Below are positions 1-64,000 of a DNA stretch of 64,000 nt, piece after piece. The position numbers and the translations under genes were made by a program. How positions within the stretch are numbered: position 1 is the first letter of the stretch; each line of letters starts with the position of its first letter. The notes under the pieces were generated by a model. The model was not told the origin of the DNA and did not search any database. It saw only the letters and a program-made list of their open reading frames with translations. This stretch comes from Methanocellales archaeon (lineage in GTDB: Archaea > Halobacteriota > UBA148), in assembly GCA_028715985.1 (NCBI GenBank), contig JAQUQR010000006.1, positions 1-64,000 of the forward strand, in the 5' to 3' direction.

Positions 1-142
1 TGTCCTGGCTTGGGGCGGTAACAATGTTTCATGAACCCCCATTGCCCATCTGATAACTCTTCAAACCTCAATTTTCATCCCCTCAGGCAGAAGAGAGGCC
101 TCAAACTATAACTACTTTTGAAATGAGCTCTAATGTAAAACC

Positions 143-1606
143 CTAATCGCCCAGCGGATAATTCGGCGTCTCGTCTGTAATCAGGACATCATGCGGATGA
201 CCCTCATAATATCCGGCTGGCGTGATCCTGACAAATCTCGACTTTTTGTGCATCTCCTCCACGTTCTGTGCGCCAATATAGCCCATGGCTGATCTAAGCC
301 CACCTACCAATTGATAAAGCATCTCTCCGACGGTTCCAGAGTAGGGAATCGCGCCCTCAACACCCTCTGGCACGAACTTCGTCTTGCTGAGATATCTGTC
401 CGTGCTCTCTCCGCTGGACATGGCACCAAGTGAGCCCATACCCCTGTATTGCTTGTACCTTCTTCCTTTGATGGTGACCATTCGCCCAGGAGCTTCATCA
501 GTTCCTGCCAACAAATTACCTAGCATGAGAACATCAGCGCCTATTGCGATGGCTTTAGCTACATCGCCTGAATATCTGATCCCCCCATCGGCGATCAAGG
601 GTATGTCATGCTTATGAGTGATATCTGCAACCTCTGCTATGGCGGTTAGTTGTGGAACTCCGACTCCAGCCACTAATCTTGTTATACAAATAGACCCCGG
701 GCCAACTCCTACCTTCACTCCATCCACGAAGTCAACCAATTCTTCAGCAGCATCTGCGGTTGCAATGTTGCCCACTACCACATCTGCATTAACGTTCTTT
801 TTGATTATTCTAGCAGAGTCTACGACGTTCATGTTGTGCGCATGCGCACAGTCTATCATCAGCACATTCGCACCTGCTTTATCCAGAGCAATAGCTCTCT
901 CGACGTCGAAAGGACCTACTGCTGCTGCCACCATTAGGTGGTCACTTTCATCCCTGCTCGCCAGGGGGTATTGCCTTCGCTGAAGAATGTTCTGCATGGC
1001 AATTATGCCCTTGAGATTGCCCTTTTCGTCCACGACAGGAAGCCGCTCCACCTTGTGCTCATACATTTTGTCGAGTGCCCCCTCTAACGATACGCCCTCG
1101 TATGCGGTGATCAGGTCTTTTGTCATCACGTCTTTGACCTCTTTCGTGGGATCAGACTCAACGAGAGGAAGAATGTCCCTTCTGCTGACTATTCCCACCA
1201 ATTTTTTATCGACTATGGGGACGGCACCAACCTCCTCCTCCGTCATTAGACGCCAAACCGCTTTGACAGAATAGTCTGGTGTGGCCGTTAAAACATCTCT
1301 CACCAGAAGCTCATCAGCTCTTTTTACCTCATGTACCTCATTTATCTGTTTTTCTTTGCTCATATTTCGGTGGATTACGCCCATGCCCCCTTCCCGTGCC
1401 ATGGCGATTGCCATGTTTGCCTCCGTTACGGTATCCATCGCAGCGCTTACAAGAGGCAAGTTAATCAAGATGTTCCTCGATACTCGCGATTTAACATCCG
1501 CTTTGTCCGGCTCAACTCGTGACTCATTTGGGAGGAGCAAAACGTCATCAAAAGTAATTCCCATGGGGACATCTAATTTCTTCGTGAACACGTCCTTCAC
1601 CCGCAT
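143..1606 (-). CDS. guaB: Inosine-5'-monophosphate dehydrogenase
   Basis: Catalyses NAD-dependent oxidation of IMP to XMP, the committed step to GMP; the next enzyme, GuaA, is encoded at 45608. The product of about 487 residues has the N-terminal barrel start [11 protein letters not shown], a tandem CBS pair at about residues 95-210, and the catalytic loop [11 protein letters not shown] with the nucleophilic Cys near residue 308. The reading frame stays open upstream to 1774, but the extra 56 residues are basic and unlike the family, so I start at the ATG at 1606. A GGAG directly abuts that ATG, so the in-frame GTG six bases further on (1600) is an equally good start. Cytoplasmic. The identity is certain; only the start is open. 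Confidence 0.95.
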
Positions 1607-1778
1607 CTCCTTTTGGGTTAATAAGAGTCTTTTCCCTAATGAACTTTTGGTTGATAAGCTCTTATGAATCTTTGGATGTTGCATCTCTCGTTTTAAGAAA
1701 TTTTTTTTTAGAATGTGGGAAAGAAGAATAGTTCGTGGGCGTGAGAAGATCGGGTGAATGCTGCAGATTGGCATGCTG
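1607..1778 (-). promoter_or_regulatory. Leader/promoter region of guaB
   Basis: If guaB starts near 1606, 172 bases separate it from the stop of the upstream DHH-family gene. The reading frame remains open here by chance, but the encoded residues do not resemble IMP dehydrogenase. A T-rich stretch at 1687-1698 on the plus strand (A-rich on the minus strand) lies where a promoter could sit. No clear TATA box was identified. Confidence 0.3.
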
Positions 1779-2798
1779 TTAGCTACTGGTTTCCATAATC
1801 GAGAAATACCTTGATGAAATCACGCTCTTTATGGAATCAAATAGCAATTCCTTGTATTTTGCAGCATTTATGTCCTCAGCTAGGACAGTCTCGAATACCC
1901 CTAGTGGGACTTCGACATAGGCATATTCAGGCATCCCGCTCACAGTCCCCCATATGCCAAAAGCTTTATCCAACATATTTCTCATATGGACCTCGATATC
2001 CTTGGATTTAGCATATATCCCGATCTTAGCCTTGTCGATCGCAAATACAAGAACAGTTGAAATGCTCTCCAGATCCAATAAATAGTCACAAACCTTTGGT
2101 AAAGTGCTCATATCCTTCGTGTAGCCTATGGTGGTCACAAGGTGGGTCTCTTTTATCAGCTTGTTATCGATGGCTTTTGCTAAATCTGAAAAAGTCTCTG
2201 ATCGAATAGATGGATGTTCCAACTTCATAAGAAGATTCATATCTATCTTTGGAAGAATTTGATAATACGTATCCAAATCAAACTTATGCAAGCCTGTTCT
2301 GAGGCCCCTTGTCCTTTCCCGGATGGCATATAGTAATAGAGTTGCTAGCTGTTTGTCCATTGTAATATTCAGTCTTTTGAGATATTCTACCATGATACTG
2401 GATGTAGTTCCTGTATCTGCTCTAATGTCCTTTAATTGGGCCTTTATTTCCTTGACGTCACCTACATATTGAGATATGACCATTATGGGGGGACGATCTA
2501 TGTATTTTAATTGACTTGGCACTGCGTCGATGAAAGCCAGCTCTCCAACAAGGTTGGCAGGACTTTGCAATAAGTTTAGATGGTTTTCCATAATGTTAAG
2601 GAGCCTCTTGTTCTGAACTTCGCCCCTGTAAAATATCTTGGCGTCTTTATGAAAATGCTCCGCTATCCGTTTAAGAGCTAAAGCGCTGGCCAATGAATCA
2701 GGTATTGGGTCCTCCTTTATTACTATGGATAACGTCTCACACGAGGATACCAGTTTCTTTAGTTGACGGCCAAACAACATTCTTATGTTAGGGTTCAT
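1779..2798 (-). CDS. DHH-superfamily phosphoesterase-like protein with degenerate motif
   Basis: The 339-residue protein has the overall look of archaeal DHH/NrnA-like phosphoesterases. The N-terminal region around residues 28-42 reads EDPIPDSLASALAL, where active members have a D-x-D-x-D pattern such as DPDADAIGSALAL. Two metal-binding aspartates appear to be replaced (I/P and S), and no DHH triad is evident in the expected place further on. It may therefore be a non-catalytic relative, perhaps a nucleotide or RNA binder. It lies upstream of guaB in the same direction and has its own upstream region with a TATA-like TTATTTAAAAT on the minus strand near 2850. Function unknown; the family assignment is moderately sure. 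Confidence 0.6.
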   Translation of the reverse strand: MNPNIRMLFGRQLKKLVSSCETLSIVIKEDPIPDSLASALALKRIAEHFHKDAKIFYRGEVQNKRLLNIMENHLNLLQSPANLVGELAFIDAVPSQLKYIDRPPIMVISQYVGDVKEIKAQLKDIRADTGTTSSIMVEYLKRLNITMDKQLATLLLYAIRERTRGLRTGLHKFDLDTYYQILPKIDMNLLMKLEHPSIRSETFSDLAKAIDNKLIKETHLVTTIGYTKDMSTLPKVCDYLLDLESISTVLVFAIDKAKIGIYAKSKDIEVHMRNMLDKAFGIWGTVSGMPEYAYVEVPLGVFETVLAEDINAAKYKELLFDSIKSVISSRYFSIMETSS

Positions 2799-2844
2799 TT
2801 CATCACTGCGGGGATATGTGTATTTGATGTAATGTAATAATTGA

Positions 2845-2862
2845 GACTATTTTAAATAAGCG
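2845..2862 (-). promoter_or_regulatory. Putative TATA box for the DHH-like gene
   Basis: On the minus strand the sequence reads GCTTATTTAAAATAG, an archaeal TATA-like element about 50 bases upstream of the ATG at 2798. Spacing allows a transcription start near 2825 with a short leader. Assigned by eye only. Confidence 0.35.
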
Positions 2863-2955
2863 GTGTTTTGGAAGGATAATATTAGTACTAATGCTATGTT
2901 TAGCGTTTGAAGGCTCATATGGTATAATGTAATGACCCAAGAAATTTTGTAAACC

Positions 2956-2984
2956 ATCCCCTGAAAAGCTGTTGGGCAGGGGAT
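2956..2984 (-). terminator. Hairpin downstream of pscS
   Basis: ATCCCCTG at 2956-2963 pairs perfectly with CAGGGGAT at 2977-2984 across a 13-base loop. It begins 16 bases beyond the pscS stop on the minus strand, at the end of the ten-gene operon. No long T run follows, so it could be a processing or stability hairpin instead of a classical terminator. Confidence 0.45.
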
Positions 2985-2999
2985 TCAATTCATTCTTGC

Positions 3000-4145
<1,146 letters not shown>

Positions 4146-4718
4146 TCACCATCCAACGCCAGTTGCTCCAACGCCAGTTGCGATCAAATGGGCAACCCTC
4201 AAAGGCTCTGGAATGCGACTATGGATTGAGGTAAGTTGTATCAGGTCTCTTGAACTGGATAGGTCAATGCCGCAGATTTGTATGTAGACCTTATCCTTTC
4301 CAGCGACTTCAAAAACCTCTCCTGCACGCTGAATAAAGTTCCATCTCTCTTCCGGATGCTCAAGATTCTGCAACGCACTATGAATCTGCTCAAAGTCTGG
4401 CAAGGAATCCATCACCACAATCACTGGCAGATTGGTTTGCTCTTGCAATGTAGGGATGTCTACAACGTTAAAGCCTGCATATGTGATCCCATTAAGCATG
4501 ATCACGCGTATCTGATCGTAGTGCTTGGTATTCTTGGCAAGCGCAATAATTTTTTCCGTCGCATCGTAGCCATCTCTGGTCATTTCGGTGCGAAGGACGC
4601 AGTCCAGCCAATCCGCACCCCTAAAAATCGTCCCTATAACCATTATTTTATCCGATACGAGCGGTCCATCATCGATGGCCAGTATCCTGATTTCTGGTTT
4701 TACGTGCATCTTCTGCAT
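4146..4718 (-). CDS. DUF99 / UPF0215 family protein (endonuclease V-like fold)
   Basis: This is a 190-residue archaeal protein with the family opening RILAIDDGPL and internal IMLNGITYAGFNVVDI. DUF99 proteins resemble endonuclease V in fold but have no firmly assigned role. The annotated start overlaps the rpoL reading frame by 50 bases; an internal ATG at 4709 (MHVKPEIRIL) shortens the overlap only slightly, so overlap with rpoL is real. Its place between RNA polymerase subunit L and SepCysS in one operon suggests a nucleic-acid role, but that is inference. Confidence 0.8.
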   Translation of the reverse strand: MQKMHVKPEIRILAIDDGPLVSDKIMVIGTIFRGADWLDCVLRTEMTRDGYDATEKIIALAKNTKHYDQIRVIMLNGITYAGFNVVDIPTLQEQTNLPVIVVMDSLPDFEQIHSALQNLEHPEERWNFIQRAGEVFEVAGKDKVYIQICGIDLSSSRDLIQLTSIHSRIPEPLRVAHLIATGVGATGVGW

Positions 4719-4983
4719 TCTTCTTAAATTTTCTCTTGAATTCAGCGCATTGTTTACCCAATCTGTTAGCTGCCTCTGACAACGCTATAATCGGATCCAT
4801 ATCCTTCGTTCGGATATACAGCACCGGATTACTGATATCTGGCTGCTTGATGTCATAGGAAGCGATTGTCACTTTTTCATCCTCCAAGAGGGTGGATTTC
4901 AGTGCATTTAAAAGCGTATGGGTTTCGCCGACTATCTCCAACTTCATTTCCAGAGGAGTTTTATTCAAGATCTTGATCTCCAT
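4669..4983 (-). CDS. rpoL: DNA-directed RNA polymerase subunit L (Rpo11)
   Basis: A small subunit that pairs with RpoD (Rpo3) in the archaeal RNA polymerase assembly platform. The protein starts MEIKILNKTPLEMKLEI and carries the typical histidine in GETHTLLNAL followed by LL. I chose the ATG at 4983 because GGTGAG, part of which is the csl4 stop region, lies 8 bases upstream; a GTG at 4992 is too close to it. The C-terminus is basic and longer than usual, and it extends into the start of the DUF99 gene, a translational-coupling arrangement. Confident assignment. Confidence 0.92.
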   Translation of the reverse strand: MEIKILNKTPLEMKLEIVGETHTLLNALKSTLLEDEKVTIASYDIKQPDISNPVLYIRTKDMDPIIALSEAANRLGKQCAEFKRKFKKNAEDARKTRNQDTGHR

Positions 4984-4996
4984 TCTTTTCACTCAC

Positions 4997-5566
4997 CTAT
5001 ATGCTGCCGGATCCATAATCATCAGCGATCTTTCGTGTTTCAATGCGCCCACATTTAGGACATTCCAATTTATCGTCTTTCCTCTTCAATCCTACCCTGC
5101 ATCGGGAACAAATGGCTTTTATCACCCCTAAACTCTTGTTATCGGTACTCAGCCGCAATGTCTTGTCATCGATGACCTTTGCCCTTACTATGTCCTGAAA
5201 GCCAAATTCATAGCCCAATTCCTTGACATATGCATCTTTTATATTTGATATGTGAATCGCTCCCTGTTTTAGGGTGGCTATTTCTCTGTCCTCTTGGCCC
5301 TTTATCCGAGCGATATCCACTAGTACGACTGAACTCTTAATATCTGAAACCCGACCTATGACAATATCCCCAACTTTGGGAACAGGTGGCATGCATGTCT
5401 GAGGCACTATAGATATGCTTCTATCCTTTGTATCGATTTTTACGACTCCTGTGCAAGCCGCATATATATTGCCCTTGTCTTTATAAGTTCCGTTCATGGA
5501 AAGAAACTCTTCAGAAGTTCCCAGAAAGTCGCCGGGTATGGCAAAATTTTCCTTTATTTTTGACAT
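4997..5566 (-). CDS. csl4: Exosome complex RNA-binding protein Csl4
   Basis: A cap subunit of the archaeal exosome, which degrades and tails RNA from the 3' end. The 189-residue protein has the N-terminal [14 protein letters not shown] segment, a central S1 domain around residues 60-140, and a C-terminal zinc ribbon with paired cysteines (CSRCRVG and CPKCGR). Its start overlaps the end of the methyltransferase gene by 13 bases. The dph2-methyltransferase-csl4-rpoL order is a conserved archaeal neighbourhood, which supports both this call and those of its neighbours. Confidence 0.93.
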
Positions 5567-6183
5567 TTCTCTTTCTCCTTCCTTTCAAATCTATATAACT
5601 CTACGTTCACCATCTTTATATCTTTCTTGTGAAACTTAAATGTCCATCTTATTGGGAAATCGATCGATTTCTGATGGGTTATGACGCCCTGTGGCTGGAT
5701 GAATTTACTGATGAACTCCCTACTACCAACGTTATGGAGCGAGTAAACAACTTCTCCGATCTCCAGTGCCTTTCGCAAAAAAGGGCGGTCAAGTCCCTTT
5801 CTTTGAGCTCCGAAAGGAGGGTTCATTATCACAGCAGGGCTTAAATCTGCTCGACTGCGTACGGCAAAATCTTTCACGTCACAACATATGGGACAGATGT
5901 CAACTCCCAGCCTTTCAGCATTTGCTCTGGCGATGTGCAGTGCATCTAAATCCGAGTCTATGCCTATAACCTTTTCTGCTCCAAGCAGCTTCGCTCCAAT
6001 GGCGAGGATGCCAGTGCCACAACCCAGGTCAAACACAATGCCGTTGAGGTCTCCTTGCATGTATGCGAAGTGGAGCAGCTCAGCTGCTATTGGCGCAGGA
6101 GTCTCATACTGCTCCTTGCGTACATCAGGTGCTGAGAAGCCCTTAACGCTCTCCAGAATCATCTCGAGTTGTTTTTTCTTCAT
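5554..6183 (-). CDS. METTL5-like N6-adenine methyltransferase
   Basis: A SAM-dependent class I methyltransferase with the motif I region [15 protein letters not shown] and the N6-adenine catalytic motif [10 protein letters not shown]. The [15 protein letters not shown] segment is characteristic of archaeal METTL5-type enzymes, whose eukaryotic counterpart methylates an adenine of small-subunit rRNA. The target here is inferred from that family. The frame extends to 6246, but those codons overlap dph2, so I start at ATG 6183, one base past the dph2 stop, with GGATAGG upstream. The 209-residue product fits the family. Confidence 0.88.
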
Positions 6184-6184
6184 C

Positions 6185-7150
6185 CTATCCCAACATCTCA
6201 TCGAACTTGATCTGGCTCCAGTCCCGCTCGCCCAATACGATCTCAAATTCGATAGGCGTGATCATCGGCGTCTTGAATAATGCTGCATCATCTATTGCTA
6301 TCCTCGGGCAGGCAGTGTTGACGAATGCATCTACTTTGAAAAAGAGCAGCAGCTCTGGAGTAATTTCATTCATTGAAATCAGGTGTGCTTCTAACCCCTT
6401 TTCCAAGGCCTTTTCTTGTAATTTCCTAGCTAGCTCTATCCTTGTTTGTGCGCTCTTTGTGCTGACTAGGATTCCAAACGTTTTCGCACTTAGCGCTTTG
6501 GCGATGATAGCATAGCGCTGACGAAGAATCGGCTTAGGATCGATCTCCCGCACCTCCTTTGACATCGGATCTGCTATGATTACGCGCTTGGAGGTAGCAA
6601 GGGTAACGCCCAATGGATGAAAGTCCCCGCTCCCAATATATATGAATTCGTCCGCATCTATGCGAGCAGCGGAAAAGTTACAACCGAGTATCTGGCCGTC
6701 ATATTTGATTCTGGAATCCCCTTTTCCTATCAGGCAATCCTTTCCATGTTGCAGGAGGTAATCCCTTGCCTCACCTAACTTGTGAACGTGCTGTACAGTG
6801 GTAATCAGTCCAACCCTCTTTCCCTTAATCATCTTGATCGCCTGTTCCAGGACTGGAATGACATCGGCATCGGATCTGACTTCGATAAAAGCCACCTTAT
6901 CTCTGGGCTTCATCTCGGCATGCCCAAAATGAAACAATAGGTCCACTTCCCTTAGAAGAAACTCGTCCAGATCACATGCACCATAGCAAGGGCTTCCAGA
7001 GATTAAAACGATGGCATCCGTTCTCTCCTCAATTTTTTTTGCCAGCTCTAATGCAGATCGCCTTAACCCCTCTGGAAACTGGAGTCCGATCTTTTTGGCG
7101 CCTCTTTCCTCTATGGTGTCTAGGATTCGATCTAACTCATATTTGTTCAT
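6185..7150 (-). CDS. dph2: Diphthamide biosynthesis enzyme Dph2
   Basis: A radical-SAM-like [4Fe-4S] enzyme that transfers the 3-amino-3-carboxypropyl group of SAM to a histidine of elongation factor 2, the first step of diphthamide synthesis. The 321-residue protein carries the three expected cluster cysteines in separate domains: [13 protein letters not shown] near residue 55, LGCNFSAAR near 160 and [11 protein letters not shown] near 280. It lies 4 bases after hpt and immediately before the methyltransferase gene. A clear archaeal Dph2. Confidence 0.94.
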
Positions 7151-7154
7151 AGCC

Positions 7155-7706
7155 TTAACAGAGGACGGCCTTGCCCTCAGAAACTTCCACTCTAGCTAAT
7201 ACTTTAAGAGGGTACCCCCTCTCTTTGATTTTCTGTGCCCCGTCTCCCCTACTGATTACAACAGCTATGTCCTTGATCTCCGCACCCGTCTTTTCTATGG
7301 CTTTGATCGTTGCCAGCATCGTGCCTCCGGTACTTATGACATCGTCGACGATCAGCACTTCATCTCCTTTATGAATGCCATTCATGTACAATTGACCTTT
7401 GGAATAGCCTGTTGATTGATTGATGACAATTTCCCCCGGCAGGTCGTATTTCTTTTTTCTGATGATCACCAATGGAATATCTGTGGATAACGAAAGGGCT
7501 GTTCCGATATGGATGCCCATGGCCTCTATTGTGACTATCTTGTCCACATCCACGTTCGCTATCTTGAGAATGTAAGCGCCCACCTCTCGGATCAGATCAG
7601 ATCGTAATTCCGGCACGCCATCAGTTATGGGATGGATGAAATAGGGGTATTCTCCGCGTTTGATCACGGATGCATTCAGCAAGGATTCTTTTAGCCTATT
7701 TAACAT
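7155..7706 (-). CDS. hpt: Hypoxanthine/guanine phosphoribosyltransferase
   Basis: A purine salvage enzyme joining hypoxanthine or guanine to PRPP. The 183-residue protein has the PRPP-binding signature [14 protein letters not shown] at about residues 112-125 and the archaeal HPRT opening around [17 protein letters not shown]. Its start overlaps the end of mfnA by 11 bases. Together with guaB and guaA elsewhere in the window it covers GMP supply. An adenine-preferring paralogue cannot be fully excluded, but the N-terminal block matches the methanogen hypoxanthine/guanine type. Confidence 0.87.
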
Positions 7707-8823
7707 CGTTCATTACCTCCTCTAAATCGTCAAGGAATTCTCCTAAACTTTCTTCAGTTATATGTGGCATTATGATCAATCTAAGCGCTTTCGGTTTAAT
7801 GGTCTCTGATACATACCACTTTCTTCTCTCCAGTTTTGATAAGACCTCCTTCAAATTTGGGACTTGGAGTGCAAGGACATTGAGCACGGGTTCGATGACG
7901 GGAACGGCTCCAAGACTTATGCCCCTCTTCTCTGCAACCCTGGTCAGCCGCATGCACGTATCCACGATGCGTTTGTAGCCCCTGCGTCCGAGATGCTTGA
8001 AAACCGCATAGGTCGCTGCTACGGAAGCGCCGGACCTGGTTCCTGTGAGTGAGTGTTGTTTTTCTTCCTGATAAGCTGAAACCATTAACTGGTCCATCTG
8101 CTCTCCATATCGAAATAGCAAGCCGCCTGAAGCTATGGTGCTGGCGCCCATCTTATGCGGATCCACTGTGATCGATGATACCCCCTCCAGCCTAAAATCA
8201 AATTTATAGTCTTCCTTTAAGAAAGGGATGATAAGGCCACCGAAGGCAGCATCCACATGTAGAAATAGGTCCTCTGACAAGGCGATCTCTGATAATTGCT
8301 CGATTGGGTCTATCTGTCCGTACTCAGTGGTGCCAGCTATTCCCACAAGTGCTATGGTGTTTTCATCGATAAGGTTTTCCACGGATGCTAGGTCCACTCG
8401 ATAGCATTTATCCAACGATGCTTTTCTTAACTCCAGCCCGAGAATTTTCGCTGCCTTCTCAAAGGAAAAATGCGCCGATGCAGGAACTATTACGTTTGGT
8501 TTCCTTTTGGAGTTCAGGTCCCTTGCTACCCGAAGAGCCTGGATATTCGATTCAGTCCCCCCCGTAGTGATATATCCGAAGGCTTTTTGCGCACCCAAAA
8601 GAGAGGCAAGCATCTCTATTACACGGGTTTCCAGCTCCTTGGTGCCGGAGAAAAGATGTGCATCTCCCAAATTCGTTTCTACGAACTTCTGATGAACGCG
8701 GATGGCCAGTGGGTGTGGCCTAGTGCACATCGAACTAAATACTCGATTGAACGGCGCCTCCTTGGCCCTGACCTGGCATAGGAAATCCAGTATTTCCTCT
8801 TCGGAAATCCCCCGTTCATCCAC
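7696..8823 (-). CDS. mfnA: L-tyrosine (or L-aspartate) decarboxylase MfnA
   Basis: A PLP-dependent group II decarboxylase that makes tyramine for methanofuran in methanogens; in some archaea the homologue makes beta-alanine for CoA. The 375-residue length is typical. The PLP lysine is in VDPHKMGAS at about residue 224, and the aspartate-containing HVDAAFGG block lies near 190. The start is a GTG at 8823 that directly abuts the ppsA stop (8824-8826). Together with beta-RFAP synthase at 14400 it points to an archaeal C1 pathway. Confidence 0.9.
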
Positions 8824-11085
8824 TTAAGATCTCCTCGCAACATTGAGAAGTATCGCTTTTTCAGACCTTAGAACAGCTTCCCTGACCGACTCAACGGCAT
8901 CTACGTTGGCAGATATGCTGGTTATGCCAAGCTCAACCAATTTCTTTGCCATGGAAGGGGAGGAACCAGCTTGTCCGCAAATGGATGTTTTTACACCTGC
9001 CCTGTTGCACTCCTTGATAACATCCTCTATTAGCTTTATTACAGCAGGATGAGTCTCCTCATATAGGTCTGCAACATTCTCATTGTTCCTATCAACGGCA
9101 AGCGTGTATTGAGTTAGGTCATTTGTGCCAAATGAGATGAAGTCGAGGCCTTCTTCGATGAATTGATCGATAACCAATGCGGATGCGGGTGTTTCAACCA
9201 TGATTCCTAACTCGATCTTATCCAACTCCAAGCCAGATTCAACCATGATCTGCTTTGCCTTCCTCAACTCCTTCGGATGCTGTACCATTGGGAGCATTAT
9301 GCCAATGTTATCATACCCTAGCGCATACAATTTCTTGAATGCCTGTAGTTCGAGCTTGAAATGCCCCACATCACTTAGATCGCGCCTGATACCTCGCCAC
9401 CCCATCATGGGGTTGTGCTCGACTGGCTCATCCTCGCCGCCTTGCATGCTCTTGAATTCATCGGTCGGAGCATCCAGCGTTCTCACCCAGACGGATCTGG
9501 GGTAAAACGCATCTGCAACGATGCGGATTCCTTTGACCAGTTCGTCAACGTACTCTTCCGATTTACCTTCTTTGATGTATAATGCGGGGTGTTTGCCCAG
9601 CCCTAGAATCATGTGCTCAATCCTCAGCAACCCTACCCCATCTGCCCCGGTGGCCGCTGCTCTCTCTGCAGCCTCTGGAATCGATATGTTCACCTTGACC
9701 TCGGTGACCGTGACTTGTCTTGCTCTTGCTACTGGCGCTGCGACTCCCTCTTCTTTGACGATAGCTTGCTCTACTTTCCCTTTATACACATGTCCCTTTT
9801 CACCGTCGATCGTCACCACCTTCACATCCTTCAGCACCTTCGTACCTTTTTTGGTGCCAACAATGCACGGGGTTCCAAGTTCTCGGGATACTATGGCGGC
9901 GTGACAAGTCAATCCCCCTTCATCGGTTATGACTCCTACGGCCCTCTTCATTGCTGTAACCATGTCGGGCGTTGTCATTTGGGTTACTAAAATGTCTCCC
10001 TCTCCCACCTTGTCCAACTCATCAAGTTTTGATATGATCTCAACGTTTCCATAAGCAAGACCAGGTGAAGCGCCAATCCCCTCTAAAATCAGTTCTCCTG
10101 TCCCCCCTGATTCTCCCCTCTCAGCCTTTTTTTGGATGGTGGTAATTGGGCGAGATTGCAACATGTAGATTTTTCCATCTGCTATGGCCCATTCCACATC
10201 CTGAGGTGCACCGTAATGGTTTTCCACGATCTCCCCGAGTTCGGTCAGCTTCATCACCTCACCATCGGTCAAAACTGGTTTGTCCTTCATATCATCTGGA
10301 ACCTTCTTTTGGACGGTCTTTCCAGTGTCTTTGTCTTTGACGTGCATGAGGTTCTTGGTTGCGATGTGGCGTTGGACGATTTTTTTCGTCCGCCTATCGA
10401 CAACATAATTGTCAGGTGACACCGCTCCAGAGACAACCGCTTCACCTAACCCCCAGTCAGCTTCGATAATCGTCGTGGGCTCCCCGGAAGTGGGGTGTGA
10501 GGTAAACAATACACCAGCTTTGTCCGCATCCACCATTGTCTGGATGATGACGGCAATATTCACATGCTCATGCTCAAATCCCTGCTTTGCCCTATAGAAT
10601 ATCGCCCTCGCACCATACAATGAACCCCAACACCTCTTCACCGCCTCTAAAACGGCTTTCCCTCCATGAATGTTGAGAAAAGTCTCTTGTTGGCCGGCAA
10701 AGGATGCATTTGGTAAATCCTCAGCTGTGGCCGATGAGCGAACGGCAACAAAAACTGCCTCGCCCTCCCTCTCGCATAATTTATCATATGCCTCCAAGAT
10801 GGCTGCCTTCATCTCAGAAGGCATTTCAGCATTGAGTATCAGGCTTTTAGCCCTTTTCGCTGCATTCTTGAGAGCCTCAGAATCATCCACATCTATTTCC
10901 AATGACTCAAACAACCTTTTTGCAATCCCCGTCTCATCTAGGAATTGTCTGAACGCGTGTGCTGTTACTGCAAAACCCCTTGGAACCGGCAGCTCTTCGT
11001 TCATCATCTCACCGAGGCTGGCGCCTTTTCCGCCAACCAAGGCAACATCCTTAGACCTTACCTCTTCCAACCATACGATTACCAT
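8824..11085 (-). CDS. ppsA: Phosphoenolpyruvate synthase
   Basis: Converts pyruvate, ATP and water to PEP, AMP and phosphate for gluconeogenesis. The 753 residues hold the ATP-grasp domain (about 1-320), the swivelling phospho-His domain with LTCHAAIVSRE (His about 395), and the PEP/pyruvate-binding barrel ending with the catalytic Cys in SICGQAGSSP. The AMP it makes could feed the AMP phosphorylase-RuBisCO pathway encoded at 59.6-63.3 kb. It is second in the operon, 2 bases after the HTH regulator gene, which probably controls it. Confidence 0.95.
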   Translation of the reverse strand: MVIVWLEEVRSKDVALVGGKGASLGEMMNEELPVPRGFAVTAHAFRQFLDETGIAKRLFESLEIDVDDSEALKNAAKRAKSLILNAEMPSEMKAAILEAYDKLCEREGEAVFVAVRSSATAEDLPNASFAGQQETFLNIHGGKAVLEAVKRCWGSLYGARAIFYRAKQGFEHEHVNIAVIIQTMVDADKAGVLFTSHPTSGEPTTIIEADWGLGEAVVSGAVSPDNYVVDRRTKKIVQRHIATKNLMHVKDKDTGKTVQKKVPDDMKDKPVLTDGEVMKLTELGEIVENHYGAPQDVEWAIADGKIYMLQSRPITTIQKKAERGESGGTGELILEGIGASPGLAYGNVEIISKLDELDKVGEGDILVTQMTTPDMVTAMKRAVGVITDEGGLTCHAAIVSRELGTPCIVGTKKGTKVLKDVKVVTIDGEKGHVYKGKVEQAIVKEEGVAAPVARARQVTVTEVKVNISIPEAAERAAATGADGVGLLRIEHMILGLGKHPALYIKEGKSEEYVDELVKGIRIVADAFYPRSVWVRTLDAPTDEFKSMQGGEDEPVEHNPMMGWRGIRRDLSDVGHFKLELQAFKKLYALGYDNIGIMLPMVQHPKELRKAKQIMVESGLELDKIELGIMVETPASALVIDQFIEEGLDFISFGTNDLTQYTLAVDRNNENVADLYEETHPAVIKLIEDVIKECNRAGVKTSICGQAGSSPSMAKKLVELGITSISANVDAVESVREAVLRSEKAILLNVARRS

Positions 11086-11087
11086 TT

Positions 11088-11456
11088 TCAGACCTCCAAT
11101 TTTTCAAGTGCCATGCCCAAAATCTGATCGAGCTGAGTGGAGGAAATTCCAAACTCCTTTGCGATTCGTTCAAAAAAGGGAAACTCGATCTCATTGCCTT
11201 TGCAATACGCCTTGGTGGCTTCAGCTATGGCTAATGCGCCAACAAAATTCTGAATAAAATTCACAGTAGAGTTTACCTTGCCGTTCTCAATGCGGGAAAT
11301 CGTTTCTCTGCGAAGGTCCAGTAACTGACCAAGTTCTTTTTGAGTTATTCCATACTTTTTTCTGTAGGCTTGAATTGCGCTTCCATGCTCCGTTGACATG
11401 ACTATGTTGCCAGCAATGTCCTGCGCAAACTTGGCCAACCATTCGGGCGTGTACAT
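11088..11456 (-). CDS. XRE-type HTH transcriptional regulator preceding ppsA
   Basis: The 122-residue protein has a helix-turn-helix at about residues 33-60 (YGITQKELGQLLDLRRETISRIENGK) (the recognition helix is LRRETISRIE), then an alpha-helical C-terminal half that may sense a ligand or dimerise. It opens the ten-gene operon and ends 2 bases before ppsA. A GGGATGA Shine-Dalgarno precedes the ATG. An inverted repeat with TGTTACA arms lies 19-37 bases upstream, so autoregulation is likely. Control of ppsA and of divergent serA is inference from position. Confidence 0.8.
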   Translation of the reverse strand: MYTPEWLAKFAQDIAGNIVMSTEHGSAIQAYRKKYGITQKELGQLLDLRRETISRIENGKVNSTVNFIQNFVGALAIAEATKAYCKGNEIEFPFFERIAKEFGISSTQLDQILGMALEKLEV

Positions 11457-11474
11457 GTCATCCCTTCAGTTCAG

Positions 11475-11493
11475 TGTTACAATATATGTAACA
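11475..11493. promoter_or_regulatory. Operator palindrome TGTTACA-N5-TGTAACA
   Basis: A perfect 7-base inverted repeat around ATATA lies immediately upstream of the HTH regulator gene. The AT-rich centre overlaps the likely TATA region of that gene, so binding here would block transcription. A second, imperfect copy sits at 11547-11565. Confidence 0.6.
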
Positions 11494-11546
11494 TGATTAT
11501 CCAAAAATATGAATTAAATGTTCTATACTTAAACTTTTCTGAGTAT

Positions 11547-11565
11547 TGTTACAATTTATATCACA
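11547..11565. promoter_or_regulatory. Second TGTTACA half-site near the serA promoter
   Basis: TGTTACA followed by ATTTA and TATCACA repeats the layout of the palindrome at 11475, with one strong and one weak arm. It overlaps the TATA-like TTTATATC (11556-11562) that could drive serA. The two copies lie 72 bases apart in the shared control region between the divergent genes. Confidence 0.5.
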
Positions 11566-11647
11566 TATAGCATTCAAGACGGCAACGAAAAGATGAAAAA
11601 GGAGTAATTCAATCATGTATCGATAAATTATGGAAGACCAAGGAGTT

Positions 11648-13210
11648 ATGAAAGTTATAGTCACTGACCCCGTCTCTCAAGAGGGTATTGAGATAATCAA
11701 GAAAGAGATGGATGTGGACATAGCAACCGATCTAACTGAAAAAGAGTTGATAAAACGAATTAAAGACTATGACGCGCTCATCGTCAGGAGCGGAACAAAT
11801 GTAACGAGAAACGTCATAACTGCTGGCACCCGCCTGAGAGTTATAGGGCGAGCTGGCGCAGGTGTCGATAACATAGACGTGGAGGCTGCCACTGAAAAAG
11901 GCATCATAGTCCTGAATGCCCCGGGTGGAAACACAACATCCGCGGCAGAGCACACCATAGCAATGATGCTGGCTCTATCGAGAAAAATACCCCAAGCTCA
12001 TGCATCGCTCAAAAAAGGAAAATGGAGTCGAAGCAAGTTCATGGGTACTGAAATTCAAGATAAAACTCTTGGAATAATAGGGCTTGGCAGGGTGGGAGCC
12101 GAAGTTGCAAAAAAGGCTCATGCACTGGGTATGCATGTGCTTGCGTGCGATCCCTTCATATCTGTGGACAGGGCCGAGAGTCTTGGGGCCTCACTGGTGG
12201 AGATGGATGTGCTCTTGGAAAGAGCGGATTATGTCACAATTCACGCTCCCCGCACAAAAGACACGTATCACCTCATAAGTGATAAGCAATTCGAGAAAAT
12301 GAAAAATGGAGTGAGGATAATAAATTGCGCCAGAGGTGATATCATCGATGAGGGCGCATTACTCAAAGCCATCAAAAGCGGAAAGGTTGCAGGTGCAGCC
12401 TTAGACGTATTTGAGCATGAGCCTCCGGAAGGCAACCCGCTGTTGGAACTGGAGGAAGTTATCGCTACGCCCCATCTGGGAGCATCTACCCAAGAGGCGC
12501 AGTTAAACGTTTCCGTTGCAGTTGCAGAGGGCGTATTAGATGCGTTAAAATGCGAACCAGTCAGAAATGCAGTCAACATGCCTTCGATCAAAGCCGAAAT
12601 AAAGCCGTACTTGACGTTAGCTGAGAAGTTGGGGCGATTATGCATTCAGCTGGTGGATGGCGGTATAAAGCAAATCGACATTACCTATAGCGGCGATATC
12701 GCAGAAAAAGAGACAAACACTCTTACCATCGCCGTGTTAAAGGGCATATTGGATACGATGCTGGCAGGATCGGTTAACTTCGTAAATGCGCTTATGTTAG
12801 CGAAGAACAGGGGCATCAAGGTCGTAGAAAGCAAAATCGAGCTTAGTGAAGACTTCACAGGACTGGTTACGGTCTCGGTAACGACATCCAGAGAAAGCAA
12901 GAGCGTTGCAGGAACGCTATTCGGGAAAAAGGATGCCAGGATCGTGCGAATTAACTCCCACAGGATAAATGCAGCCCCATCGGGTTATATGTTAATTGCG
13001 CCCCATGTCGATATGCCTGGAATTATCGGGCAGGTGGGAACCCTCCTGGGGGATAACAAGATCAATATTGCCGGAATGCAGGTTGGGCGAGAATTCATCG
13101 GTGGCAATGCTGTGATGGTGCTGAATATAGACAGCGCGGTTTCGGATAAGATATTGAAGCAAATAAAAGCGATAGAAGGGATACAGGATGTCAGGCAAGT
13201 GAAGCTCTAA
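11648..13210 (+). CDS. serA: D-3-phosphoglycerate dehydrogenase
   Basis: The first enzyme of serine synthesis; it oxidises 3-phosphoglycerate with NAD. The roughly 520-residue product is the long form: substrate domain, Rossmann domain with [16 protein letters not shown] near residue 147, catalytic residues including the His in ATPHLGAST, the intervening ASB domain, and a C-terminal ACT domain ending near [13 protein letters not shown]. An ATG at 11630 is in frame, but [10 protein letters not shown] at 11648 is the usual N-terminus and AAGGAG precedes it closely. Serine/phosphoserine supply fits the tRNA-dependent cysteine route seen in pscS. It converges on the aIF2-beta gene with overlapping stop codons. 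Confidence 0.94.
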
Positions 13211-13821
13211 CTTTGCTCAACGAGCTCCGCAAATGCAAGGGTGCCAGATATCTTTTTGATCTTCGCTTTGACTATGCTGCCCTTGGAGACATTTGGAATA
13301 AATATCGTGTATTTATTCATTTTTGCTATGCCGTCTCCCTTGTTGCCGATGGCATCGATCCTAAACTCGTATATCTCCCCTTCCTCGATCTCTTTTTTCG
13401 TCTCCGTGCGAATTCGCCGTTTTTTGACAGGTCGATGTCCTCCGCATGCATCGCATTGTAACATCAAAATGCGCTCGCTCTTTATCAAATGGGTGTCAGG
13501 TCTTCTGCATTCTGAACAGATCACATACTCTTCAACATAGTCATCTATATGTGACTTGATGACATCAGATGGGAAATTCCCCTGAAATATTGCTCTGCCC
13601 CCATCAATCTTCCCGGCGGTTCCAAGCTCTTGCAACAGGAACTTCAAAAAAGTATCCATATCTCTGTTTAAAACGTCAGCGATATCTCCAAAATTGTCTA
13701 AGACCGTCGTTCTGCCCTCTGAAAATACTTTTGGAAGGGGCACCACAAATCTGGATTTCTCGGTCACTATGTCTGGTATTTGGCTTCGTGCCCGATCCAG
13801 AAGTGCTTCATAATCTTCCAT
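13207..13821 (-). CDS. Translation initiation factor aIF2 subunit beta with C-terminal TRAM domain
   Basis: The beta subunit of the archaeal aIF2 complex that delivers initiator Met-tRNA. Residues 1-135 form the aIF2-beta/eIF5 fold, with FPKVF and [16 protein letters not shown] blocks and a zinc ribbon ([10 protein letters not shown] and CDACGGHR). Residues about 145-204 form a TRAM domain ([11 protein letters not shown] and IFIPNVSKG), a fusion known in several euryarchaea, and likely binds RNA. It follows L10e by 8 bases. Its stop overlaps the serA stop on the other strand by 4 bases. Confidence 0.92.
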
Positions 13822-13829
13822 GCTGCCAC

Positions 13830-14348
13830 CTATGAAACCTGCTCTGCGCCCTTTTCTACAATTATTCGGCAGGGAGTAGGCAATTTATGGCCTGCCCTGA
13901 CCAGGGCACTTTTGGCATTGAGAAAGTGTTGCGCATTTACTCCCAAAGTCATGATTTTCTGCCCTGCACTAACCCTGGCTGCCGTTCCTACTGCTTTCCC
14001 AAAAGCTCTTCGCATTCCATCCGATACACGATCGGCACCAGCACCGGTCGCTTGTTTGTTTTCCCTGAGGACCTGGTGGGGATAGACCCTAAGCTTCAGG
14101 TGGAAGTCCAAGCGGCCTACATCTCTAAGCAAAAGCCTGTTTGCAGCAATGCGTGCCGCCTCGAGGGCTCTGTCCATGATTTGGCAGGACTCCTCTGACA
14201 CCAATGTTAATTGGACCGGAAAATCTTCCGTCAGATTCCCCATGTCAAATTGAACGACCTTGCTACCCGGTACGCCGCCCATGTATTTACGACGTGTGTA
14301 TGCTCTGTCTCTTATATCCCGGTACATACTCGCTGGTTTTCTAGCCAT
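13830..14348 (-). CDS. rpl10e: 50S ribosomal protein L10e (uL16)
   Basis: A large-subunit ribosomal protein near the A-site tRNA. It starts [20 protein letters not shown], the conserved archaeal L10e opening, and contains [15 protein letters not shown]. The frame has three earlier codons (MIL), but the ATG at 14348 begins the conserved sequence. A TATA box sits about 30 bases upstream, implying a very short or absent leader. It is co-directional with the aIF2-beta gene. Confidence 0.95.
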
Positions 14349-14371
14349 AAGGATCACTCTAATTGGGTTGT

Positions 14372-14385
14372 GGGCTTATAAATCT
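14372..14385 (-). promoter_or_regulatory. TATA box of the rpl10e-aIF2beta unit
   Basis: The minus strand reads AGATTTATAAGCCC, a good archaeal box A, centred about 31 bases upstream of the L10e ATG. That spacing puts the transcription start within a few bases of the start codon, so the mRNA may be leaderless. A run of repeated CTTATC motifs (14384-14408) lies just upstream. Confidence 0.6.
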
Positions 14386-14399
14386 TATCTTGTCTTATC

Positions 14400-15332
14400 C
14401 TATCTTATCGATGCCCCACTATTTCTTGCTCGCGTCGTCAATATTTCTACCCTTCCATCCAGTTGGTCCCTGGCAGCTTTTTCCACCTCTGACGGAGAGT
14501 CCGTAATCCCGTAAATGAGGGGGCCAAACGAACTCATTCCTGCCCCTGCTGCACCGCTCCGGAGCAGGACCTCCATGATCTCTCTGGCTTGGGGTTGCAG
14601 GCTCACTTCTCTTCTCTTGAAGCCAATTTTTTGAATCCGGTTAATGGAGTCTCCAAAAGCCCTTAAGTCTTTTTCGATTAAAGCTGGCAGCAGCTTCATT
14701 AGAATGATGTGCGAGATGGCTTGCACCTCTCCCAAAGGAATGGGGCACTCCTCCTTGAATATGTTCACCTCGCGTATGCCGGATGCTCCTTTAGCAGGGG
14801 GAATCACCAGCACGATGCTCCAGTCCGGAAAGTCATGGTGAAAGAGGACAGGAGGCGGTAAAGCATAACTGGCTGATGAGGGCATGAAACCTTTCTCGTC
14901 GAATCGATGGCCCCCATCAAGGATGAAACCCCCCCTCTCAAATGCAGTGACGCCTATGCCAGATGTACCCCCTCTTTGGACCCTCTTTGCAATCTCTCTG
15001 ACGGATAATCCCAGACCATAGAGCACATTGGCAGCCATCCCCCCTGCGAGATAGGCTTGTGTGCCAGAGCCAAATCCCACGTGGGGGGGAATGTCCTCCT
15101 CGACTTTGATGTGGATGCCTCCATGATTTCTGGATATCAGCTCTGCGCCCTTTCTTATCTGCTCTGACAATGCGCTCCTGCCCTCTACGGTTACTTCATC
15201 AGCTTTTTCAGCTGAGATCACGATGGAGGGGTGATCGAGAGCAATGCCGATGCCGCCGTCCACCCTTCCCAAGGATCCATTCAGGTCGATCAGTGTGATG
15301 TGTATTCTGGATGGCGTCACGATTCTAATCAT
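14400..15332 (-). CDS. Beta-ribofuranosylaminobenzene 5'-phosphate synthase (beta-RFAP synthase)
   Basis: A GHMP-kinase-fold enzyme that condenses PRPP and 4-aminobenzoate (or 4-hydroxybenzoate) with decarboxylation, the first committed step of tetrahydromethanopterin synthesis. The MIRIVTPSRIHITLIDLNG opening, PPHVGFGSGTQAYLAGG (the GHMP motif 2 equivalent) and the C-terminal GAAGAGMSSFGP block support the call. The frame stays open to 15443; I start at ATG 15332, where family similarity begins, although ATG 15359 is possible and neither has a clear Shine-Dalgarno. It indicates an H4MPT-based C1 pathway. Confidence 0.88.
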   Translation of the reverse strand: MIRIVTPSRIHITLIDLNGSLGRVDGGIGIALDHPSIVISAEKADEVTVEGRSALSEQIRKGAELISRNHGGIHIKVEEDIPPHVGFGSGTQAYLAGGMAANVLYGLGLSVREIAKRVQRGGTSGIGVTAFERGGFILDGGHRFDEKGFMPSSASYALPPPVLFHHDFPDWSIVLVIPPAKGASGIREVNIFKEECPIPLGEVQAISHIILMKLLPALIEKDLRAFGDSINRIQKIGFKRREVSLQPQAREIMEVLLRSGAAGAGMSSFGPLIYGITDSPSEVEKAARDQLDGRVEILTTRARNSGASIR

Positions 15333-15359
15333 CTGCTTATGATTGATCTGGGGAATCAT

Positions 15360-15509
15360 AAGTTTTCTGTGAGGTCTATTGAATCGGGACAGCCCCAACA
15401 AAAAAACCAGAAATCTCTTGTGTGGGACTTTAGCAGCAGGCAATGTTTTGGCGATGTTATTAAGAGGTTTAGGATATAAGATTTAGTGTCGGATAATTGA
15501 GGTGTATCA
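15360..15509. promoter_or_regulatory. Divergent promoter region between beta-RFAP synthase and restriction gene
   Basis: This AT-rich stretch lies between two divergent genes. On the plus strand AGGATATAAGATT (about 15469-15481) is a TATA-like element some 30-40 bases before the restriction gene ATG, and GAGGTG sits 5 bases before that ATG. No distinct promoter for the leftward gene could be fixed. Confidence 0.4.
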
Positions 15510-18500
15510 ATGGTCCAGTTAAGCCTGAGTTTCATGAGGAACAGCAAGCTTTTTTCTAATCATTACCTGAGCCATCTTGTACAGCGAAATCGTGAGTGGA
15601 GAGAGGACGAAGCTTCAGAACGTGCTTTTAATCGAATAAAGGAGATTTATGATGAAAGGGGAGAGAAAGCTCTACAAAGACTTGATGAGGGGTTACTTGA
15701 GGATTTTTTCATCAAAAAAATCCTTGAAGAGGGTTTAAGACATCATCCTGGATTTCAGGCAAAGGTCGAGCCAAGTGCAAAGCGTCCGGATTATGCGTTT
15801 TTCCCAGATAAGGCATCGTTGTCCGATGCCCTTGATAACTATGGTAAGGAAGATTTCTATGCAGGTGCTATCGCTGTTGGTGATGCGAAGAGATGGAACG
15901 TATCCTTAGATAAGAAGTTGAAGGGTGCTAGACCATTGGAGGATCGTATCCCCAGTTTTCAGATTGATACCTATCTCAAGGAGACGTCCAAAAAGTGGGG
16001 CATTTTAACAAATGGTAGGTATTGGAGATTATACAATCGAGAAACCAGCTATAAACCGGATAGTTATTATGAAATAGACTTGTTGCAACTGCTTGAGACT
16101 AATGATGTGAAGAATTTCAAGTATTTTTACCTCTTTTTCCGGCTAGAGGCTTTTCTACCAGGTCCAGACGGCAAGAATTTTCTCGATAGGGTATACGAGG
16201 AAAGCGTATCATACGCCCAAGAGCTAGGAGAGAGTCTAAAGGAAAATGTCTATAAGGCTATGAAAATACTGGCCGAGGGGTTTTTTGACACGCCCAAGAA
16301 CAACCTTACCAAAACTGAAGAGAACATAAAACTCGTTCATGATAATACGCTGAAGCTACTGTATCGATTGCTTTTCATTTTCTATGCAGAGAGTAGGGGT
16401 CTTCTGGATACGTCCAACAAGGCGTATGAATATTTCAGTCTGGATTGGATTAGGAGAGATGTATCCGAAAAAATAGACAAGAAAGAACTTATACTGCCTA
16501 TAAGCACCGTCTATTGGGATCGGCTGAAGGGCTTGTTTGATCTAATTAATGTGGGCTCAGAATCCAGAAAAATTCCTAAGGACATGCTTTATATTCCACC
16601 CTATAATGGTGGTCTTTTTGATCCAGAGAGAAATCCATTTTTGAAGGAAAAGAAGATTGGCGACTCTTTCATCTCTAAAGCTATCGATCTTTTGGCTCGG
16701 TCAGAGGTCAAGAACGGGGGCGGTAAAGGGTTTGTAGATTATTCAACCCTTGATATTCGGCATCTAGGCTCGATATATGAAGGATTGCTTGAGTACAAGT
16801 TGAAAGTGGCTGAAGAAGAACTTGTTGCTGTAACGGTAAAGGGTAAGGAAACATGGATTCCCAAGGAAACAGCTAGGAACAAAATAGTCGATGAGGTAAA
16901 ACCCGGAGAACTATATTTGGCAACTGATAAAGGAGAGAGAAAAGCCACCGGCTCTTACTATACTCCCGATTACATCGTGAGATACATCGTGGAAAACACT
17001 GTCGGACCACTTGTTAAAGAAAAGTTAAGTGAAAACGGCGGAAACCCAATTGATAAAATACTTTCGATTAAGGTTTTGGATCCAGCCATGGGTTCTGGTC
17101 ATTTCCTTGTTGAGGCAACCGATTTTCTTGCCAAGGCGCTCATGGGAGCTTTGGGCGAAAGTCCAAGTGGAGAAAATGAAGAAGACATCAAGTGGGCTCG
17201 AAGAGAGGTGATACGTCATTGTATCTATGGCGTAGACCTAAATCCCATGGCAGTTGAACTCGCTAAGCTTTCCCTTTGGCTTTCCACCGTTGCGGTAGAC
17301 AAGCCCCTGACATTTCTCGATCACAGGCTAAAGTGCGGTAACAGTCTGATTGGGACTAATCTGATCGACTTGCCACGGCACCCTGAAGCGACAGAGAGAA
17401 AGAAGAAAAGAGAAGAGAAGGCAGAATTAGACGAGAGGCAGAAGAAGTTCAAGGAAGAGGTCCACAAGCCATTTGTAGATAAAATTGTTCAGCAGATGGA
17501 CACTCTTGTTGAAATAAGCGATGATACTCTAGAGAATATCAAGCGTAAGGAAGGGTTATTCAAGAAGTTAATTGAAACAAAGGAATATCAGCAGATAAAG
17601 GCTATCGCTGACGTCTACACAGCGGTCTACTTTGCCGATGGCATAGAAAAAGTTCCAGAAAAAAGATACTATGATCTCTTCTGGGCGATGAAGGGAGACG
17701 AGACTGAGTGGAAGCAGAAGACGAATTATAAATGGTTCAGAGATGCGGTGAAGATCGCAGAAGAAAAGCGCTTCTTCCACTGGGAACTTGAGTTCCCAGA
17801 AGTTTTCTTTGAGGCAGGAAAAGAGAAAGAGAATCCAGGATTTGATGCGGTGGTGGGGAATCCGCCTTATGCTCCAGCACTAAAAATAGACGTTTCTTTT
17901 TTCAAAAAGCAATTCATCTGCGCCATAGGGGAAATAGATCTATACAAACTCTTCGTTGAGGCTGCAGTAAACAAAACTCGAAGTGAAGGGTCTTTTGGGA
18001 TGATTCTCTCTCACACATTTTTAGCTGGAAAAAACTTTATGGAGCTTCGTAAATTTTTATTGAATTCTTCGTTGATACGAGAGCTTATAGAATATAGGCC
18101 AGGGGTTTTTCCTGAAGTGGGGATTAGTGTGTGTATACTCCTCCTCACAAAAAAGCCCACATTGATTTCTCCTCGTTCGAAGGAAATTAAGGTACGTCTT
18201 TCTCAGGCAGATCCAGGGGGAGTCGATAGGAAGGTATCGATTACGGAGGTGCCACAGGATATCTTCTGGACGTTTCCAACATTTGAGTTTAATACCCGGT
18301 TAGAGAGCTTTTGGGCAAACATGTGGCTTCACATGTCTGCTATTGCTGTGCCACTAGGCGAACTTATGAAGATTTCAAGAGGGATAGAACTTGGCTCCAA
18401 TTACCCAGGAATCACCGATTCGCTATGCAGTACAAATGTTGAGCGCCTCATCAGCGGAAAAGATATTGAAAGGTACTTGATCACTTGGACTGGGAGAGGT

Positions 18501-19442
18501 TTAAGATTTGACCACTCACAACCTGTAGCATATAAAAAACATTCGCTCTATGAAGGTTCCCGTATCCTAGTTCAACGATTAAGAACTAGAGCGACGTCAC
18601 TTTCCGCTCGTTGGATTATAGCTACATATACGGACGAAAGCTATTTATCTCTAAATACAGTGAGAATTCTACAGTCACCAACAGAAACTTCTGACTTCAA
18701 TTTGCGATATCTCCTTGCCTTACTCAACTCCCGACTACTAAATGAACTTTTCAGACATATATTTTCCACAATTGATGTATATGCTTTTCAACTCGCAGCC
18801 TTTCCAATCCGCCGAATCAACTTTACTACCCCTTCCGAAGAACGAATCACCCTTGTTGAATCCTTACAATCAAAATACAACGCCAACCAGTTCGATGAAA
18901 TTCTTAAGATAGTTGAAGAATACCTCCCAAAAGATGCCGAAGGCAAGTTCATAACCGAACAGGAAAAGTCAGACGTAGTTCATGACATCCTCGCTTTTCT
19001 CGCCGAACAAATGATCAAGATGGGCAAGGAAAAACAGAATCTTACCCAGAAATTCTGGACTGATCTTGAAGGTGTCGTTGAAGAAGAAACTTTCGCAAAG
19101 TTACAGAAAGGCAAGCAATTAAGTTCGCTATACAAAAAGAGTCTTGCAAAAACCTATGTGGAAGAGAATTCGCATACCACTTACGGTCTGGATGAGGCAC
19201 TTCAGTGGAGCAGTGATGCATTCAAAAACTTCGTTAAACTACTTGCTGGAAAAGTCTCCAATCTCAGCGACATACTGAGTGTGTACGAGAAGCACTCGGA
19301 TGAGGTGGGAGGCATCGCACAGAGAATAGAAGCTACCGATGAGCTGATAGATCAAATAGTGTATAAGTTGTATGGGCTTACGGAGGATGAGATAAAAATT
19401 GTTGAATCTTCCCTTTCCAAAGTATCACAGGTGGTGGTCTAA
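15510..19442 (+). CDS. Type IIG-like restriction endonuclease-methyltransferase, single large polypeptide
   Basis: This 1310-residue protein probably cuts and methylates DNA as one chain. The N-terminus has a PD-(D/E)XK-like nuclease core: RPDYAFF (PD at about 93) and AIAVGDAKRW (D-A-K at about 125-127). The middle has an N6-adenine methyltransferase with SAM motif DPAMGSGHFLVEA near residue 525 and catalytic NPPYAP near 783. The last 450 residues include a TaqI-C-like target-recognition region, and the end reads IDQIVYKLYGLTEDEI, common in this family. No separate specificity or modification gene is nearby. A PUA-like gene follows after 14 bases. Likely acquired defence DNA. Confidence 0.88.
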   Translation: MVQLSLSFMRNSKLFSNHYLSHLVQRNREWREDEASERAFNRIKEIYDERGEKALQRLDEGLLEDFFIKKILEEGLRHHPGFQAKVEPSAKRPDYAFFPDKASLSDALDNYGKEDFYAGAIAVGDAKRWNVSLDKKLKGARPLEDRIPSFQIDTYLKETSKKWGILTNGRYWRLYNRETSYKPDSYYEIDLLQLLETNDVKNFKYFYLFFRLEAFLPGPDGKNFLDRVYEESVSYAQELGESLKENVYKAMKILAEGFFDTPKNNLTKTEENIKLVHDNTLKLLYRLLFIFYAESRGLLDTSNKAYEYFSLDWIRRDVSEKIDKKELILPISTVYWDRLKGLFDLINVGSESRKIPKDMLYIPPYNGGLFDPERNPFLKEKKIGDSFISKAIDLLARSEVKNGGGKGFVDYSTLDIRHLGSIYEGLLEYKLKVAEEELVAVTVKGKETWIPKETARNKIVDEVKPGELYLATDKGERKATGSYYTPDYIVRYIVENTVGPLVKEKLSENGGNPIDKILSIKVLDPAMGSGHFLVEATDFLAKALMGALGESPSGENEEDIKWARREVIRHCIYGVDLNPMAVELAKLSLWLSTVAVDKPLTFLDHRLKCGNSLIGTNLIDLPRHPEATERKKKREEKAELDERQKKFKEEVHKPFVDKIVQQMDTLVEISDDTLENIKRKEGLFKKLIETKEYQQIKAIADVYTAVYFADGIEKVPEKRYYDLFWAMKGDETEWKQKTNYKWFRDAVKIAEEKRFFHWELEFPEVFFEAGKEKENPGFDAVVGNPPYAPALKIDVSFFKKQFICAIGEIDLYKLFVEAAVNKTRSEGSFGMILSHTFLAGKNFMELRKFLLNSSLIRELIEYRPGVFPEVGISVCILLLTKKPTLISPRSKEIKVRLSQADPGGVDRKVSITEVPQDIFWTFPTFEFNTRLESFWANMWLHMSAIAVPLGELMKISRGIELGSNYPGITDSLCSTNVERLISGKDIERYLITWTGRGLRFDHSQPVAYKKHSLYEGSRILVQRLRTRATSLSARWIIATYTDESYLSLNTVRILQSPTETSDFNLRYLLALLNSRLLNELFRHIFSTIDVYAFQLAAFPIRRINFTTPSEERITLVESLQSKYNANQFDEILKIVEEYLPKDAEGKFITEQEKSDVVHDILAFLAEQMIKMGKEKQNLTQKFWTDLEGVVEEETFAKLQKGKQLSSLYKKSLAKTYVEENSHTTYGLDEALQWSSDAFKNFVKLLAGKVSNLSDILSVYEKHSDEVGGIAQRIEATDELIDQIVYKLYGLTEDEIKIVESSLSKVSQVVV

Positions 19443-19456
19443 TACTAGAAAATATA

Positions 19457-19882
19457 ATGGGAGTTATGTATCCATTGCCAGAAGAATATGCAATAAGACT
19501 TTTGGATAAGGACATATTTGTTAAATACCAACCACATGACACTACATCAGTAAAATTTAGAGAGGGCTCAAAGCTTTTGATCTATGTCTCAGGAGGCAAA
19601 AAGGAAATCCTAGGGGAGGGAGTTATAACCAAGATTGAATTTCTATTCTTAGATGAAATATTAAAGGAATATGAAGATAGGCTATTCATCACAAAGAAAG
19701 AATTATTGGATTATTCCAAAGATCGGAAGAATAAACGACTTCTTGTTCTTACAGTTAAAAATTTTGAGAAATATGAGCCCCCTATCAAGTACGATAAACC
19801 CATTACAATGACTGGAAAATACATGAACTTTGAGGAACACTCTTCTTTGTTAGGAAGCTGTGGGAGAATGAAATCAAGGTAA
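19457..19882 (+). CDS. PUA/ASCH-like small protein, resembling archaeal DUF365
   Basis: A 141-residue protein following the restriction gene by 14 bases in the same direction. YPLPEEYAIRLL, FVKYQPH and GSKLLIYVSGGKKEILGEGVI fit the small beta-barrel of PUA-fold families (ASCH, EVE, DUF365), which bind RNA or modified bases. Such domains often accompany restriction systems, where they may read modified DNA; that role here is inference. The C-terminal 15 residues look unlike the rest and run into a decayed restriction-gene tail, so the end may be altered by a frameshift. I am fairly sure of the fold and unsure of the function. Confidence 0.55.
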   Translation: MGVMYPLPEEYAIRLLDKDIFVKYQPHDTTSVKFREGSKLLIYVSGGKKEILGEGVITKIEFLFLDEILKEYEDRLFITKKELLDYSKDRKNKRLLVLTVKNFEKYEPPIKYDKPITMTGKYMNFEEHSSLLGSCGRMKSR

Positions 19883-19966
19883 AGAGCTAGAGAGACAGAT
19901 CAAATGGTTTACAAACTATACGGTCTAACCGAAGAAGAAATCCAAATCGTCGAATCCTCAGCTTAA
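19861..19966 (+). pseudogene. Decayed C-terminal tail of a second restriction-modification gene
   Basis: Codons from 19892 to the TAA at 19964-19966 encode ETDQMVYKLYGLTEEEI followed by QIVESSA. This closely matches the last residues of the intact gene that ends at 19442 (IDQIVYKLYGLTEDEI, then KIVESS). Upstream the match continues only across frames (KELERQ, and LWENEIKVK before it), as expected of a degraded copy. No start or body remains. It shows that a homologous gene once occupied this spot or that the 3' end was duplicated. Confidence 0.75.
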
Positions 19967-20209
19967 AACGTCCAGTCAAACATCTGCGAAAGGCGCGGGT
20001 AGGATTAGATAATTATCTTCATCGGGTTGTGTCTCTTCTCGCCTGTGCCCGCCAACAATGTAAGTGGACGATATCTCTGGAAGAATCTGATGCCAAAAAC
20101 TATATATGCTCCAGTAGATTACTATATGTAATCCACTTTGCGTAATTAGACTATTTGCCTGTAGTGAGAAAATGAAACTGCCTGCCGTCTGGAAAGGAGT
20201 TAAGGGGAG
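19967..20209. other. Intergenic region with short dispersed repeats
   Basis: No gene is supported here. It holds a 15-base sequence ACATCTGCGAAAGGC at 19980-19994 that recurs at 23033-23047, and the first copy of a 24-base direct repeat at 20032-20055. Reading frames crossing it on the minus strand look like chance. Confidence 0.5.
20032..20055 (+). repeat. 24-base direct repeat, copy 1
   Basis: The sequence starts TCTCTTCTCGCC and ends TGTGCCCGCCAA. An identical copy in the same orientation lies at 20691-20714, so the two bracket the acylphosphatase-like gene. The similarity does not extend beyond these bases. Confidence 0.8.
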
Positions 20210-20650
20210 ATGAAGGCGCTTTTTTATATAGAGGGTAACCACGTTCAACATATCGGTTGTAGGCTTACAGTCACCACCAAATTGATTCATGATGGTTTTA
20301 AAAAAGGAGGCGCTTTTAATTTACCTGATGGTAGGGTAGAAGTTGTTTTAGAAGGGAGTAAGGACGACATCACTCATGCACACAGGGAAATAAAAGAAAA
20401 CTTAATCAGTTGGTTGGAAGAAAGTGCTAGAGATGTAGAAGCGATTAAGAATATGATCGGCAATCCTCACCCAAATATAAAAGTCACTGACCTAGATTTT
20501 GACGATAATTTAGTGGTTTTGGATATAGGTTTATTTAGTCATTCCTTGACCTTTGATCAAATTTACAAAGGCGTTGACGTTTACAAAGAGCTAACTACAG
20601 CCATAAGAAATCTTAATAATACTCTGACAAATAAAAGCCCCTCACAATAG
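20210..20650 (+). CDS. Acylphosphatase-like domain protein
   Basis: A 146-residue protein. Residues 1-65 resemble acylphosphatase: a first strand ALFYIEGNHVQHIGCRLTV, where the phosphate-binding loop of true enzymes reads GxVQGVxFR with Arg at the end, then FNLPDGRVEVVLEG, where the catalytic Asn normally sits. Both the Arg and the Asn are present, although the loop VQHIGCR departs from consensus. Residues 66-146 form an unassigned acidic helical extension. The gene sits alone between two 24-base direct repeats. It could be an acylphosphatase or a binding protein that borrowed the fold. Confidence 0.6.
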   Translation: MKALFYIEGNHVQHIGCRLTVTTKLIHDGFKKGGAFNLPDGRVEVVLEGSKDDITHAHREIKENLISWLEESARDVEAIKNMIGNPHPNIKVTDLDFDDNLVVLDIGLFSHSLTFDQIYKGVDVYKELTTAIRNLNNTLTNKSPSQ

Positions 20651-20690
20651 ACTGTTTTGGGACTCATCATGATGGACGTTTCTTGGAGTT

Positions 20691-20714
20691 TCTCTTCTCG
20701 CCTGTGCCCGCCAA
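20691..20714 (+). repeat. 24-base direct repeat, copy 2
   Basis: Identical to 20032-20055 and in the same orientation, 41 bases after the acylphosphatase-like stop codon. Confidence 0.8.
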
Positions 20715-20892
20715 AGATTGGAAATCATTTTTTTTACTTGTTCAACTATTGTGAGGATATGCCCGCTTTAAATTTAAAACCCAAAATTTAGTTGACGATG
20801 CCATCAACTTTCGGAGCTACTGACGATAACCGATAAATATAAATCTGGTGGGCATTTTGGTATTTAACAGGAATCGTAAGGGAGGTTTGAAA

Positions 20893-21480
20893 ATGAAAGT
20901 TTTGGCGATAATCGCCAGCCCCAAACCAAAATCTTTCAGCCATGCCATACTTGAATCCTTTACAAAAGGACTAAAAGAGGCAGGAAACACCTTTGATGCT
21001 CTTGACCTGAGAGAGATAGAATTTGACCCAGTCATGAGGCTTGAAGACGTCGCTCAGTTTAAAGGGGCCAGAATGCCCGAAGATATACTTGCACAGCAAG
21101 AGAAGGTGTCACAGGCCGATGCACTAGCTTTCTTCTCACCAATATATTGGGGGAATTTGCCAGCCATTCTTGTAGGATGGTTCCAGCGTGTTCTCTCACT
21201 CGGATTTGCATATAGGCCCCCCTCTCCAGGAGAGATGGGGCCACAGGGTCTTCTTCCACAAAAGAAGGCCATAATATTTAATACTGCGATGGCCATGGGA
21301 AAACTGTATAAGGATACTGGCTTGGAGGATGCGATTAAAAAGATTTTTGACGAATATATGCTGAAGAGTTGTGGAATACAAAACGTAGAACATATCTTTT
21401 TTTACGGAGTTCCTCTAGTTAGCGATAAGGTTCGAAAGGGATATTTGGAGGAAGCCTACAAACTGGGCAAAGAATTTTGA
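20893..21480 (+). CDS. Flavodoxin-fold NAD(P)H:quinone/FMN reductase-like protein
   Basis: A 195-residue flavodoxin-like oxidoreductase of the MdaB/NQO1 type. The FMN phosphate-binding region IIASPKPKSFSHA is at residues 6-18, and the FFSPIYWGNLPAILVGWFQRV block near 85-105 is the family's core. It probably reduces quinones or flavins with NAD(P)H in the cytoplasm. The frame begins at 20848, but GGGAGG lies 7 bases before the ATG at 20893, which also begins the conserved MKVLAI strand. Monocistronic. Confidence 0.83.
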   Translation: MKVLAIIASPKPKSFSHAILESFTKGLKEAGNTFDALDLREIEFDPVMRLEDVAQFKGARMPEDILAQQEKVSQADALAFFSPIYWGNLPAILVGWFQRVLSLGFAYRPPSPGEMGPQGLLPQKKAIIFNTAMAMGKLYKDTGLEDAIKKIFDEYMLKSCGIQNVEHIFFYGVPLVSDKVRKGYLEEAYKLGKEF

Positions 21481-21571
21481 TCTCAAATTCCTCTATTAGC
21501 TGTTCCTTAGTAATGGAACAAGCGTGTAAGATAGCCAAAGGCAGTTTTACCTTAATCTCAAGAGATTAACT

Positions 21572-21588
21572 TTAATATATATTTAAAC
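21572..21588 (+). promoter_or_regulatory. TATA box for the AbrB-like gene
   Basis: TTAATATATATTTAAAC lies 13-29 bases upstream of the ATG at 21601, and no Shine-Dalgarno is present between. This spacing fits a leaderless archaeal transcript. Confidence 0.5.
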
Positions 21589-21600
21589 ATTTATTTAAAC

Positions 21601-21747
21601 ATGAAGGACAGAAAAATCCTGAAGGTTGGATCTTCCTATATGGTAACGTTACCTATGGATATCGTTCGTGGGTTTGGATGGGACGAGAATACCAGGATAT
21701 CGGTAAAAATTACCGGGAAGAGAACAATCGAGATAGGAGAGGCGTGA
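21601..21747 (+). CDS. Small SpoVT/AbrB-type DNA-binding protein
   Basis: A 48-residue protein with the swapped-hairpin AbrB pattern: KILKVGSSYMVTLPMDIV, then GFGWDENTRISVKITGKRTIEI. Such proteins act as antitoxins or small regulators and bind DNA as dimers. No toxin gene follows directly; the next gene, 44 bases on, is an exported lipoprotein, so this may be its regulator. It was missed by length cut-offs but has a good TATA box and a clear family pattern. Confidence 0.7.
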   Translation: MKDRKILKVGSSYMVTLPMDIVRGFGWDENTRISVKITGKRTIEIGEA

Positions 21748-21791
21748 AAACTTTATGTCAGGCGTTGGACGATATACCATACTATAGAGAT

Positions 21792-22913
21792 ATGAAGATA
21801 GGAAGGCGCAGGTTCCTCAAGTCTCTTGCACTTGCAGGAGCCATAGCAACTATGGGTTTTTCAGGATGTATATCGTCTCCTGAGCCAACGCCTGCTCAAA
21901 CACCAGAGGTAACACCGGAGAAAGTAGAAGAGCACGGGCTAGACAAGGAGCCTCTGATCGAGGGGAGCATCTGGGATCCAGACGAGTTCGTAGGCCTGAC
22001 AGAGGAGCAGCAGTACCGGATGGAGATGGTCAATGAAATAAAGGCCTTTGCATTGGGGCTTGGCTTCAGCGAGACGGAGAATTTCAAGAGGTATGTAGAT
22101 GAGCTAGATGCCTACCACTACTATTTTTATACCCCGGTTATCAGCCTGCCTTACGGCCTCGGTGATCCAGAGTTGCGCTTCGGCGTTGGTAAGCCGGAAG
22201 ACGTGGTCATCGACCTGGATGAGTATGATGTCTTCTTCTTCTCTATAGAGGCCGTGGCCGGCGTCAAGACACCTGTAACGAGAACGCTGATCGAAGCTCC
22301 GCTGAGCCGTTTCATTCATGTTGTTTTCCACGAGGAATGGCACGAACAAATAGACCTGCCGCTGGTCATCGAGGAGCCGAATGCTGAGGTTGTCAGTCAC
22401 ATTGCGAGCATGCTCTTTGCCGAAAAGAAGCTTGGCCCTTGCTCGGAGGAGTATAATGCCTTAAACCGACAATGGGAAAACAAACTGAGGGAGAGTGCGG
22501 TTTATGTGGACCACTACCACCAGCTTGAGACGTTGTACTGCCAGTTCCATGCCAAGGAGCTTTCCAGATCTGAAACGCTGCGTTTGAAGGATGGGATTCT
22601 GGAGTCGCTTGGGGAGGGAATCGAGGATATCTGGGGCGCTCGTCCAGAGCAGTTGAACAATGCCATTATTGCTTTCCAGATGACCTATTACAGGCACCTG
22701 AGCCTGATGCACCAAGTATTTCTGGCATTGAATTCGGACCTGAAGAGGACGATAGCCTTGTTCCTCGCGATGCCAAGGCAGGGAGAAGATGCTACCAGCC
22801 TCGACGAAATCAATGACATCGAGGCAGATGTCATCGGCTACCTGGAGGACGTATTGGCAGAACGCTCCTCCGAGGCGGTGAGGACAGCATCGGCTCGTTA
22901 TGGCGCAGATTGA
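21792..22913 (+). CDS. Tat-exported lipoprotein with HExxH metallopeptidase-like motif
   Basis: The 373-residue product starts MKIGRRRFLKSLALAG, a twin-arginine signal, followed by the lipobox FSGC at about residues 22-25 and a Pro/Thr-rich linker. It is therefore folded in the cytoplasm and anchored outside. Around residue 215 it reads VVFHEEWHEQ, an HExxH zinc motif, and EEPNAEVVSH about 18 residues later offers a glutamate ligand as in gluzincin-type peptidases. It resembles the poorly studied putative aminopeptidase family with such motifs. The substrate is unknown. The reading frame opens at 21678, inside the AbrB gene; I chose the ATG before the Tat signal. Confidence 0.65.
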   Translation: MKIGRRRFLKSLALAGAIATMGFSGCISSPEPTPAQTPEVTPEKVEEHGLDKEPLIEGSIWDPDEFVGLTEEQQYRMEMVNEIKAFALGLGFSETENFKRYVDELDAYHYYFYTPVISLPYGLGDPELRFGVGKPEDVVIDLDEYDVFFFSIEAVAGVKTPVTRTLIEAPLSRFIHVVFHEEWHEQIDLPLVIEEPNAEVVSHIASMLFAEKKLGPCSEEYNALNRQWENKLRESAVYVDHYHQLETLYCQFHAKELSRSETLRLKDGILESLGEGIEDIWGARPEQLNNAIIAFQMTYYRHLSLMHQVFLALNSDLKRTIALFLAMPRQGEDATSLDEINDIEADVIGYLEDVLAERSSEAVRTASARYGAD

Positions 22914-23115
22914 TCAGGGCTTCAGGCGGCGTTTGGACAATAATCATCCAAAATGTGCAGCTCGGGCAACATCGTCTATTTAAAAATTAGTTACGAGTGA
23001 AAATGAGCATGGAAGTGTAAGATTGATTCCAGACATCTGCGAAAGGCATATGTGAGATTTTCTCTCTATCGTCGATTTCTGAAAAAGAACGTAACATGCG
23101 TTAAATATATTTCCC
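22914..23115. other. Intergenic region upstream of pyrD
   Basis: No gene is visible. It contains the second copy of ACATCTGCGAAAGGC (23033-23047; the first is at 19980) and TTAAATATATTTCCC at 23101-23115, which looks like the pyrD TATA box. Confidence 0.5.
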
Positions 23116-23164
23116 GATAAGCTAAATGCTCCAGATAAGCTAAATGCTCCAGATAAGCTAAATG
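23116..23164 (+). repeat. 18-base tandem repeat, 2.7 copies, in the pyrD leader
   Basis: The unit GATAAGCTAAATGCTCCA occurs at 23116-23133 and 23134-23151, with a 13-base partial copy at 23152-23164, ending 14 bases before the pyrD ATG. It lies between the TATA-like sequence and the start codon, so it would be transcribed into the leader or bound near the transcription start. Each unit carries an ATG that is not used by pyrD. Confidence 0.8.
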
Positions 23165-23178
23165 AGATAGGAGATTAA

Positions 23179-24072
23179 ATGGACCTTACTACTAACGTCA
23201 CAGGATTGCAACTGAGAAATCCCACCATACTGGCTGCAGGAATCCTCGGCAGTACCGCATCTTCGCTGAAAAGGGTTATGAGTAGCGGTGCAGGTGCGGT
23301 TGTAACCAAATCTATAGGAGTCGCGTTAAGAGAGGGCCATCCGGGGCCGGTGATGATTCAAACAGAGCACGGTTTTTTGAATGCGATCGGCTTAGCTAAC
23401 CCCTCCTACCATGAGTTTACACATGAGTTAAAGGAGGCAAAGGGGGAAGTTCCCGTAATTGTGAGCATATTCGGCAGAAATGCGGAGGAGTTCAAAGAGG
23501 TTGCCCTTGGCTTGATTGGGGCAGGTCCGGATGCCTTTGAATTGAACCTGAGTTGCCCTCATGCCGAGGGATATGGGGCCTCCCTCGGGGAAGACCCCAA
23601 CGAGGTCGAGAAGATCACCAGAGCTGTTAAGGAAGCGGTGAACGTTCCGGTATGGGTCAAGCTCCCGCCCCTGACAAGCATCGTCAAGAGTGGATTGGCC
23701 GCTCAAAAAGGGGGAGCTGATGCCGTTGTTGCAATAAACACGCTGCCAGCCATGGCAATCGATATAGAATCCCGCTTTCCGGTATTGGGCAACATCAGTG
23801 GCGGGCTTTCGGGAGCGGCGATAAAGCCAGTTGCCTTGAAATGCGTCTATGATCTATATGCTGCGCTAAATATCGACATCATCGGTGTGGGAGGAGTTTC
23901 CTCTTGGAGGGATGCCCTTGAGTTCATCCTGGCTGGCGCTTCTGCCATAGAAATCGGGTCCGCAGTCTACGAGGATATGGATGTTTTTAGACATATCTCG
24001 GAGGGGATCGCCCGCTACCTACAGGATACTGGCTGTGACTTAGAGGATGTACAGGGAGCTGCAGTGAGGTGA
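23179..24072 (+). CDS. pyrD: Dihydroorotate dehydrogenase, class 1B catalytic subunit
   Basis: Oxidises dihydroorotate to orotate with FMN in pyrimidine synthesis and passes electrons to PyrK. The 297-residue barrel contains AFELNLSCPHAEGYG, VWVKLPPLTS, and GVGGVSSWRDALEFILAGASAIEIG for FMN phosphate binding. Class 1B is inferred from the adjacent pyrK. GATAGGAG precedes the ATG. It is first in a pyrD-pyrK-valS run. Confidence 0.94.
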   Translation: MDLTTNVTGLQLRNPTILAAGILGSTASSLKRVMSSGAGAVVTKSIGVALREGHPGPVMIQTEHGFLNAIGLANPSYHEFTHELKEAKGEVPVIVSIFGRNAEEFKEVALGLIGAGPDAFELNLSCPHAEGYGASLGEDPNEVEKITRAVKEAVNVPVWVKLPPLTSIVKSGLAAQKGGADAVVAINTLPAMAIDIESRFPVLGNISGGLSGAAIKPVALKCVYDLYAALNIDIIGVGGVSSWRDALEFILAGASAIEIGSAVYEDMDVFRHISEGIARYLQDTGCDLEDVQGAAVR

Positions 24073-24077
24073 TCCCA

Positions 24078-24839
24078 ATGCACGCTGAAATAACCCAGAT
24101 CGTCAATGAAACGCCATCCACCCAAACCTTCTTTTTCGACTTGTATCTGGGGCACGTCCCCGGGCAATATGTGATGGTCTGGATTCGTGGAGTGGACGAG
24201 ATTCCGATGTCTCTTTCTTACTCCAATGCCATAACGGTACAAAAAGTGGGAGATGCAACCGCTGCCCTGTTCAAATTGGGCAAAGGCGACTCTTTTGGGA
24301 TAAGGGGGCCATTCGGAAATGGTTTTTCGCTGGAGGGAAAGTCAATCCTGTTGATTGCCGGCGGGGTCGGAGCTGCACCCTTGGGATCGTTGGCAGAAAA
24401 GGCAAAGGGTAATAATATAAGGGTAAAGACGATTCTGGGGGCAAAGAGCGCGGAAGAGCTATTGTTTAAAAAGCGGTTCGATAACGCCGGAGATTTGATG
24501 ATAGCAACAGAGGACGGCTCTCTTGGATATCCTGGACTAGCCACCGAGTTGGTTGATGAGCTGGACCTGGCAAAATATGATGCGATTTATTCCTGCGGTC
24601 CGGAAAAGATGATGTTCAGAGTTTTGAATATCGCAGAGGGCTTTGATGTGTTATCCAGAGTGCAATTCAGCCTTCAGCGCTATGTCAAGTGTGGCCTCGG
24701 TCTCTGCGGAATGTGCTGCATCGATCCTTCGGGATTGCGCGTATGCAGGGACGGACCTGTATTCAGGGGAGACCAGTTAGTGGGCACAGAGTTCGGGCAA
24801 TATACGAGGGATGCAAGTGGAAAGAGGGTGAAGCTGTGA
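24078..24839 (+). CDS. pyrK: Dihydroorotate dehydrogenase electron transfer subunit
   Basis: The FAD/[2Fe-2S] partner of PyrD that hands electrons to NAD. The 253 residues comprise a ferredoxin-reductase-like FAD and NAD domain (LIAGGVGAAPLGSL; YSCGPEKMM) and a C-terminal cysteine cluster, YVKCGLGLCGMCC, followed by VCRDGPV, which ligates the iron-sulfur centre. A GTG at 24069 is in frame, but AGGTGA sits well before the ATG at 24078. It overlaps the valS start by 4 bases. Confidence 0.93.
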   Translation: MHAEITQIVNETPSTQTFFFDLYLGHVPGQYVMVWIRGVDEIPMSLSYSNAITVQKVGDATAALFKLGKGDSFGIRGPFGNGFSLEGKSILLIAGGVGAAPLGSLAEKAKGNNIRVKTILGAKSAEELLFKKRFDNAGDLMIATEDGSLGYPGLATELVDELDLAKYDAIYSCGPEKMMFRVLNIAEGFDVLSRVQFSLQRYVKCGLGLCGMCCIDPSGLRVCRDGPVFRGDQLVGTEFGQYTRDASGKRVKL

Positions 24840-27442
24840 ATAAAGAGTATGATCCAAATGCAGTAGAGCCAAAGTGGCAGAAGCGGTGGGATGACGATAA
24901 TTTATACTACTTTGATCCCAAGGCAAATGGCACGAAATACGTAATAGACACTCCGCCGCCGTTTACCTCCGGCTCCCTACACATGGGCCATATACTAAAT
25001 CATACCTGGATCGACATTGTAGCTCGATATAAGCGAATGAGGGGCTACAACGTTTTGCTGCCCCAAGGCTTTGACTGCCATGGCTTGCCCACTGAGCTTC
25101 AGGTCGAGGGACGAGGCGTATCCAAAGAGGACAGGAAAAAATTCAGAGAGGCGTGTGTTGCCTGGACTGAGGAGAGCATAAAGAAGATGAAGTCCCAGTT
25201 CAAGAGATTGGGCTACTCAGCTGATTGGTCCAGGGAATACAGAACGATGTCTGAGGATTATGTAACCAAAGTCCAGTTATCCCTACTCAAATTTAACGAG
25301 CTGGGACTAATCTACCGAAGGAGGCATCCGATCCATTATTGTTGGAACTGCATGACAGCACTGGCAAAAGCGGAACTCGGATATTTAGAGCAGAAGGGCG
25401 CTCTCAGCTACATAAAGTTAGAGGTTGATGGGGGGGATGAGATGGTAATTGCCACAACCAGGCCAGAGCTGATGTGTGCCTGTGTGGCAGTCATGGTGCA
25501 TCCGGAAGATGGGAGGTTTCGCAGGTACGTAGGAAGAAAAGTACGATTGCCTCTCTATGACAGAAAAGTCCCCATCATTGCAGATGAAGAGGTTGACATG
25601 GGCTTTGGGACTGGGGCGGTATACGTCTGCACATATGGCGATGAGCAGGATCTGGCATGGCAACAAAATTACTCCTTGCCCGTGATAAATGCAATAGACA
25701 AAAACGGATTGATGACGGAAGCAGCTGGCAAATACCAGGGTTTGGGCATAGCTGAATGCCAAGTGCAGATAATAGAGGATTTGAAGAATTGCGGGGCCCT
25801 AACCAAACAGGAGCAGATGACGCATAGGGTTTTGATCCATGCTGAGCGATCCGGATGTCAGAGGCCTGTTGAGCTTATACCAACGCTCCAATGGTTTATC
25901 AGAGTCAAAGATCATACTGAAGAGGTCGTCAAAGCTGCAAAGGAAATGAGTTGGCACCCCTCATATATGCTCCAAAGGCTCATTGATTGGGCAACCTCCT
26001 TGGATTGGGATTGGGTTATTTCCAGACAAAGGGTATTTGGAACCCCCATTCCCTTCTGGTATTGCTCCAAATGCGAGACCACGATAGCACCTCCCATAGA
26101 AAAGCTTCCAGTAAATCCTGCTACAGATGATCCGCCCGTTAGAACGTGTCCGCATTGCGGTTCGAAAGATATTTTAGGTAGTACGGATGTGTGTGACTGC
26201 TGGGTCGACAGCTCCATCTCTCCACTAATGGCAAGCAACTGGATGGGTGACGACTTCGATGAGCTTTATCCCACCTCTCTTAGGCCGCAGGGATATGAAA
26301 TCATTCGGACATGGTTGTTTTATACTACGTTCCGTTGTCACATTCTAACCGGAGAGGCGCCTTTTGAGGGTGTTTTAATCAACGGAATGGTGCAGGGGCC
26401 AGACGGCAGAAAAATGTCCAAGAGCCTGAGAAACGTCATCGAGCCAGAGGAGGTGGTCTCTGAATATGGCATCGATCCTGTCAGACAATGGGCTGCTACC
26501 GCCTCGCTGGGAGAGGACTATCCCTTCGAGTTCAAGGAGATCGTGTATGGGAAGAGATTCTTGACCAAGATGTGGAACATCGCTCGATTCAGCATTCCCC
26601 ATCATTCCACTAAGGTCCCAAAGAAACTGAGCCTCATCGATCAGTGGATGCTCAGCAAGCTCAACAGATTGGTTGGGGAAGTCACGACTGATCTTGATAG
26701 ATATGAATTCAAGACTCTCCAGGATATTAGAGATTTTGCTTGGAATGATCTGGCAGATAACTATATTGAGATGATAAAGTATAGATTATATGGCAATGAT
26801 GTAAAGGCAAAAGAAAGCGCACAGTACACGCTGAGCCTTGTTATCGATACGATATTGCTGTTGTTATCCCCGTTCATTCCGCACTTTACAGAAGAGGTTC
26901 ATTCTTGTTTTGGAGAAAAAAGCATCCACTTGTGCAAATGGCCAGAAGTGGATACTTCGCTGATAGACGACAAGGTTGAGATGGGCGGTGAACAGATCAA
27001 GGATGTCATCAGTGCCATAAGAAGGTATAAGTCAGAGAGTGGCATGGCGCTGAACGCTGAAGTGAAGAACATCGAGATATATGCCCCTGATATCAGCTGG
27101 CTCACTCATGGCATAAAAGACCTCAAAGGAGCTACATGGGCGAGGAATGTTGAGGTGATGGAAGGCACTCCTCATACGGAGGATCGCATAGTTGACATCA
27201 AGCCGAACATGAGCGTTCTTGGGCCACTATTTAAAAGCAAAGCGGATAAGGCGATAGAGGCGTTGAAGAGCACGCCAAACATAGCAGAGAAAATTGAAAC
27301 TGGCAAGATCGCAATAGAGATAGATGGCGAAACCGTAGAGGTAACTTCCAAAGCCGTAGAAATCCAAAAAGAGATTCTATCGGGGGGGAAGGCTGTAGAT
27401 CTAATTCAGGTTGGAGATATGGTCATAACAATTTCACGATGA
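24836..27442 (+). CDS. valS: Valyl-tRNA synthetase
   Basis: Class I synthetase that charges tRNA(Val). The 868-residue protein has the HIGH-type motif SGSLHMGHIL near residue 46, the editing domain, zinc-ribbon cysteines (CSKCETT and CPHCGSKDI), the KMSKS motif in GRKMSKSLRN near 525 and the anticodon domain with SPFIPHFTEE. I start at the GTG at 24836, whose TG is shared with the pyrK stop codon; the longer open frame upstream lies inside pyrK. The sequence from VNKEYDPNAVEPKWQ on matches family N-termini. Confidence 0.95.
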   Translation: MNKEYDPNAVEPKWQKRWDDDNLYYFDPKANGTKYVIDTPPPFTSGSLHMGHILNHTWIDIVARYKRMRGYNVLLPQGFDCHGLPTELQVEGRGVSKEDRKKFREACVAWTEESIKKMKSQFKRLGYSADWSREYRTMSEDYVTKVQLSLLKFNELGLIYRRRHPIHYCWNCMTALAKAELGYLEQKGALSYIKLEVDGGDEMVIATTRPELMCACVAVMVHPEDGRFRRYVGRKVRLPLYDRKVPIIADEEVDMGFGTGAVYVCTYGDEQDLAWQQNYSLPVINAIDKNGLMTEAAGKYQGLGIAECQVQIIEDLKNCGALTKQEQMTHRVLIHAERSGCQRPVELIPTLQWFIRVKDHTEEVVKAAKEMSWHPSYMLQRLIDWATSLDWDWVISRQRVFGTPIPFWYCSKCETTIAPPIEKLPVNPATDDPPVRTCPHCGSKDILGSTDVCDCWVDSSISPLMASNWMGDDFDELYPTSLRPQGYEIIRTWLFYTTFRCHILTGEAPFEGVLINGMVQGPDGRKMSKSLRNVIEPEEVVSEYGIDPVRQWAATASLGEDYPFEFKEIVYGKRFLTKMWNIARFSIPHHSTKVPKKLSLIDQWMLSKLNRLVGEVTTDLDRYEFKTLQDIRDFAWNDLADNYIEMIKYRLYGNDVKAKESAQYTLSLVIDTILLLLSPFIPHFTEEVHSCFGEKSIHLCKWPEVDTSLIDDKVEMGGEQIKDVISAIRRYKSESGMALNAEVKNIEIYAPDISWLTHGIKDLKGATWARNVEVMEGTPHTEDRIVDIKPNMSVLGPLFKSKADKAIEALKSTPNIAEKIETGKIAIEIDGETVEVTSKAVEIQKEILSGGKAVDLIQVGDMVITISR

Positions 27443-27538
27443 ATTCTTTGATATCTTATAAAAGGTGAGATTTAGGTTAGGCATAGACTTATCTCTACAT
27501 AGTATAGAACATTATGCAAACACCCGGGAGCAACTACA

Positions 27539-28483
27539 GTGAAGAATAAAATCGGGTCTGGTGCCCCCATCCTTGCGGTGGTTCCTGTCCAGGTTGGGGC
27601 TGTAAAGAATTACACGCTTACCGCTTCAGCAGAAAAGAAAGAGGGGCAAATAACAGTTTCTGGAAAAACAAATCTGCCAGATGGTTGCGTTTTGGGAGTG
27701 TTTATCGAAAGACCCTATTGGAGAAAGGGATTGCTTGTTCCATTAGATGCACATGAAGCTGAACGGATGCTTATAGACACACCCCTTTGGGAAAGGGGAG
27801 ATGACACCACTTATACGGGACACATGGCTTTCGGAGAGGCAACGGTTGAAAAGGGAAGCTATGAGGTCAGCTTAACGCCCGATGACGTGGGATGGTACGA
27901 CAATGCCATAATGCTCATCGAGCTGGGCCTGTGGACGGATTTTGAAAGAATATCTGATGATTTGGCAATATCGGTGATTTTTACGCCCAAAAGGGATCAG
28001 CCCGACTCAGTTTACGCCCTTCTGGGCAACAATGCTGAAAATATGGCGGGCGAACAGGTCGAATTCTCCGGTCATTCCAACGTTTTAAAAGCGGAAACGA
28101 CGTTGAAGGTGCATTTCCTTCCTCCTAGCGCCCATAGGACTACTTCAGCGGAGAAACAAACCCCGACACCAGCACAAGAGACATCTCAGCCAGAACAAAT
28201 AAAACTCTCAAGAGACACACCCGGATACACATCAACATTTCCACTCGAAAGTGGCACATCAATATTTAGGATGACGTACAACGGTTCCGAAGAGTTTGAA
28301 GTTGTGCTCGTAAATTATAAGGAGGTCCACCCATGTGGAGCTTACGACGCCACATATGCTGTTCTCGCGGATGAGATTGGCCCTTTTGATGGAGTTAAAA
28401 CCGTTGAGATAATTGAGCCTGGGACTTATATCTTATATATATCTGGAAAAGGTCAGTGGTCGATAATCATTGAACAATCTTGA
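27539..28483 (+). CDS. Hypothetical two-domain beta-rich protein
   Basis: I do not recognise a family. The 314-residue product starts at a GTG preceded by GGGAG at 8 bases. Residues 1-200 look like an all-beta domain (TLTASAEKKEGQITVSGKTN and VLGVFIERPYW), a Thr/Pro/Gln-rich linker lies at about 200-225, and the final 90 residues form a second beta domain with SIFRMTYNGSEEFEVVLV and PGTYILYISGKGQWSI. No signal peptide is seen, although surface-type linkers suggest an extracytoplasmic ancestry and a lost or missed N-terminus. A 5'-truncated paralogue occurs at 57556. Confidence 0.5.
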   Translation: MKNKIGSGAPILAVVPVQVGAVKNYTLTASAEKKEGQITVSGKTNLPDGCVLGVFIERPYWRKGLLVPLDAHEAERMLIDTPLWERGDDTTYTGHMAFGEATVEKGSYEVSLTPDDVGWYDNAIMLIELGLWTDFERISDDLAISVIFTPKRDQPDSVYALLGNNAENMAGEQVEFSGHSNVLKAETTLKVHFLPPSAHRTTSAEKQTPTPAQETSQPEQIKLSRDTPGYTSTFPLESGTSIFRMTYNGSEEFEVVLVNYKEVHPCGAYDATYAVLADEIGPFDGVKTVEIIEPGTYILYISGKGQWSIIIEQS

Positions 28484-28602
28484 TTTACTGCCTCAACTCT
28501 GGTGCCAAAGACATTTATGAATAGGTGCAAAAAAAGTATCAGAAAAGATCTATTTAATTAAATGCCTAGTCCGGTATTGTAGAATTTTTCGGGAGCGTTC
28601 TA
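28484..28602. other. AT-rich intergenic spacer
   Basis: No gene or clear regulatory signal was found between the hypothetical gene and the tiny membrane ORF on the opposite strand. Confidence 0.4.
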
Positions 28603-28719
28603 TCAGGCGAACACAGTGAGCAATAAAGAACAGGTATCAAAGGCCCACTCAGTAGCTACAAGGAGGTTACCCACCAAAATTAGAATATAGAAAACAATCC
28701 ACCCTATATCCATAGTCAT
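28603..28719 (-). CDS. Tiny hydrophobic membrane ORF (38 aa)
   Basis: The product has one likely membrane helix (WIVFYILILVGNLLVA) followed by TEWAFDTCSLLLTVFA. An AAGGGGA Shine-Dalgarno stands before the first ATG, and the ORF begins 6 bases after the stop of the 152-residue membrane protein gene, implying co-translation. No family is recognised. It may be a small membrane subunit or a chance frame with a good ribosome site. Confidence 0.4.
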   Translation of the reverse strand: MTMDIGWIVFYILILVGNLLVATEWAFDTCSLLLTVFA

Positions 28720-28725
28720 TCCCCT

Positions 28726-29184
28726 TCATAATTCTTGGATTCTCTCGACATAATGCCCAAGAGTGCCGCTAATAGGGATTATTAAAACGAGGGAAATAAA
28801 AGTCATTCCAACAGCCCCTGCTATCTCCCACCCACTCATAGCATATACGTTGCTCCAGTTCGTTATCCAAGCAAGGGCAGTAATGGGTATCCAGCAGAAA
28901 CACCCTATGGATTTTGCCATGTGTCCTCTAGGAAAATGGAATCGGAGTTCAGGTTGCGGTATTACAAGTCCAGCAATGAAACCAACAAAGGTTCCCGGAG
29001 CTGCACCGAACTTCAGGGCTTTGATAAGAAGAGCCTTCCTGACTTCCAAGGGTACATGCCGGTGGATTCCGGAAACAACCGGTCCGGAAACAAGCATGTA
29101 TCCCACTAAGGAATAAATCCACATCCCGAGGATAAAACCCATGATAACTCCTGCTAAAATACTAAGTCCTTTATTACCTTTCAT
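28726..29184 (-). CDS. Hypothetical polytopic membrane protein
   Basis: A 152-residue protein with about four hydrophobic segments: residues 8-33, 60-75, 95-110 and 118-142. Glycine-rich pairs such as APGTFVGFIAGLVI suggest close helix packing. The C-terminus is short and polar. I do not recognise a family. It is followed by a 38-residue hydrophobic ORF and lies downstream of a hairpin palindrome in an AT-rich accessory region. Confidence 0.5.
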   Translation of the reverse strand: MKGNKGLSILAGVIMGFILGMWIYSLVGYMLVSGPVVSGIHRHVPLEVRKALLIKALKFGAAPGTFVGFIAGLVIPQPELRFHFPRGHMAKSIGCFCWIPITALAWITNWSNVYAMSGWEIAGAVGMTFISLVLIIPISGTLGHYVERIQEL

Positions 29185-29253
29185 TTTGTCCTCATTTCAT
29201 TTCCCAAACCAACTCTTCTTAATAGATATATTTTCAATATTTAAAGTCATATA

Positions 29254-29273
29254 CCCCGTTTTGAAAAACGGGG
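29254..29273. repeat. Perfect hairpin palindrome CCCCGTTTT/AAAACGGGG
   Basis: CCCCGTTTT, a two-base loop GA and AAAACGGGG form a 9-base-pair stem. The 3' GGG is also the start of GGGCATC...GATGCCC (29271-29290), so two hairpins compete for it. It lies between two minus-strand genes. The left flank AAAGTCA..TATA is shared with the palindrome at 32692. Similar hairpins mark ends of IS200/IS605 elements, but no transposase is present. Confidence 0.6.
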
Positions 29274-29403
29274 CATCAACGTAGATGCCCAAGGGTTTTA
29301 CGTTTTTGTCGCTTTTACTGATTTTTAGCAATTGAATTCAGGTGTAAGTATTCAAATGAAAAACATTTTCATTAAGCCGCTTACGAATTTAAAAGGCTAT
29401 TCT

Positions 29404-31725
29404 TTATCCAGTGTAAAGGAATTCTCCCTCTTCCATCCAAAAATGCCGATAGAAGCCGACAACCCATCCCTTTGTCATTTCAAATAGACTCTTTGGTTTA
29501 TCGAAGCCAAACGGTGTGCCCCCTATCTCCGCCCAAGCCTCTTTTCTTACCATATAATTATGCCCTACATCAAAAGGAACCCTGATCAGGTCTAAAAGTT
29601 CAGTTACGAAATGGTAAGTCTCACGAGGATACTGAATAGTACGGGTAAATCGACTAATTGTATTAAATTCCTTCTGGCGAAAGATTAGAAAGCCAAGTTT
29701 AAGATACTTTACAAACAAAGATGCTGCCTTCATCCAGGCATCGTCTAAATCACAGAAGAATGTATATTTTTCCAGCCAGATAAATAGTTCTATATCTAAG
29801 AACCAGCTTGTACCTATAGAGGATGCCCCGGCTTTGCCAAGCCTTCTTTCTTCGGAAGACCTATCCACCCAGTAAACCCCCACATTTGTGTGTCTCTTAC
29901 AAAACTCATACATCCATTTAGCGTTGTAGTAGGCATAAATGAGTTCGTACATTTTCTTGTCTATCTTTTTATTCCTTTCAAGTTCCTTCCAGAATGCCCA
30001 GACCTCTCCAGTAAATAATAGAGAAGTCATTTCCTTCTCTTGAGAAAGGATTTGGTTTACATAGCGCTGAATAATAGCTTCTTCTATCCCCAAAATCCCT
30101 AGAGTTTCCTTTATAGGCACATTATCTAGAAACCAACTTGGACTCATCTTTTTGTAATACTCAATCATTTTCTCGTAGCCTTCAACCTCCGATTTTTCTA
30201 ATTTTTCTATTAATGGATCTATTACTTTCACGGTTAGGGAATCGTCTAAAAGGATATATCTAATCTTTCTGTTGGTCATCTCGGTTAATTCTCCGCCAGA
30301 GAAGCCTTTAGCCCCTAAAGCTTCTTCCACTGGCCTTCTCATATTCTGGAGATATGACCAGAGATTAGTCCAGATATAGGGGTGATAGAGGGTAATGAAT
30401 CTGACGAGTTCTATTTTCTGTTCATCGCTCAAATCCAAATTCAACAATTTCTCATCGTAAGGACTTTCTCCTTTATAATCCAATTTCTTATGCTCTAAGA
30501 GTTTTTCTCTCGCCTTTCCCTTAATCCCCATCCCATCCAATTTCTTCTCAAAGGACACCCGTAGCCTACCCTTAGGGTCATTCATCTGGCTAATTATGGT
30601 CAAACCACTATCTTCAATCCAGCAGACCCTCTTCCAGCCCTCAAGTAAAAATGGTTCTCCTAAAATAATACATACACAGGCAGTAGGCGGGATCCCCAAA
30701 ATACTTTCATATTCTCCTTCGTCAAGGAATATCTTGGTAAGCCCCTTATCTTTATAAAATCTCTCAAAAATCTTTTTACCAACAAAATCACCTACTATAC
30801 ATCCTATAACTGGAGAAATTATAAACAATGCAAAGCCTGAAAATAAATTGTCAATAAGAAGAAAAACATACGTAATCCCAGGAATAAAACTCACAAGTAA
30901 TCCAATATTTGCACCTGTAACTTTTTCCTTTTTTGCAAATATACTCATAATAATACCCCAAAAGAGGCATACAAAACTCATCAAAAAGCTTGCAAAAATT
31001 ACGTCGAAGAAGTCGAAAAAAGTGATACCTATGATGATATCGGTTAAATTTGAAAGAGAAAATAACACGTCAGCAATAAAACCTATGCAAAAAGCCACTA
31101 AAAATCCAGCAATCATACCCACAAATCCATCTCTGATAACAATCTTAAACTTGCTTTTTGGAGCTTTTTTCATTCCATGGACAAAATTATCTGTCATAAC
31201 TCGTCCAATCAACGGAGTAACAAGTTTGCCGACGAATCTCCCTATCAAAGTGCCAACAATTAGGAAGAAAAAGAAAAACATAATCCAAATTAATGTATAA
31301 GCTTCTTCAAAAATACTTAAGCCTATGGCGATTGATACAAAAAAACCAACCACAGTCCCAAAACGTCCACCAGCAGATTTCCAATCAGAATTAATTAATT
31401 GAAATGGATGTCCTAACATGCTTTCTTTATGTACTAAAAAGATACCAACAAGCGAACCTATAATTACTCCCCCAGAAACCCCGACATTAAGGTCAATTAT
31501 AACCATAGATAATCCAACAAAGAACCCCACACTGCTTCCTAAAATGAAGCCGAATATTTTATTAGCGCGCTTCACTTTGTCATCAAAGCTTTCATTCTCT
31601 CTAAACAAACCTAAAAAATACCCTGCGATGAGAGCTATAAAAATAAACAACAATAACGGCTGATATATTATGATAAGTAAGCTGAGGCCAATAATCAAAA
31701 CATCTATTAGAAAAGAACGTTTCAT
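29404..31725 (-). CDS. Large hypothetical membrane protein with soluble C-terminal half
   Basis: I do not recognise this 773-residue protein. Residues 1-330 hold about ten hydrophobic, glycine-rich helices in pairs (LIAGYFLGLFRE and FILGSSVGFFVGLSM), a pattern resembling repeated glycine-zipper hairpins. Residues about 340-773 are soluble and mostly helical, with several Trp/Tyr-rich stretches. GAGGTGAT precedes the ATG and contains the stop of an upstream 23-residue ORF. The strong A/T bias and lack of known relatives suggest recently acquired DNA. No enzymatic motif was found. Confidence 0.5.
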   Translation of the reverse strand: MKRSFLIDVLIIGLSLLIIIYQPLLLFIFIALIAGYFLGLFRENESFDDKVKRANKIFGFILGSSVGFFVGLSMVIIDLNVGVSGGVIIGSLVGIFLVHKESMLGHPFQLINSDWKSAGGRFGTVVGFFVSIAIGLSIFEEAYTLIWIMFFFFFLIVGTLIGRFVGKLVTPLIGRVMTDNFVHGMKKAPKSKFKIVIRDGFVGMIAGFLVAFCIGFIADVLFSLSNLTDIIIGITFFDFFDVIFASFLMSFVCLFWGIIMSIFAKKEKVTGANIGLLVSFIPGITYVFLLIDNLFSGFALFIISPVIGCIVGDFVGKKIFERFYKDKGLTKIFLDEGEYESILGIPPTACVCIILGEPFLLEGWKRVCWIEDSGLTIISQMNDPKGRLRVSFEKKLDGMGIKGKAREKLLEHKKLDYKGESPYDEKLLNLDLSDEQKIELVRFITLYHPYIWTNLWSYLQNMRRPVEEALGAKGFSGGELTEMTNRKIRYILLDDSLTVKVIDPLIEKLEKSEVEGYEKMIEYYKKMSPSWFLDNVPIKETLGILGIEEAIIQRYVNQILSQEKEMTSLLFTGEVWAFWKELERNKKIDKKMYELIYAYYNAKWMYEFCKRHTNVGVYWVDRSSEERRLGKAGASSIGTSWFLDIELFIWLEKYTFFCDLDDAWMKAASLFVKYLKLGFLIFRQKEFNTISRFTRTIQYPRETYHFVTELLDLIRVPFDVGHNYMVRKEAWAEIGGTPFGFDKPKSLFEMTKGWVVGFYRHFWMEEGEFLYTG

Positions 31726-31736
31726 AGAGTATCACC

Positions 31737-31808
31737 TCAAAGAAAGACTATAGATGCAATTGCTACTACAGCTATTGCTATTAAGCCAGCTATGATTTTC
31801 TTTTTCAT
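31737..31808 (-). CDS. Tiny membrane peptide upstream of the 773-residue protein
   Basis: This 23-codon ORF encodes a basic start (MKKKIIAGL) and one hydrophobic segment (IAIAVVAIASIVFL). AAGGTGA precedes its ATG at a good distance. Its TGA lies just before and partly forms the Shine-Dalgarno region of the next gene, so the two would be translationally coupled. It may be a real single-span peptide or a leader ORF. Confidence 0.45.
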   Translation of the reverse strand: MKKKIIAGLIAIAVVAIASIVFL

Positions 31809-31868
31809 AATTTTTCACCTTCTTTTGTTTTTATTCTCTCTCTAAATATATTTTTACTCTCATTTTAT

Positions 31869-31930
31869 TTAGAACGGTATTTCTAGGGCTCTGTCAAAAC
31901 ATTTTATTGCCTCCTCATATTTCTTTTCTC
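31869..31930 (-). pseudogene. Fragment of a TPR repeat protein
   Basis: On the minus strand a short open stretch encodes EKKYEEAIKCFDRALEIPF and then stops; a stop also precedes it. The Y-E-E-A-I-x-C-F-D-R-A-L-E-I spacing is that of a tetratricopeptide repeat. Nothing else of the protein remains nearby, so it looks like debris. Confidence 0.4.
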
Positions 31931-31953
31931 ACCACCAGCATGCTTTTGCTTTT

Positions 31954-32670
31954 TCAGTTTACACCCACCAATTCAAAAAACGAGTAAACCCTCGTCGGCG
32001 GAGGGTGTATGCAATGTTCTCTTTCGTGATTCCCTTTGCCTTGCGTCATGCTGTAACCAGTGCATGCCTCAGTTCTGTCCGTGAAACCCTCCTCTTCGAA
32101 GACATACGAAAGTTCGCACAGACAATACCAGTCCTCCTCGCGTGTTGAATCGGCCAGAAGGAACATAGCTTGCCAGTGGATACCTCCAAATCCAAAATGA
32201 TTACCTTCAACTAACATCGACACAACCCAGGTGCGAACATGATAATCATCTATATCATGTGACTGCTCAATAGAATATAACCTTGCCAATTCTCCCATTC
32301 GGCAGATGGCACCCAAAATAGCAAAGCCAAGCATTGTTACAGTCGCGTGTGTGATTACGTCCTTCATTCTCTCCACAAGTGCCTCTGTTATAGCAGGCCC
32401 GCCTGGGCCTATCATGTATGCAAGGTTCACCATCTCAAAGAGAAGTCCGTTGTCTGCTTCCGTGCGAATAGCTTGAGCAAGTAGAGGAGGGATATTAATC
32501 CGATAGGCGGGCATGATTTCTGGATCTGTAAGAGGCGTATGCTTTGCCCATTCAGGCTCTAAAATCCGTTCTAGCTCCACTACGGCTTCCCGCCGCGTAG
32601 GAGAATCCGAGTGTGAAAGCTTCTCCCCTAACTTCACGACATAATCAATCTTTTCTTGCAGACTCATCAT
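31954..32670 (-). CDS. Hypothetical helical protein (238 aa)
   Basis: I do not recognise this protein. It appears mostly alpha-helical, starting MMSLQEKIDYVVKLGEKL, with several Leu/Ala-rich helices and conserved-looking MIGPGGPAITEALVERM. The C-terminus is His/Cys/Pro-rich and polar (EREHCIHPPPTR). No signal peptide or membrane span is evident; a HEAT-like array is possible. A palindrome at 32692 lies just upstream of the start. It sits in the accessory block between valS and gltD. Confidence 0.45.
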   Translation of the reverse strand: MMSLQEKIDYVVKLGEKLSHSDSPTRREAVVELERILEPEWAKHTPLTDPEIMPAYRINIPPLLAQAIRTEADNGLLFEMVNLAYMIGPGGPAITEALVERMKDVITHATVTMLGFAILGAICRMGELARLYSIEQSHDIDDYHVRTWVVSMLVEGNHFGFGGIHWQAMFLLADSTREEDWYCLCELSYVFEEEGFTDRTEACTGYSMTQGKGNHEREHCIHPPPTRVYSFFELVGVN

Positions 32671-32691
32671 TCACCTACAAAGTCACTATAT

Positions 32692-32709
32692 CCCGTACTT
32701 AAGTACGGG
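32692..32709. repeat. Perfect 18-base palindrome CCCGTACTT/AAGTACGGG
   Basis: Two 9-base arms with no loop form a perfect palindrome. The left flank AAAGTCAC-TATAT matches the flank of the palindrome at 29254 (AAAGTCATATAC). It stands about 20 bases upstream of the 238-residue ORF. Such hairpins are typical of IS200/IS605 ends and of archaeal intergenic repeat elements. Confidence 0.6.
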
Positions 32710-33058
32710 GGCCTGTAACAGTAAAAAATTTGGTATAAAGCGTTATGTAACCGTTTTTGAACGTTTTTTTCTTTTTCTTCATCTGCAATTAAATTCTCTC
32801 ATACATTAATTAACCTATGGTTTGTATATCCAAAAAAACAAGCGCTTTGCAACGACAGTTCCACACATAGTCCTCTTGAATTTGGATCCCGAGTACAGAA
32901 AATACGACCTGGATGCCACCTTGAATGCTCATATAATCCCTTGAGATCCCTCGCATTCCTCGCCCTTATTCGGTCCCATTGTTCACAAGCCTTTTGATCG
33001 GCTGAACCTTTCTAAATAATTCTTCTGGCGTTTTCTTTTCACCATTTAATCTAAGCAG
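32710..33058 (-). pseudogene. Region with possible decayed coding sequence
   Basis: No intact gene is visible. On the minus strand a 70-codon open stretch ends at 32799 and encodes a Cys/Trp/Arg-rich segment including CEQWDRIRARNARDLKGLYE; another frame at about 32966-33058 encodes LNGEKKTPEELFRKVQPIKR. The latter is reminiscent of C-terminal segments of mobile-element proteins, but this is weak. The region may be remnants of a lost insertion element. Confidence 0.25.
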
Positions 33059-34483
33059 TCATTTGTAAGACAAATATTTATTGATATGATATGCTGCATC
33101 CATACCTTCTTTAATTGCCCAAACGATGAGAGACTGCCCTCTATGCATATCTCCGGCGCAAAATATGCCCTTTTTGGACGTCATATAAGCATTATCAGTT
33201 TGGACATTACCTCTTTTATCTAATGATATTCGAAGCTTTTCTATAAGCCCATGATGCTCAGGGTTTGTGAATCCAAGTGCAAGCACTATTAAGTCTCCCT
33301 CTATCTCAAATTCACTGTTTGGCTCTTCTATGAATATAGGGCATCCCTTGTCATCTTGCGAAAAATTAACCTTAACGCAAGATATTCTTTGCACGTGATT
33401 ATTTTCTCCTACAAATTTCTTAGTGGATATAGACCATTGCCGCTCGCTCCCTTCTTCGTGAGATGATGAAGTTTTAAGGAGCATTGGATAATAGGGCCAT
33501 GGCATTCTATCCGTTCGGCATTCGGGCGGCTGCGGCATGATCTCGATTTGAACAACGCAAGTCGCCCCTTGTCTGTTTGCGGTTCCAACACAGTCAGCAC
33601 CCGTATCACCACCTCCGATGACAATAACCTTTTTTCCCTTAGCATTAATCATATCTTCTTTTGCGATTTTCCCTCCTTCTAGCAGTCTATTGGATTGTAT
33701 AAGATAATCCATTGCAAAGTGAATGCCACTTAACCCTCTACCCTCGATTTTAAGATCCTTGGGTACCCTTGATCCGCCGGCCAGACAAATGGCCTCAAAG
33801 TTTTCCTTGAGTTTAGAAACTTCGTAATCAATGCCAACATCAGTTTTTGTAACGAACTTAATACCTTCCTTTTCCAATATGCCCAGTCTTCTATCGAGAA
33901 TTTTTTTATCTAGTTTAAAACTTGGAATACCATACCTCAGAATGCCGCCAATCTTCTCATCCTTTTCAAACACGGTTACTTTATGACCCTCCCTGTTAAG
34001 TACTGCTGCACACGCTAATCCTGCTGGACCGGATCCTACTACTGCTACAATTTTACCCGTTCTTTTAGTTGGCGGATGCGGTTTGACATAACCCTTTTTG
34101 AAAGCTTGTTCCGAAATCGCCAATTCATTTTCTTGTATGGTAACAGGATCATCATTTATTCCTAAAACGCATGAATATTCGCAAAGTGCAGGACACAGTC
34201 GCCCGGTGATTTCAGGAAAAGGGTTTGTGACCTCCAATAAATTATAAGCCCTTTTCCACTGCCCTTTAAACATTAGGTCGTTCCATTCAGGGATATAATT
34301 CCCGATTGGGCAACCCCAATTACAAAACGGTGTTCCGCAGTCCATGCAGCGGGAAGCCTGCTCTTTAGATTTTTCAATAGGATGGGGTATTGTGACCTCA
34401 CCATAGTCCATTATACGTTCACATACAGGCCTATAGGGTGCAGTTTCTCTTTTATGTTTTAAGTAACCTTTTGGATCACCCAT
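33059..34483 (-). CDS. gltD: Glutamate synthase small subunit
   Basis: The FAD/NAD(P)H-binding beta subunit of GOGAT that supplies electrons to GltB. The 474 residues have the N-terminal iron-sulfur cysteines (ASRCMDCGTPFCNWGCPIGN and LCPALCEYSC), an FAD site GSGPAGLACAA near residue 148 and a nucleotide site GGGDTGADCVG near 290. GGTGAT, 7 bases before ATG 34483, decides the start and includes the gltB stop. The two genes overlap by this junction and form an operon. Confidence 0.93.
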   Translation of the reverse strand: MGDPKGYLKHKRETAPYRPVCERIMDYGEVTIPHPIEKSKEQASRCMDCGTPFCNWGCPIGNYIPEWNDLMFKGQWKRAYNLLEVTNPFPEITGRLCPALCEYSCVLGINDDPVTIQENELAISEQAFKKGYVKPHPPTKRTGKIVAVVGSGPAGLACAAVLNREGHKVTVFEKDEKIGGILRYGIPSFKLDKKILDRRLGILEKEGIKFVTKTDVGIDYEVSKLKENFEAICLAGGSRVPKDLKIEGRGLSGIHFAMDYLIQSNRLLEGGKIAKEDMINAKGKKVIVIGGGDTGADCVGTANRQGATCVVQIEIMPQPPECRTDRMPWPYYPMLLKTSSSHEEGSERQWSISTKKFVGENNHVQRISCVKVNFSQDDKGCPIFIEEPNSEFEIEGDLIVLALGFTNPEHHGLIEKLRISLDKRGNVQTDNAYMTSKKGIFCAGDMHRGQSLIVWAIKEGMDAAYHINKYLSYK

Positions 34484-34491
34484 GGTCTGGA

Positions 34492-37400
34492 TCACCCATC
34501 AGTATACTCCTTTAGATCTAATCTATCTTCTACCTTAATGCCTTCAGTAATTCTTTTGTATTCTATGGGTATTACTTTAACGAAATGCCTTATTTCACTT
34601 TTAAAATTATCCAAAAAATGTTTAGCGAGACTGCTGCCTGTGTATCTGTGATGATTGCTTAAAAGGGTTTTTATAATATTTTTATCTTCATCACCTGGTG
34701 TTTCTAGAATTACCATATCGGTATTGCATCGTAACTTGAATTTTTCATCTTCATCATAAACATAGGCAATACCGCCTGACATGCCAGCGGCAAAATTTCT
34801 TCCGGTTTTTCCTAAAACAAGCACTCTGCCACCTGTCATATATTCGCATCCATGGTCTCCCACACCTTCTACAACAGCATAAAGTCCAGAATTTCTTATG
34901 CAGAATCGCTCTCCAGCGATACCATTTATGTAGGCCTCCCCGTTTATCGCCCCATAAAATGCAGTATTTCCGATAAGCACATTCTCTTCTGGTTTATAAT
35001 CAGAATTTTTAGTAGGGTAGACGATTATCTTTCCACCGAATAGCCCTTTTCCGATGTAATCATTGGACATGCCTTCGAGCTCGAAGGTAACGCCTTTTGC
35101 AAGAAATGCTCCGAAACTCTGTCCTGCAGTTCCTTCAAATTTACAATGGATTGTATTGGGAGGTAAGCCACTCTCACCATGGATTTTACAGATTTCACCG
35201 CTCAACATAGCCCCAGTTGACCTGTTTGCATTATTTATTTTCATGTGTATCTTTGTTTGTTCTTTTTCAGTCAGTGCTTTTTTTGAAAGGTGTATGAGTT
35301 TCTTATCTAAGACACTGTCTATCCCGTGATCTTGCCTTGTATTACAGCCAACATTATCGCCCACTTTGGGTTTATGGAGAATTCTTGAATAATCAATCCC
35401 CTTGGCTTTCCAGGGAATAATACTTTTATTAACTTTTAATAAATCTGTTCTTCCTACCATCTCCTCTATTTTCCTTACTCCTAAAGTTGCCATAATTTCT
35501 CTAAGTTCGGTTGCTACAAAATTAAAATAGTTAACAACATGATCAGGATTTCCCTTAAATCTATTTTCAAGTAACTCCTCCTGTGTTGCAATACCTATCG
35601 AACAGTTGTTTAAATGGCAATGTCTTAACATTACACAACCCAAAACTATTAGTGCGGCTGTGCAAAAACCGTATTCTTCAGCCCCGAGCATGGTTGCAAT
35701 AGCTACGTCTTTTCCGGTTCTCAATTGACCGTCTGTTTGTAGCCGCACTCTGCTTCTTAGGTTATTTAAAACTAATGTCTGATGCGTTTCTGATAGACCA
35801 AGTTCCCAAGGTAGCCCTGCATGTCTTATCGAACTTAAGGGCGATGCTCCTGTGCCCCCATCGCCCCCTGAAATGAGAATCATATCAGCATGTCCTTTAG
35901 CAACACCAGCTGCAATAGTTCCAACGCCAATTTCTGAGACGAGTTTTACACTTATTCTTGCATTAGGATTAACATTTTTTAAATCGAATATTAATTGTGC
36001 TAAATCCTCGATTGAATAGATATCATGATGAGGTGGTGGTGAAATTAAGGTTACCATAGGGGTCGTATATCGGGTTTTTGCAATTATAGCGCTTACCTTA
36101 TGCCCTGGAAGCTGCCCCCCTTCTCCGGGTTTTGCACCCTGCGCGATTTTAATCTGTAATTCATCAGCATTAATGAGATAATTTGTTGTAACACCAAATC
36201 TGCCTGATGCTACCTGCTTTATGGCACTTCTTTCTGAATCACCGTTCGGAAGAGGATTAAATCTGGATGGATCCTCACCCCCCTCTCCCGTATTAGACTT
36301 AGCACCTAGCCTGTTCATTGCTATAGCTAAAGACCTGTGAGCGGCCCCACTAATCGATCCAAAGCTCATAGCACCGGTTGCAAACCTTTTTACTATTTCT
36401 TCGACAGGTTCAACCTCTTCGATAGGTATAGGAGTAGTTTTCTTGAATTCTAATAAGCTTCTTATAGTTGTGGGATGCTTGGATTGATCGTCTATCAACT
36501 TGGAAAAAACTTTATATTTAGCGTAGTCGCCTTTCCTTGTAGCCTCTTGAAGCGTTGCTATGCTTTCCGGATTCCAAAGATGAAATTCTCCATCTCTTTT
36601 CCATTGATATATCCCTCCTGTAGGGAGGATAGATGAACCCTTTTCTGTATCTGAAAATGCTTTTATATGCCTTTTAATCGTTTCTTCTTGAATTACTTCA
36701 AAATCGGCACCACCTATGCGCGATGCAGTACCAGCAAAACATTTATCTATTATGTGATTATCCAGTCCTAATGCCTCAAATATCTGGGCACCCCGGTAAC
36801 TTCTTATGGTGGAAATGCCCATTTTTGACAGTATTTTGAGTATGCCTTTATTAATAGCTTTTCTATAATTTCTTACAGCCTCATTAATTGATATATTTAG
36901 TTCCCCTAGATGGATAAGATGCCGCAGGGCTTCATATGCTAGATAAGGATTTACGCAGTCTGCCCCATATCCGAATAAAAGAGCAAAATGGTGAACTTCT
37001 CTTGGCTCTGCGCTCTCTATAATTATGCTGATCTGCGTACGCATGGCTTTTTGAACCAGATGATGTTGCACGCATCCCATTGCCATAAGCGAAGGCAATG
37101 CAGCATAATTTTCATTCACTCCTTTATCGCTTAGTATGATGAAAGAGTATTTCTCTTTGATTGCATGTTCTGCCTGCTTGCATATACGATCGAGAGCTTT
37201 CATAAAAGAGCCCTTTTTGCGTATATCAAAAAGTAAAGATACGGTCTTGGTTTTGAAGCCTTTCCCGTTTATATGCCTTATCTTATCTAGCTCGCTGTTT
37301 GTCAAAATAGGTTCTCTGACATCAAGCTTCATCGCGTGGTCAGGTATCTCTTCTAAAATATTTTTTTGCGGCCCTATGAAGCTTCTTATGCTCATGACAA

Positions 37401-39024
37401 AGTCTTCGCGTATAGGATCTATCGCAGGATTCGTTACTTGAGCAAACAGTTGCTTAAAGTAGTTAAAAAGGAGTTGCGGTTTACTTGACAAAATAGCATG
37501 GGGGGTATCATTACCCATAGACCCAATCGGCTCTTTTCCCGTCTCACCCATAGGTTTTAATAAATACGTTAAATCTTCGCGCGTATAACCAAAAATCTTC
37601 ATCTCGAGAAGAACGTTGTTAATATGGTTTTCAATCTTCTTTTTTCTTTTCAGCTTCGGCAATTCATCTAATTCGATTATATGTTTCTTGGTCCATTCAC
37701 AATAAGGTCTTTCGTGTAATAGGCTTTCTTTGATCTCTTCATCCTTGACTATTTTTTTAAGCTCCGTATCTATAAAAAACATTTTTCCTGGCTCAAGCCT
37801 TCCCGAATAAAGGATTTCATTTGGATTAAGGTCAAGAACACCGACCTCAGATGCCATTACGACCAAATCGTTCTTTGTTACGATATATCTTGCTGGTCTT
37901 AATCCGTTTCTATCAAGCACTGCACCGATCTGTTTTCCGTTAGTAAATGCGATTGTAGCAGGTCCATCCCATGGCTCCATAAGGCACGCATGATATCTAA
38001 AAAATTCTTTTAACTTCTCATCTACGAGAGTATATTTGCCCCAAGCCGAAGGTATCAACATTGTCATTGCATGTTGCATCGATCTGCCTGACAATGTAAG
38101 CAATTCAAATACGTTATCAATAGTTGCTGAATCACTGCCACCAGGGGCGATGACTGGTTTTATCTTCTCTATGTCTTTTCCGAAATATTTATTTTTAAGA
38201 AGCCCCTCTCGTGCCCTCATCCAATTGATATTACCTCTTAATGTGTTTATCTCTCCATTATGGGCGAGAAATCTAAACGGTTGAGCCAAATCCCAGGTTG
38301 GAAACGTATTTGTGCTATAGCGAGAATGCACTAAACAAATAGCACTTTTTATTGCTTCATCTTTAAGATCAAGGAAGAAATCTTCCAATTGATGAGGCAT
38401 TAAAAGTCCTTTATACGACATAGTTCGGCTTGAGATATTCGTAATATAAAAGAAAGATTTTTGTTTAAGTTTGGAGGAATGGATTTCATTTTCTATTTGC
38501 TTTCGTATAATATACAGTTTTCTCTCAAACGACAGTTGGCCGCTGATATTTTCACTCTTTCTTATAAATATTTGCTCAATTATAGGCTCGGTTTCTCGTG
38601 CCATCTTGCCTATAAGAGAATCGTCTACAGGAACCTTTCGCCAACCTAAGAGCTCTTGGCCTTCGGCAGAAATAACTTTTGAAAATATATTTTTACAATA
38701 ATCACATTCTTTTCTATCCTGTGGTAAGAATATCAATCCCGTTCCATACTCTCCCACATGAGGCAAATTAATCTCATTCTCTTTACACTCTTTAAGAAGA
38801 AATTCATGAGGAACCTGAATCAAAATGCCGGCGCCATCACCTGTTTTAGGATCTGCGCCAACAGCCCCCCTGTGCGCAAGATGCTTTAATATCATTAAGC
38901 CTTGATCGATAATATTATGGCTTTTTTGGCCATTGATATTACATACGAATCCTACGCCACAGGAATCTCGTTCAAACTGCGGGTCATAAAGACCTTGTTT
39001 TGCAGGAAAATGTTTATGATTCAT
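34492..39024 (-). CDS. gltB: Glutamate synthase large subunit, full-length bacterial type
   Basis: Transfers the amide nitrogen of glutamine to 2-oxoglutarate. All domains are on one 1510-residue chain: class II amidotransferase with nucleophile Cys22 after propeptide removal (ERDSCGVGFV), central domain, FMN domain with SISGAAHRSLAIAMNRLGAKSN, the 3Fe-4S cysteines in CVMLRHCHLNNCSIG near residue 1130, and the C-terminal glycine-rich beta-helix. Many archaea carry split or truncated GltB proteins, so this complete form suggests bacterial origin. The gene is more AT-rich by eye than its EtfAB neighbours. Confidence 0.95.
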   Translation of the reverse strand: MNHKHFPAKQGLYDPQFERDSCGVGFVCNINGQKSHNIIDQGLMILKHLAHRGAVGADPKTGDGAGILIQVPHEFLLKECKENEINLPHVGEYGTGLIFLPQDRKECDYCKNIFSKVISAEGQELLGWRKVPVDDSLIGKMARETEPIIEQIFIRKSENISGQLSFERKLYIIRKQIENEIHSSKLKQKSFFYITNISSRTMSYKGLLMPHQLEDFFLDLKDEAIKSAICLVHSRYSTNTFPTWDLAQPFRFLAHNGEINTLRGNINWMRAREGLLKNKYFGKDIEKIKPVIAPGGSDSATIDNVFELLTLSGRSMQHAMTMLIPSAWGKYTLVDEKLKEFFRYHACLMEPWDGPATIAFTNGKQIGAVLDRNGLRPARYIVTKNDLVVMASEVGVLDLNPNEILYSGRLEPGKMFFIDTELKKIVKDEEIKESLLHERPYCEWTKKHIIELDELPKLKRKKKIENHINNVLLEMKIFGYTREDLTYLLKPMGETGKEPIGSMGNDTPHAILSSKPQLLFNYFKQLFAQVTNPAIDPIREDFVMSIRSFIGPQKNILEEIPDHAMKLDVREPILTNSELDKIRHINGKGFKTKTVSLLFDIRKKGSFMKALDRICKQAEHAIKEKYSFIILSDKGVNENYAALPSLMAMGCVQHHLVQKAMRTQISIIIESAEPREVHHFALLFGYGADCVNPYLAYEALRHLIHLGELNISINEAVRNYRKAINKGILKILSKMGISTIRSYRGAQIFEALGLDNHIIDKCFAGTASRIGGADFEVIQEETIKRHIKAFSDTEKGSSILPTGGIYQWKRDGEFHLWNPESIATLQEATRKGDYAKYKVFSKLIDDQSKHPTTIRSLLEFKKTTPIPIEEVEPVEEIVKRFATGAMSFGSISGAAHRSLAIAMNRLGAKSNTGEGGEDPSRFNPLPNGDSERSAIKQVASGRFGVTTNYLINADELQIKIAQGAKPGEGGQLPGHKVSAIIAKTRYTTPMVTLISPPPHHDIYSIEDLAQLIFDLKNVNPNARISVKLVSEIGVGTIAAGVAKGHADMILISGGDGGTGASPLSSIRHAGLPWELGLSETHQTLVLNNLRSRVRLQTDGQLRTGKDVAIATMLGAEEYGFCTAALIVLGCVMLRHCHLNNCSIGIATQEELLENRFKGNPDHVVNYFNFVATELREIMATLGVRKIEEMVGRTDLLKVNKSIIPWKAKGIDYSRILHKPKVGDNVGCNTRQDHGIDSVLDKKLIHLSKKALTEKEQTKIHMKINNANRSTGAMLSGEICKIHGESGLPPNTIHCKFEGTAGQSFGAFLAKGVTFELEGMSNDYIGKGLFGGKIIVYPTKNSDYKPEENVLIGNTAFYGAINGEAYINGIAGERFCIRNSGLYAVVEGVGDHGCEYMTGGRVLVLGKTGRNFAAGMSGGIAYVYDEDEKFKLRCNTDMVILETPGDEDKNIIKTLLSNHHRYTGSSLAKHFLDNFKSEIRHFVKVIPIEYKRITEGIKVEDRLDLKEYTDG

Positions 39025-39029
39025 ACCAG

Positions 39030-41024
39030 TCAGTCCTTTTTCAGCGCTCTGGCTACAATTTCGGCCAGATCTAACACCTGCACTCTATCGACAGCGTCTT
39101 TATCTTTTAGCCCGTCTTCAAACATGGTCATGCAGTACGGACAGCATACGCAAATCGTCTCCAGGTCTTCATTCAAGGCTTCTTCTACACGCGCCACATT
39201 GATATGTTTGCCAATGGCCTCTTCCATCCACATGCGCCCGCCGCCGGCACCGCAGCAAAAAGACTTATCGTGATGACGTTCCATCTCGGTTGGTATCTGA
39301 CCGGTAGCCGAGGCAAAAACTTTGCGCGGGGCTTCGTAGATATTATTATAACGTCCCAGATAGCAGGAATCGTGAAACACCGCTTTACCCAGGTCATTGG
39401 TCCGGTTCAACTCTAGTTTACCCTCTTTGAGTAGATTATTGATTAACTCGGTGTGATGACTGACTTCCAGTTCGGCACCGTACTGAAGGTAGTCGTTCTT
39501 CAAGGTACTGTAGCAGTGCGGACACTGGGTAATAATTTTCTTAACACCTCTTTCAGCAAACATCTTGATATTCTCTCTAGCTATACGGTCGAAAACGAAT
39601 TCATTACCCAATCGGCGCAAGCTGTCACCACAACACATTTCATCCTTACCAAGGATGCCCCAGGAAATGCCCGCTGCATCCAGAATTTTAGCCACTGCTA
39701 AGGTCGTCCGTCGGTTGCGGGCATCAAAAGCACCGGCACAGCCTACGTAAAATAAATATTCGGTCGTGCCAGCCTCAAACGGCTTGGCATCAATGTCCGT
39801 CGCCCATTTGATACGCTCCCCGGGAGCAATGCCCCAGGGATTACTTCGCTGCTCCATATTCTCAAAAAAGGCTAGCAGCTCTTCCGGGAACTCGGCTTTC
39901 ATCTCCACTAGATGGCGACGCATATCAACGATCTTGGGCACATGTTCAATAGCTAGCGGGCATACTTCCATACAAGCGCCACAGGTGGTACATTCCCAGA
40001 TGACCTCTTCAGATATGCTACCGTCCTGCTCTTGACCGTCGCTTATTAAGGGTAGTATCGGGTCTTTATTCCTGAGCATTAACGGGCCATTTTTCAGCAG
40101 GTTGACCTTAATATCGTGGATGACCCGTTGCGGGTTTAACGGCTTGCTGGTGAAATTAGCCGGGCAGCAATCAGTACAGCGACCACACTCACTACAGGAA
40201 TAAGAGTCAAATAAATCCTTCCAGGTAAATTGGTCTACCCGCCCAACGCCGAAGATATTACTCTCTTTGAACTCTTCCCGAGATTGGGTATTAACCTTGG
40301 TGAGACTCTTGAAAAAACAGTTGGGAATGGCGGTAAGAACATGCATGTGGTCGCTGTAAGGCAGGTAGTTCAGAAGGGAGAGCATCGCTATAGCTTGAAT
40401 CCACCAGAAAAAGTTGGCATAGCCAACTAGGCTTCCTGCTGAAACGTCCATGAAGAAAATAGAGGCCACCAAACTGGATATTGGCATGTACCGGGCGGCT
40501 TCTACACCCCCCTGAGCAATTTCGCTGGCGTTCATACCGAAAAAGGTAATCATCAGAATGGCGATTACTCCCAGAATAACAAAGGCCTCAAGGCTCCGCG
40601 CGACTATGTAAGACGGAGGAAAAGCCAGACGACGGATTACTGCAGCACACACTGCCAGGAGAGCAAACAACGATACCCAGTCAAAAATAAAGGACAGGGC
40701 ATGGTACAAACCAGCCGGCAGTAGCGATAGGTCAATGTGATCTGGGAACACCCCGTTAAACAGGAACTCGGTAGTTTCAATCAACAAGATCATAAAGCAC
40801 CAGAAGAGGACAAGGTGGTTTAAACCAAAACGATATCCGTGGGAAACCGTGCATCGCTGAGCAAAAGCTTGATACAGCATGTTCCCGATACGCTTGCCGA
40901 TATTACTGAAACGATTGTCTGCCTTGCCCAGGGTCACCAAGCGAAAACGTCGGAAACAACTCCAGCCAAAAAGCGCTACAGAGGCCACAAAAATGACGGC
41001 AAATATCGCGATATTAGGCGGCAT
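39030..41024 (-). CDS. Membrane FeS oxidoreductase, EtfAB:quinone oxidoreductase type (HdrD-like)
   Basis: The 664-residue protein probably takes electrons from EtfAB to a membrane carrier such as menaquinone. Residues 1-230 include about six membrane spans of the nitrate reductase gamma/HdrE type with possible heme-b histidines. Two [4Fe-4S] motifs follow (CSECGRCTDCCPA; CTTCGACMEVCPLA), then two CCG domains as in HdrD/GlpC (DEMCCGDSLRR; KSFCCGAGGGRMW). It ends 3 bases before etfA. Base composition is G/C-richer than gltB. The precise acceptor is inference. Confidence 0.87.
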   Translation of the reverse strand: MPPNIAIFAVIFVASVALFGWSCFRRFRLVTLGKADNRFSNIGKRIGNMLYQAFAQRCTVSHGYRFGLNHLVLFWCFMILLIETTEFLFNGVFPDHIDLSLLPAGLYHALSFIFDWVSLFALLAVCAAVIRRLAFPPSYIVARSLEAFVILGVIAILMITFFGMNASEIAQGGVEAARYMPISSLVASIFFMDVSAGSLVGYANFFWWIQAIAMLSLLNYLPYSDHMHVLTAIPNCFFKSLTKVNTQSREEFKESNIFGVGRVDQFTWKDLFDSYSCSECGRCTDCCPANFTSKPLNPQRVIHDIKVNLLKNGPLMLRNKDPILPLISDGQEQDGSISEEVIWECTTCGACMEVCPLAIEHVPKIVDMRRHLVEMKAEFPEELLAFFENMEQRSNPWGIAPGERIKWATDIDAKPFEAGTTEYLFYVGCAGAFDARNRRTTLAVAKILDAAGISWGILGKDEMCCGDSLRRLGNEFVFDRIARENIKMFAERGVKKIITQCPHCYSTLKNDYLQYGAELEVSHHTELINNLLKEGKLELNRTNDLGKAVFHDSCYLGRYNNIYEAPRKVFASATGQIPTEMERHHDKSFCCGAGGGRMWMEEAIGKHINVARVEEALNEDLETICVCCPYCMTMFEDGLKDKDAVDRVQVLDLAEIVARALKKD

Positions 41025-41027
41025 AGT

Positions 41028-42395
41028 TTACTCCCTTTCTGTTGTCAGTAATCCTGCACTACGCAATAACTTGCTCTTTTTGGCTTGCAATTCTCTAATA
41101 CGATTGGTAATGGCTGGAACTATCTTGAAGAGGTCACCCACAATTCCATAAGTAGCTACCTCAAAGATGGGTGCATGCTGGTCGGTATTGATGGCGATGA
41201 TCACATCCGAAGTCTGCATGCCCACCAGGTGCTGAATAGCGCCGCTGATGCCACAGGCAATATAAATCTTGGGTCTAACCGTCTTGCCAGTTTGGCCGAC
41301 CTGACGTTCCACCGGCATCCAGCCTGCCTCAACCGCAGCCCGGGAACAACCGACAACACCACCTAGTTCGTCAGCCAGTTCTTGCAGGATGTGAAAATTC
41401 TCTGGAGCGCACATGCCTCGCCCGCCTGAGACAATTACATCTGCAGCAGCCACATCCACACCCTGTTTGTCAACTTCAGTTATCTCCAGAACCTTGACCC
41501 CAACATCCTCTTCCTTCACCGGTATGGACTCACGGACAATCTTACCCTTGCGGGAACTGTCCTTCTCTGGCATGGGCATCACATGCGGTCGAACCGTGGC
41601 CATCTGCGGACGGTTGCGTTCGGTCAAAATGGTAGCCATGATATTGCCACCAAAGGCAGGACGTGTCTGCAGCAAAAAACCTCTGTCGTCAATTGCCAGA
41701 TCGGTGCAATCTGCAGTCAATCCGGTCTTGAGTTGTGTTGCTACGGCCCCGGCTAAATCCCTCCCCAAGCCGGTGGCACCCACTAGCACAATCTCTGGTT
41801 TATACTTTTCAATCAGGTAACAAATGGCTTTGTAATATGGCTCGGTGCGGTAATAGTGAAATACCGGGTCGTCAATCAGGTATATCTTGGCAGCGCCATA
41901 GGCAAATGACTCCTGACAAAGAGCCTCCATCTTGTCGCCAATGACCACAGTGCAAAGCTCAACGCCCCGGATTTTAGCCAGGTCAGCACCTACACTCAGC
42001 AGTTCCCAGGAAACTCCAGCCGGTTTGCCTTCAGCCTGCTCCACAAAGACCCAGACGCCCTTGTACTCTTTAATCCTGGCCAGCACCGCCGCTTTCTCGG
42101 CACCCACCTCTTCGACTTCGGGGGCATCTACTGCCTCGGCTTGAGCAGCTATCTCAGCGAGAATCTTCAGCTCCTTTGGAGTATAGTATATTTCAAGAGC
42201 GTCAGCCGGGCAAATCTCGAGGCACTTGCGGCAGCCGATACAATTCTCTACAATTATGATTGGCTCGCCTTTGTCATTCATTTCTATGGCGTCTTTGGGG
42301 CAATCAGCCTGGCAACGGGCACCACAGGCGATGCACTTGCCAGGAATGAGTCGAGCTACCCCATGGGGTTTCTTTATTTTATTCTTCTTTTTCAT
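41028..42395 (-). CDS. etfA: Electron transfer flavoprotein alpha subunit with N-terminal ferredoxin domain
   Basis: It forms EtfAB with the next gene and carries electrons from acyl-CoA dehydrogenases or similar enzymes. Residues about 12-75 form a 2x[4Fe-4S] ferredoxin (CIACGARCQADCP; CIGCRKCLEICPADAL), as in long EtfA proteins linked to FeS oxidoreductases. The remainder is the standard alpha domain with FAD-binding SGGRGMCAPENF, VGQTGKTVRPKIYIACGISGAIQHLVG and INTDQHAPIF. Order etfB-etfA-oxidoreductase on the minus strand marks one unit. No acyl-CoA dehydrogenase is in the window. Confidence 0.93.
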   Translation of the reverse strand: MKKKNKIKKPHGVARLIPGKCIACGARCQADCPKDAIEMNDKGEPIIIVENCIGCRKCLEICPADALEIYYTPKELKILAEIAAQAEAVDAPEVEEVGAEKAAVLARIKEYKGVWVFVEQAEGKPAGVSWELLSVGADLAKIRGVELCTVVIGDKMEALCQESFAYGAAKIYLIDDPVFHYYRTEPYYKAICYLIEKYKPEIVLVGATGLGRDLAGAVATQLKTGLTADCTDLAIDDRGFLLQTRPAFGGNIMATILTERNRPQMATVRPHVMPMPEKDSSRKGKIVRESIPVKEEDVGVKVLEITEVDKQGVDVAAADVIVSGGRGMCAPENFHILQELADELGGVVGCSRAAVEAGWMPVERQVGQTGKTVRPKIYIACGISGAIQHLVGMQTSDVIIAINTDQHAPIFEVATYGIVGDLFKIVPAITNRIRELQAKKSKLLRSAGLLTTERE

Positions 42396-42434
42396 CTATA
42401 GACCCTTTATTTATTTAACTTGACTTGATATCAA

Positions 42435-43247
42435 TTATAGATTAAGAAGGTCTTTTTCTATCAGCCTGTCCAATAATAAATGGGCAGCCTCCTCTGGTTT
42501 ACTGGTGCCATCGCCTAGTATCTCACCCTTGGCTCTCTCTGGCGAAAAGATTTTGCGTACCTGTGTAGGCGAACCCTTGAGTCCGATGGTTTCCTCGCTT
42601 AGTTCCATCTCTTTGTTGTCCCACAATGTCACCGTGGCACTCTCAGCCATCAGCCGCATTGGCACCGTAGGATAGCGCGGTTTGTTAATCTCTTGAACCA
42701 CGGCAATCATCACCGGTAAGGGTGCCTCCACTAGTTCATGTCGACCCTCGAGTTTACGTCTGACCCTCACCTTTTTAGCTTGCAGGTCTAAATTCTCGAT
42801 ACGGTCTACCAGGGTCAGCTGTGAGTATCCCAGACGGGTGGCGATGCCCGGCCCAACTTGAGCCGTATCGCCATCAATGGTTTGCCGACCGCAAAGCACC
42901 ACCGCCACTTCCTCCTTCTGGTCGAGCCGATTGATGGCCTCAGCCAAAACCATGCTGGTTGCCAAGGTATCAGCTCCGCCAAAAACGCGGTCGCTCAAAA
43001 GTACGGCTTCGCTCGCTCCCAGGGCTAGAGCCTTTCTCAGCGTAACTTCAGTATTGGGAGGACCCATCGAAATTACCGCTACCCGAAGCCCGTATTCGTC
43101 TTTAAGCCTGAGGCTTTCTTCTAGGGCGTGGGTATCAAACGGATTCATAATAAAAGGCACACCTTCTCTAATTAGAGTGCCTTTGACTGGGTCAATCTTG
43201 ACCTGAGTGGTATCTGGTACCTGTTTGACACATGTAACCACTAACAT
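42435..43247 (-). CDS. etfB: Electron transfer flavoprotein beta subunit
   Basis: The AMP/flavin-binding beta subunit partner of EtfA. The 270-residue protein contains the family signature VVLCGRQTIDGDTAQVGPGIATRLG (in part: GRQTIDGDTAQVGP) and VVTCVKQVPDT at the N-terminus. It is first in the three-gene unit, 39 bases before etfA. A canonical non-bifurcating versus bifurcating role cannot be settled from the sequence by eye. Composition and codon use look like the rest of this unit and unlike gltB. Confidence 0.93.
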   Translation of the reverse strand: MLVVTCVKQVPDTTQVKIDPVKGTLIREGVPFIMNPFDTHALEESLRLKDEYGLRVAVISMGPPNTEVTLRKALALGASEAVLLSDRVFGGADTLATSMVLAEAINRLDQKEEVAVVLCGRQTIDGDTAQVGPGIATRLGYSQLTLVDRIENLDLQAKKVRVRRKLEGRHELVEAPLPVMIAVVQEINKPRYPTVPMRLMAESATVTLWDNKEMELSEETIGLKGSPTQVRKIFSPERAKGEILGDGTSKPEEAAHLLLDRLIEKDLLNL

Positions 43248-43295
43248 CTACTGCATCTCCTCAAAGGCACAAATAATCCCCTGCTTAACCAATCC

Positions 43296-43457
43296 CTACC
43301 ACGAAAAATCCAAGATACTGCCATCTATTGACGCTAATCCCAAATTTTCCTTATTTTCGACATCAGGGTATTTCGATTTATCCCCCAGAATCTTTGCGGC
43401 CTTAATTTGGTTGCCAAAAATCCTTTCCAATGTTTTTTCAATAAGAGCCTTGCTCAT
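43296..43457 (-). CDS. Small ORF downstream of glnA (53 aa)
   Basis: The frame runs from inside the glnA 3' end, but GAGGAG lies 9 bases before the ATG at 43457, which gives a product starting MSKALIEKTLERIFGNQIK and ending in DFSW. It is soluble, with a helical N-terminal half. No family is recognised. It could be a small nitrogen-related regulator given its place after glnA, or a chance ORF. Confidence 0.4.
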   Translation of the reverse strand: MSKALIEKTLERIFGNQIKAAKILGDKSKYPDVENKENLGLASIDGSILDFSW

Positions 43458-43516
43458 ACTCTCCATCTCCTCATACCTTTTCTCACAGAATCTCAGGGCA
43501 CACAATATTTTGCTGA

Positions 43517-44857
43517 TTAGAGCACGCCTAAATATTTCTGCAACTCCCATTCGCTAACGTTTATGCGGTACCTGTCCCACTCAACCTTCTTCGAGGTTAT
43601 GAAGTTCCTGAAGATATGGTCGCCTAATGCTTCTCTTACCAGTTCGCTCCGCTCGCTCAGTGCAATCGCTTCGATCAGACTTCCTGGAAGCGATTTTATT
43701 CCTTCCTTTGCCTTTTCCTCCTCACTCATCCCATATACATCCTTTTCGATGGGTTTTGGTAGCTCATACTTGTTTTTTGCGCCATCTAATCCAGCAGCGA
43801 GCATTACCGAAAATGCCAGGTAAGGATTGCATGCAGGATCGGGGCTGCGGAATTCTATCCTTGTGGCCTTTTCTTTCCCGGGCTTGTACATCGGAACTCG
43901 AACGAGTGTTGATCGGTTGCGTCGTGCCCATGAAATGTACACTGGGGCTTCGTACCCAGCCACCAAACGCTTATAGGAATTTACCCATTGATTGGTGATT
44001 GCCGTAATCTCTGATGAGTTTCTTAGCAATCCTGCTATGTATCCCTTACAGAACTCTGAAAGATAATATTCGTCGTTCGGGTCAAAGAATGCGTTCTTAT
44101 CTCCTTTGAATAACGACTGGTGGGTGTGCATGCCTGAGCCGTTCACCCCAAAAATCGGTTTCGGCATGAAGGTGGCATAATACCCATATTGCTGTGCAAC
44201 CTCCTTCACCACGATCCGATATGTCATCACTTGATCTGCCATGGTCAGTGCATCCTTGTACCTGAGGTCGATCTCGTGTTGCGAGGGTGCGACTTCATGG
44301 TGACTGTATTCTACCTCGATTCCCATGGCTTCCAGCGTTAAGATGGTGTCTCGCCGCAGATCGCTTCCAGCATCCAGTGTAGTCAGGTCGAAGTAGCCTC
44401 CCTGATCCAGCACTTCGGGCTTATTGTTCTGCTTGAAGTAGAAATATTCCAGCTCAGGGCCTATGTAGAACGTAAAACCCTCCCGCTTCAACTTTTCCAG
44501 ATTCTTCTTCAGGATGTACCTTGGGTCCCCCTCATAGGGGCTACCGTCTGGCTTTAAGATGTCGCAGAACATCCGCGCAACGGTACTCTCTTTACTGCGC
44601 CATGGAACAATCTGGAACGTCGATGGGTCTGGTTTCGCTACCATATCACTCTCATCAATCCGTGCAAATCCCTGTATAGATGAGCCATCAAATCCCATGC
44701 CTTCATCGAAAGCACCTTCCAATTCGCGCGGTGTAACGGCAAAACTCTTCAACTGTCCGAGAATATCTGTGAACCAGAGCCGCACGAACTTTACTTCTAC
44801 ATTATCGACTGCTCCCAATACATCCTCTTTTGTATTCATTTTTGTATTTTTTTTCAT
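43517..44857 (-). CDS. glnA: Glutamine synthetase, type I alpha
   Basis: Makes glutamine from glutamate, ammonia and ATP. The 446-residue protein has DGSSIQGFARIDESDM near residue 57, the ATP site and glutamate-binding NGSGMHTHQSLF, and RVPMYKPGKEKATRIEFRSPDP. The region near NKYELPKP lacks the tyrosine context of the adenylylation loop, so control is probably by metabolites or protein partners such as PII, as in alpha-type enzymes. GAGGTGGTG lies 9 bases before ATG 44857; GTG codons further up are weaker starts. It is divergent from the RHH gene. Confidence 0.94.
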   Translation of the reverse strand: MKKNTKMNTKEDVLGAVDNVEVKFVRLWFTDILGQLKSFAVTPRELEGAFDEGMGFDGSSIQGFARIDESDMVAKPDPSTFQIVPWRSKESTVARMFCDILKPDGSPYEGDPRYILKKNLEKLKREGFTFYIGPELEYFYFKQNNKPEVLDQGGYFDLTTLDAGSDLRRDTILTLEAMGIEVEYSHHEVAPSQHEIDLRYKDALTMADQVMTYRIVVKEVAQQYGYYATFMPKPIFGVNGSGMHTHQSLFKGDKNAFFDPNDEYYLSEFCKGYIAGLLRNSSEITAITNQWVNSYKRLVAGYEAPVYISWARRNRSTLVRVPMYKPGKEKATRIEFRSPDPACNPYLAFSVMLAAGLDGAKNKYELPKPIEKDVYGMSEEEKAKEGIKSLPGSLIEAIALSERSELVREALGDHIFRNFITSKKVEWDRYRINVSEWELQKYLGVL

Positions 44858-44872
44858 CTGATACTTCACCAC

Positions 44873-45042
44873 CTCTACTCCATAATTTAAGATATAATAT
44901 CCTTATTCTATTTAAGAAAAAAACACAAAAATTATGAATAGGTATACAATCGACTAAATACAATAAATAAATGTTGATTATTAATTGATTGAAGGATTAA
45001 TATTTATTCAGATACAGAGCTAATTATGCTGATGGTAATAAA
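44873..45042. promoter_or_regulatory. Divergent glnA / RHH-regulator control region
   Basis: This is a very AT-rich intergenic region. The minus strand has TATA-like GATATTATATC (about 44890-44902) for glnA, and the plus strand has TTAATATTTATT (about 44997-45008) for the RHH gene. GGATTAA and related ATTAATT motifs cluster at 44975-45000 and could be operator elements for the adjacent regulator. No GGAA-N6-TTCC NrpR-type operator was seen. Confidence 0.45.
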
Positions 45043-45615
45043 ATGAAAGCACCAGAACGAATCACGGTAGCAATGGATGAAGACGTCTTCAAGCTGTTCA
45101 AAACAATGAGGGACGAATTGGGCGTATCCCAGAGTGAACTCATGCGGGATGCATTGAGATTTTATAGCAAGCATAGGGCACTCTTTGAATCCATTGAAGA
45201 TCAGAAGGTTTATGCTCATGCTGAGATGCTTGGGCTTGGCGAGCACGTCATCATGGATATCGATCACTGGCTGCTCTTTCTGAAGTTCATCGAAACGCAT
45301 CCTGATCAGGAGAAGTTCTGGGAGTTGAATAAGGCGATATGCGAGGCGCACGCAGATCAATTCAAGCACAAATATTTCCATGTTGAGGAGATTCTGAGAC
45401 GTCTGGAGGCCTGCAATTTTTTCACCGTGACACAGACCTCCAAGAACGAGTTCACTCTGGTATTGAGTTCGGAGGTGCTGAAGAAGTTCGTCAAGATGCT
45501 TCTTCAAGGGATTTTGAGCGGGATGGGCTTCAGTGTGGAAATAAGGGAGGACTTGGCGAAGTTGCGGTTAAAGGTTTTGAATGGGGATAGCGGAAAGAGC
45601 AGGGTAAATGAGTAA
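45043..45615 (+). CDS. Ribbon-helix-helix transcriptional regulator
   Basis: The 190-residue protein has an N-terminal RHH DNA-binding domain: RITVAMDEDVFKLF forms the strand and first helix, and LGVSQSELMRDALRFY the second. Residues about 65-185 form an unassigned helical/beta sensor domain (HVIMDIDHWLLFLKF and NEFTLVLSSEVLKKFVKMLL). It is divergent from glnA and overlaps guaA by 8 bases, so it may control both and link nitrogen status to glutamine-consuming genes; that is inference. It is longer than NikR-like proteins and lacks their metal motif. Confidence 0.75.
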   Translation: MKAPERITVAMDEDVFKLFKTMRDELGVSQSELMRDALRFYSKHRALFESIEDQKVYAHAEMLGLGEHVIMDIDHWLLFLKFIETHPDQEKFWELNKAICEAHADQFKHKYFHVEEILRRLEACNFFTVTQTSKNEFTLVLSSEVLKKFVKMLLQGILSGMGFSVEIREDLAKLRLKVLNGDSGKSRVNE

Positions 45616-47212
45616 AGCGATGGCTATGGGAAACCAAGGAGTGGTTTCTGGACAAGAAAAAGACAGGGTAGTGGTTTTAGATTTCGGGGGACAGTACAGC
45701 CACCTGATCGTTAGGCGATGTAGGGAGCTTGGCGTCTATACCGAGCTTTTACCGTATGATGTACCGATCGAAGAGCTTAGGCGAGGAATAGAGCGAGCGG
45801 AGGGTAAAATCAGAGGCATTATCCTTTCAGGAAGTCCATTTTGTGTACACGAGCCTTCTAGCCCACGCTGTGCTTCTGAAATCGTGGCTTTAGATGTGCC
45901 AATCCTCGGCATCTGCTACGGTGCACAGCTCCTTGCGGATATGCTGGGTGGTGTCGTGACGACAGGAGGGATGGGCGAGTTTGGGAAGACAGAGCTATCC
46001 TTTTCCTCTACTGATCTTTTCGAGGGAGTCAGTGAAACAGGAAAGACCACCGTGTGGATGTCTCACAGTGATGTGATCGAGAGATTTGACGGTGCGGATG
46101 TGATAGGCACCGCTGCCAATTCACCTGTTGCCGCATTTCGGGTCAGAGATAACATCTATGGCCTTCAATTCCATCCAGAGGTGCATCATACCGAGATGGG
46201 CGACCATATCCTTTGGAATTTCTTGTATAAAATCTGCAAATGTGAGCGCAATTGGGAAATAGCCTCTTTCATTGAGGACGCAATAGCCAAGATAAGGAAA
46301 GAGGTTGGTGCCGAGGGAAAGGTGATCTGTGGGCTCAGTGGCGGTATTGATTCATCTACCACAGCATTGCTTGTAAACAAGGCCATCGGTAACCGGCTGA
46401 CATGCATATTCGTTGATACCGGCCTGCTCCGCGAGGGTGAGAGGGAGAGGGTTATCAAGATATTCGAGAAGAGCTTCCAGATTAAACTGGTGGTTGTTGA
46501 CGCGAGGAAACGGTTTTTAGCGGCATTAAAAGGCGTAAGAGATGCCGAAGCGAAGCGGAGGTTGATAGGAGAATTGTTCATAAAGGTCTTCGAGAAGGAG
46601 GCGAAAAGGATCGGTAGAGTTGATTTCCTCGCGCAAGGCACGATATATCCAGATAGGATAGAGAGCGCCAAGGCAACTTCTGAGAGGTCATCACGTATAA
46701 AATCACATCACAATGTGGGTGCATTACCTGAGAGATTGGGTTTCAAGTTGATCGAGCCTATCAAGGATTTGTACAAGGATGAGGTTCGGGAGGTTGCAAA
46801 AGGTCTCGGGATTCCAAACAAGATAATCAAACAACATCCGTTTCCCGGGCCTGGACTTGCTGCCCGGATACTGGGCGAAGTTACAGAAGAGAAATTGCGC
46901 ATTTGTCGTGAGTCTTCCCACATTGTCGAGGAGGAGTTGATAATTAGCGGCTGGTATGACCGAGTCTGGCAAGCGTTTGCTGTTGTTGGTGATGATGTGG
47001 CTACCGGAGTCCTGGGCGATGCCCGACAAGTGGGCAGAATCGTGACCATACGCGTGGTGGAATCGAAGGATGCGATGACCGCGGATTTCGTGAAGCTTCC
47101 CTATGAGGTGTTGGAGCGCATGAGCAACCGAATAACCAATGAAGTAAAGGGCGTGACCTGGGTGGCATACGCGATCTCGTCGAAGCCGCCGGCGACCATA
47201 GAGCCGTGTTGA
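45608..47212 (+). CDS. guaA: GMP synthetase, fused glutamine-hydrolysing form
   Basis: Aminates XMP to GMP with glutamine nitrogen. One 534-residue chain holds both the class I amidotransferase (nucleophile in GICYGAQLLADML, His/Glu in QFHPEVHHTE) and the ATP pyrophosphatase (GLSGGIDSSTTALL) with the C-terminal dimer domain (HPFPGPGLAARILGE). Many archaea have two separate GuaA subunits, so fusion is noteworthy and may mark transfer. The start overlaps the RHH gene by 8 bases, and several Met codons lie in the first 10 residues, so the exact start is uncertain. Confidence 0.95.
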   Translation: MSKAMAMGNQGVVSGQEKDRVVVLDFGGQYSHLIVRRCRELGVYTELLPYDVPIEELRRGIERAEGKIRGIILSGSPFCVHEPSSPRCASEIVALDVPILGICYGAQLLADMLGGVVTTGGMGEFGKTELSFSSTDLFEGVSETGKTTVWMSHSDVIERFDGADVIGTAANSPVAAFRVRDNIYGLQFHPEVHHTEMGDHILWNFLYKICKCERNWEIASFIEDAIAKIRKEVGAEGKVICGLSGGIDSSTTALLVNKAIGNRLTCIFVDTGLLREGERERVIKIFEKSFQIKLVVVDARKRFLAALKGVRDAEAKRRLIGELFIKVFEKEAKRIGRVDFLAQGTIYPDRIESAKATSERSSRIKSHHNVGALPERLGFKLIEPIKDLYKDEVREVAKGLGIPNKIIKQHPFPGPGLAARILGEVTEEKLRICRESSHIVEEELIISGWYDRVWQAFAVVGDDVATGVLGDARQVGRIVTIRVVESKDAMTADFVKLPYEVLERMSNRITNEVKGVTWVAYAISSKPPATIEPC

Positions 47213-47290
47213 AAGAAGTAATCAAGCTGAAGACTCTCAGACAGAGGCCAAAGTTCGGTCATCTTGAAGCCGTCTTGGAGTTCATTCATC
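47213..47290. other. Convergent intergenic spacer
   Basis: A short gap between guaA (plus) and the ASCH gene (minus). No distinct terminator hairpin was seen. Confidence 0.3.
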
Positions 47291-47686
47291 TCATTGCCCT
47301 CCGATTGATAGGGTATCGAAATAGCAGAAAGATTGAGGGGGGACGAAATCCGAAGAAAGACTTCTTGGATCTATTGGGTCTTCGATTGTTTCCAGATCAT
47401 CTATTTTGATGGCGTATCCCTTTTCACTGCCGTTGAAATAGTTGAAAAAGTCCTCTTTGTTTATTCCAGATTTCTTTTGGCATCTTTCCCAGATTCGTTC
47501 TGGATGGCCCTCGATGATATCGCCGACAATAAATACCCCGACAATTCTTTTAACTGGGGAGGAGGAATAGATATAGACCCTTTCCACGTTCCTATCCTTG
47601 AATATGACCTTTCGGAATTCATATTCCTTTTCACCGCTTAAAATGGCGTTAGCATACTTTGGTTTAATGGATAGTAAAACGTTCAT
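47291..47686 (-). CDS. ASCH-domain protein
   Basis: A 131-residue protein with the ASCH signature start LLSIKPKYANAILSGEKEYEFRK at residues 4-26 (quoted in part: IKPKYANAILSGEKEYEFR), followed by VERVYIYSSSPVKRIVGVF and later KGYAIKIDDL. ASCH domains are PUA-related and are thought to bind RNA or nucleotides; some members degrade RNA or act on modified cytidine. The start overlaps the preceding PIN-GNAT gene by 23 bases, so the two are surely co-expressed and probably work together. The conserved basic/acidic residues of the pocket (K, E, R) are intact. Confidence 0.8.
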   Translation of the reverse strand: MNVLLSIKPKYANAILSGEKEYEFRKVIFKDRNVERVYIYSSSPVKRIVGVFIVGDIIEGHPERIWERCQKKSGINKEDFFNYFNGSEKGYAIKIDDLETIEDPIDPRSLSSDFVPPQSFCYFDTLSIGGQ

Positions 47687-49163
47687 CTATACCACTTCTC
47701 CTGATTATTTCGTGATACTTGTCTTCATCAATCCCACAAATGGATTGAGGTGGACCAAATAAGGCTCCAATCTCTTTCAGGTCGTGAAATGGAATCGGAT
47801 TGGGTAGGTGGCTTATGTGATAGAAAAGCAAAACCGTTGTTGGTTTCTTGGTCAATTCTTCGATTTCAATCCTTGAATATACCGTTCTTTTCCCAACGAT
47901 CTTAATTATCTTATCTGGATCGGTTAACCTCCTGTGGATCGATTCCAATACTCCAAGCGATGTTATTTCGGATTTGTCTTTTGACCTGTAGAAGAGAAGG
48001 ATGTCTCCCTTGTGTGTCTTCGTTATTTTAGAATTTGTGAGATATGCTTTCTTTATCGTATTGCCTTCGATAATGAATTCTCCGCTGTGCTCAGTAATTT
48101 TTGTTTGACGTCCTGTATAATCAGTGAACAATCGGGTGTGATAATTTGGTTGAATTGGAATGATAAATTTTTTTACATTAACGCCATCATAGAAACTTGG
48201 ATAATATTCTTTTACTATCCCGAGGGGTGGTTTATCTTTGATATTCGTAACATCAGCGATTAATTCTTTGAGGAAAATATCCTCTCCTCGTCGATTTACT
48301 GACACTTTTTTAAAACCATATTCGGTTATTAAATGGACTAATCGGTCATCTGGCTCTGTAAAGTGAGTTAAATACATCTCGAAGATGTTGTTCTTGACAG
48401 AATAATCAATGGAGAGCTTGATGAATAATTCGCCAATCTTTTGTCCGACAGTTGTAACGATAAAAAGTGAGATTTTCAATCTCTTTTTTGTAGGTAGTGG
48501 AGGAGTTCCATCTATAGGCTCGTCTTCGATTTTATATATAAGCAGTGCGCCAATTCTATTGTCTTGTCTATAATGTACCCAACACCTACGACCCTCTCGC
48601 GATATCTTTTCAAACCATTTGGGGAATTCCTGGTAGTCCTTTTTCAATGTATCAAAGATCGGATCAGTCAAATCTAAATTATAGACATAATCTTCTTTCA
48701 AGGCTGGAGGAGATATAGGCTTGGACATTTTCACATCATTTTGAAATATTTGAAGTGCATCATCAATTAAGAGAATACGATCGCTAATTCCTATGTCTAT
48801 TGCCTTTCTATGAATTCCCTTATCTTCTGTAATAAGGAAATCGACGGCGTTTTTATACACTGCAAATAGGATACTATTATCAATTCTATCATGATTACTG
48901 ATTTGTTTCACTTTTTGAAGATAGATACTGTCAGTAATTGGGTCTGGTGGGGAATCCAATTGAGAGTATGAGCCTACTTTCGAAAGTATTATCGCTTTCC
49001 TTTTTTCATCGTTATCTTTGTGTAATTCATGGGCCGATAGGGGATGGATTAATATTTCCGTCCTTATCTTCCCCAATATCTGCAGTAGGGTTTGGAGATT
49101 TTTAGGGATGATCTTATCATCTTCTCGATAAATGAAAATGTTTGTATCTAATAAGATCCTCAT
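47664..49163 (-). CDS. PIN-GNAT-PUA-like three-domain protein
   Basis: A 499-residue protein with an unusual arrangement. Residues 1-145 form a PIN nuclease: LLDTNIFIY with first Asp at 5, HELHKD, and acidic residues in HDRIDNSILFAVY and FLITEDKGI. Residues about 165-310 resemble a GNAT acetyltransferase, with VTTVGQKIGELFIKLS as the acetyl-CoA loop and YGFKKVS at the end. Residues 325-499 look like a PUA/EVE-type barrel (GDILLFYRSKD; TTVLLFYHISHL). A nuclease, an acetyltransferase and an RNA-binding fold in one chain plus an overlapping ASCH partner suggest RNA targeting, perhaps toxin-like. Function unknown. Confidence 0.7.
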   Translation of the reverse strand: MRILLDTNIFIYREDDKIIPKNLQTLLQILGKIRTEILIHPLSAHELHKDNDEKRKAIILSKVGSYSQLDSPPDPITDSIYLQKVKQISNHDRIDNSILFAVYKNAVDFLITEDKGIHRKAIDIGISDRILLIDDALQIFQNDVKMSKPISPPALKEDYVYNLDLTDPIFDTLKKDYQEFPKWFEKISREGRRCWVHYRQDNRIGALLIYKIEDEPIDGTPPLPTKKRLKISLFIVTTVGQKIGELFIKLSIDYSVKNNIFEMYLTHFTEPDDRLVHLITEYGFKKVSVNRRGEDIFLKELIADVTNIKDKPPLGIVKEYYPSFYDGVNVKKFIIPIQPNYHTRLFTDYTGRQTKITEHSGEFIIEGNTIKKAYLTNSKITKTHKGDILLFYRSKDKSEITSLGVLESIHRRLTDPDKIIKIVGKRTVYSRIEIEELTKKPTTVLLFYHISHLPNPIPFHDLKEIGALFGPPQSICGIDEDKYHEIIRRSGIDERFTIH

Positions 49164-49213
49164 ATCCCTAGTCCCACCCCATTAAAATCCTTTCAATTTT
49201 TTGGCTCACCCAT

Positions 49214-50038
49214 TTACAACCGAACCGAAATCCCATTCTCCTCCAAATACTGCTTGACTTCACCGATCGTATATTCTTTATAATGGAAAATGGAGGCTGC
49301 GAGCGCAGCAGACACATCAGTGCTTTCAAAAACCTCTTTCATGTGCTTGGGCTCCCCGCATCCACCCGATGCTATCACGGGAATGTTCACGCGGTCGCAA
49401 ACTGCTTTGGTTAACTCTATGTCGAATCCGTCTTTTGTCCCGTCGCGGTCCATGCTCGTGAGCAGTATTTCACCTGCACCCCTTTCCTCTACCTCTTGCG
49501 CCCATTTCAGCGCATCAACGCCAGTGAACTTCTTGCCGCCGTAGAAGGAGCATTCAAACCAGCATTCTCCATCTTCAGTGTCAATGATTTCTCTCTCTTC
49601 ATCTGCTGCTTCATCCGGAAGATAGCGCCTTTTAGCATCTATTGCCACAACGCAGGCCTGACTCCCGAACATTCCTGCAATCTCGTTTACCAGCCTTGGA
49701 TTCTTGATTGCTGCTGTGTTCACCGAGATTTTATCCGCGCCCGCATTGAAAATTCGTTTTGCATCTTCCACGCTGCGAATCCCACCGCCCACTGTGAGCG
49801 GTATGAAAACATTACTCGCCGTTCTCTCGATCACATTCGCCATTGTCTCACGTCGTTCATTCGATGCCGTGATATCGAGGAAAACGAGCTCATCCGCCCC
49901 CTGCCCCCCATATTCCGCCGCTAGCTTCCATGGAATACCCGCATACGTAATCTGTTGAAACTCGATACCTTTAACCACTCTGCCCTCAGGAACGCCCAAG
50001 TCGCAGTCCAAGCATGGAATGATACGCTTTGTTAACAT
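49214..50038 (-). CDS. hisF: Imidazole glycerol phosphate synthase subunit HisF
   Basis: The cyclase subunit of histidine synthesis, which uses ammonia channelled from HisH to make IGP and AICAR. The 274-residue barrel starts [13 protein letters not shown], with the catalytic Asp of CLD and the second Asp in [13 protein letters not shown]. Phosphate-binding [11 protein letters not shown] and [11 protein letters not shown] are present. The frame begins at 50065, but the ATG at 50038 is one base past the hisH stop and starts the family sequence. AICAR links this step to purine synthesis. Confidence 0.94.
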
Positions 50039-50039
50039 T

Positions 50040-50648
50040 TTATCTTCCTCCACAAATCTCTGCAAAGTTCTCTAAGATGTGCAAACCTCTTTTTGAAGAT
50101 TTCTCAGGATGAAATTGTACGCCGTAGATGTTATTTTTTTGCACAATAGCTGCTAAATATGAGCCATATTCCACTGATGCTACAATATGCTCTTCCTCCT
50201 GAGGTACGCAATAATACGAATGCACGAAGTAAAAATAATCCCCCCCGATAACCCCGTCGAGCAGTTTGGACTGCTTTAGGATATGCAGATTGTTCCAGCC
50301 CATGTGTGGCACTCTCACAGTCTTTGGTAACCGAACCACTTTGCCGGGTATCAGCCCCAATCCCTTCTCTTCACCTTCTTCACTCTCGTCAAAAAATAAT
50401 TGCATTCCTATACATATACCCAGAACAGGCACGCCAGATTCTACAATCTCAATTAATATAGGGGAAAACGGTTTGAAATTTCGTGCACAATCGTCAAATG
50501 CGCCAACACCAGGCACGATAATTCCATCTGCTCCTTCCAGCTTTCCTGTATTATCGGACGAAACGATCATAGGCTTATCGTACACGCGTTTCAACCCATT
50601 GTAAATGCTGAACAGATTCCCTATCCCATAATCAATTATTGCGATCAT
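50040..50648 (-). CDS. hisH: Imidazole glycerol phosphate synthase glutaminase HisH
   Basis: The class I glutamine amidotransferase that feeds ammonia to HisF. The 202-residue protein contains the opening [14 protein letters not shown], nucleophile in [12 protein letters not shown] near residue 83 and the His/Glu pair in [10 protein letters not shown]. It lies one base before hisF, so both subunits are made together. Confidence 0.94.
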
Positions 50649-50882
50649 TTCTGTTTTCCTTATCTTTCTCCAAAACTGAATGATGTTTTCATTAAAGTAA
50701 TTGGACTCTTTGCTATAACACAGTTTATTTTCGATCTATTAAAGCAAGCTATCACTCACTTCACCAATGATCCCTTCACCAATGATTCCTGAATCCATTT
50801 TAAGACTACTGGGAAAGTTAAGGAATCTAAATTTTAAGCCAAAACTCTTCGCAAATTTTTCGGATCGATTGGTCTGAATTGG
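50649..50882. other. Intergenic region upstream of hisH
   Basis: No gene is seen between the carA stop and hisH. TTCACCAATGAT occurs twice in tandem at about 50758-50786 (second copy with a C/T change following). TATTTTCGATC-type AT-rich sequence near 50725 could carry the hisH promoter on the minus strand. Confidence 0.35.
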
Positions 50883-51965
50883 TTAACATTTGTTGATTTT
50901 TGTCGCGAGTTCATCAAAGAACCACTTTTCCGTGTCCAACGGTCCTGGGCTCGCTTCCGGGTGGTATTGCACACATTTGACACCAAGATAGGGATTCTCG
51001 AACCCTTCTACCGTGTGATCGTTTGCATTTATCTGCGTTAGCTCTGCTTCCCCTTCCAACGAGTCTTTATCAACTGCAAACCCATGATTCTGGGAGGTTA
51101 TGTACACCCGTCCGCTTTTGAGGTCTTTCACCGGCTGGTTAGCACCCCGATGCCCGAATTTCAGTTTGTATGTATCGCAGCCAAGGGCAAGTGCGATTAT
51201 CTGCAACCCGAGACAAATACCGAAAATTGGAATTTCCCCCACCATTTCCTTGACTATTTTTATCGCATTGCTCCCCTGCTTGGGGTCACCGGGTCCATTG
51301 GATAGTAGCAACGCATCAGGCTCTACCGCTCTTATCTCTGATTCTGTTGCGTTAGATGGGAACACGAAGATGCTCCAATTTCGCTTTTCCAAGTTATTCA
51401 ATATGTTTCTCTTAATACCCAGATCGAGTACTGCAATTCGTTTTGATCCCTCTTTCCCCTTGATATTGTAAGCTTGTTTACAAGTAACTTGTCCAATCAG
51501 GTCGAGTTCTGAGATATCTGGCTGGGTTTTCGCGAGTTCTAAGGCTCTGCTTCCATCTACGTCGTCCCCATTGCATAAACATGCTTTCATTGTGCCATAT
51601 TCTCGTATCTTTCGCGTCAGCATCCTCGTATCGACTTCGCTGATTCCTGGCACCCCCTCCTCTCTCAGGAACGCATCTAAGCTCTGCCTGCTCTTGTAGT
51701 GCGAGTGCAAGTCGCATTTTTCCCGTATCACAAACCCCTCTGCTTTTATTCCGTTGGATTGGAATTTGGCTCCGCTTACTCCGTAATTCCCAACTAGAGG
51801 ATAGGTGAACATCAAGATTTGTCCCTTATATGAAGGGTCAGTTAGCGCTTCTTCGTAGCCAGTAAATGGAGTTGCAAAGACCAGTTCGCCTATTGCTGTC
51901 CCCTCAGCTCCGAATCCCTCGCCTTCCGCTAACGACCCGTCCTCCAGAGCAAGAATTGATTTCAT
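50883..51965 (-). CDS. carA: Carbamoyl phosphate synthase small (glutaminase) subunit
   Basis: Hydrolyses glutamine and passes ammonia to CarB. The 360-residue protein has the N-terminal CPSase domain (LEDGSLAEGEGFGA; FTYPLVGNYGV) and a class I amidotransferase with nucleophile in IFGICLGLQIIALALG near residue 240 and His/Glu in VQYHPEASPGP. I start at ATG 51965, one base beyond the carB stop, with AGGTTG upstream; a TTG four codons earlier is less likely. It feeds pyrimidine (pyrD, pyrK in this window) and arginine synthesis. Confidence 0.95.
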   Translation of the reverse strand: MKSILALEDGSLAEGEGFGAEGTAIGELVFATPFTGYEEALTDPSYKGQILMFTYPLVGNYGVSGAKFQSNGIKAEGFVIREKCDLHSHYKSRQSLDAFLREEGVPGISEVDTRMLTRKIREYGTMKACLCNGDDVDGSRALELAKTQPDISELDLIGQVTCKQAYNIKGKEGSKRIAVLDLGIKRNILNNLEKRNWSIFVFPSNATESEIRAVEPDALLLSNGPGDPKQGSNAIKIVKEMVGEIPIFGICLGLQIIALALGCDTYKLKFGHRGANQPVKDLKSGRVYITSQNHGFAVDKDSLEGEAELTQINANDHTVEGFENPYLGVKCVQYHPEASPGPLDTEKWFFDELATKINKC

Positions 51966-51966
51966 T

Positions 51967-54900
51967 TCAACCTGCAAAATACTCGTTTATGGATTTTACT
52001 TCAATCTCCCCTTGGCTCTCGTTCATTTTTGCAATTGCCGATGCAGCAGCTTTCGCAGCCTGAACCGTTGTTAGATACGGAACACCAAGGTCGATACAAC
52101 CCCTTCGTATTTGATAGCTGTCCTTGGAAGATTGTTTACCCGTCAGTGTATTTATCACTAGGTTCACTGCTTGCGCATGCATCATCTCTAGGACGTTCGG
52201 CGAGCCTTCCTGAATCTTCTTCAATTTTCTCGCCTCAATCCCCCTCTGCCTGAGATAATCCACCGTGCCCTCGGTGCCAACGATGGAGATCCCAACTTTC
52301 TGCAATGTTCGCGCCACTTCCACAATCTTCTCTTTATCCTCATCACACACCGAAATGAACACCGTGCTGTTGCTATCTATTGGCAGTGGGTTATCAGCTG
52401 CTAGCTCAGCTTTGTAAAAGGCCTTATCAAATCTCCCGTTGATGCCCATCACCTCCCCTGTGCTCTTCATCTCTGGTCCGAGGATGGTGTCAACTCCCTT
52501 TAGCTTGGAGAAGGGCAAAACAACTTCCTTTACTGCTACATGTTTCACTTCTCTTTCCATGAAACTCAAATCTCTTAACCGATGCCCCAACATCACCTTA
52601 GCGGCGATCTTTGCGAGAGGTATCCCCTTTGCTTTAGCGACATAGGGTATCGTCCTGCTGGATCGCGGATTCGCTTCTAAGATATAAATCACATCCCCTT
52701 TAATCGCCATCTGGATGTTCAATAACCCTTTTATTTTCAGAGAGAGGGCTACTCTCCTTACATAGTCCTTTATTCTCTCAATCACCTCCTTGGGTAGGGA
52801 TTGGGGTGGAATGACACAGCTGGAATCGCCGGAATGAACCCCCGCCTCCTCAATATGCTCCATAATAGCACCGACCAGGGTATCCTCGCCATCAGAGACC
52901 GCATCGATGTCGACTTCGATAGCTTTTTCCAAGAATTTGTCGATGAGTACTGGTTTCTCCTTAGATACACGAACCGCTTCTTGCGTGTATCTTATCAAAT
53001 CGTGAATGTCGTACACGATCTGCATCGCTCTGCCACCTAACACGTATGAGGGGCGAACGAGCACAGGGAAGCCTATGCGCGATGCGACCTCCTTCGCTTT
53101 CTCTAGGGAGGTTGCATAGCCACTTTCTGCTTGTGGGATGTTCAACTGCAGGAGTAATTTACTGAATCGTTCCCGATCTTCGGCTGCATCGATACGTTCC
53201 GGATCAGTTCCCAAGATGACCGTTTTTGATCCTGTACGTTCCAGTTCCTTCTTTAGTGGAACTGCCAAGTTAACCGATGTTTGCCCACCGAATTGCACCA
53301 TCACGCCCTCATAGTGCTCTTTCTCGATCACGTTCATCACGTCTTCGAGTGTCAAGGGCTCAAAGAAGAGCTTGTCTGAGGTGTCATAGTCGGTGGATAC
53401 CGTTTCTGGATTGTTGTTGATAATGTGAGCCTCAACCCCCTCCTCTTTCAACGCTTTTACGGCATGCACAGTACAGTAATCAAACTCAATCCCCTGCCCT
53501 ATCCTGATAGGTCCAGCTCCGATTATTAGCACCTTTTTTCTGGCAGACGACTTTAATTCACACTCATCCTCGTAGGTCGAATAGAAGTAAGGCGTCTTTG
53601 CTTCGAATTCTGCCGCACATGTATCAACTATTTTGTACGTAGGGAAGATATCCTTCTCTTTTCTGAGATCGGCTATCTCTTCTCTGCTTTTGCCTGTTAG
53701 CTGTGCAATCCGTTCATCAGAGAAGCCCAATCTTTTTGCCTCTCGCAAATTGCCCTCGAGGTCTTTTTGTAACTTCGTCTCAAAGCGCACTATTTTATCG
53801 ATCTTCCTAATGAAGAAAGGGTCGATACAGCTTAGATCCGCTATTTCAGTTAAGCTGAACCCCCTCTTCAATGCTTCATAGATGGCAAATATGCGCTCAT
53901 CAGTTGGCGTTTTTAGGAGGGACTTCAACTCGTCATCGGACCAGTTGTCGAAGCTTTTGTCAATGTCCAGTGACCGTAGCGCTTTTTGCAATGCCTCTTC
54001 AAATGTCCGTCCGATCGCCATCACCTCACCGGTGCTCTTCATTGAGGTTGTCAGGGTTCTATCAGCGCTGGGGAACTTATCAAATGGCCATCGAGGTATC
54101 TTGATCACTACGTAGTCTATGGCTGGCTCGAAGGAAGCAGGCGTCTCCTTCGTTACATCATTTCTTATCTCATCGAGCTGTAGTCCGATTGCTATCTTTG
54201 CTGCCACTCTGGCGATGGGATATCCCGTTGCCTTTGATGCGAGTGCAGAGGACCTCGAAACACGGGGATTGACCTCTATCACTCTGTAAGAGCCCTCTTT
54301 CAATGCGAATTGTATGTTGCAGCCGCCTTCGAGTTTTAACTCGCGTATGATCTTTATGGCAGCGGATCGCAACATTTGGTGCTCCTCATCGGTCAATGTC
54401 TGGGATGGTGTGACAACGATTGACTCCCCGGTATGTATGCCGGTTGGATCCACGTTCTCCATATTACAAATCGTAATGCAGGTATCCTTCGCATCGCGCA
54501 TCACTTCGTATTCGATCTCCTTCCAGCCCAGCACGCTCTCTTCGAGTAGAACCTGACGAATCCTCGATACATGGAGCCCGTAGGAAACGATCTCTCTTAA
54601 CTCCTCTGTCGTCCTTGCTATACCGCCTCCAGTGCCCCCAAGGGTGTACGATGGCCTGACAATGAGTGGTAACCCGAGTTCGGTGGCTACGGCTTCAGCC
54701 TCCTCGATAGAGGTAACGGTGAATCCGCGCGGAACAGGCTCTTCTATGCGTTCCATTGTTTGCTTGAATCGCTCGCGGTCTTCTGCATTGTAAATTGCTT
54801 CCAAGGGTGTGCCCAGCACTTGTACGTTATATTTGGATAGAATGCCTGCTTCTGCCAGCTCTGCTGTTATGTTTAACCCTGTTTGACCACCGAAACCCGC

Positions 54901-55161
54901 TAAAATGCCATCGGGCAGCTCTTTTTCGATAATCTTCGCCACGACATCGGTTATCAATGGCTCGATGTATATCACATCAGCCATCTCGAAATCAGTCATG
55001 ATGGTTGCAGGATTAGAATTGACTAGGACTACTCGAACGCCTTCCTCTCTTAACGCTCTGCAGGCTTGAGAGCCAGAGAAATCAAATTCGGCAGCTTGGC
55101 CTATTTGGATTGGGCCTGATCCGATTAGCAGCACTTTCTTGATACTCTCTGATTTAGGCAT
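51967..55161 (-). CDS. carB: Carbamoyl phosphate synthase large subunit
   Basis: Makes carbamoyl phosphate from bicarbonate, ammonia and two ATP. The 1064-residue protein has the typical duplicated ATP-grasp halves: GSGPIQIGQAAEFDFSG at the start of the first and IGAGPIRIGQGIEFDYC near residue 555 for the second. A C-terminal MGS-like allosteric domain is present (VGTEGTVDYLRQRGIEA). It is complete and precedes carA in a carB-carA order, the reverse of most bacteria. Confidence 0.96.
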   Translation of the reverse strand: MPKSESIKKVLLIGSGPIQIGQAAEFDFSGSQACRALREEGVRVVLVNSNPATIMTDFEMADVIYIEPLITDVVAKIIEKELPDGILAGFGGQTGLNITAELAEAGILSKYNVQVLGTPLEAIYNAEDRERFKQTMERIEEPVPRGFTVTSIEEAEAVATELGLPLIVRPSYTLGGTGGGIARTTEELREIVSYGLHVSRIRQVLLEESVLGWKEIEYEVMRDAKDTCITICNMENVDPTGIHTGESIVVTPSQTLTDEEHQMLRSAAIKIIRELKLEGGCNIQFALKEGSYRVIEVNPRVSRSSALASKATGYPIARVAAKIAIGLQLDEIRNDVTKETPASFEPAIDYVVIKIPRWPFDKFPSADRTLTTSMKSTGEVMAIGRTFEEALQKALRSLDIDKSFDNWSDDELKSLLKTPTDERIFAIYEALKRGFSLTEIADLSCIDPFFIRKIDKIVRFETKLQKDLEGNLREAKRLGFSDERIAQLTGKSREEIADLRKEKDIFPTYKIVDTCAAEFEAKTPYFYSTYEDECELKSSARKKVLIIGAGPIRIGQGIEFDYCTVHAVKALKEEGVEAHIINNNPETVSTDYDTSDKLFFEPLTLEDVMNVIEKEHYEGVMVQFGGQTSVNLAVPLKKELERTGSKTVILGTDPERIDAAEDRERFSKLLLQLNIPQAESGYATSLEKAKEVASRIGFPVLVRPSYVLGGRAMQIVYDIHDLIRYTQEAVRVSKEKPVLIDKFLEKAIEVDIDAVSDGEDTLVGAIMEHIEEAGVHSGDSSCVIPPQSLPKEVIERIKDYVRRVALSLKIKGLLNIQMAIKGDVIYILEANPRSSRTIPYVAKAKGIPLAKIAAKVMLGHRLRDLSFMEREVKHVAVKEVVLPFSKLKGVDTILGPEMKSTGEVMGINGRFDKAFYKAELAADNPLPIDSNSTVFISVCDEDKEKIVEVARTLQKVGISIVGTEGTVDYLRQRGIEARKLKKIQEGSPNVLEMMHAQAVNLVINTLTGKQSSKDSYQIRRGCIDLGVPYLTTVQAAKAAASAIAKMNESQGEIEVKSINEYFAG

Positions 55162-55202
55162 TAGCTCTCCCTTTATTTTGGCTTCCAGTCGGGAATTGTC
55201 AT

Positions 55203-55218
55203 GTCATATATAAAAGTT
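55203..55218 (-). promoter_or_regulatory. TATA box of carB-carA
   Basis: The minus strand reads AACTTTTATATATGAC, a strong archaeal box A 42-57 bases upstream of the carB ATG. The expected start of transcription near 55185 gives a short leader. Its presence indicates that carBA can be transcribed independently of amtB-glnK. Confidence 0.6.
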
Positions 55219-55236
55219 TAAAGGAAAAGAAAAAAC

Positions 55237-55593
<357 letters not shown>

Positions 55594-56796
55594 TTAACTA
55601 TTATACGCCCCCTCTCCATGCTGTGAGAGATCTAAACCTACGTATTCTTCCTCTTCTGTAACCCGTAACCCAATCGTTATGTCTACGATTTTAGCGAGTA
55701 AAAACGTCAGAACGAAAGCGTAGATAATTGCCGCTCCAGCACCAATTATCTGGACAGTGAATTGGCCTATATTCCCGTCAAGTAAACCCGAACATCCACA
55801 TATCAATTCAGTTGCAAATATTCCCGTAGCTAGTGCACCCCATAGCCCGCCAACTCCATGTATCGCCCATGCATCAAGGCTTTCATCAAGCCCTATCTTT
55901 ATTCTGAAAAGCATTGCCTTGTAGCAGATGACCCCTGCGACCAGTCCGATCGCTATGGCGGACATTGGTGTAACAAATCCTGCTGCCGGTGTAATCGCAA
56001 CGAGTCCAGCAATAGCGCCACTCACCATGCCCAATGAGCTTGGCTTTCCTTGCATCCAGTTTGCAGCCATCCCGCCAAGTGCTCCTGCAGCAGCAGAAGT
56101 GTTTGTGACTACCAATGCATTGGCTGCGAGTCCATTTGCAGCTAAGGCACTACCTCCGTTAAAGCCGAACCAACCGAACCAGAGCAAGGCTGCACCTAGG
56201 AGTGTTAGGGGTATGCTATGGGGTTCCATTGCCCCCTCTCCAAACCCGCGTCTTTTGCCGATGACAAGTGCTAAGGCCAAAGCAGAGAAACCCGAGCTTA
56301 TGTGTACGACCGTACCTCCAGCAAAATCCAATGCACCAATTTGAGCAAGCCATCCACCCCCCCAGACCCAATGAGCAAGCGGGTCGTAAACGAGCGTTGT
56401 CCAGAGTAAACCAAAGATCATGAATGCACTCATCCTCACTCGTTCAGCCATTGTACTGGTTAGGATTGCCAGCGTTACTGCAGCAAAAGCGAGTTGGAAT
56501 GCCATGAACGCTAAGTGTGGAATCGTCAAATTTCCGCAGTCCATGCCTACATTCATCAATCCAAGAAATCCAAGGCCGCCTATAACTCCTGCTATGTCAG
56601 AGCCGAAGGATAGGCTGTAGCCTACGAGAACCCACTGAATACTGATTAGCGCAAGAGCCGCAAAAGAAAGGGAAAGCATTGACACCACATTTTTCTTGCG
56701 AACCATCCCACCATAGAACAACCCAACACCGGGTGTCATCAAAACGACTAAGGCTGTCGAGACGAGTATCCACGCCGTATCTCCACTGTCCAGCAT
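55594..56796 (-). CDS. amtB: Ammonium transporter
   Basis: Amt/Rh-family channel of 400 residues with about eleven membrane helices. It carries the family opening [18 protein letters not shown] and the twin pore histidines in [10 protein letters not shown] (about 142) and [16 protein letters not shown] (about 300). The N-terminus has no cleavable signal. GAGGTGAC precedes the ATG. With glnK behind it, it forms the standard uptake-and-gate pair at the upstream end of the nitrogen island. Confidence 0.95.
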
Positions 56797-57059
56797 TTTT
56801 TACGGGTCACCTCTGTTTCATTTTTATCATATTCCTTACAATTTGATTATGAAGAGCTCTTAAAATGCTATTTGAGAAATCAACCTAACAATTAAGAAAA
56901 AATATGATATTTACTGCATCATTCTATTTGTACTTCTTATGTTAACTCTGTCTATACATTAGGACATGGTCTTTTTGGGTTTCATCGATAATGGGAGAAG
57001 CCTTCAATCTTGTAATACGATGATAAAGCTTATTAGCAAGAACTAAATGAATAGTTTAA
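56797..57059. promoter_or_regulatory. Divergent intergenic region upstream of amtB
   Basis: AT-rich, without a gene. On the minus strand ATCATATTTTTTCTT (about 56897-56912) and ATGATAAAAATG nearer the gene could hold the amtB promoter. No GGAA-N6-TTCC NrpR operator was found. On the plus strand TAGTTTAAATGG directly precedes the next ORF. Confidence 0.35.
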
Positions 57060-57071
57060 ATGGAGGTGCTT

Positions 57072-57449
57072 ATGTCATACGATTGGGGGCCACACTATAT
57101 TGTTCCTTCAAGGGGTTTGAAAATCTATTCTGGAAATGTTTTACTGCGAGAATATTTTGATGAGGACTTGCTACAAAAGGAGTTAAAATCTTTGGATATC
57201 CCTGGACCAGTCGTGAAGGTAACCAATCCCTGGTACTATCGCAAGAAGAACACGAATACTTGGATTAAGATTGGTGAGTCAGACGATAAGGAACAGAATT
57301 TCCCCACCAACTGGGATACAACCGATTTAGAAAACGGTCAATATGAGGTAATGGGACTAATGCACGTCTTTGCCAGAAAGGGTATTGATGATATAGTAGC
57401 AATTGCCGGTCAGAATATAGTGGAAGTTACTGTTGAAAATTTTAAATAA
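57072..57449 (+). CDS. Hypothetical protein (125 aa), beta-rich
   Basis: I do not recognise a family. GGAGGTG lies three bases before the ATG at 57072; an ATG at 57060 overlaps this site and is less likely. The product begins SYDWGPHYIVPSRGLKIYSG and looks mostly beta, with VVKVTNPWYYRKKNTNTW and a final VAIAGQNIVEVTVENFK strand pair. No signal peptide. The gene precedes the truncated paralogue fragment by about 100 bases; whether they were one gene cluster with the 27539-type protein is unclear. Confidence 0.5.
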   Translation: MSYDWGPHYIVPSRGLKIYSGNVLLREYFDEDLLQKELKSLDIPGPVVKVTNPWYYRKKNTNTWIKIGESDDKEQNFPTNWDTTDLENGQYEVMGLMHVFARKGIDDIVAIAGQNIVEVTVENFK

Positions 57450-57555
57450 CTGTGATTCTAATGTAGTCCATCGTTTCTGGGTGGATTAGCATATGCCAGT
57501 TGTGGTTGGTCAGGCTTTTGTAACGATGTGATGTGTCCTGTCCAGTTGGCTTTGA

Positions 57556-57849
57556 ACGCCCAAAAGGGATCAGCCTGGTTCCGTTTATGCAATGCTGGGC
57601 AGCAATGCTGAGAGCATGATGGGTGAACAGGTCGAATCCTCAGGTCATTTCAACGTTTTAAAAGTGGAAACGACGCTGAAGGTGCATTTTGTGCACCCTA
57701 GAGTTATTTCAAGTTCTACAACTAAAAATTTACAGAAAATAAATTCCGTCCAAAATGTAAGAACAAATACATGGTTCTTCAAGACAGAAATGGAGTGCTG
57801 TGGTGGGTGTGTGCCGATGCTGGATACTGTGGCAATTGTATGGAAGTAA
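57556..57849 (+). pseudogene. 5'-truncated paralogue of the hypothetical gene at 27539
   Basis: From 57556 the frame encodes TPKRDQPGSVYAMLGSNAE, then GEQVESSGHFNVLKVETTLKVHF. This matches TPKRDQPDSVYALLGNNAE and GEQVEFSGHSNVLKAETTLKVHF of the gene at 27539 at both protein and DNA level across about 150 bases. A TGA at 57553-57555 lies immediately before the match, so the first 145 residues are missing. After the match the frame diverges and seems to be replaced by another coding frame (57726-57884). It is a remnant. Confidence 0.75.
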
Positions 57850-57884
57850 CCGAAGAAGAAATTTTGAGAAATGGTTATACGTGA
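57726..57884 (+). CDS. Small four-cysteine ORF or gene fragment
   Basis: A 52-codon stretch, in a different frame from the pseudogene it overlaps, encodes KFTENKFRPKCKNKYMVLQ and then VLWWVCADAGYCGNCMEV before stopping after RNGYT. Four cysteines spaced C-x18-C-x5-C-x2-C could bind zinc. The frame opens right after a stop and has no obvious Shine-Dalgarno, so it may be the C-terminal end of a broken gene. It is distinctly protein-like, unlike the overlapping frame. Confidence 0.35.
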   Translation, partial: KFTENKFRPKCKNKYMVLQDRNGVLWWVCADAGYCGNCMEVTEEEILRNGYT

Positions 57885-58152
57885 ACTAACAAACATCAAT
57901 TTAAAGCCGCTAATGAAAGTAATACCATTCGAAAAAGTAATTTCATTTTAAATAAACAATCAACATCAAATAATGCCACTGCTTCTATGGTGTGGTGTTG
58001 GGATGGATTAGTTATCTAAGAGAAGCGTTATAGGGGTTGTACTGTAGACTTTCTAGTTTGTCATTTAAACGAGATTATATGTCCCTAGGACAATATCTTT
58101 CCACCACTGCATTTTAAACAGAACCGTCGAAACTCTCCTTAGCCAGGTTTGT
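57885..58152. other. AT-rich region before the CRISPR repeats
   Basis: No gene is supported. The region lies on the 5' side of repeats that end in ATTGAAA, where a CRISPR leader is expected, and it is AT-rich. No specific leader motif was recognised. Confidence 0.35.
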
Positions 58153-58454
58153 GAAAAAGTCTAATAAAATAAGGATTGAAACCCCATTCGCAATGGAAAC
58201 AACAAGGCATATCTTTAAGAAGTTGCAAAAAGTCTAATAAAACGAGGATTGAAATCAAATTCAGGAAACTCCAAAAGAGTTTAAACAAAAAGCTAAAATC
58301 AGACCATAGTGGGATTGAAATAACTGGGAGGATAACTATGTCAATAAAGGCCTTCTTGGCTAAAATCAGACCATAGTGGGATTGAAATGAAGCTGAAAGG
58401 ATATTAAATAAAAGATAGAACAAAGCTAAAATCAGACCATAGTGGGATTGAAAT
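58153..58454 (+). CRISPR. Short CRISPR array made from two repeat families
   Basis: Five repeats of about 30 bases are seen. Two type-B repeats at 58153-58182 and 58226-58255 share AAAAAGTCTAATAAAA and end AGGATTGAAA(C/T). Three identical type-A repeats at 58292-58321, 58359-58388 and 58425-58454 begin GCTAAAATCAGACC and end GTGGGATTGAAAT. Spacers are 43, 36, 37 and 36 bases. The B-to-A junction spacing is that of a normal spacer, so the array looks chimeric. Repeat ends are of the type seen with archaeal I-A/I-B/III systems. No cas gene is in this window. Confidence 0.88.
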
Positions 58455-58760
58455 GCCGTTGCCGATGTCAAGGTCAATCGGGTACGCCTTGCTGTCGGCC
58501 AGGACTCTCAGAGAGCCAATGGCCTTGACCGCCTCAATAGTGTCGAAGTGAGCGGAGAGGTTAAACTCCGTCGGTGTCAGCTTCTCGTAGTCGGGGAAAG
58601 TCCCTGGAACGGCTGCCCACTTATAGCGGATTAGCTCCGTATCAATGGTCAGTGCTGGTATGTGGGTGGTATTGTCAAAGCTATTAAGTTCAAGCCTGGG
58701 TTGACAAGGTGGCAACAAGGCGGTAGAATTTTGCAACCAATACAATGGCATAAAAATCAA
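58455..58760 (-). pseudogene. G/C-richer gene fragment cut off at the last CRISPR repeat
   Basis: The minus-strand frame here encodes a protein-like stretch (ALTIDTELIRYKWAAVPG; KLTPTEFNLSAHFDTIEAV; SLRVLADSKAYPIDLDIG) and then runs directly into repeat sequence at 58454. Composition is G/C-richer than the array. No family is recognised. It appears to be the remainder of a gene broken where the array ends, or a chance ORF in transferred DNA. Confidence 0.3.
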
Positions 58761-58807
58761 TGGTTAGGCATTTTGTAAAAAATGTAAACTCTGGCAAGGA
58801 GGCTAAA

Positions 58808-59392
58808 ATGAGGATATTTGATTGGCTATTCAAAAAGAGAAGTAGTGAAGAGCAGAAACTGGCGAAACTGAAAGCCCGCTCCCACAAGGAGGGTATATCG
58901 TCGAAAGAGAGGGATACCATATTCCAGCAGTTGGCGGACCTGTACTTGAACGGCAAACGGACACTCATTTGCGCGGAGGCCTTGCAGGAGCTGGTTTTGC
59001 AATTGGAGCGTCTGATACAGTTGCCCGAAGTTAGCGGTGTCTCCGCTACCGTGATGAACGCCCTTGTCAAAGCACTTGCAGACACGACTCCAAACAATAA
59101 AATCGGATCAAGCCTGGCTGATTGGCTGGCCGAGGAACTGGGATTCGCCGCTCGCCATGGCAAACGTCCGTTCCTTGATACGCTTGCCTTTTCGAAAGGA
59201 TCTGATGCACTTATAGCCACGCTGTCGGAGCGTCTGCGCGATCGCTCCAGCCGAAAGCGTTCCTACGTTATGATCTTTCTGTGTGAGCTTCGCGACGAAC
59301 GCTGTCGGTCCATATTGACAGAGCTGGCGCAGGATGAGGATGATCTGGTTGCTGGCAACGCCAAACTGGGCCTCTCTAAACTTCCATCATAG
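58808..59392 (+). CDS. Hypothetical helical-repeat (HEAT-like) protein beside CRISPR repeats
   Basis: A 194-residue protein starting MRIFDWLFKKRSSEEQKLAKL. AAGGAGG, 5 bases before the ATG at 58808, decides the start; the frame opens at 58760. Regular helices with Leu/Ala spacing (ICAEALQELVLQLERLIQL; SILTELAQDEDDLVAGNAKLGLSKL) suggest HEAT-like repeats. The gene is visibly G/C-richer than its surroundings and lies between the array and a solitary type-B repeat at 59552. It is probably foreign. No known Cas or anti-CRISPR family was recognised. Confidence 0.55.
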   Translation: MRIFDWLFKKRSSEEQKLAKLKARSHKEGISSKERDTIFQQLADLYLNGKRTLICAEALQELVLQLERLIQLPEVSGVSATVMNALVKALADTTPNNKIGSSLADWLAEELGFAARHGKRPFLDTLAFSKGSDALIATLSERLRDRSSRKRSYVMIFLCELRDERCRSILTELAQDEDDLVAGNAKLGLSKLPS

Positions 59393-59551
59393 AGGGATCA
59401 AGACTCATTATCCCTCTCAAGGCTCATTCAAAGCCAGCATAATAAGGGGCAGAGATTTATCTTTCAGTTAAGGCGATATTTTGCCTAACCACTCGTTCCA
59501 AGCGACACCAAGGGGCGCTCTTCCCTGAGCCTTGGCTTGCTTCCAATTGCA
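59393..59551. other. Intergenic segment between the HEAT-like gene and the solitary repeat
   Basis: No gene is visible. Two related ACTCATTATCCCTCTCAAGGCTCATT-type stretches hint at short internal repetition (CTCATT at 59404 and 59422). Nothing else was recognised. Confidence 0.3.
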
Positions 59552-59581
59552 AAAAAAGCCTAATAAAACAAGGATTGAAAC
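59552..59581 (+). CRISPR. Solitary type-B CRISPR repeat
   Basis: This 30-base sequence has the core CCTAATAAAACAAGGATTGAAAC and matches the type-B repeats at 58153 and 58226 with few changes (AGCC for AGTC), in the same orientation. It stands 1.1 kb from the array, after the HEAT-like gene, so the intervening DNA appears to split a former type-B array. Confidence 0.75.
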
Positions 59582-59610
59582 TAATAAAAGGATGATACCC
59601 CTTTATCGAT

Positions 59611-61131
59611 TTACCCAACAACCTCTCCTAAAATCATCCCTTCAACTCTTATTGGCTGGAGTTTGCTGGCGAGTGTCTTTGCATCATCGAGCTTTCTCTT
59701 GTTCTCAGCGTAGATTGTGAGTAAAGCCTCCCCTTTTTCGGCCCCTTCACCCTTTTTGAATCCTAACACGATCCCTGCCCCTTTATCTTTTGGAGAGCCT
59801 GCTGACCTTGCAATCTTGACGATCGCTCTGTTGTTTATTGCCTCAATATAGCCATCCTTTGGCGAGGGCAATTCATAAGTGTACTTTCCAGGCATGATAT
59901 CCTCGGCCTTTATATCTGGATCTCCACCCTGGGCCTCGATAATCTCCTTGAACTTCTTCAAAGCCTTCCCTGACTCCAAAGTTTTCTTCGCAAGCTCTAG
60001 TCCTCTATCTGGGCGTGCCATTCCTCCAAGCTCAAGAAGTATCCCTGCGAGACTCAATGCCTTCTCAATGAGACTGTTCGGCTCTTTCGCTCCTTCAAGG
60101 ACTGACAGAACCTCCCGAATTTCCAAGGCTGGGCCGACTGCCCTTCCGACAGGTTGCCCTCCATAGGTGATAGCACACCTTGTTTTCACACCTATACGTT
60201 CCCCGAGTATTATGAAATCTCTAGCTAGTGACTTTGCCTCCTCGCTTGTTGTGATCTTTGCCCCCTCTCCCATGGGGATATCTATGACACAGTACTCTGC
60301 CCCAACGGCCTTTTTCTTTGCCATAACAGATGCTAAAACCTGCCCATGGGGATCAAGGGATAGTGGGTATTCGACCCTAATTATGGCATCATCTACCGGT
60401 GCAAGGTTCATTCCACCCCCCCACACCAACGCTCCACCAACTTTTTGTGCAATCCTTTTAATTGATTGCCCACCATGCTCCACATTACACACCACTTCCA
60501 TAATGTCAGCGGTGCCGGCAGCAGAACTTATTGCCCTCGATGATGTTTTCGGGATTGTGAGCCCATTAGCAGCGACAATTGAAACCGTGATTGGCGCATA
60601 CTTGTTTCCAGGTACGCCTCCTATGCTATGAACATCGAGAATCGGAGAGCTTTCCCATTCCAGTGTTTCGCCTGTTCTGACCATGGCCGTTGTAAGCCAG
60701 GTAATCTCATCCATGCTCATTCCATTTATCTGAACTGCTGTAGTGTAGGCGGCAAGCTCAATATCTGAAAGTTTGCCCAACGCAATATCCTCAACGATTG
60801 TATTGATCTCCTCTTGGCTCCAAGCATTGCCGTAGATCTTTTTCCTGACAAAGTCTATGGAGGCCGGGCGAGATGTGGGAACGATATGAACTTTTTCCCC
60901 CTCCTTCAAATCCCTCCACAATTCGATAAAAGCTCCCGCCTCTCCTTTGCTAACCAATGTATCAGTAATGTTAACCACTGCTGACTGGCTTTCCCCTTTA
61001 CCATGGACTACCTTTACCCTATCTTGAGTACGCAATCCTAACTCCTCTGCATCCTCTTTGTTTAATAGCACCTCATGCGCTCCCTTGAGAATGTCTATCC
61101 TTTTCACCTTGTAAGGGGCTTTATTTTCCAT
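59611..61131 (-). CDS. deoA: AMP phosphorylase
   Basis: Splits AMP (and CMP/UMP) with phosphate to ribose 1,5-bisphosphate plus base, the first step of the archaeal AMP pathway. The 506-residue protein has an N-terminal domain absent from bacterial thymidine phosphorylases, and the phosphorylase core with SIGGVPGNKYAPITV, TSSRAISSAAGTADIMEV and a C-terminal PSPKDGYIEAINN domain. I start at ATG 61131, which overlaps the RuBisCO stop by 11 bases. DeoA-type thymidine phosphorylase is the alternative name, but the neighbours establish the AMP-pathway role. Confidence 0.92.
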   Translation of the reverse strand: MENKAPYKVKRIDILKGAHEVLLNKEDAEELGLRTQDRVKVVHGKGESQSAVVNITDTLVSKGEAGAFIELWRDLKEGEKVHIVPTSRPASIDFVRKKIYGNAWSQEEINTIVEDIALGKLSDIELAAYTTAVQINGMSMDEITWLTTAMVRTGETLEWESSPILDVHSIGGVPGNKYAPITVSIVAANGLTIPKTSSRAISSAAGTADIMEVVCNVEHGGQSIKRIAQKVGGALVWGGGMNLAPVDDAIIRVEYPLSLDPHGQVLASVMAKKKAVGAEYCVIDIPMGEGAKITTSEEAKSLARDFIILGERIGVKTRCAITYGGQPVGRAVGPALEIREVLSVLEGAKEPNSLIEKALSLAGILLELGGMARPDRGLELAKKTLESGKALKKFKEIIEAQGGDPDIKAEDIMPGKYTYELPSPKDGYIEAINNRAIVKIARSAGSPKDKGAGIVLGFKKGEGAEKGEALLTIYAENKRKLDDAKTLASKLQPIRVEGMILGEVVG

Positions 61132-62341
61132 AAAGCTCACTCCACTCAATTGTTCTTCCCCACTTCTCAAGTGCCCTCATAAGCTCTGGATGCTCTAATG
61201 CATACTTCTCCAATGGAATATTTTTCCTTGCTGCATCAACCGCTTGGCGCATTGCCTTAGCACCTGCGATCGTCCCATCTGGATGACCATGGATGCCTCC
61301 ACCAGCCTGTAAAACTACATCGTTTCCAAAAGCGTTAATCTCATAGGGCACTAAGCCTGGGTGAAGGCCACCCGATGCAACGGGAAAGACATTCTTGAAA
61401 CCATGCCAGTCGCTCTTTAGGAAGTCATTGATCTCCTTTACGCCTTCAATGTCCCTCTCCATTTTGCCTGTGGCTGTTCCTGTATGCAGCTGGTCCCCAC
61501 CGCACAGCCTAACAAGAACCGCCAAGGGGAGCATCGCTATGCCGTGTTTTTTATTCCTCGTAATTGCACCATGCATCGTTCTGTGCACATGTATCGGGAG
61601 GTTTACAGACTTATCCTCTCTCAAGGTCTTGAGTGCAGAGAAACCAGCGGTCAGAACATCAATCATAAGCATGTTCGCTCCGTGTTCCATTGCTAGGTCT
61701 GCACGCTCAAGTATCTCTTCTGCTCCAACGGTAATGTTCACTGCGTAAAGAACCGTCCTATCACTTTCCTCCTTTATCTTGTCGAGCCTTTCCATGACAT
61801 TCTCCAATCTTTCCACCATGGGGCAGAATGCCTGATCGGTCAGGGTCTCATCATCCTTTATTAGGTCACATCCCCCTATGCCGGCATTATAAGCGACTTC
61901 TGCAGTTTCTTTAGGGCTGAGACCTACCTTGGGCTTGATGATGGTTCCTACGTGCGCTCTCCCCTCACTCACCGTTCCAACCTTTTTCCGTACCCCCTCT
62001 ATACCAAAGCGGGGGCCTTTAAATTCCCTTACAAAGCTTTTTGGAAGCTTGATGTCGAGGAGTCTGACATTTTTGAGTGCCCCCAAACCAAAGAGGTTGC
62101 CAGCAACGGTGGCAAGGAACTGGGGTATGTTATAGACCTCGAACAAATCAATTGGAAATTCGATCTTCACCTTCGAGCCGTCAATCTCAAGGACCCTCGC
62201 ACCTAATCGTTCATCTACCTCTTTTTCCTTGGTTGAGATGTCTGTCCATGTGCCAGTTGACTGCTCTGCTGCAATAGCCCTTGCAGCTTTCTCTATTGGC
62301 AGAGAGCTCTCGACATAATAGGTGCATTCTACAAACTCCAT
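61121..62341 (-). CDS. rbcL: RuBisCO, form III large subunit
   Basis: Carboxylates ribulose 1,5-bisphosphate from nucleotide ribose to give two 3-phosphoglycerate. The 406-residue protein keeps the key residues: KPK at about 136-138, the carbamylated Lys in GGCDLIKDDE (about 162) with metal ligands D and E, HVHRTMHG (about 251-258), loop 6 Lys in TATGKMERD (about 293) and SGGLHPG. It is therefore catalytically competent and not a RuBisCO-like form IV. It is slightly shorter than many form III enzymes. It overlaps both neighbouring genes. Confidence 0.94.
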   Translation of the reverse strand: MEFVECTYYVESSLPIEKAARAIAAEQSTGTWTDISTKEKEVDERLGARVLEIDGSKVKIEFPIDLFEVYNIPQFLATVAGNLFGLGALKNVRLLDIKLPKSFVREFKGPRFGIEGVRKKVGTVSEGRAHVGTIIKPKVGLSPKETAEVAYNAGIGGCDLIKDDETLTDQAFCPMVERLENVMERLDKIKEESDRTVLYAVNITVGAEEILERADLAMEHGANMLMIDVLTAGFSALKTLREDKSVNLPIHVHRTMHGAITRNKKHGIAMLPLAVLVRLCGGDQLHTGTATGKMERDIEGVKEINDFLKSDWHGFKNVFPVASGGLHPGLVPYEINAFGNDVVLQAGGGIHGHPDGTIAGAKAMRQAVDAARKNIPLEKYALEHPELMRALEKWGRTIEWSELYGK

Positions 62342-63273
62342 TCGCTCATCTCCCTAAATTCTTTCTCAATTAAATCATAAGCGGCATGAGGTGCAATTAC
62401 CCCCTTCTCGGTGATTATGGCATCTATGTACTCTGCTGGTGTGGCGTCAAATACAGGGTTGCGGAACTTCACCTTGGAAAATTTTTTTGGGTTTACAATC
62501 TCACTCACATCTCTTTCCTCAATTTGAACGAGTTCACCTCTCAAACTCTCAGGGGAGAATTTGTATATCTCTGCACAGACGTAGAACGGAATCCTTGCCT
62601 CATGAGCAGCCAGTGCGATCTGCGATGTTCCGATCTTGTTAATCACCGCGCCATTAGAGCAGACGGTGTCTGCACCTACGAACACAGACTTTATATCTTC
62701 ATCTTCGATGATATACCTCACGGCAGAGTCTACGATCAGGGTGACATCAACACCATTCTTTGCTAGCTCCTTTGCCGTCAAATAGCCTTGATTCCAGGGT
62801 CTAGTCTCTGTGGCGAATGTCCTGATCTTTTTTCCATCTTTGTGTGCTTGTAGGATCGCCGCAAGAGAGGCGGAACTATTACAGTGTGTCAGTAGGGTAT
62901 CAGAATCTTCAATCCTTTTCGAGCCATAAATTCCGATTGTCTCAACGGCCTTCAATGAATTTTTAATGAACTTATCCGCTTCACTCTTTACGCTTTCTTT
63001 AAATTCGTTCACAGTCTTCCCGCTCGATCCTTGGAGGGTCAAGCGTAGGGCATTTCTCAGCGATATCGCGGTTGGTCTCGTATTCAGCAGTGCTCTTGCC
63101 CCTTCTGTTAATAGTTTTTTGAGCTCTTCTAAATCATCTTCATCGTAACTTTCAGCAAGCTCTTTTATTGTTTCGGCAGCAAACCTCGCGATCTTTCCCG
63201 CCCCTCTAATGCGCATTGTGTGAATTTTCTTTGCGTTCTCGTTAAACTCATCCGGAAGGACTATTTTCTTCAT
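62329..63273 (-). CDS. Ribose 1,5-bisphosphate isomerase
   Basis: An eIF2B-alpha-like enzyme that converts ribose 1,5-bisphosphate to ribulose 1,5-bisphosphate, the RuBisCO substrate. The 314-residue protein contains the catalytic Cys in LLTHCNSSAS (about 131) and the Asp in FVGADTVCSNGAVINKIGT (Asp about 199), the pair that separates R15P isomerases from plain eIF2B subunits. It leads the operon and overlaps RuBisCO by 13 bases. Together with the two following genes it completes the AMP pathway. Confidence 0.93.
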   Translation of the reverse strand: MKKIVLPDEFNENAKKIHTMRIRGAGKIARFAAETIKELAESYDEDDLEELKKLLTEGARALLNTRPTAISLRNALRLTLQGSSGKTVNEFKESVKSEADKFIKNSLKAVETIGIYGSKRIEDSDTLLTHCNSSASLAAILQAHKDGKKIRTFATETRPWNQGYLTAKELAKNGVDVTLIVDSAVRYIIEDEDIKSVFVGADTVCSNGAVINKIGTSQIALAAHEARIPFYVCAEIYKFSPESLRGELVQIEERDVSEIVNPKKFSKVKFRNPVFDATPAEYIDAIITEKGVIAPHAAYDLIEKEFREMSEWSL

Positions 63274-63479
63274 TCACTCTTATGTAAGAACAAGGGCATT
63301 TAACCTTTTTTGCCAGTTATTTTTTTTGTTGAAGTAATTTTTCTTTATTCTAATTTTATATGTGACCAGCTTATTATTCAAATTCGCGGCATTAATAACA
63401 ATCTCTGGATTTGTGGCAAGGTGGATTGATGGACGGACGAAGGTAATAAGCCGTTAGTCGAAGTCGAACTATTCTAAAA
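63274..63479. other. Intergenic region upstream of the AMP-pathway operon
   Basis: No gene is visible. On the minus strand an A-rich stretch (63307-63332) and GGTTAAATGCC (about 63297) precede the first gene and may contain its promoter. No operator was recognised. Confidence 0.35.
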
Positions 63480-64000
63480 TCAGTCTTCTTCAATTAGTAA
63501 CTCTTTTCCTTCTCTTACGAGGTAAAACACGATTATCAAGCCCACAATTGGGTCAGCATACCAAAAATTAAAGAAATATCTGCCTGCTAAACCCAAAAGT
63601 AATGCGACAGATAATGTAGAGCAAACAAAAGTCTCCTTTGAATCGGCAATCAAAGATTTCAAATTTAGCTGTATGCCAATCTTCCTTTTCTTTAATCCGA
63701 GAATGGGCATTATAACTATTGACATAAGTGCAATTATGATTCCTGCTAGTGAAGGATCAGGAATTTCTTTTGTTACTATCTTTTTAATTGACTCAAATAG
63801 AACATAAGCAGCCAATACCAAAAAAGTTATACCAACAAACCTTGTTGCTCTTTTTTCAATTTTTTCCTCCTCTTCTGGCGTAAGCTTATTATGTTTTTGC
63901 AGTCTCCAGATCAGGACAAAACCCGAAAGCGATTCAACGATACTGTCCAATCCGAAACCAACTAAAGCAATACTGTTTGCAAGACTTCCAAAAGTAATTG
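63480..64000 (-). CDS. Cation-efflux-like membrane protein, 5' end beyond the window
   Basis: The frame is open to the window edge: codons before the first Met-like codon encode SLANSIALVGFGLDSIVESLSG, so the protein continues upstream. This block, and the following helices (TFLVLAAYVLFESIKKI, AGIIIALMSIVIMPILG, VGLIIVFYLVREG), match the cation diffusion facilitator superfamily, with Asp/Glu residues at the metal site (GFGLDSIVES and DSKET; YADPIVG). At least five membrane helices are visible. The transported ion cannot be told. The 3' end is complete with a short acidic tail. Confidence 0.75.
   Translation of the reverse strand, partial: ITFGSLANSIALVGFGLDSIVESLSGFVLIWRLQKHNKLTPEEEEKIEKRATRFVGITFLVLAAYVLFESIKKIVTKEIPDPSLAGIIIALMSIVIMPILGLKKRKIGIQLNLKSLIADSKETFVCSTLSVALLLGLAGRYFFNFWYADPIVGLIIVFYLVREGKELLIEED

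Follow-up and report, generated by a model that had tools for sequence, protein, structure and literature searches.

Background

CRISPR arrays normally carry one repeat family. The closest precedent for the locus described here is locus F of Sulfolobus solfataricus, a leaderless CRISPR locus in which an 899-bp fragment of a pNOB8-like plasmid lies between two repeats (PMC4390879). Recombination between repeats has been inferred in Sulfolobus, including cases in which the repeats belong to separate CRISPR loci of the same cell, and in the same archaeal review structural irregularities and transposition into arrays are considered very rare (PMC4390879). Recombination between a CRISPR spacer and its phage target is known in bacteria (Watson 2018 and Varble 2019, as cited in PMC8616872), and orphan CRISPR arrays and solitary repeat units have been reviewed (PMC8616872).

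In this study, we describe a locus in a stretch of 64,000 nucleotides (the window) that comes from contig C6 of a Methanocellales genome (G000; 1.5 Mb, 96% complete). The locus is real, a chimeric CRISPR relic that lacks a leader and holds captured DNA; it belongs to a pattern that spans the genus and is a variation on known phenomena. Like locus F, it is leaderless and apparently inactive and holds about 1 kb of mobile-element-like DNA between two repeats; however, locus F is a long array for which no mixture of families has been described, whereas our locus is a six-repeat remnant with two families in register, and its insert is flanked by repeats of different families. As in recombination between spacer and phage target, the mobile-element homology starts at a spacer position and exceeds the length of a spacer, but no spacer is duplicated at the far end, the locus is an archaeal I-B relic, and the event is deduced rather than observed. 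Like orphan arrays and solitary units, the repeats belong to host families and stand singly or in mini-arrays away from cas genes and leaders; unlike those, they mark the edges of chromosomal segments that have been rearranged, and members of different families stand in tandem.

Repeats, register and cas systems

Five repeats in the order B-B-A-A-A stand in register at 58150-58454, and a further B follows at 59547-59581, all on the plus strand (Table 1). The three A repeats are exact copies of GCTAAAATCAGACCATAGTGGGATTGAAAT (starts 58292, 58359 and 58425, +) with spacers of 36-37 nt, and the B copies (TTGCAAAAAGTCTAATAAAACAAGGATTGAAAC; core starts 58154, 58227 and 59553, +) have diverged among themselves. 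Start-to-start spacing is 73 from B1 to the second B, about 65 from there to A1, then 67 and 66, so that B runs into A at spacer distance. The earlier note had described exactly this succession of two B and three A repeats, with a lone B in the same orientation about 1.1 kb later, and both statements are confirmed. Reversed control patterns gave 0 matches in the 1.5-Mb genome and shuffled 20-kb stretches gave 0.0 repeat hits, which excludes chance for the repeats. They were located by pattern and BLAST searches, in which more diverged solitary copies may be missed; an Rfam search gave no match.

Table 1. Position of the repeats, spacers and genes at the locus (window coordinates)
Feature	Position	Strand	Remark
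Left-flank gene X, 129 aa, no family	57060-57449	+	Flank aligns to G003:C26, 88% over 481 nt and 77% over 309 nt
B1 repeat	58150-58182	+	End of left flank; AATAAGG variant, as in the solitary B of G003:C26 and G002:C37
Spacer, B1 to second B	58183-58222	+	No convincing match in loci searched
Second B repeat	58223-58255	+	3' handle ATTGAAAT, as in A
B-to-A junction spacer, 36 nt	58256-58291	+	20-nt core without exact IMG/VR match
A1 repeat	58292-58321	+	Identical to 43 repeats of the I-B array, contig C7
A2 repeat	58359-58388	+	
A3 repeat	58425-58454	+	
dnaN (bacterial-type DNA sliding clamp) fragment, both gene ends missing	58455-58700	-	Starts at the base after A3
Sigma-70-like promoter TTGACA-17-TAGAAT before HEAT-like gene	58701-58729	+	Match to bacterial consensus only
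HEAT-like gene, 194 aa, open frame	58808-59392	+	No close relative found
B3 repeat	59547-59581	+	About 30 nt past AMP phosphorylase stop codon; B-type relic here common to congeners
AMP phosphorylase (right flank), then RuBisCO III and ribose-1,5-bisphosphate isomerase genes	59611-61170	-	

For comparison we used Methanocellales genomes that are all MAGs, one per species, among them G003 (Methanocellales archaeon STD1_76, JAQURP01) and G002 (Methanocellaceae archaeon UBA148, DAHG01). The repeats of family A belong to a complete type I-B system, encoded on contig C7 of the window's genome, with cas6, cas8b, cas7, cas5, cas3, cas4, cas1, cas2 and 43 identical repeats; the sole intact cas1 found in the genome lies there. 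Family B, which has the 3' end GGATTGAAA in common with A, occurs in the same genome as scattered copies only, and no long B array was detected by pattern and BLAST searches. Its sister family B2 forms 85+3 repeats in G002 beside cas genes of its own, which by eye we take to be cas8/7/5/3/6/1/4-like, and a third related repeat form, C, fills arrays in G004. Long arrays are each pure, of A in the window's genome and in G002 and G004 and of B2 in G002, thus A and B are separate families and not variants within one long array. The recombination of two arrays proposed in the earlier note is supported by this purity, and by the recurrence of mixed arrays in the assembly of another species and on a second contig of the window's genome.

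Two further features of C7 may be recorded. The spacers after the repeats at positions 18975 and 18569 of the main I-B array (L010/L016) have the same first 24 nt (TTCAATTGAGCAAACCCCTTATCT) and then differ, and a Fic-domain gene (SoFic/PDC-S04 match) and a PIN-like gene separate cas3 from cas4 in the cas operon (L016:6423-7922). On contig C2 of the same genome, a short Cas1 match (L015; C2:6414-6626; 30.4 bits, above the Pfam cut-off) contains one internal stop and abuts intact unrelated genes; the match may stem from a small remnant of cas1 or be fortuitous.

The window locus has the identical repeats and regular spacers of a type I-B array. However, the 250-bp leader of the C7 array, conserved in G002 (91%) and G004 (84%), has no match here, on contig C1 or at G003:C8, and no cas genes adjoin the locus, its neighbours being an ammonium-transporter-like gene, the flank genes and AMP phosphorylase. 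An array of host-family repeats that lacks both leader and cas genes counts as an orphan or relic, and the locus is thus a relic. It seems very improbable that it is instead a functional mini-array, such as a CreTA-kind crRNA-like regulator or toxin partner working through the genome's I-B Cas6/Cascade. While three exact A repeats are present, whose transcripts Cas6b could in principle process, and the second B carries the same 8-nt handle as A, neither leader nor adjoining cas genes accompany them, the B relic by AMP phosphorylase decays in G002 and G003 (GATTGAACC and GATTAAAAC), and the spacers have no convincing match in the loci searched. A degenerate repeat-spacer-repeat beside a toxin and a cas operon, as in CreTA, was not found at the locus, and the neighbouring proteins have no toxin-family match. 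The relic would thus seem to play no part in immunity at present, except that it may be passively transcribed and its RNA processed by Cas6.

Matching of the spacers to viruses, which the earlier note had envisaged, was unproductive. Three window spacer-core patterns had no exact match in IMG/VR, the main A array gave nothing against two viral records, and a similarity search of 58150-58730 against phages and plasmids returned marginal matches only, one of which was repeat-like and lay in a plasmid of Methanothermobacter tenebrarum. A match of 19/21 nt between the A1-A2 spacer and the viral contig L042 was dismissed because it does not exceed the background given by other spacers.

The same site in related genomes

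The orthologous site in G003 (C26) consists of flank X, a single B and the AMP phosphorylase gene, thus the window carries about 1.4 kb of extra DNA between two B copies. In G002 (C37), one decayed B occupies the same position relative to AMP phosphorylase, with different DNA further left. The presence of this B relic in relatives indicates that the right-hand relic predates the present structure of the window. Judged from these alignments, the ancestral site looks like a solitary B rather than a B array, and the insertion into a former type-B array that the earlier note had suggested is not supported; the B copies on either side of the extra segment would be better read as the ends of that segment. 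The functions of AMP phosphorylase, RuBisCO III and ribose-1,5-bisphosphate isomerase are those we assume from the conserved gene set.

Homology of the X flank to G003:C26 is weaker near B1 (77%). The 3' flank of AMP phosphorylase agrees at 27/30 positions with G001 and G003:C8 and at 20-21 with G003:C26 and G002, a similarity that may reflect retained ancestry rather than recombination. In none of the relatives examined did we find this A-A-A segment in exact form, the spacers belonging to it, the DnaN fragment or the HEAT-like gene, and no donor locus was found.

DNA between A3 and B3

The DnaN fragment of about 245 bp has 57-66% amino-acid identity to DnaN on three IMG/VR contigs (L042, L043 and L058) and matches the profiles TIGR00663 dnaN (E 6e-4) and phrog_947 (E 2.5e-4); a related viral-contig protein carries Pfam beta-clamp domains, and the only relatives found lie on viral contigs. 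The putative foreign origin of the clamp fragment is supported by these sequence relationships, as the earlier note had suspected of the intervening DNA at large, and for the remaining insert a foreign origin is likely. The promoter-like site agrees with the consensus at 11/12 positions, and 4 such sites occur in the region against 0.9 expected. The HEAT-like gene of the earlier note is a real open frame, with a Pfam HEAT_2 match of 21.5 bits that lies under the curated cut-off of 27.7; a pattern search found no relatives of it in IMG/VR, phages, plasmids or GTDB contigs, and weak 29% matches occur in only 2/295 genomes of the phylum. Base composition was the sign of foreign origin first put forward. 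The DNA between A3 and B3 (about 40-57% GC) is indeed richer in G and C than the adjacent array and intergenic DNA (33-38%), but host genes on both sides reach 44-55%, thus the difference is one between coding and non-coding DNA, and GC was rejected as proof of foreign origin.

The mobile-element homology that begins at the edge of A3 and outruns a spacer is what recombination between spacer and protospacer is expected to leave. According to this explanation, the DNA after A3 began as an I-B spacer against a viral dnaN, and recombination with the virus or plasmid brought in contiguous DNA and genes, most of which were later lost. Such recombination has the bacterial precedent cited above, and the congeneric locus G003:C8 offers a possible parallel: a nitroreductase insert lies between the two copies of a 24-nt direct repeat, which agree at 23/24 positions (at most 12 in shuffles); the left copy starts a few nt after a B, and the right copy ends a few nt before a family-B2 repeat. 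A single crossover at a spacer would leave such a duplication, but two spacers against homologous targets could as well. At the B3 end of the window the expected far-end duplication was not found (longest match to the spacer 8 nt), the candidate spacer has no exact 21-nt match in IMG/VR, and the DnaN relatives look bacterial-viral and do not point to a known virus of this archaeon. On balance, we regard spacer-protospacer recombination as a possible but somewhat unlikely source of the insert.

Mixed arrays elsewhere in the genus and probable history of the locus

In G004 trpA is joined directly to the aro genes, and in the window's genus the junction of trpA and aro is an island with B beside trpA. 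On contig C1 of the window's genome the order is trpA-B-A, followed by a B remnant ahead of a conserved gene and aro. G003:C8 has trpA, A-A-A-B-B, the nitroreductase gene, the family-B2 repeat, a scar of the AMP-pathway operon, more genes, B-B' and aro; G001 has trpA, B-B, an intact AMP-phosphorylase/RuBisCO/isomerase operon, further genes and B-B'. G002:C24 carries eight repeats, of the types A, B and B2 and in one orientation, with genes between them including a Cas6-like one. The repeats share one orientation within each locus (7/7 on C6, 8/8 at G003:C8 and 8/8 at G002:C24, counts that are non-independent because the loci share ancestry), which fits arrays broken by insertions better than independently scattered elements.

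The scar in G003:C8 (L031:2326-2668) is a deletion that has brought the AMP phosphorylase 3' end up against the end region of the gene for ribose-1,5-bisphosphate isomerase; together with the intact operon on another contig it indicates that the RuBisCO III operon has changed place. The Cas6-like gene of G002:C24 (L035:3803-4699) has no other cas genes near it; it stands next to solitary A repeats and to HEPN/MNT-like genes, and HEPN/MNT-like genes related to these occur downstream of trpA in G000:C1.

The finding of mixed A/B arrays in the independent assembly of another species (JAQURP01), and on a contig of the window's genome other than C6, also bears on whether the locus is an artefact, and favours real recombination over a chimera of assembly or binning. 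An assembler might have passed from a spacer into the genome of a virus in the same sample, or linked arrays by way of short identical repeats. This is a MAG-like draft genome, and misassembly is typical at repeats some 30 nt long and where spacer and protospacer are identical; the DnaN piece and the HEAT-like gene, moreover, occur in no relative. Against this, both outer flanks fit the orthologous locus, and dnaN is truncated on its far side as well, which would not result from running into an intact viral genome. We therefore hold a chimera to be improbable.

It is probable, in our judgement, that the locus is a leaderless CRISPR-array relic that was assembled by recombination at short repeats and then carried captured foreign DNA. 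We infer an order of events that would start from a solitary B between flank X and the AMP phosphorylase gene. The mixture of A and B probably formed earlier, putatively by crossing over within the shared end GGATTGAAA; a crossover there keeps the register of repeats and spacers, so that B would pass into A at spacer distance. The unit B-spacer-A-spacer-A-spacer-A and the foreign genes would have been joined at the solitary site by recombination between B repeats, with B1 and B3 as the ends. The trpA-aroF island is a candidate donor, and similar A/B mixtures lie in that island in this genome and in a congener.

The same kind of patchwork in relatives suggests that old CRISPR repeats are sites of rearrangement and gene addition. 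Two to three families share one register at several loci and in several species of one genus, genes are lodged between the repeats, and an AMP-pathway operon, bounded by B repeats, has moved to a different place, thus these loci lend themselves naturally to the question of whether rearrangement and gene capture are driven by CRISPR repeats and spacers. A far-reaching proposal would be that dispersed repeats of several families serve the whole genus as recurring sites of recombination and capture, where foreign DNA enters through homology between spacer and target and chromosomal modules, the AMP-phosphorylase/RuBisCO III operon among them, move from place to place between B repeats, in effect a disused immune memory turned into a platform for gene acquisition; in this full form we think it unlikely.

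Repeats in the same orientation 1.8-1.9 kb apart also occur on G004:C54 (L039:3708 and 5554) and G002:C74 (L047:1447, 1520 and 3400), and these copies are possibly further gene-interrupted mini-arrays.
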